DNA from: a virus
Virus record (IMG/VR): IMGVR_UViG_3300035698_004153
Coordinates: 1 to 23,089 of that record
Reading direction: 5' to 3' (one strand)
DNA: 23,089 nucleotides
Each line of letters begins with the position of its first letter. Positions within the stretch are counted from its first letter, which is position 1. A model generated the notes under the pieces. That model saw only the letters and a program-made list of their open reading frames with translations. It ran no database searches and had not been told where the DNA came from. A program made the position numbers and the translations under genes. This document shows positions 1 through 23,089 of the stretch, in pieces.

Positions 1-369
1 ACAATCAATGGACTCATGGATGCTTTCGCTGTCGTAACATCGTTAGCGATCCAATATGGAGTTCCTCTTGATGCCATGGCGAAGAAACTTACTCAAACTA
101 GATTTGACCCCCAAGGTATTACAACCAATGAAGATATTCGAATGTGTTCTAGTCTCATGGATTACATTTTCCGTTGGTTAGTATCAGAGTTTGGCGACGA
201 AGAGACAGACGATGCTGTCGAGATGTCAACAGCTGTTACACTCGAGAGTCTTGTCCCTCAGGTAGTAGATACTAATGGGCCTCCCTGTACCTCCTGTGGA
301 GGCCTCACACAAAGAACTGGTGCTTGTTTCGTATGTCTTGGTTGTGGGAGTTCTAGTGGCTGTGGTTAG
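1..369 (+). CDS. nrdJ: Adenosylcobalamin-dependent (class II) ribonucleotide reductase, C-terminal fragment
   Basis: The reading frame is open from base 1, so this is the last 122 residues of a longer gene whose start lies outside the window. The segment INGLMDAFAVVTSLAIQYGV followed by SLMDYIFRWL matches the C-terminal part of NrdJ-type vitamin B12-dependent reductases. The protein ends with the family's Cys-rich tail (CTSCGG, CFVCLGCG, SGCG), which in this family carries the redox cysteines that re-reduce the active site. The enzyme makes deoxyribonucleotides from ribonucleotides without needing oxygen, using adenosylcobalamin. It stops at TAG. The 61-nt gap downstream holds a promoter, so this gene probably ends an upstream transcription unit. 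The catalytic core is not in the window and cannot be checked. Confidence 0.92.
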   Translation, partial: TINGLMDAFAVVTSLAIQYGVPLDAMAKKLTQTRFDPQGITTNEDIRMCSSLMDYIFRWLVSEFGDEETDDAVEMSTAVTLESLVPQVVDTNGPPCTSCGGLTQRTGACFVCLGCGSSSGCG

Positions 370-392
370 TTTCTGTTCTTGTACGAAAATTA

Positions 393-421
393 TTGACTCC
401 CGTTAGTAGCCACTGTATGAT
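393..421 (+). promoter_or_regulatory. Near-consensus sigma-70 type promoter
   Basis: A -35 box TTGACT (393-398) and a -10 box TATGAT (416-421) are separated by exactly 17 nt; each box differs from consensus at one position. It lies in the only noncoding gap (370-430) between nrdJ and the next gene. Transcription would be expected to begin near 428, only about 3 nt before the ATG at 431. It probably drives the run from the zinc-ribbon gene through recA and perhaps dnaE, using unmodified host RNA polymerase. Confidence 0.7.
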
Positions 422-430
422 CAAGTGGCT

Positions 431-979
431 ATGAACACACATAAAAAACAAAAAAGGCCTTCGTATAATCAAGTAGATACGGAAGATAGAGAAGCATATT
501 TAGGCAGTCGTACTAATGTTTTATCCAAAAGTTTTACAACTGATTTATGGATGAAAGTTATTATTCGTGCTATCGATGATGCGGCACTCTATAAATTTAT
601 GCGTGCCGTGGGAAAGAAATTGAAAGAAGAGGAAGAAGAATACGAACTGTCAGCTTGGAATTTTTTGTTTAACGAGAATCATAAAGTTCCAATGGGAGAT
701 TATCTTATAGATATTGATTGTCCTAAATGTAAGATTCAATCGTCTTTGCCTATGTCAGACGCAGCGGGAACAGATTTTATTTGTGACTCCTGTCATCATA
801 AGGTTAGCTGGAAATATACAACTTATGTCGTCACGGACACACAAATCATAAAAGAAATCACACTCGCTGAGCTTATATCTTTATGGGGTGTTGAGGATAT
901 CAATGGTTTTCGTGACGGATGTCGAAAAAGAATAAACGAAATTGTAACTAAAAAACTTCAACTGGAAAAGAATAGGTAG
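431..979 (+). CDS. Hypothetical zinc-ribbon protein
   Basis: I do not recognise the family of this 182-residue protein. The N-terminal half is basic then highly charged, with a Glu-rich stretch (KLKEEEEEYELS) near residue 70. The second half has two CxxC knuckles, CPKC and CDSC about 26 residues apart, a typical zinc-ribbon spacing, which suggests nucleic-acid or protein binding. The ATG at 431 was chosen over a GTG at 425, but neither has a good Shine-Dalgarno. With the promoter just upstream, the message would be leaderless or nearly so. The gene ends 3 nt before recA, so the two are probably co-transcribed and translationally coupled. A role in recombination is only suggested by position. 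Confidence 0.75.
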   Translation: MNTHKKQKRPSYNQVDTEDREAYLGSRTNVLSKSFTTDLWMKVIIRAIDDAALYKFMRAVGKKLKEEEEEYELSAWNFLFNENHKVPMGDYLIDIDCPKCKIQSSLPMSDAAGTDFICDSCHHKVSWKYTTYVVTDTQIIKEITLAELISLWGVEDINGFRDGCRKRINEIVTKKLQLEKNR

Positions 980-982
980 ATT

Positions 983-2032
983 ATGAATGAACAAATGTCT
1001 AAAGCTTTAGAACTGGTAATAAAAGGTATTGAAAAGAAGTGTGGCGCCGGCATCGTCATGAAACTTACAGACGAAGTAACTGTGGATCCTAATGCTATTG
1101 TCTCCTCGGGTTCTATTGGCCTTGATGCCGCCTTGGGTATCGGCGGGTATAAGAAAGGTCGAATCGTTGAAATCTATGGTCCTGCGTCAGCAGGAAAAAG
1201 CACACTGTGTCTTCATGCAGTAGCTAATGCTCAGGCACAAGGTAAGACCTGTGCTTATATTGATATAGAACATGCGCTTGATCCTCTGTATATGACTTCT
1301 CTAGGTGTGAATCTAGATACGCTTCTAGTTTCTCAACCAAATTATGGCGAACAAGCACTCGAGGTCGCTAACCTACTTGCAAAAAGTGGAGAGGTAGGCC
1401 TCATAATTATTGACTCAGTAGCCGCACTCGTTCCTAAAAAGGAACTTGAAGGAGAGATTGGCGATCATCATATTGGCACACAGGCAAAGATGATGAGCCA
1501 AGCAATGAGAATGCTTACTGGAACCTTAAGCCAAACTGATTGCATTATGATCTTTGTTAATCAAATCAGAATGAAAATTGGCGTCTTCTTCGGGTCGCCG
1601 GAAGTTAATTCCGGAGGCAATGCTTTGAAATTCTATGCAAGTCAACGACTTGACATCCGACGTATCGGTGCCATTAAGAAACAAGATGTTGTTATTGGCA
1701 ATCGAACAAGAGTTAAAGTTGTGAAGAATAAACTTGCGCCACCATTTAGAGAGACAGAATTTGATATTCGATTTGGTATTGGCATCGATCAAGTTGCTGA
1801 GATTCTTGATCTTGCAGTTGAAGACGACGTTATTGAAAAAGCAGGAGCCTGGTACAGTCACGAGGGAGAAAAAATCAGTCAAGGAAAAGAAAATGCAATT
1901 CAGTACCTAAAAGATAATCCTGAAAAACTTGCAGTCATTAGGACTGAAGTCCTCGACCTCAGAGGTCTTGGGCCTGAAACTAATGACAAAACAAAAACTA
2001 GTGATGAAACAGAAAGCAGTGATGATGAGTAA
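983..2032 (+). CDS. recA: RecA recombinase
   Basis: This 349-residue protein aligns with bacterial RecA along nearly its full length. The Walker A motif GPASAGKST is at about residues 66-74. The catalytic Glu of IDIEHALD is at residue 96, Walker B LIIIDS is at 140-145, and the [10 protein letters not shown] / [11 protein letters not shown] block covering the DNA-binding L2 region is at 191-220. The C-terminus is acidic and Ser/Thr-rich (ends SSDDE), like the regulatory tail of bacterial RecA. It catalyses ATP-dependent strand pairing and exchange for recombinational repair and recombination-dependent replication. It looks bacterial-type rather than T4 UvsX-type. A weak AGG lies upstream of the ATG. 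The last 8 nt overlap the next gene. Confidence 0.95.
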
Positions 2033-2735
2033 GAAAATTGTTCTCGCGGTCCACAAGTCTACAAACTCTAAAACAGGAATAGTATCAGCAACTTATGCTC
2101 CTATCCAATCATGTCCTACCACTTGTCCATTCTTAGACAGTGGTTGTTATGCACAGGGAGGACATTGTGGAATTCATCTTCGACGTATTAACAAGAATGC
2201 GGTGACCGCACAACGAACTCGACCTATTGATATTGCCAGAATAGAAGCTGATGCCATTCGGAATTTAAAGAGTGATTTGCCACTAAGACTTCATATTGTA
2301 GGAGATTGTCGCACTCCGAAAGCTGCAGAAATAGTAGCTTCGGCATGCCAAGAGTACAGCAAGAGAACCAAACAAAAAGTTTGGACCTACACTCATGCTT
2401 GGAAAATTATCCCTCGAAGTAAGTGGGGAGACATCTCGGTACTCGCAAGTTGTGAGACAATTGAAGATGCAAAATATGCTATCCGCAGAGGATATGCTGC
2501 TTCTATGGTAAGAGCAAAACCTTTTGATCAACCTTTTGATTATCAAGGAATTCGAATGGTGCCTTGTCCTGAAATGGTTAGTGGCATTCCATGTAATGAG
2601 TGCAAACTTTGTTTCCATGATCAAAAGCTTAAAGCCAATAAGAAAGTGATTTGCTTCTTTCCCCACGGATCAGCGAAAGAAGCAGCACGGAAAGCATTAT
2701 TCGCTGACGCTGTATATATTCCAAAGAAAACCTGA
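2025..2735 (+). CDS. Cys-rich gp88-like phage protein
   Basis: This 236-residue protein begins [10 protein letters not shown] at an ATG inside the recA stop region (ATGAGTAA overlap); an ATG one codon upstream is equally possible. Residues 20-48 hold a Cys cluster (C30, C34, C41, C48 within [15 protein letters not shown]), and a second cluster sits near the C-terminus ([12 protein letters not shown]). The [15 protein letters not shown] region resembles the phage 'gene product 88' group, an assignment from memory with moderate confidence. The paired clusters could bind zinc or an Fe-S centre. Motifs such as VGDCRTP and VWTYTHAW lie between them. No catalytic role is established. The overlap with recA suggests translational coupling. 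Confidence 0.7.
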
Positions 2736-2737
2736 AC

Positions 2738-2941
2738 ATGAAGACCCGATATGTCATTCTCACTCTATTGATATCATTAGGAATTTGTTTCCTGATTGAA
2801 TCTGCAATTATCGTGACCATGATTTGTATTGGCATCCTAGTGTATAAAGCAGCGGCATTAAAATTTAGGTTAAAAACTAATACATTGCCGTCGGACTCGG
2901 ATAATGATATAAGTAAAGGATATCAATATACAGAGAGGTGA
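2738..2941 (+). CDS. Small membrane protein
   Basis: A 67-residue protein with a strongly hydrophobic N-terminal half. Residues about 5-35 (starting YVILTLLISLGICFL) could form two short membrane segments or one long one. A hydrophilic tail rich in Asp, Ser and Lys follows. The ATG lies 2 nt after the preceding TGA. The stop overlaps the next gene's GTG as GTGA. Paired with the downstream lipoprotein-like gene it is reminiscent of a spanin pair, but there is no coiled-coil periplasmic domain, so I do not call it one. Function unknown. Confidence 0.6.
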   Translation: MKTRYVILTLLISLGICFLIESAIIVTMICIGILVYKAAALKFRLKTNTLPSDSDNDISKGYQYTER

Positions 2942-3135
2942 TCCGTTTGAGAACTTTAATATTGTTTCTTTTCGCTATTCTGTTTCTTAGTTGTGCGAAT
3001 CCAGCTCTAGAACATGCACAATCTAAATACTCTAATTGCAGAGTAGAACAAACAGACTCTAATAGCACTCATATCGCAGTAACTGTGTACTGCCGATATC
3101 AACAACCGTTTACAAAGGTTTTTCGGAGACGATAA
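2938..3135 (+). CDS. Small lipoprotein-like exported peptide
   Basis: A 65-residue protein with a basic N-terminus (MIRLR), a hydrophobic core (TLILFLFAILFL) and then SC, giving a lipobox-like FLSC at residues 16-19. This suggests export and lipid attachment at the Cys. The mature part is about 46 residues with two further Cys residues. The GTG at 2938 overlaps the previous stop (GTGA). A TTG at 2947 is the alternative and has AGAGG at a suitable distance. Its stop overlaps the Nudix start as TAATG. A small phage lipoprotein could act at the host envelope, for example in superinfection exclusion, but that is inference. Confidence 0.55.
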   Translation: MIRLRTLILFLFAILFLSCANPALEHAQSKYSNCRVEQTDSNSTHIAVTVYCRYQQPFTKVFRRR

Positions 3136-3788
3136 TGACTGAACAAGTTTTTGTTTTTGGTGCACATTATATGGAAGACTTTGTTAAGCTTCCAGGCGTA
3201 TCAAAGAATCAAAAAGACATAGAACATCTTAAGTATGGTTGTGGTTCACACGGAGCGTTCATGAAACGTAAGGACGCCGAGACAAATGAGAACTACAAAC
3301 AACTTATCCCCTATGCTATTGTTCGTCGCGGAGATAAGATATTAGCTTATCAACGATCTAAAAAATCTGGTGAAGTTCGTCTCCATGACAAATGGTCAAT
3401 TGGCATTGGCGGACATATCAATCCAGTAGATAATCAACTTGAACTTGGAATCGTTACGCTTATAAGCATGGCGCTACAAAGAGAGCTAGAAGAAGAGCTA
3501 AACTGGGGAGAAGATTTTGATTCTACAGTTCATAACATTACTGAATACGGTGTGGTCTATCATGAATCAGATGCTGTAAGCAAAGTTCATATCGGTTATG
3601 TCTTAATGATTGATATGCCAGCAGATTCTAAGTATCCGATTCCTATCGAAGATACTATTGCCAAAAGCTTATGGCTCTCAGTAGAAGATGCACTCAAGCT
3701 CCCTGGACTAGAAACATGGAGCAAGCTTATTCTTGAAACTTTAGTGCCCGAAAAGAAAGCATTACAGAATGAAACCTCGAAAGGATAA
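3135..3788 (+). CDS. Nudix hydrolase, COG4112-like predicted phosphoesterase
   Basis: A 217-residue protein. The central region IPYAIVRRGDKILAYQRSKK, then RLHDKWSIGIGGHIN, then RELEEEL, is the pattern of COG4112-like MutT/Nudix proteins. RELEEEL supplies the REUXEE metal-binding core. The loop between GGHIN and this helix is longer than in the canonical GX5E box because of an inserted stretch (VDNQLELGIVTLIS). Nudix enzymes hydrolyse a nucleoside diphosphate linked to another group; the substrate here is unknown. GGAG lies just upstream of the ATG, which overlaps the preceding TAA. The position beside replication genes suggests nucleotide-pool or NDP-sugar housekeeping. The ORF ends just before the anomalous dnaE leader. 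Confidence 0.85.
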   Translation: MTEQVFVFGAHYMEDFVKLPGVSKNQKDIEHLKYGCGSHGAFMKRKDAETNENYKQLIPYAIVRRGDKILAYQRSKKSGEVRLHDKWSIGIGGHINPVDNQLELGIVTLISMALQRELEEELNWGEDFDSTVHNITEYGVVYHESDAVSKVHIGYVLMIDMPADSKYPIPIEDTIAKSLWLSVEDALKLPGLETWSKLILETLVPEKKALQNETSKG

Positions 3789-3790
3789 TA

Positions 3791-3829
3791 GAGTATGCAG
3801 CATGGGTAGTTTTATCCATCTGCATACTC
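3791..3829 (+). promoter_or_regulatory. Perfect 10-bp inverted repeat / RNA hairpin over the dnaE start region
   Basis: GAGTATGCAG (3791-3800) and CTGCATACTC (3820-3829) are exact reverse complements. After a bulged C (3801), ATGG (3802-3805) can also pair with CCAT (3816-3819), leaving a loop of about 10 nt. The stem contains both candidate dnaE start codons (ATG at 3795 and 3802) and ends two nucleotides before an in-frame TAG. There is no U-tract after it, so it does not look like an intrinsic terminator. It could control initiation or promote recoding. Confidence 0.65.
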
Positions 3830-3908
3830 ATTAGTTCTCTCTGATTATTCTCCACAGGATGGGGCCCAGTCTGTTACTCAGATCGCTGCTGCTGCCGCTG
3901 GTTTCGGA
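3802..3908 (+). other. Split 5' end of dnaE: PHP motif interrupted by an 8-nt out-of-frame segment with TAG
   Basis: From the ATG at 3802 the frame reads MGSFIHLHTH and then meets TAG (3832-3834). This is the N-terminal PHP motif expected of a DnaE. Exactly 8 nt after the last His codon (segment 3832-3839, TAGTTCTC), the frame used by the main dnaE ORF reads SDYSPQDGAQSVTQIA. That is the natural continuation (compare HSDYS in E. coli DnaE), and it runs without a stop into the ATG at 3909. The downstream frame has no ATG, GTG or TTG between 3810 and 3909. A second ATG at 3795 is better placed behind AAGGA (3781-3785) but encodes only four codons before a stop. Options are a frameshift or assembly error, a decayed N-terminus, or programmed bypassing. 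Confidence 0.7.
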
Positions 3909-6900
3909 ATGAATGCCGTCGCACTCACAGACCATGGTCGTGCCGGCGGATTACTTAAATTCAAAAAAGCTTGTGAAACATCAGGAATTAAACCAATTTA
4001 TGGTTTTGAGGCCTATGTTGCGCCTGAATCACATTTAACTAAAGAAAAGATTGAGAGTCATCGCAAGACTTCTTATCACTTAACACTGTTGGCCAAGAAT
4101 ACTCAAGGCCTTGAGAATATCTTTCAGTTGACAAGTATCGGTTGGCGGCAAGGCTTCTATTATAAACCTCGTATTTCCTTTGATCTTTTAAAGAAACATC
4201 AGGAAGGTTTAATAATTCTCTCAGGTTGTGGTTCCGGTAGGCTCTCTCAGTACATTATGGATGCGAAACCAGAGTTGGCAATCGCACACATAAAAGAAAT
4301 GAAAGATGTCTGGGGTGATGATTTCTATATCGAAGTCCAGAATCATGGTCTAGATTGGCAACAGCCATTACGGAAACGATTATTCGAACTCTCTGAGATA
4401 ACGACAGTCCCTCCTGTAGCGACACAGGACTCTCATTATCCTACCAGGGGAGATGCAAAACTTCATGAAGCGATCTGTAGACTTGCTGCCGGAGATCTTA
4501 CTTTTGACAGCGATGAATCTTACTTTAAGAGTCATGCGCAAATGTGTGAGAGCTTTGATCCCGAAGAGCATCATGCGATAACAAGAACTCAAGAAGTAGC
4601 AGACAAATGTAATTGCAATTGGTCTTATGGAAAAACAATCTGGCCAGTCTTCGAACTGTCTCCTGGGGTTACCCCAGAAGCAGAGTTGCGAACAAAAGCG
4701 ACTGAAGGCTTCAAACGTTTATTTGGTGACGGGGATACAGAATACCGAGAAAGACTAGAAGAAGAGCTTAGCGTTATCCAGACAATGGGATTCGCTACCT
4801 ATTTCTTGGTAGTCGCAGACTTTGTAGACTGGGGAGCCAAGAATAAAATATATGCGGGACCAGGTCGAGGTTCAGGCGCAGGTTCTCTCGTCTCTTACTG
4901 TATGGGCATTACAAAGATAGATCCTATTAAGTATGGTCTTATTTTTGCAAGGTTTCTTAACGCTGGTAGAGCTGATAGCAATCCTGACTTTGATATCGAC
5001 TGGCCGCCAGAAAGACGGAAAGATGTAATCCAGTACGTATATGATAAGTATGGAGAAGCCAAGTGCGCACAGATTGGCACCTACTCAGTTTTTAAACCTA
5101 GAGGAAGTCTGAGAAACTTTGCTAGGGTTCTTGGATATCCAATAACTGTTGGCGACGAACTTGCAGCAATGGTCTCTCCTGATGTCGCCGGCAAGACATT
5201 AACATTCGAGGAAGTTATTGCGGCAGAACCAAAGATTCTACGAAATGACTATCAAGAAGTCGTGACAATGGCTCGAGCTGCTGAAACTCTTGTCTCACAG
5301 GCAAGTGTACATGCAGCAGGTGTCGTTATCTCTGACAAAGATATAAACACACAGGTGCCTCTCTTCCTCGGTAAGCATAACGAAGTCGCTACTCAGTTCG
5401 ATATGCATGATGTTGAAGAAATAGGTCTTGTCAAATATGATTTCTTAGGGTTAAAGAATCTTGCTGTCATACAAGAAACAATTGAGCTGGTAAAAGAATA
5501 CAAAGGAATTTCTATTGATATTGACACTATCGATATACAGGATCCTCATGTATATCAAACTATTTTTCAGCAAGGAAAACTTGATGGAGTTTTTCAATTC
5601 GAGACCTCCTCTGGGTTCAAAGACTTATGTCTTCAGATCAAACCAAAATCTATTGAAGACCTTTCGATCATTACTGCTCTCTTTCGTCCTGGCCCCTTGA
5701 GCTTAAAAGATCCTGTGACTAAAAAATCAATGGTAGAACAATATGTTGATCGTCGCAGTGGAGTATCATTCGAATATTTGATTCCTGAATTAGAACCAAT
5801 ACTTAAAGATACCTATGCTGTAATTGTTTTTCAAGAGCAGATTATGAGAATCTGTACTGATATTGCCGGATATACTTTGTCTGAGGCTGATAATGTACGA
5901 AAGATATTAGGCAAAAAGTTAGTAGACAAGATGAAAACTGAGAAACAAAAGTTTGTTTCCAGTTGTATAACACGAGGAGTTACTGAGTTAGCAGCTAATC
6001 AACTCTTTGATAACATTGAGGGATTTGCCAAGTACTCTTTTAACTTAGCACATAGTATTTCTTATTCTTTTATAAGTTATCAAACAGCATGGTTGAAAAC
6101 ATATCATCGAGAAGAATTTTACTGTGCACTCTTTAATAATTCTTTGAAAACACAAGATGATCTAATCAAATATTTTCATGCTTGTCGAGAAGATGAAATC
6201 TCCATCTTGCCACCAGATGTTAATGTCTCTGGTGCCAAATTTGTTGTCAACGAAGGAACTATTGTCTTTGGTCTCGCAGGCATCAAAGGACTCGGAGAAA
6301 AAGCTTGTGCCTCATTCTTAGAAGCTCGGCCTCCGAATGGATTCACGAGCATAGAACATATGGTTGAATGTGGATTAAAGAAAGGGACAATCAAACCTTT
6401 GGCAGCAGCCGGCGCACTAGATGAAATTCTTGAGTGTCCACGAGTTCTATTCGTAGACAATATTGAATTGATTATGAAATATCATGATCAACTATTTCGA
6501 TGGACTACGAGAAACGAACGAATCAAAGTTCGGGAAGCTGAGATTAAAGAAGCTGCAAGTCAAGGAGTTCCATTACCTCGTAAGCTACCTAAGAACAAAG
6601 AGAAACCAGTGCCGCCGGATTATGAAATATTTTCAGCCGATGAGAATCAAGACAAATTAATATTAGAACGTGAAACATTAGGCTTCTATCTCACTGGTCA
6701 TCCGATGGACGATTATCCTGGACTTTCTTGCTTCTCTCAGTATACTATTGAGAGTCTGCGAGAAGGAAAAGCTTTTGATACGGAAGCTGTTCGCATCCCC
6801 GCAGTGATCTCTTCGTTAACGAAAAGGAGAACCAAGAAGGGAAAGAATATGGCAGTGTTAACAATAGAAGACAAGTCAGGAAGAATTGAAGCAACAATTT

Positions 6901-7184
6901 TTCCTAGACAATGGGAGAAATTAAGAGACACGATAGAAGAAAACACTGTTAGTCTTGTTGATGGAATTGTTAGAATGATAGATATGGATAATGACACTCC
7001 CTCAATAGTAAAGTTAATAGTAAATGATGTGCACACGATAGATAAGAATAACTATCGTATCGAACCGATTGATCTTTTTCTTCGAGATGGTTCTCGGGTT
7101 ACATTTGTTCCCGACCAGACAATGAACTTCTCTCGATATCAACAAGCGTTGGGCATGATGTCCAATATAAGAAAGATGGAGTAA
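3909..7184 (+). CDS. dnaE: DNA polymerase III alpha subunit (DnaE), main reading frame
   Basis: This 1091-residue protein is a bacterial-type C-family replicative polymerase. It starts inside the PHP domain (MNAVALTDHGRAGG). The polymerase active site has PDFDID with Asp residues at about 360 and 362, and YDFLGLK with Asp 511. Other family blocks include GPGRGSGAGSLVSY, GVFQFE, ALFRPGPLS, VFQEQIM and FNLAHSISYSFISYQTAWLK. An OB-fold segment lies near the C-terminus (VRIPAVISSL through IEATIFPRQWEKL). No Shine-Dalgarno precedes the ATG at 3909. The true N-terminus, including the first PHP histidines, is encoded upstream at 3802-3908 but is interrupted. No proofreading domain is seen; the next gene probably supplies it. 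It would extend primers made by the downstream primase-helicase. Confidence 0.93.
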   Translation: MNAVALTDHGRAGGLLKFKKACETSGIKPIYGFEAYVAPESHLTKEKIESHRKTSYHLTLLAKNTQGLENIFQLTSIGWRQGFYYKPRISFDLLKKHQEGLIILSGCGSGRLSQYIMDAKPELAIAHIKEMKDVWGDDFYIEVQNHGLDWQQPLRKRLFELSEITTVPPVATQDSHYPTRGDAKLHEAICRLAAGDLTFDSDESYFKSHAQMCESFDPEEHHAITRTQEVADKCNCNWSYGKTIWPVFELSPGVTPEAELRTKATEGFKRLFGDGDTEYRERLEEELSVIQTMGFATYFLVVADFVDWGAKNKIYAGPGRGSGAGSLVSYCMGITKIDPIKYGLIFARFLNAGRADSNPDFDIDWPPERRKDVIQYVYDKYGEAKCAQIGTYSVFKPRGSLRNFARVLGYPITVGDELAAMVSPDVAGKTLTFEEVIAAEPKILRNDYQEVVTMARAAETLVSQASVHAAGVVISDKDINTQVPLFLGKHNEVATQFDMHDVEEIGLVKYDFLGLKNLAVIQETIELVKEYKGISIDIDTIDIQDPHVYQTIFQQGKLDGVFQFETSSGFKDLCLQIKPKSIEDLSIITALFRPGPLSLKDPVTKKSMVEQYVDRRSGVSFEYLIPELEPILKDTYAVIVFQEQIMRICTDIAGYTLSEADNVRKILGKKLVDKMKTEKQKFVSSCITRGVTELAANQLFDNIEGFAKYSFNLAHSISYSFISYQTAWLKTYHREEFYCALFNNSLKTQDDLIKYFHACREDEISILPPDVNVSGAKFVVNEGTIVFGLAGIKGLGEKACASFLEARPPNGFTSIEHMVECGLKKGTIKPLAAAGALDEILECPRVLFVDNIELIMKYHDQLFRWTTRNERIKVREAEIKEAASQGVPLPRKLPKNKEKPVPPDYEIFSADENQDKLILERETLGFYLTGHPMDDYPGLSCFSQYTIESLREGKAFDTEAVRIPAVISSLTKRRTKKGKNMAVLTIEDKSGRIEATIFPRQWEKLRDTIEENTVSLVDGIVRMIDMDNDTPSIVKLIVNDVHTIDKNNYRIEPIDLFLRDGSRVTFVPDQTMNFSRYQQALGMMSNIRKME

Positions 7185-7187
7185 CAT

Positions 7188-8132
7188 ATGACGACACCGA
7201 ATCATCAGAGATGGACTGCGAAAGAGAAAGCTTTAGTCTTTAAGAAGACTGGTGTTCTTACCGCTACAAAGATTGCGAAAGCATTGAAAGCTAAGGGATT
7301 CCCTCGGCGAACAGCTGCTGCCGTCCGAGGTATCATCAGACGACACAAGACGAACTGTGATGGAGACTTGGGTAAGAGTCGGAGTATTGTGAATTCAGTA
7401 GCAAAAACTAGGATCATGTATTTCGATATCGAAGCTAGCGATCTGTCTGCTGGCTTTGGCGAGATGTTATCGTTTGGTTACTGGTGGCATGATGAGCCGG
7501 AGCCAAAGGTTCTCAACATGTATGACTACAAGGGCTGGAATAAGCTTCCGGTAGAACAACGAGATTATTATCTTGTTAAAGACGTAATGAAACTCATTGA
7601 GTCTGCTAATGTTATCATCGGCCACTATTCTACAAAGTTTGACACCCCGTTTATTCAAACTCGATGTCTCTTCCATAACTTTGGCCCCATCCCACTGCCT
7701 CTCCAGATTGATACATGGAGAATCGCCAGATACCAACTGAAGTTGAATAACAATCGTCTCAAGACAGTTGCAAAGGCTTTCAATTGTGGCGAGCAAAAAG
7801 ACGAAGTGCCCATGAACATCTGGCGTCGAGCCAAAGCTCACGACCTAGAAGCTCTTAAGATTATTTCAGCATACAACCTCCAAGATGTTAGAACTCAGCG
7901 TTCAATCACTGAGAAGCTAATGCCATTGGCCAGAGGTATTCCAAATTGGAATCTATTAACAGATGACGTCGTAGCCGCTTGTCCTTCTTGTGGTGGCACG
8001 AAGTTGGTTCACAGAGGATTTAAGTACACCAAGCTCTATAAGTATAATCGTCTACGTTGTAGCGACTGTGGTAAGTGGATGCGCGAACGCAATAGCGTCG
8101 TAGCAAAAGATGTTAAACGACACATTGACTAG
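7188..8132 (+). CDS. DEDDy-type 3'-5' exonuclease with HTH and zinc ribbon, probable trans proofreader
   Basis: A 314-residue three-part protein. Residues about 8-55 (RWTAKEKALVFKK ... AAAVRGIIRRHK) look like a SANT/Myb-type or similar helix-turn-helix. Residues about 75-245 form an RNase H-like exonuclease: MYFDIEAS (D80, E82), GHYSTKFD (D152) and YNLQDV (Tyr 229, Asp 233), the DEDDy arrangement seen in YprB-like and DNA-polymerase-type exonucleases. The C-terminus is a zinc ribbon (C265, C268, C291, C294). GGAG precedes the ATG, which follows dnaE by 3 nt. Adjacency to a polymerase without its own exonuclease suggests that it edits for DnaE, as DnaQ does in bacteria. That pairing is inference; a separate role in recombination or end processing is possible. 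Confidence 0.82.
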   Translation: MTTPNHQRWTAKEKALVFKKTGVLTATKIAKALKAKGFPRRTAAAVRGIIRRHKTNCDGDLGKSRSIVNSVAKTRIMYFDIEASDLSAGFGEMLSFGYWWHDEPEPKVLNMYDYKGWNKLPVEQRDYYLVKDVMKLIESANVIIGHYSTKFDTPFIQTRCLFHNFGPIPLPLQIDTWRIARYQLKLNNNRLKTVAKAFNCGEQKDEVPMNIWRRAKAHDLEALKIISAYNLQDVRTQRSITEKLMPLARGIPNWNLLTDDVVAACPSCGGTKLVHRGFKYTKLYKYNRLRCSDCGKWMRERNSVVAKDVKRHID

Positions 8133-8143
8133 GAGACAAAAAC

Positions 8144-8656
8144 ATGACTGACGCACGACTGCAGAAAGTGATTAAGGACATGCTAGAATCAGCGGGGACG
8201 CCAGACTCTCAGATTCTAGCTGCTCCCCAAGGAGCCGACATGGAACTTCTTGAGCCTATTGTTCTTGCAATCCAACAGCTAGAAGCTGGGATTATGCAAA
8301 TGGCTCACGGACAACAATCCATGGGCTCTGCTCTTGATGTTTCTCGATTGACTATCTATCTTCTAGTGAACTTGCTTATCGAAAAAGAAGTTCTTGTTCG
8401 TGAAGAATGGGAAGATAGGTACAATACTGACGTAGTAGAGAAAATGAAAGAACTGCATAAGCAGATCCAAGAAAAGTTTAAGGAGCAAGAAGAAGCGTTG
8501 AAGAAAGAAGCAGAAGACAAAGCACGTATTCTGGTAACTGAATCTTCTGATACTGAAGACACTAAGGATACTGAAGAAGACACCTCGGGCGTTGTCCTCC
8601 CTAGTGAACGAGAAGGAAGCGTCATCAAATTCCCCGCCAAAGATGATGAAAAATAA
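8144..8656 (+). CDS. Hypothetical coiled-coil protein
   Basis: I do not recognise this 170-residue protein. The N-terminal 90 residues look alpha-helical with a hydrophobic stretch (LTIYLLVNLLIEKEVLV). Residues about 90-128 are rich in Lys and Glu (EKMKELHKQIQEKFKEQEEA), typical of a coiled coil. The C-terminal 40 residues are acidic and Ser/Thr-rich with a TED repeat feel (SSDTEDTKDTEEDTS), and the protein ends with a VIKFPAKDDEK tail. AGGAG lies 8 nt before the ATG, a strong start. It sits between the exonuclease and a Cas4-like nuclease, so a structural or adaptor role in DNA processing is possible but not shown. Confidence 0.75.
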   Translation: MTDARLQKVIKDMLESAGTPDSQILAAPQGADMELLEPIVLAIQQLEAGIMQMAHGQQSMGSALDVSRLTIYLLVNLLIEKEVLVREEWEDRYNTDVVEKMKELHKQIQEKFKEQEEALKKEAEDKARILVTESSDTEDTKDTEEDTSGVVLPSEREGSVIKFPAKDDEK

Positions 8657-8936
8657 AACCCCATTGATCAAGCCTTTTGTTGCTCGCCGGTCTAGTGATA
8701 GGCCGGCGGCAACTGCTGGCAAACAACTGTTGGCCTCTAGAGAAGCTACTATCGTTTTGTATAAACGAAAGAAATGGGACTTGATCAAATTAGTTCATCA
8801 TCTTGCCCAAAGAGTCAAGGACCTAGAAGGCAATCAATGCCAACCTAATGCCAAGTGCCTTTTTAAAGGCCGAGAGTATATGGATCAAAAATATACAGAG
8901 GATGCCCATGAGCCATCAAAGCTATCAGATAGATGA
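8643..8936 (+). CDS. Hypothetical small basic protein
   Basis: A 97-residue protein starting MMKNKTPLIK; the second Met at 8646 is an alternative. The start overlaps the end of the previous gene by 14 nt and has only weak ribosome-binding sequence, which suggests coupled translation. It is basic in its first two thirds. A helix around residues 45-65 (KKWDLIKLVHHLAQRVKDLE) could form a short coiled coil, and two Cys residues follow. The end overlaps the next gene by 29 nt. No family recognised. The coding call rests on the uninterrupted frame filling the gap between two well-supported genes. Confidence 0.6.
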   Translation: MMKNKTPLIKPFVARRSSDRPAATAGKQLLASREATIVLYKRKKWDLIKLVHHLAQRVKDLEGNQCQPNAKCLFKGREYMDQKYTEDAHEPSKLSDR

Positions 8937-9876
8937 CAAGCCTGTCTTTTCCCTCATTGCAGAAGAAGACAATTACGAAGCAACACATAAGCGATATACT
9001 ATTCGTCGCGCAGGACTTTATCCGTCTGAAGCTTCTGTCCTATACAAAGAAGGAGACCAGGTAGTCGTTCTTGGAAAATGCATGCGTGCTGCATGGTACC
9101 GGGCTTCTGGTGTGCCCAAAACAAGTGGCCCCAACGTAGGTCTTTCTATGAAGGGACATCTTGGGAAATGGGACGAGGTTGGAACAGTTAACAAATGGAA
9201 AGAGATGGGGATTTGGCTTGATAACAATATCAAGTTCTACAATAAAGACTTGGCATTATCTGGAGAGCTTGATGCGATCCTAAGAAATCCTGTCACCGGA
9301 GGTCTCTTTGGTCTGGAATGCAAGACATTCTATGGATACTATGCAGGAAGACTTATCTGTGGAGTGAAGAGAGAAAGAGGTTCAGGTAAGTTCCTCGCCG
9401 GAAGACCAAGGCCTGAGCATTTCCTTCAGACACTGCTCTATTTCTGGGAATACAGGAATCAACTTGATGAATTTCGTCTCTATTATTTAGAACGAGGCGA
9501 CGGACATCGAATAGAATTCAGGGTAGGCTTCGAAGAACTACCAGACGGCCGTCATCAATGTTATTGGGAGCAAATCCCAGGTAAATATTGGAATGCATTT
9601 GCTGCCGGCAAAGTACTACAACCCTATACTATCGAAGATATTCATGATCGATATACCCAGTTACTCACATCCTTGAGAGCCAAAAAGTTACCGCCTAAAG
9701 ATTTCGAGGCCGAGTGGGATGCTAAGAAAATAGAATTTGAATACGCTCAAGGTAACGTATCCAAAACTAATTATGATAAATGGGAAAAGAAACCAGAGAC
9801 AAATAAGCTAGGCGCTTGGAACTGCTCCTACTGCCAATGGCAAGGCCAATGCACTCAGGATTCTTTGACCTATTGA
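8908..9876 (+). CDS. Cas4/RecB-like PD-(D/E)XK nuclease with Fe-S cluster signature
   Basis: A 322-residue nuclease-fold protein. One Cys near the N-terminus (GKCMRAAWYR, C58) and three near the C-terminus (NCSYCQWQGQC, C306, C309, C315) give the four-Cys arrangement that binds an Fe-S cluster in Cas4 and AddB-type nucleases. Active-site residues are visible: GELDAI (D122) and GLECKTF (E137, K139), then QTLLYF, the helix that often follows in RecB-like domains. The ATG at 8908 has GAGG 6 nt upstream; an in-frame ATG at 8902 is too close to it. Such enzymes resect or trim DNA ends with 5'-3' or 3'-5' polarity. With recA and a primase-helicase nearby, a role in recombination or replication end processing is likely. 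There is no CRISPR array or Cas1/Cas2 here. Confidence 0.85.
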   Translation: MSHQSYQIDDKPVFSLIAEEDNYEATHKRYTIRRAGLYPSEASVLYKEGDQVVVLGKCMRAAWYRASGVPKTSGPNVGLSMKGHLGKWDEVGTVNKWKEMGIWLDNNIKFYNKDLALSGELDAILRNPVTGGLFGLECKTFYGYYAGRLICGVKRERGSGKFLAGRPRPEHFLQTLLYFWEYRNQLDEFRLYYLERGDGHRIEFRVGFEELPDGRHQCYWEQIPGKYWNAFAAGKVLQPYTIEDIHDRYTQLLTSLRAKKLPPKDFEAEWDAKKIEFEYAQGNVSKTNYDKWEKKPETNKLGAWNCSYCQWQGQCTQDSLTY

Positions 9877-9899
9877 GACCCCAACCAAAGGAAAAACTA

Positions 9900-10541
9900 A
9901 TGGGACTGCGTATCGGACTAGATATGGACGGCACAGTTGTAGATTTCACTACAGCTAGCTTTGCTAAAGTTAAAAAATTGTATGGTATCGAGATGACGAA
10001 AGAAGATGCCTCCGAACCACGAACAGCCAAATTAGTTTGGGATAGAATGACGGACGAACAGAAATCATCTTATAATGATTATCGAGAGCTATATGCTGAA
10101 ATTTGTGATCCTGGATTCTTTCTCAGTCTTCAACCATTTGATGGTGCTGTTACTGCTGTCAATGCACTGGTAGCCGCTGGTCATGAAATTGTATGGATTA
10201 CTAAGGTTCTCAACTGGGAGCGTTCTGCTCCCGAAAAAGACTTGTGGCTGAGACAATGGTTTCCTGACATCCCGTATCAGAAAATCATGGTAGACTCTGT
10301 AGAAGCTAAAAGCTTAGTGGACGTTGATGTTATGGTAGATGATGATCCTAGAGTTCATGCTGGATTCCAATTCACATTCTCGATACTGATCCGACAACCT
10401 TGGAATCAAAATTATCGAGGTAAATGTCATGCGGATGTTGATTCGGTTGTCGACGCATTGTCTATCATCTCTAATCTTCAGAATGTAGATGAGTGCAGGG
10501 AAAAAACATTTTCTGAGTGGGCCGCGAAAGGACTGAGTTGA
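9900..10541 (+). CDS. HAD-family 5'(3')-deoxyribonucleotidase-like phosphatase
   Basis: A 213-residue protein starting MGLRIGLDMDGTVVDF. The nucleophile motif DxDGT (D8, D10) is followed by the helical insert expected of deoxynucleotidases. A WITK segment supplies the motif II Thr, and VMVDDDPRVHAG supplies the acidic motif IV. The family removes the phosphate from deoxynucleoside monophosphates and so tunes dNTP pools. AAAGGAAAAA lies just upstream of the ATG at 9900. Longer in-frame starts would overlap the previous gene and add an unrelated leader. The stop overlaps the primase-helicase start as TGATG/ATGA. Together with nrdJ, thyX and the Nudix gene this is part of a nucleotide-pool set. 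Other HAD substrates cannot be excluded. Confidence 0.82.
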   Translation: MGLRIGLDMDGTVVDFTTASFAKVKKLYGIEMTKEDASEPRTAKLVWDRMTDEQKSSYNDYRELYAEICDPGFFLSLQPFDGAVTAVNALVAAGHEIVWITKVLNWERSAPEKDLWLRQWFPDIPYQKIMVDSVEAKSLVDVDVMVDDDPRVHAGFQFTFSILIRQPWNQNYRGKCHADVDSVVDALSIISNLQNVDECREKTFSEWAAKGLS

Positions 10542-13000
10542 TGAGACAACGACTTGTTAATCTTGAGGCTATGATTCAAGCTCTAAAGCCATATCTAGAA
10601 CAGTACTTACAAGAACAGGGAATTGATACTACCAAAGGCTTCCTCTGTGTGAATCCTGAACATCATGATGGCGATCCTTCGATGCATATGTCGAAAGAAT
10701 ATCCTGGTTGTGCTTACTGTTATGGTTGTGGTGTTACCATGGATATCTTTCAGGCTGCTCATTGGCTTGAGGCTAAAGGTATTCGTGGACATGAATTCAT
10801 TGAAGATAATATTAAATATTTGGCAGAAAAGTTTGGCGTCAGTGTCAAGCTCGAAGACCTTACACCAGAAGAGATCTATGAGTATCGCACATACGCTGCT
10901 TATGCATTAGCATCTAAGCTTATTGGAGATCCTAGCTTTGGTGATTACTCTATGGTGGATACCGAAATTGATCGTCGGCAATGGAACAAAGAAAAGTTAG
11001 TGATTTGGGGAATTGGCACCGTTGACAACAAGGCATTCAGGGAACGAATGAAAGCCGCTGGGTATGAACCAAAGTTTCTAGCTAATATAGATCTTGAAAG
11101 ACCTAACTTATTCGCTTCTCATAATCTACTCTTTACTGTTCATGATGATTTGGGCAGGCCAGTTGGCTTTAGCGCCAAGAACCTTAAGCACAAGCATGAC
11201 GATAAGACCTCGGGCCCCAAGTATATTAATACACGAGGTACTGGTCTTGAGTGTGCGATTTTTAAGAAAGGCGAGCGACTATATGGTTTTGATATTGCTC
11301 GTGAAGCTACTTCGCCTCTCTATATTTTCGAAGGCCAGGCAGATGTCATCACGGCGAGACATTATGGGCTAACAAATTGTTGTTGTACGTTAGGAACTGC
11401 AATAACAGACCATCATATTAATTTACTAAAAAAGCATGGCACGTTTTCTATCGTCTTGGTATTTGATGGTGATGCCGCAGGAGAACTTGCGGTTCAAAAA
11501 GCTTTAGATAATAAATTTGCGGCCGAACGAGACTTTCGAGTCAAGCTCTGTCAACTACCTGATGGCGAAGACCCAGATGAGTTGCTAAGACTTCGAGGCA
11601 TAGATGAATTCGTACGGCTAAAGAAATGGTCTGCATTCGAGTGGCGCATGGCGCGATTCATGGAAGAAGAAACAGATAATGAGGATATGCAGGATGATCG
11701 CAGACGAGAAGTTGCCGAACGAATGGCAGCTATTATCGTAAGTGAACAATCTCATATCCGTCAGGAAGAGATGGGCAAACAGGTGGCCAAAATGACTGGC
11801 TACGATCTTGCTACTATTATGTCAGAGGTCAAACGATTAAGGAGCGAAAAAGAAGCAGCGATTCAGGTTCGAAAGAAAGCTGTGATTGAAGCATTAGTAT
11901 GGGAGACTAAAAAGAATCCAGACGAGGCAGAAATGGCCTTAGTCCAAGCTCAACATGCGTTAGCTGATATCAATAAAGCAATTCAGAATGATGATTCTGC
12001 TAGCTCTGTGTTGAACATGGTGCTAACTCAGAAAGAAACTGACGAGCAAAAGAGCGGAGACTTCGCTGGCTTCTTTATGAAACCATGGGGACTCGGAGGG
12101 CTTGGCGCCAGGCTTAATGATGACTGGAGAACTGATACTCTTGTGTTCATTGGCGGCTCAGAACAAAGCGCCAAGACAACTCTTGCTTCTCAAATGGCAT
12201 ATGAAATAGCAGATGACAAGCGTAATAACGCTATCTGTATCTATCATTCTATTGATGATGCAGCGAGAATGATTTTGTACAAATGGGTTTGTCAGGCAAC
12301 CGGAGATACTAAATTACTTCTTAATCATATCTCCAGCCCCACATATTGGGCCAAGCAAGAAGGTAGTGCCTGGGTACCAAAAGCTCGGGAAGCGGCCTAC
12401 CGTAAAATAATACAGATGGTAAAAGACGAGAAGCTCGTTCTTCGTGATGCATCTGATGGTCAGTCTCTCTATTATATAGAACAAGTAGCAAGATATTATC
12501 GCGCAAAATATCCAGAGAAACGCATAGTGCTATTCTGTGATAACTTTCATAAGTATCCAGACTACTCAGAAATTCAAGGCCATGAGAGAGTAAAGAGACT
12601 TAGTAACCTCATTAAGAATATGACGGTTGGAAACCATATGACTATTGTTGCCACCGTCGAGTACAGAAAGCTGGCTCCCGGAGAGAAACCTTCTAACTTA
12701 GCACTTGCTGAATCTCGTGCCTTGAGTTACGATGCCTCTGTTATCCTCCACTTGCATAACGAGATCCATCATTCTAATGAAGAAGAAGCTGTTCTGGTTC
12801 ATAGAGATGAAAATGGTAAAGTCCTGCCTAGAATCTGGGTAAAGTTTGGCAAGAATAAAGTTTCTGGCTATGAGGGACGAGAATTCGTAGATCTCTTTGG
12901 TGCCGCCGGTCAGGTCCGAGCCGTAGATTTAGATACGGCCCTAGTAGAACAACGAGAACGATTGGAGTTCTTAAAAGAACATAAACCCCGTGGGTTTTAA
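10541..13000 (+). CDS. Bifunctional primase-helicase (T7 gp4-like)
   Basis: An 819-residue fusion of DNA primase and SF4 (DnaB-type) helicase. The CHC2-type zinc finger is at residues 36-63 (C36, a His at 41/42, C60, C63 within CAYCYGCG). A TOPRIM domain follows with IFEGQAD (E264) and VFDGDAAGE (D309, D311). The helicase domain has an unusual Walker A, GGSEQSAKTT (K545; Ala replaces the usual Gly before Lys), and a Walker B-like VLFCDN. It would unwind the fork and lay primers for DnaE. The ATG at 10541 overlaps the preceding TGA. An in-frame start 24 nt upstream lies inside the previous gene and is less likely. The 3' end overlaps a small hairpin at 12983-12997. Confidence 0.92.
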   Translation: MRQRLVNLEAMIQALKPYLEQYLQEQGIDTTKGFLCVNPEHHDGDPSMHMSKEYPGCAYCYGCGVTMDIFQAAHWLEAKGIRGHEFIEDNIKYLAEKFGVSVKLEDLTPEEIYEYRTYAAYALASKLIGDPSFGDYSMVDTEIDRRQWNKEKLVIWGIGTVDNKAFRERMKAAGYEPKFLANIDLERPNLFASHNLLFTVHDDLGRPVGFSAKNLKHKHDDKTSGPKYINTRGTGLECAIFKKGERLYGFDIAREATSPLYIFEGQADVITARHYGLTNCCCTLGTAITDHHINLLKKHGTFSIVLVFDGDAAGELAVQKALDNKFAAERDFRVKLCQLPDGEDPDELLRLRGIDEFVRLKKWSAFEWRMARFMEEETDNEDMQDDRRREVAERMAAIIVSEQSHIRQEEMGKQVAKMTGYDLATIMSEVKRLRSEKEAAIQVRKKAVIEALVWETKKNPDEAEMALVQAQHALADINKAIQNDDSASSVLNMVLTQKETDEQKSGDFAGFFMKPWGLGGLGARLNDDWRTDTLVFIGGSEQSAKTTLASQMAYEIADDKRNNAICIYHSIDDAARMILYKWVCQATGDTKLLLNHISSPTYWAKQEGSAWVPKAREAAYRKIIQMVKDEKLVLRDASDGQSLYYIEQVARYYRAKYPEKRIVLFCDNFHKYPDYSEIQGHERVKRLSNLIKNMTVGNHMTIVATVEYRKLAPGEKPSNLALAESRALSYDASVILHLHNEIHHSNEEEAVLVHRDENGKVLPRIWVKFGKNKVSGYEGREFVDLFGAAGQVRAVDLDTALVEQRERLEFLKEHKPRGF
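12983..12997 (+). terminator. Weak terminator-like hairpin at primase-helicase stop
   Basis: AAACCC (12983-12988) pairs with GGGTTT (12992-12997) around a 3-nt loop, overlapping the last codons of the primase-helicase gene. It is followed by TTAAAATATA rather than a real U-run, so termination would be weak. It may only attenuate read-through or protect the 3' end. Confidence 0.3.
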
Positions 13001-13029
13001 AATATAGCATGTTGTGTCGCGGAGGTCCT

Positions 13030-13182
13030 ATGAAACAAATAGTAAGCGCGGTAGCAACTGCTGGAGTTGCGGATGCAATAAGTAAAACAAAAGTTGTTCG
13101 CAGTGTTATCTCCGAAGCTATTCGGAAAACAGAGGCGGCGGCTAATTTACTTGAAAAAATAGCAAGGGCATCGAATAAGTAG
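13030..13182 (+). CDS. Small hypothetical protein, 50 residues
   Basis: An uncharacterised short ORF starting MKQIVSAVATAGVADAISKT and ending with TAG. It is preceded by a perfect GGAGG (13021-13025) with a 4-nt spacer, the best ribosome binding site in this part of the window. It fills the gap between the primase-helicase and the Cas4-like gene. The product is Ala-rich, basic and predicted to be largely helical (SEAIRKTEAAANLLEKIARA is amphipathic). It has no Cys and no obvious signal peptide. Function unknown. Confidence 0.6.
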   Translation: MKQIVSAVATAGVADAISKTKVVRSVISEAIRKTEAAANLLEKIARASNK

Positions 13183-13214
13183 AGATAAGTATTCTATTAA
13201 CCTTGGTAACCATC

Positions 13215-13937
13215 ATGTATCTGACAACAAAAGACATAGCGTGTTATATTTTTTGCCCACGGCTACAACAAAAACAACGAAAGGATATTCTCTTTCCCCC
13301 GTTGTCAATGACAGAAGTGTATCTTCGGAGAGCATTTGTGGCCGCCGAGGCCGCCGCAGCATTGAAGGACAACATTGTAACCTCACGCAAGTTATTATCT
13401 GCGTGGGAGAAACTATGGTGGCCAGCGGTAGCAAACACTCAACTAGACTTAAAAGCAGCTGATGCCGCCTCTCTTAAGGCTAGTTATAAATTCACTGACT
13501 ATTGCAAATATGATATCTCAGACTGGATGTTTCCTACCGTTGGTGCCAACGTTAATCTTGATATGAAAATAGGATCCACTGTCATCAAAGCTCATGCTGA
13601 CGTTGTCAAGGTGGATATGCATCAAGATACACCAACAACTGTACTTATCAACTTTGGGACTCAAGATTATAATCATTTGTCAGCGGCAGCCGATCCTGTA
13701 ATAAAAGCAACAGCTTATGCTTTCTATAGTGGAAGGAATGAAACGATTGTACATTCTGCTGTGAATATAAGTGATCGTCGAGATAAAATAAAGATAGTAA
13801 CTTCAGTTTTTCGCCCAAAAGTTATGGATGAAATTAGAAAGATGTTGTATTATGTAAGTCGAGGAATTACAGCAGGAACTTACTTCCCCAATCCATCTGC
13901 CTGTAAAGACTGTAGAGTATGTCAAAATTTTATTTAA
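13215..13937 (+). CDS. Cas4-like protein with degenerate nuclease site
   Basis: A 240-residue protein. The N-terminus TTKDIACYIFCPRLQQ (C10, C14) has the CPR signature of Cas4/RecB-type Fe-S nucleases, and the C-terminus has three Cys residues (CKDCRVC, C230, C233, C236). HADVV (D129) sits where the first acidic motif should be. The second motif, normally I-x-D-Y-K-T-G, reads LINFGTQDY, with Asn 146 and Gly 148 in place of the catalytic Asp and Lys. The fold and metal cluster may therefore be kept while cleavage is lost. ATG at 13215 was chosen over TTG at 13203; neither has a strong Shine-Dalgarno. It may be a structural partner or DNA-binding paralogue of the 8908-9876 nuclease. Family assignment is moderately sure. 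Confidence 0.65.
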   Translation: MYLTTKDIACYIFCPRLQQKQRKDILFPPLSMTEVYLRRAFVAAEAAAALKDNIVTSRKLLSAWEKLWWPAVANTQLDLKAADAASLKASYKFTDYCKYDISDWMFPTVGANVNLDMKIGSTVIKAHADVVKVDMHQDTPTTVLINFGTQDYNHLSAAADPVIKATAYAFYSGRNETIVHSAVNISDRRDKIKIVTSVFRPKVMDEIRKMLYYVSRGITAGTYFPNPSACKDCRVCQNFI

Positions 13938-14221
13938 TTAATGAACGACGCTTTCCCCTACAGGTAGAAAATCATACGAACACTGATCTTCTTTCGTATT
14001 ATCGATGGGAACATAGAGTTACCATAGGATATAGCGGACGTAGATTCATGCTCTTTCTCGATAACCTAAAAAGTTCTGTCTATATAGAAGAGACAACAAT
14101 GGGACTGAAAGAAATTGAAGACGATGAACTTTGGGACTCTCTCTTCCACTGGGCTACTGAAAAAGGTTTCCTCATGGTGATTCCACCGCTGGTAAAACCA
14201 AAGATACAAAGGTTCGTATAA
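13919..14221 (+). CDS. Hypothetical protein
   Basis: A 100-residue protein starting MSKFYLINERRFPL, overlapping the Cas4-like gene by 19 nt. It looks like an alternating strand-rich small domain (HRVTIGYSGRRFMLFLDNL, then SVYIEE) followed by an acidic helix (EIEDDELWDSLFHWATEKG). No metal motif, signal peptide or membrane segment. Family not recognised. The stop overlaps the next ATG as TAATG, so the two are probably translated together. Confidence 0.65.
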   Translation: MSKFYLINERRFPLQVENHTNTDLLSYYRWEHRVTIGYSGRRFMLFLDNLKSSVYIEETTMGLKEIEDDELWDSLFHWATEKGFLMVIPPLVKPKIQRFV

Positions 14222-14589
14222 TGAGTCATATAACATGTTCACCGTATGCAGATTTGTTTCCTCAAAAGGATTCAAAATTACCTATCAAGGAAGAAATTTA
14301 TAAAGAATTACTTTTGATTATAGAGGATGCCAGAGGACAAATGATTGATCCTCAATTAATTCAGAAACTACAATCACAAATCTATAATAAGATACTTTAC
14401 TATGTCTCACGAGGAGACATCGATCATCGAAGATGGCAAGACGATCATCATATTGTTGTTCAGACGGCACATGATTATCATCGGGAACTAATCGAAAAAC
14501 ATTTACCCGTCACTGAAGTTCCTAACAGTAATCAGGTTCATGTTCGTCTCCCCCAATGGTTAGTTGATTGGCTCGAAGAAGATGAGTAA
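14221..14589 (+). CDS. Hypothetical protein
   Basis: A 122-residue protein starting MSHITCSPYADLF. It has a long central helical region (IKEEIYKELLLIIEDARGQM through QSQIYNKILYYVSRG) and a His/Asp-rich stretch (GDIDHRRWQDDHHIV, then TAHDYHRELIEKH) that could bind metal, though no known motif is matched. It ends in an acidic LPQWLVDWLEEDE tail. The phrase YYVSRG also occurs near the end of the Cas4-like protein. The start overlaps the preceding stop (TAATG), and the end overlaps the next gene by 8 nt. Function unknown. Confidence 0.65.
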   Translation: MSHITCSPYADLFPQKDSKLPIKEEIYKELLLIIEDARGQMIDPQLIQKLQSQIYNKILYYVSRGDIDHRRWQDDHHIVVQTAHDYHRELIEKHLPVTEVPNSNQVHVRLPQWLVDWLEEDE

Positions 14590-15169
14590 GAAGTCCAAGA
14601 CACCAGAGGCTACGGCAGCGAATGCAAGTAAATTACATCGAAGGGTTGGAACCCTGCTAACAGAACTCTTTTCTAACTATTCAGTGAGACAAGAGTATCC
14701 AGTACAGCAAGTAAACTATAAATTCAAGTCCGGTAGAGAACGTTTTGATTGGGTTATCCTCGAACTAAAGGTAATTATAGAAGTTATGGGGATCCAGCAT
14801 TTTCAACCTACTTGTTTCGGTGGCATTACGCTAGATAAGGCGAAACGAAATTACAGGAAACAGACTGAGAGGGACTGGGAGAAGCGAGCAGCGGCTGTTG
14901 CCGCCGGCTGGGCCTATACAACTGTTAGCTACCAGGAACCTGGTATCGCTGCTGAGGCCTTACTCTCGAGGATCTCAGAAGCTATTGAAGGTGTACAGCT
15001 AGCTACTGACTCTCAAGACACTAAATTTAAGACAAAGATACAGAACCCGAAGGAGTACCGATGGCAAAACACAAAGATACAACACCCGAAAGAACATCAA
15101 TGGCCGAGTGGGAAGATACAAAGTCAAGGGTTCAAGAAGACATGGAATCCCAAGACAGACGAGAGGTAG
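14582..15169 (+). CDS. VSR/EDxHD-like endonuclease with repetitive C-terminal tail
   Basis: A 195-residue protein. Residues 34-120 have the layout of VSR-type nucleases and phage EDxHD homing endonucleases: ERFDWVI (D56), VIIEVMGIQHF (E67, H73) and ERDWEKRAAAVAAGW (about 97-110), then a strand TTVSY. Such enzymes nick or cut DNA at mismatches, structures or homing sites. The last 45 residues are a basic tail of imperfect 13-residue repeats (KIQNPKEYRW, KIQHPKEHQW, KIQSQG), encoded by a 39-nt tandem repeat. The ATG at 14582 sits in ATGAGTAA over the previous stop; an upstream TTG is less likely. Its 3' end overlaps another good ORF in a different frame. Whether it is a mobile or resident endonuclease is uncertain. 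Confidence 0.65.
   Translation: MSKKSKTPEATAANASKLHRRVGTLLTELFSNYSVRQEYPVQQVNYKFKSGRERFDWVILELKVIIEVMGIQHFQPTCFGGITLDKAKRNYRKQTERDWEKRAAAVAAGWAYTTVSYQEPGIAAEALLSRISEAIEGVQLATDSQDTKFKTKIQNPKEYRWQNTKIQHPKEHQWPSGKIQSQGFKKTWNPKTDER
15032..15130 (+). repeat. Imperfect 39-nt tandem repeat, two copies plus a partial third
   Basis: Unit 1 (15032-15070) and unit 2 (15071-15109) both begin ACAAAGATACA and agree at about 28 of 39 positions; a partial third copy starts near 15110 (GGGAAGATACA). The 39-nt length keeps both overlapping frames open. One encodes the repetitive tail of the VSR-like nuclease and the other the beginning of the next ORF. Each unit carries an ATG at the same phase (15061 and 15100). 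Confidence 0.7.
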
Positions 15170-15384
15170 AAAATCGTGGGATAATGAAAGTAACATACGA
15201 AACTCTTGCAGTCTTGCTTAAAATGCCAATTGGCAGTATTAAATTTGCAGAACCAATGAATTCCGAACGTACACTTTCTCTTCATCATGATAGTTCTGAA
15301 CATGGTGCATCTTCTTGTGCAGAAGGATGTCAGCCGATGGTCACTGCCTGTATTTTTTGTAAAGGAGATAACGATGGCGCCTAA
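15061..15384 (+). CDS. Hypothetical small Cys-rich protein overlapping the VSR-like gene
   Basis: Up to 107 residues from the ATG at 15061, which has a perfect AAGGAG 6 nt upstream, lying inside the 39-nt repeat and inside the previous gene. A shorter 66-residue form starts at ATG 15184 (MKVTYETLAVLL), beyond the overlap. The longer N-terminus is charged and low-complexity (MAKHKDTTPERTSMAEWEDT). The second half carries four Cys residues (SSCAEGCQ, ACIFCKG) that could bind a metal. The CxFCxG ending resembles that of the 15981-16235 product (CRFCAG). Family not recognised. The strong ribosome binding site argues for the long form; the out-of-frame repeat overlap makes the start uncertain. Confidence 0.6.
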   Translation: MAKHKDTTPERTSMAEWEDTKSRVQEDMESQDRREVENRGIMKVTYETLAVLLKMPIGSIKFAEPMNSERTLSLHHDSSEHGASSCAEGCQPMVTACIFCKGDNDGA

Positions 15385-15976
15385 ACGAATTATTAAATGT
15401 AGTAAATGTGGCACCGGACTCTTCTATATGGACGAAGGTTACAAGATGGCTATGAAAATAGTCTGTGTAGCCTGTGTAGATAAGACACCGGCGAAGAAAA
15501 AGAAAATACAGAAGACGGCTGCTGGAAACTTTGCCCGAACTAAAAAAGGAGTTCGCAAGGATGTTCATCCTACTTATTCTTTTAAGTCCGGAACGGAGGC
15601 AAACTTTGCACGGATTTTAAATCACTTGGGATTAAAATGGAAATACGAAGAACGATCATTTGGTTTCGATGGCTATAAGAATAAGCCTCATATTTACATT
15701 ATGGACTTTCAAATCTTACCTAACAAGAAACGAAAGTTACCCACAGGCTTTGATGCCGATTGGATAGAGGTCAAAGGCTGGATGAATGCACCATCGAGAA
15801 GTAAGCTTCGACGATATGCTAAGCATTATCCAGAGGAAGCCAAAGCAACAACAATTGTGATATATTCCAAGTACAGAAAGAAAGACATAGAGTTCTGTCA
15901 GAAACTTGGATATCGTTATTTATTCTTTGACGAACTCACAAAAGAATACGAATCTAAAATTTCTACCTGGGAGTAA
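15374..15976 (+). CDS. PD-(D/E)XK endonuclease with N-terminal zinc ribbon
   Basis: A 200-residue protein starting MAPKRIIKCSKCGTG, with AAGGAG just upstream of ATG 15374. A zinc ribbon spans about residues 9-37 (CSKC, CVAC), followed by a Lys-rich linker. The nuclease domain has SGTEANFARIL near residue 75, YIMDFQI with D111, and WIEVKGWM with E132 and K134, the standard PD-(D/E)XK order, then a helix and the strand ATTIVIYSKY. This arrangement resembles phage T7 endonuclease I-like and TnsA-like nucleases. It could resolve junctions or degrade DNA; substrate unknown. Its start overlaps the previous gene by 11 nt. Confidence 0.78.
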   Translation: MAPKRIIKCSKCGTGLFYMDEGYKMAMKIVCVACVDKTPAKKKKIQKTAAGNFARTKKGVRKDVHPTYSFKSGTEANFARILNHLGLKWKYEERSFGFDGYKNKPHIYIMDFQILPNKKRKLPTGFDADWIEVKGWMNAPSRSKLRRYAKHYPEEAKATTIVIYSKYRKKDIEFCQKLGYRYLFFDELTKEYESKISTWE

Positions 15977-15980
15977 TATT

Positions 15981-16235
15981 ATGGAATGTAATCAAGAAAA
16001 ACAACTGGTGCTAAAAATTGATAATCCTTTAAGTAAATTTGCTGTAGAAAAAGCAGCATCCGCTTGGCAAACACCGGAGACAGAGAGTATCAATATGGAT
16101 CCACGATTAGCAACAGCATTTGCTCATATCATTGATGAAATTAGGGAACCACCAGCAATTATTTCTCATTCAAAAAGAGGAGCAAATGACAAAGTTAATA
16201 CTTGTCGTTTTTGCGCCGGCAGTAGTTTTTGTTAA
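15981..16235 (+). CDS. Hypothetical small protein with Cys-rich C-terminus
   Basis: An 84-residue protein starting MECNQEKQLVLKIDNPLSKF, with GGGAG about 7 nt upstream of the ATG. The middle part looks helical (DPRLATAFAHIIDEI). The C-terminus carries a CxxC and a final Cys (NTCRFCAGSSFC), which could bind metal or form a disulfide. No family recognised. It lies between a nuclease gene and thyX with short gaps on both sides. An in-frame upstream start at 15906 would lie deep in the previous gene and is rejected. Confidence 0.65.
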   Translation: MECNQEKQLVLKIDNPLSKFAVEKAASAWQTPETESINMDPRLATAFAHIIDEIREPPAIISHSKRGANDKVNTCRFCAGSSFC

Positions 16236-16256
16236 TCATTTAACAGGAGTCAGGTC

Positions 16257-16919
16257 ATGAAGATCATAGCCCCCGGTGTCCAAGAAATAGTCTTCCATAT
16301 TCCAGAAGGTTATTCGGGAATAGAAACTTGGTTAGAATCTGTGGGACGCACATGTTATAAATCTGAGGCAAAGATTACTAACAATAGTGCTGAGACATTT
16401 GTTCGCATGCTTGAGACCAGAGGTCATCATGCAATGTTAGAACATGCCATGGTTTCAGCTAGGATTATCGCTGACCGTGGGTTGTCCCATGAGTTAGTGC
16501 GCCATCGTATTGCATCGTTTGCACAAGAGAGTACTAGGTACTGCAATTATGGCAAAGGCAAGTTCGATAACCAAATTACAGTAATAGAGCAACCGGGAGT
16601 CACTGTCGGGACGCCAGCATATGATATCTGGTATAACGCAATGGTTGATGCGGAGACTCACTATCTTGCATTGTTGAAAGCAGGAGCTGCTCCTCAAATA
16701 GCTCGTAGCGTATTACCCATAGGACTTAAAACTGAGATTGTGATCTCGGCGAACTTAAGAGAATGGATCACTATCTTTAGCCTGCGTTGTGATACGCCGG
16801 CACATCCTATTATTCGTGGCGTAATGTTAGACATTCTTAACAAACTCAATGAACGTCTGCCATCAATATATGGCAAACAAGCAGAAAGGTTTTCTGATGC
16901 ACTCGAACATCGAAGTTAA
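16257..16919 (+). CDS. thyX: Flavin-dependent thymidylate synthase
   Basis: This 220-residue protein has the ThyX signature RHRX7S: RHRIASFAQES (R82, H83, R84, S92) followed by TRYCNYG. Other family blocks are GHHAMLEHA near residue 57 and LREWITIFSLRCDTPAHPIIR near 167-188, with the conserved Arg of the C-terminal helix. The enzyme methylates dUMP to dTMP using methylenetetrahydrofolate and FAD/NADPH, acting as a homotetramer. Length is usual for the family. AGGAG lies upstream of the ATG. Together with nrdJ it gives the phage its own dTTP supply. No T4-type td gene or dCMP deaminase is seen in the window. Confidence 0.95.
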   Translation: MKIIAPGVQEIVFHIPEGYSGIETWLESVGRTCYKSEAKITNNSAETFVRMLETRGHHAMLEHAMVSARIIADRGLSHELVRHRIASFAQESTRYCNYGKGKFDNQITVIEQPGVTVGTPAYDIWYNAMVDAETHYLALLKAGAAPQIARSVLPIGLKTEIVISANLREWITIFSLRCDTPAHPIIRGVMLDILNKLNERLPSIYGKQAERFSDALEHRS

Positions 16920-17079
16920 ACGAGCTATCAAAATTCTTTTGGATACTACTGCTACACTAGGTTTTGGACAGTTGTATCTAATGTTAGAAGCTTTGCAAAG
17001 AGAACTCTTTCCCCTGCCTCTCGTTGATATTACAGGTGAAGGCAAAGAGATTGAGATTGTAGAGAAGAAGAAAGAATAA
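16897..17079 (+). CDS. Hypothetical small protein
   Basis: A 60-residue protein starting MHSNIEVKRAIKILLDTTAT at ATG 16897, with AAAGG about 8 nt upstream. It overlaps thyX by 23 nt. Predicted mostly helical with an acidic/basic tail (GEGKEIEIVEKKKE). A longer form from ATG 16849 would lie further inside thyX. The stop overlaps the next ATG as TAATG. Function unknown. Confidence 0.55.
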   Translation: MHSNIEVKRAIKILLDTTATLGFGQLYLMLEALQRELFPLPLVDITGEGKEIEIVEKKKE

Positions 17080-17669
17080 TGAAAATTCCAGAGAGAACAA
17101 AGAAATTATTCCGTAAGCATGAGAATGTTATTTTCTTTTCTTCTCGGCCGCAGGCAGAAAAAATATACGATTTCTATTTACTAACAAGACCTTTATTGAC
17201 ATGGGTAATCCCAGAATTAAGAACTTTAGGACTAGAATCAGATGAAATAGTGTCAGAATTATATCTGTTATCAGCTAGTATCTTTTTGGGATTTGATAGA
17301 GAAAAGAGTAGTGTTATCCCCTATCTTGAGAAGTATATACCCTGGCATGCCGCTAAGGTACTGAGAAGATTGAAGAAACAGTGGAACCCACAGATCAAGG
17401 TACAAGCTGAAGGCCTAGAAACAGAGGCGACTCTTGATGAAGACTTCTATTGGAGAATGCCTGGTATTTTATTTGAAGATCGTTGGGTCGGAAAATGCTT
17501 TACAAGAGCTGAAAAATACCTTATAAGTATAGTACTTATGGCTGATGACAGTGAGTTGTCTATTGTGAGTCTTGCTGCGGCCGCAAATGTTGATAGGAAA
17601 AAGATAACAACAATGCTTTCTGATATGAAAGCAGTTCTAATCGGAGGACATTATGACCCAAGATCATGA
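17079..17669 (+). CDS. Putative sigma factor-like protein
   Basis: A 196-residue protein. Residues about 52-100 (ESDEIVSELYLLSASIFLGF, DREKSSVIPYLEKYIPWHAA, then KVLRRLKK) follow the pattern of sigma-70 region 2: an acidic DExV start, a hydrophobic helix, F-D-x-x-K, then a Y-x-x-x-I-x-W core-binding/-10 helix. Residues about 142-187 (TRAEKYLISIVLM ... SLAAAANVDRKKITTMLSDMK) look like a region 4-type helix-turn-helix. This could be a phage late-transcription sigma, comparable in size to T4 gp55. Region 2 similarity is suggestive, not conclusive; a generic DNA-binding regulator is the alternative. The start overlaps the previous stop (TAATG). Confidence 0.55.
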   Translation: MKIPERTKKLFRKHENVIFFSSRPQAEKIYDFYLLTRPLLTWVIPELRTLGLESDEIVSELYLLSASIFLGFDREKSSVIPYLEKYIPWHAAKVLRRLKKQWNPQIKVQAEGLETEATLDEDFYWRMPGILFEDRWVGKCFTRAEKYLISIVLMADDSELSIVSLAAAANVDRKKITTMLSDMKAVLIGGHYDPRS

Positions 17670-18228
17670 CCCAGACGCAATCATCAATCCTTCTTCTGGA
17701 TTATACGCACGAAATCCTTCCCATATTACAGAAGCTAAGTACGCTGAAGATCAAAGTGAAATTGTGAAAGCAATTCATAAGAGTGGCGTTAAGCGAATGA
17801 CAGTTCTTTATGACTATAGTGTTATAGACATGAAGGCTCCGCTGCCTCTCATGGGCATTCTCAAGATTCGAGATATGCCTGTTGAATCAGCCATTAGATT
17901 CTGTCAAAGCCTAATGCGAAGTCGTCCGAATATTTTCAAGGTGCATATCAAACTTGGAAACCATCCGAGTAAGCAACGAATTGATAATTCGAAAACTAGG
18001 TTGCTGAATAGTAGCAAAGCAAGATTTAATACCGAGGTTGGTGAAAAGATGGGAGAGCTGCTAGCAGACAGGAGCCTCAGAATTACTGAAATCAAATATG
18101 CCGTTCATAATGCAGACGCTGGCCTCTTCAATTCTACTGTCGAAGCATATGGAGTGACAGAAGCTGAATATCTAGATGACGCATTGTTCTCTCCCATAAT
18201 CGAATTTGAATTCATTAAAACTATGTAA
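17653..18228 (+). CDS. Hypothetical protein
   Basis: A 191-residue protein starting MTQDHDPDAIINPSSGLYAR, with GGAGGA about 6 nt before the ATG, overlapping the sigma-like gene by 17 nt. It appears to be a soluble alpha/beta protein. It has a strand-rich middle (VKRMTVLYDYSVIDMKAPL), a basic segment with many Lys, Arg and Ser (KQRIDNSKTRLLNSSKARF), and a C-terminal strand (SPIIEFEFIKTM). I do not recognise the family. Its link to the sigma-like gene is only positional. Confidence 0.7.
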   Translation: MTQDHDPDAIINPSSGLYARNPSHITEAKYAEDQSEIVKAIHKSGVKRMTVLYDYSVIDMKAPLPLMGILKIRDMPVESAIRFCQSLMRSRPNIFKVHIKLGNHPSKQRIDNSKTRLLNSSKARFNTEVGEKMGELLADRSLRITEIKYAVHNADAGLFNSTVEAYGVTEAEYLDDALFSPIIEFEFIKTM

Positions 18229-18243
18229 CCAAAGGTATTCCCT

Positions 18244-20220
18244 ATGGTACATCCAATGAAACATGGGGTTCTTACCGCTGGGGCTCCGGCAAGAGTGGTT
18301 AATGCTCGAAGTCGGCGGAGAACAAAGAATACGAGAATAAGGCTAGATAAACTTTTACGAGCTGCCAGACCTCGTATCTGTATTCATCGAAGATTAGGTG
18401 GAATAGGTGACGTCCTTATGACTACACCTATTACCAAAGCTCTGAAGATGCTTATCCCCAATTGCCACCTCATTTATGCCACTGACCTTGTTTATTCACA
18501 GGGGGCACTTGCTGATGTCATTAAGCATAATCCTTATGTTGATGAGCTTATCGCTTCTGATAAGATACGAGAGCAAGAGTATGATTACATTGTAGACGTG
18601 ACAACAACAGGATTAGATCAAGAAAAATCTGGAACCGTGCCACCAAATCGCATTGATATGTTTGCCGACGCTGTTGGCGTCGACATATCAACAGATCCTA
18701 TTCCTGTTTATGAAGTTACCGAGCAAGAGAAACGATGGGCAGTAGATAAACTAAAAACCCTTGTTCCCAAGGTTACCAAGGATACAAAAATTGTCGCCTT
18801 CCAGGCACGAAGCAATGATGCTCGCAGAACTTGGCCTCTGGATTATGTTGACGAGCTAGCATTCTTACTCGCGGAAGAACCAGATACTCATGTCCTGTTT
18901 TTCGACTGGGGGAATACATGTGATAGATGGAAAGCAAAACATCCGAGATTGCATCATCTGTTTAATTACAAGTTGCCTAAAGTCGCAGCGCTCATAGAGA
19001 AAAGTGATGTCGTAGTCTGTCCAGATTCTGCAGTCCTTCATCTTGCCGGCGCATTACAAAAGAAAATCGTAACTGTCTTTGGTCCGATCCCTCCTGAAAG
19101 TCGAATCAATTATTATACTAACGCAACAGCTGTTGTCCGACGATTGCCATGTTCTTTCTGTTGGTATACATCAAGATGCGTGCAGAGTTCAGGTGCTAAA
19201 CTTGAATGCCTTACCTCTATCAAACCGGAAGAAGTCTTGGTCGCAGTTCGCAAGAAGCTTTCGGAGAAATATAAAGTGTCCACGAACATTGTATATGGTA
19301 AGGACTTAACTGATGCGAACCAAGATAATCTAATAATGATTCGACGAACTACCAATGGCCTCGGTGATCTTCTCATGGTAACACCTGCTATCGAAGCTCT
19401 TGCTGCCAAACATCCGAAGATGAAGATTGAAGTAGCTTGTCAGAGAAAACTTTGGCCTGTGTTGCAAAACAACCCTCATGTCAAAAGACTAGTAGACATA
19501 GGAGAGAACTTCAATCCTAAACGATATTTTATGGTCGTCGATGTCTCTTCTCCTTGTGCTCGATATGAAGCAGCCCGAATTTCTGCTAAGAAACTAGTAC
19601 AGAAAAGCCGAGTGGAAATTTTCTCTGAAGCTTGTGGAGTGAGAGAAAAGCTTACTAGCCTAGTGCCAAGATATTATGTTTCTGAGACAGAGAAAATAGC
19701 TGCTTCTAAATTTATTGCCAGTGTGTTGCCTGAGAGGAAGAAACCTTTAATAGCGATAGGACTTCGTAGTGCCGAAATGTACAGAGACTGGCCGGAAGAA
19801 CATCTTCAAACATTATTTGATCTTCTAAAACCCCATGCGTCTGTAATATTATTAGACCACTCGAGAGAACATACGTTTACTAATGTAATTGACGCATGTG
19901 GATTCCCGCTTAGAAAAACTATCTCTATCTTAGATCAATGTGATAGTCTTATAACAGTCGATACTGGGTTGTTACATTTCGCTGCTGCCTTAGATATCCC
20001 TACGATTACACTTTTCGGTCCTATTGATTACAAGGCTCGCTGCAAAGGGTATCCCAAGGTTACAGTTGTCACTTCGAAAATGGATTGTATTCCCTGTTGG
20101 AGGAATGGCATTAGCCCATGTAAAAAGACAGGGTTCATCAAAGGTTATTCTCAATGTCTTACTGCAATTAGTGCCAAACAAGTTGCAGACATTGCTATTA
20201 AGAAAATACAAGGTGTCTAA
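18244..20220 (+). CDS. Tandem-duplicated GT9 (heptosyltransferase-like) glycosyltransferase
   Basis: A 658-residue protein with two complete GT-B glycosyltransferase family 9 units, about residues 44-345 and 366-655. Each has the N-terminal donor-fold motif (RRLGGIGDVLMTTP at 49-62; RRTTNGLGDLLMVTP near 367-381) and the C-terminal block (PDSAVLHLAGAL...FGP with D261; VDTGLLHFAAAL...FGP with D573). Each unit is followed by a similar Cys pattern (CSFCW..C; CIPCW..C). In known members, GT9 adds heptose to LPS. The first unit has Ala where the D-[ST]-G motif has Gly, so one half may be inactive. A basic 40-residue leader precedes unit 1. AAAGG precedes the ATG. It begins a sugar cassette with the two downstream genes; acceptor unknown. 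Confidence 0.85.
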   Translation: MVHPMKHGVLTAGAPARVVNARSRRRTKNTRIRLDKLLRAARPRICIHRRLGGIGDVLMTTPITKALKMLIPNCHLIYATDLVYSQGALADVIKHNPYVDELIASDKIREQEYDYIVDVTTTGLDQEKSGTVPPNRIDMFADAVGVDISTDPIPVYEVTEQEKRWAVDKLKTLVPKVTKDTKIVAFQARSNDARRTWPLDYVDELAFLLAEEPDTHVLFFDWGNTCDRWKAKHPRLHHLFNYKLPKVAALIEKSDVVVCPDSAVLHLAGALQKKIVTVFGPIPPESRINYYTNATAVVRRLPCSFCWYTSRCVQSSGAKLECLTSIKPEEVLVAVRKKLSEKYKVSTNIVYGKDLTDANQDNLIMIRRTTNGLGDLLMVTPAIEALAAKHPKMKIEVACQRKLWPVLQNNPHVKRLVDIGENFNPKRYFMVVDVSSPCARYEAARISAKKLVQKSRVEIFSEACGVREKLTSLVPRYYVSETEKIAASKFIASVLPERKKPLIAIGLRSAEMYRDWPEEHLQTLFDLLKPHASVILLDHSREHTFTNVIDACGFPLRKTISILDQCDSLITVDTGLLHFAAALDIPTITLFGPIDYKARCKGYPKVTVVTSKMDCIPCWRNGISPCKKTGFIKGYSQCLTAISAKQVADIAIKKIQGV

Positions 20221-20221
20221 A

Positions 20222-21079
20222 ATGTCGAAAATCAAAGAAGTATATCTTCCCTTTGGTGGAGGATTAGGCGATGTCTTTTATGAGTATTTCCGTGGAAAAC
20301 ATGGTTGGAGTTATTTGGATTCTCTCAAGAATAAATATCCAAACATTAAAGTTAAGATCTTGTCCTCTACTCATAATCATCAAAGTCTTAAGTTTATTAA
20401 ATTTCATCCTCATGTTGATAGCATGAAAGAATTAGGATGGATGACTGATGCTAGAAGCTTATGGGAAAAACATCGTGGCAACGCTGTAAGACTTGAAGAC
20501 GCAGTAAAAGAAAAAAGGCTACTAGGCCTTTCAGAAAAGAAACAAGTACTTCATCTAGGATCAGAAGACAAACAAGAACTTAAGCGAATAACAAGTGCAG
20601 GAAAATTCGTTGTCGTCCATCCTTTTGCCGGAGGAAGAGATCGAATTGCTATAAAGACACCAGATTATATTCGACTAATTGACCAGATCATAGAAGATTT
20701 AGGTTACAATGTTGTCGTCATCGGGGCAACACATGTTCGAAATAACATAAATAATCCTGTTAAAGTAGACGAGGTTTTTGATTATAGGAGAAAGAAGTTA
20801 TTCAATCTTGTAAATGCTTCTAATGCAAGAGTGGTAATGGCTTTAATTCAGAAACAAACTCATTTTGTTGGCGCATGGAGTGCATGGGCATGTGCTTCAT
20901 GGCTACATAAAAAACCCAATTCTATTCTGGTGCCGAAACAATATGAAGATGGTCTAAGAAAACGACATAGAAGAGGTAATAGATGGCATGGGACACCAAA
21001 AATACACATTCATGCTGTCGAGAATAACGAAAATAAAGTTATTATCGATGTATTAGAAAACATAAAGAATGCCAAATAA
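20222..21079 (+). CDS. GT9-like glycosyltransferase, single unit
   Basis: A 285-residue protein starting MSKIKEVYLPFGGGLGDVFY at ATG 20222, one nt after the tandem GT9 stop, with AAGGTG upstream. GGGLGDVFYEYF matches the start motif of GT9, and FVVVHPFAGGRD matches the domain-linker/second Rossmann start. The later part (VMALIQKQTHFVGAWSAWACAS) corresponds to the D-[ST]-G-x-x-H region but lacks the Asp and His, so it is divergent or uses another chemistry. The C-terminus is basic (KRHRRGNRWHG). Probably co-transcribed with its neighbours and active on the same glycan. Confidence 0.68.
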   Translation: MSKIKEVYLPFGGGLGDVFYEYFRGKHGWSYLDSLKNKYPNIKVKILSSTHNHQSLKFIKFHPHVDSMKELGWMTDARSLWEKHRGNAVRLEDAVKEKRLLGLSEKKQVLHLGSEDKQELKRITSAGKFVVVHPFAGGRDRIAIKTPDYIRLIDQIIEDLGYNVVVIGATHVRNNINNPVKVDEVFDYRRKKLFNLVNASNARVVMALIQKQTHFVGAWSAWACASWLHKKPNSILVPKQYEDGLRKRHRRGNRWHGTPKIHIHAVENNENKVIIDVLENIKNAK

Positions 21080-21081
21080 GA

Positions 21082-21087
21082 TATAAT
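21082..21087 (+). promoter_or_regulatory. Possible -10 element TATAAT upstream of gmd
   Basis: A perfect TATAAT lies in the 40-nt gap before the dehydratase gene, about 33 nt upstream of its ATG. No matching -35 box is found at 15-19 nt (AACATA at 17 nt is poor) and there is no extended -10 TG. It may be a weak promoter or one needing another sigma factor. Confidence 0.25.
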
Positions 21088-21119
21088 GGTCTAGTCGCAA
21101 TACCAAAGGATTTTTTAAA

Positions 21120-23089
21120 ATGAAACGAAAAGCATTAATTTCTGGAATTACAGGACAAGATGGTTCGTATCTTACTGAACTATTGTTAGCAAAAGGCTAT
21201 GAAGTACATGGCATAATTCGTAGAACTAGTAATTATGTCCGGCAACGGATTGATCACTTAACTATGGATCCCGCAATTAAAGACAAGACGCTGTTCTTAC
21301 ATTACGGAGACATGACTGATGGTTCTAACATCTCTAGACTTATTGAGAAAATACAACCTCATCAAATTTTCAATCTTGCAGCGCAATCTCATGTCAAAAT
21401 TTCATTTGATGTACCAGAATACAGTGCCCAAGTAGATGCCATTGGGACTCTTAGGTTGCTAGATGCCATAAGAGCTAATTGTCCTGATGCCAGATTTTAT
21501 CAAGCCTCATCTAGTGAGCTATTCGGTCTTGTTCAAGAAACACCTCAGACAGAAACAACTCCCTTCTATCCTCGAAGTCCTTATGGAGTTGCCAAACTGT
21601 ATGCTCATTGGATTACTAAGAACTATAGAGAAGCTTATGGCCTCTTTGCTTGTAACGGAATACTATACAACCACGAATGCTTGTCTAAGTATACGAATTT
21701 ATTAGTAAAAACACCCGACAATACAATAGACATAGTAAGAGTAAAAGACATATTAGAATATAGTAATCAGATAGAAACATTAGACTTATGTGATAAGCAG
21801 TATAAAATTTGGGACGGTTCAGCATGGGTAGCGTTGAAAGCTATCACTGTTCGTCCTGTACCGCTAGATAATTCTGATTTCGAAGGACAAGTTACGAATA
21901 CTAGAAATGGAATAACTTTAACAACAAGACATCATAAGTTGATAGACAAAGATGGGGGGAAAAGAAGAGCAGATTCTTGTTCACTAGGTACTAGTTTGTT
22001 ACATGGAGTCTACCCTACTCATGTATTTCCAAAAAGCACCGAAATTCCTATTACGTTATACGAAGCAGAATTAATAGGTTTGGTTGTCGGTGATGGTTGG
22101 ATTGGAACAAAAGGGAACAGTACTCGAATAGATATATCTAATTTAGATAACGATATTGTTGGGCGTATAGCCTATCTTTGGAAAAAGATAACTAATAATG
22201 ATATACATATCGGCAATATCTACAAGTCGGGATATGGCCATTCACGTCAAATAAAGCTCTTAGGTACTGCCGATTGGTGTTTTTCTAACCATCTTAGATT
22301 TGATGTGTATAATAATGACAGTAAGAAGAAAGTTCCATCTTATATTCTCAATGCTCCAGTTGAAATACAAGAAGCATTTTTAAATGGGTATAACCAGGCT
22401 GATGGTTTGAAGAAGAACCCTTGTGTATATAAATATAAAAACTTTAAAACAAATAGCGCACAGTTAGCACAGGGATTGTTGTTTCTTATTTCTAATGTTA
22501 CTGGGCAAGATTTTAATGTTACCGTAGAAGAATCATATGCATATGGGAAACAGCAGTTTTATTATTCTATCAACTTACTAAGCCCAACAGACAATACAGA
22601 AAAAGAGAAAATAGTAAAAGTTTTATTACAAGAAGGAATGTCCCAAAGAGCAATATGCAGAGAAACTGGCATTTCTAGAACTTTTATTCGCAAGATCCAA
22701 AATGGCGGGCATGCAGAAACAGAACATCATCTTAGAAAAGCTCCAGAAGAAATTAAAAAACTCTGTTCAACAGAGTTTGATTATGTCTATGATATAGAAA
22801 CAGCAACTGGCAAATTTATGGCTGGTGTTGGGACAATGGTTATTGGGAATAGTCCTCGTCGGGGAGAGAACTTTGTAACAAAGAAGATAACAATGTCTGT
22901 GGCTAATATTTTGGCCGGGGGACAAACTAAAGTATCTCTTGGTAACCTCTCGGCATTGAGAGACTGGGGATATGCACCTGACTATTGTAAGGCCATGTGG
23001 CTAATGCTCCAACAGGAGAAGCCTGATGACTTTGTAATTGCTACCGGCGAACATCACTCTGTAGAAGAATTTTGTTCTCTAGCATTTGA
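21120..23089 (+). CDS. gmd: GDP-mannose 4,6-dehydratase precursor, intein-containing, 3' partial
   Basis: An open frame of 656 codons that runs off the window end. The first 186 residues are the N-terminal half of Gmd, a short-chain dehydratase: [10 protein letters not shown] nucleotide-binding loop near residues 9-18, [16 protein letters not shown], and the catalytic YxxxK at Y155/K159 ([12 protein letters not shown]). After [11 protein letters not shown] the protein is interrupted by a 391-residue intein, then resumes with [26 protein letters not shown] and [12 protein letters not shown], exactly as in intact Gmd. Spliced, the enzyme would convert GDP-mannose to GDP-4-keto-6-deoxymannose, the precursor of fucose, 6-deoxytalose, perosamine and rhamnose-type sugars. 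AAAGGA lies 9 nt before the ATG. It sits beside three GT9 units. Confidence 0.92.
21678..22850 (+). mobile_element. Intein with LAGLIDADG homing endonuclease and helix-turn-helix, inserted in gmd
   Basis: 391 residues inserted between the NHE and SPRRGE codons of gmd. It starts with Cys 1 ([10 protein letters not shown], block A). It has a block B TTRH at intein residues 82-85 and two LAGLIDADG-type motifs: LIGLVVGDG at 132-140, and LNGYNQADG ending near 243. It ends with a block F/G sequence [22 protein letters not shown] followed by Ser +1. The penultimate residue is Gly instead of the usual His, while the terminal Asn is kept. Between the second endonuclease motif and block F lies a helix-turn-helix (about 307-343, [20 protein letters not shown]) that probably helps DNA recognition. 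The frame is intact, so splicing and homing are plausible. Confidence 0.9.

Follow-up and report, generated by a model that had tools for sequence, protein, structure and literature searches.

Outside mitochondria, natural translational bypassing has almost a single established example, which is gene 60 of phage T4. In this gene, a UAG follows the take-off codon, and stem-loops folding behind the ribosome favour forward sliding (PMC11194080). At a slip-and-stop site, a neighbouring 12-bp hairpin that refolds during translation stimulates +1 slippage on 70S ribosomes, imitating an internal Shine-Dalgarno duplex (PMC6321510). A review of 2016 knew of no natural in-frame stop-hop (PMC5009743), and we found no report in the literature of bypassing in phage DnaE. 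This study addresses the start of a phage replicative DNA polymerase gene, where a UAG and a short gap are probably crossed by a programmed forward bypass, driven by a hairpin that refolds behind the ribosome.

The window, meaning the whole stretch of DNA analysed here, is a virus record of 23,089 bases, and its dnaE, which ends at 7184, was confirmed as DnaE by Pfam. ATG3802 is followed by GGT AGT TTT ATC CAT CTG CAT ACT CAT, reading MGSFIHLHTH, and this frame ends at the TAG of 3832-3834. The 8 nt that begin with this TAG (3832-3839) separate it from SDYS (TCT GAT TAT TCT), which begins at 3840, in the same frame as 3909, and continues dnaE as SDYSPQDG(AQ). An earlier note on this DNA had given MGSFIHLHTH-TAG, an 8-nt jump and SDYSPQDGAQ, and all of its coordinates were correct on re-reading the window. 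It had also claimed that the dnaE frame is without a usable start before 3909, which holds, as the first ATG, GTG or TTG after the preceding in-frame stop (TAG3807) is ATG3909. The features of the locus, all on the + strand, are given below.

3769..3831, + strand: N-terminal open frame of dnaE up to the UAG, the HLHTH frame being open upstream as far as ATG3769; read as MKPRKDNRVCSMGSFIHLHTH (ATG3769) or MGSFIHLHTH (ATG3802), by frame inspection; FIHLHTH varies at third codon positions only (window, L008, L011).
3780..3785, + strand: AAAGGA, Shine-Dalgarno-like, just 5' of the hairpin, by sequence inspection; also in L008, L011 and L161.
3791..3800, + strand: 5' arm of the outer hairpin stem (GAGTATGCAG), from the stem search and compensatory changes.
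3802..3819, + strand: inner stem-loop of 7 bp with loop GUUU, continuing the hairpin past a one-base bulge, from the MFE structure (z = -2.9 for the 101-nt stretch).
3820..3829, + strand: 3' arm of the outer stem (CTGCATACTC), from the stem search; it is the L-H-T codons plus the first base of the last His codon of PHP motif I.
3829..3831, + strand: proposed take-off codon CAT (His); CAT or CAC stands right before the UAG in all seven carriers, as the scans required.
3832..3839, + strand: non-coding gap TAGTTCTC, starting with the UAG stop; absent from more than 150 intact relatives.
3837..3839, + strand: proposed landing codon CTC, one mismatch from CAC, suggested by the carrier alignment.
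3840..7184, + strand: rest of dnaE (SDYSPQDG..., with PHP, Pol III alpha, finger, HHH and OB), by Pfam; 50-60% identity to close relatives over about 1100 residues.

Elsewhere in the window, at 8848-9876, there is a 342-aa ORF without a Pfam or PHROGs match, which is about 50% identical to a translated stretch of the clade record G003.

The junction was inspected in eight close phage DnaE, which share about 50-60% identity over 1100 residues. In six of them (L002-L006 and L012) HLHTH-SDYS is continuous, whereas the other two are interrupted at exactly the codon boundary seen in the window, each by a 9-nt gap: HLHTH-TAGGTTTGC-SDFS in L008 and HLHTH-TAGGTTAGC-SDYS in L011. Viral contigs were then scanned for the pattern His-TAG leading into the PHP motif, with TAG sought after a His codon only, and this added distant carriers. 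With 8-nt gaps these are L161 (HLHLH-TAGTTGAC-SDYS), L406 (HLHLH-TAGGTCAA-TEYS) and L424 (HLHLH-TAGCTGAC-TEYS). A seventh and doubtful carrier, L165, reads HLH-TAGTCTC-VHSHYS, with a 7-nt gap and no strong hairpin. The remaining CACTAG/CATTAA matches leading into the PHP motif, among the matches listed, were rejected as ordinary gene starts, with ATG or GTG right at the stop of the preceding gene. The UAG directly follows the His codon of PHP motif I (CAT or CAC) in 7 of 7 carriers, a count to be read with the scans' demand for TAG, and the starts of more than 150 other phage DnaE, some of them near-copies of each other, are continuous. Upstream, the open frame includes an ATG that precedes the UAG by 20-22 codons in the window, L008, L011 and L161, and by 25 codons in L406 and L424; measured from plausible starts it spans 8-25 codons, and at most 42, in L008. 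In GenBank phages, neither the window nor L424 has a close DNA match, and tblastn reached 39% at best.

Several of these genes carry other irregularities. In L008 (4932-9381), an insert with a LAGLIDADG ORF (6174-6971) disrupts dnaE at about residue 383, and recA contains an intein with LAGLIDADG_2. The upstream in-frame ATG of L008 (4797-4860) opens MSFVHHNSKTQFQTG, a stretch that looks like a degenerate repeat of the DnaE N-terminus (MSFVHLHTHSDFS). The dnaE of L406 and L424 consists of two ORFs (L426:4598-8614 and L427:5861-11614), split after about residue 433, and between the two ORFs of L424 lies a 550-aa ORF on the opposite strand, without a Pfam match.

Because the arrangement of interruption and hairpin recurs in other phages, it lies far beyond chance. 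The earlier note had listed an error, a lesion and bypassing without choosing among them; of these, the relatives support bypass-like recoding. The TAG-led interruption and its hairpin are found both in phages whose DnaE is 50-60% identical and in others at a far greater distance, with coding sequence on both sides, and an assembly error or private lesion is therefore not supported. L165 alone would fit an error or a recent gene-killing lesion, having about 80 intact close relatives and no strong hairpin, but the other six contigs recur with a compensated hairpin and intact open frames downstream. For these six hairpin carriers as a group the explanation is refuted, by recurrence and by the compensated hairpin, and overall it is scarcely credible. 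The route by TC slippage, suggested earlier for part of the gap, is irrelevant to the other carriers.

The gaps of 7, 8 and 9 nt cover all three frames and each restores the exact PHP motif, which excludes simple readthrough as well as any single common frameshift. Continuation in the same frame, as stop codon readthrough would have it, exists only in L008 and L011 (9 nt), and not in the other five carriers. TAG is an ordinary stop in the window (G000), G001 and G002, where it ends 4 of 22, 13 of 64 and 13 of 81 predicted ORFs, respectively. No suppressor tRNA with an anticodon for UAG was found in the scanned stretches of this clade (G000, G001, G002), genome-level checks, which cover the window's clade only, gave no sign of stop codon reassignment, and comparing the clade revealed no other conspicuous interrupted gene. 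When other genes were scanned for the element among the available loci, the matches were mostly out-of-frame stops inside genes and were uninformative. A phage protein with an RF-1 domain was considered as an explanation and rejected, as it is also present in intact relatives and absent from the records of L161, L406, L424 and L165. Such a protein (GGQ) is phage-encoded in 6 of 9 clade records, carriers and intact alike (L099:17088-17501; also G001, G003, G004, G006 and G008), and in the L011 genome it lies about 2 kb 3' of dnaE.

The hairpin went unremarked in the earlier note. In the window, it is a perfect 10-bp stem (3791-3800/3820-3829) with a 7-bp inner stem, and ends 2 nt before the TAG. 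Six of the seven carriers have such a stem, of 10-14 bp and perfect or near-perfect, ending 0 nt (L161) or 2 nt (the others) before the UAG, and the codons of HLH(T/L) themselves form its 3' arm. As background, a stem of at least 10 bp occurs at this spot in 0.48% of 20,000 TAG-ended frames of other loci, and the longest among 103 distinct intact DnaE N-termini is 8 bp. Across the five distinct stems, 5 of 10 stem pairs are altered on both sides, and the covariation score was reached by 0 of 500 shuffles. All 50 of 50 pair cells hold standard pairs, a figure that is partly by construction because the stems were chosen as helices, and the informative part is the two-sided changes at codon-constrained positions, not the pairing percentage. 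For L161, a weak stem is predicted to begin at the UAG, though not consistently for the other carriers, and L165, without a strong hairpin, may be an unrelated lesion.

Of the 21 codons of the element, L406 and L424 share 20; the sole change lies in the loop and none is synonymous, whereas the gene body has 200 identical, 139 synonymous and 27 non-synonymous codons (366 in all; element versus body p=6e-5). The divergence downstream of the element at first resembled a recombination breakpoint, as of a mobile cassette shared by these two phages. This was rejected, since the divergence is confined to roughly the first 25 residues and overall identity between the phages is about 80%; the 66-nt identity is therefore read as constraint. 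These 25 or so residues after the UAG differ strongly between the two (L426:4499-4600 against L427:5846-5945), and the first 400 DnaE residues are 87% identical overall.

A hairpin at this position could also guide cleavage and ligation, whereby the gap would be cut from the RNA and not skipped by ribosomes. In six of seven carriers the last base of the gap is C, and a one-base-shifted excision (CA[...]C) would also rejoin the His codon. However, L406 has another base at this place, and UAG next to the take-off codon is a characteristic mark of ribosomal bypassing. Additionally, Rfam gave no covariance model match and no known intron signature, whether of a group I intron or of another known RNA element, and no bulge-helix-bulge was seen. 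Removal from the RNA is very improbable in our judgement.

The codon positions on either side of the gap speak of translation. In the window, L008 and L011, variable sites at first, second and third positions number 0/0/4 in FIHLHTH (p=0.006) and 9/11/22 from SDYS to Met3909 (p=1e-5). Judged by these patterns, both flanks evolve as coding sequence, and skipping of the UAG is strongly implied. A stop at the UAG followed by a restart is very unlikely, marginally less so than removal from the RNA. The hairpin would then be looped out, and the upstream Shine-Dalgarno would serve a non-standard start (GUU or near) just past the stop, with the DnaE lacking the HxH motif or having it supplied by the short peptide. 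AAAGGA lies 2-7 nt before the hairpin in four carriers, a layout that recalls looped-out initiation sites. However, there is no common start codon in the right frame, and no ATG, GTG or TTG start lies between the UAG and Met3909. ATG3909 and its equivalents lie 3' of the conserved SDYSPQDGAQ, which is itself coding-constrained, as is FIHLHTH.

For a programmed forward bypass, the N-terminal peptide would be translated through the hairpin, and the ribosome would arrive at the His codon CAU, so that the A site holds UAG. The hairpin, with the newly decoded sequence as its 3' arm, would refold behind the ribosome and pull the mRNA forward. The peptidyl-tRNA-His would leave CAU, slide past the UAG and a few nt, and land on a near-cognate codon, and decoding would start again from the conserved Ser/Thr within PHP motif I, so that the product reads HxH-[S/T]-[D/E]-Y-S with no added residue. 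After a slide of 8-9 nt, the stem base would lie 5-8 nt 5' of the landing codon, a distance resembling Shine-Dalgarno spacing. The landing codons of the 8- and 7-nt carriers (CTC, GAC, CAA, GAC and CTC) are each one mismatch from a His codon, for which the chance is about 25% each (16 of 64 codons within one mismatch of His), and those of L008 and L011 (TGC and AGC) are two mismatches away. None of the seven carriers has a matched landing codon (CAT/CAC against CTC, GAC, CAA, GAC, TGC, AGC and CTC); the earlier note had argued against classic bypassing from the missing cognate His codon, and the classic form is indeed ruled out. No T4-like nascent-peptide signal is evident in the short upstream frames of 10-25 codons. 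As the carriers are metagenomic contigs without known hosts, some tRNA or host factor might be involved.

The chief rival to the exact bypass is a shorter forward slip that would add two residues, or perhaps only one. With the same hairpin, a forward frameshift of +2 in the 8-nt carriers, +3 in the 9-nt carriers and +1 in L165 would skip the stop and lengthen DnaE by two residues, for example HTH-VL-SDYS where the bypass junction would be HLHTHSDYSPQDGAQ. Refolding hairpins 5' of a slip site are known stimulators of short forward slips (PMC6321510), and the first in-frame codon after such a slip in the 8- and 9-nt carriers is GNU (GUU, GUU, GGU, GCU, GUU, GUU). However, none of the more than 150 intact phage DnaE is lengthened at this point, the identity of the second added residue would be unconstrained (L, D, Q, D, C, S), and the +2/+3 codons (UUA, CUA, UAG) would be expected to pair worse with tRNA-His than the +8 codons. 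We consider the short slip unlikely, and a hairpin-driven forward bypass with exact motif restoration is favoured by the hairpin effect described in PMC6321510, the parallels with T4 gene 60, the stem spacing and the near-His landing codons. We infer the ribosome, and not RNA processing, as the joiner, refolding as the driver, the exact landing site and any regulatory use.

In the full-length DnaE tree, the window is sister to the intact L002, and L011 to the intact L006. Grouping the window, L008 and L011 together is rejected (AU p=3.5e-39), as is L008 with L011 alone (p=0.0017), and five to six gains or losses are required once the distant carriers are included. Since carriers are scattered among intact relatives, the element was gained repeatedly, transferred, or often lost. 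A bolder view, which we hold tentatively and at somewhat under even chances, is that of a recurrent mini-bypass cassette, which may be mobile and which phage DnaE genes acquired on several occasions, precisely at PHP motif I; its parts would be a Shine-Dalgarno-like site, a start codon, a hairpin of 10-14 bp, a His codon, the UAG and 5-6 nt. In such a cassette, hairpin refolding alone would set the 8-9 nt jump without a matched landing codon, and the element may throttle replicase synthesis.

If the bypass is true, it would represent a new kind of natural short bypass and a second natural group, marked by a gap of few nucleotides, an uncomplicated local hairpin and a number of sequence variants. 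It would allow direct tests of how the ribosome lets go, slides and lands, and of hairpin refolding as the push. Such DNA polymerases would come out of gene callers systematically truncated, and phage replication may be under the control of recoding.

Among the known systems, synthetic stop-hops in E. coli, where matched codons flank a stop and 9 nt are decoded as one amino acid, share the short forward hop of peptidyl-tRNA over a stop; the DnaE carriers differ in being natural, hairpin-associated and without matched codons. Upstream refolding hairpin stimulators (PMC3639245, PMC6321510) likewise have a hairpin 5' of the slip site, a stop in the A site and a forward bias, but they were described for +1/-1 slip sites, whereas the DnaE carriers skip 7-9 nt. 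The byp elements of Magnusiomyces capitatus mitochondria are short inserts skipped in translation, with landing codons that are not always matched, yet they are mitochondrial, occur in many genes, are apparently context-independent and are linked to an unused codon (PMC5009743). The bypass proposed for the terminase of Streptomyces phage Hau3 also concerns a phage gene with a short coding gap, but it hinges on a UUA codon and not on UAG with an adjacent hairpin (PMC5009743). The likeness to T4 gene 60 is closer, and comprises a UAG directly after the take-off codon, a stem-loop 5' of it able to refold behind the ribosome, a phage replication gene, and a conserved protein rejoined independently of frame. 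However, the gap of T4 gene 60 is 50 nt with a matched landing codon, against 7-9 nt and unmatched codons in the DnaE carriers, where the gene is dnaE and the 3' arm of the hairpin runs into the take-off codon. The DnaE carriers also leave no room for a nascent-peptide signal of the KKYK type, which in gene 60 lies about 25-30 residues before the P site. Lacking both the matched landing codon and the room for this signal, they are not members of the T4 gene 60 type, and the DnaE element would work like translational bypassing outside that type.
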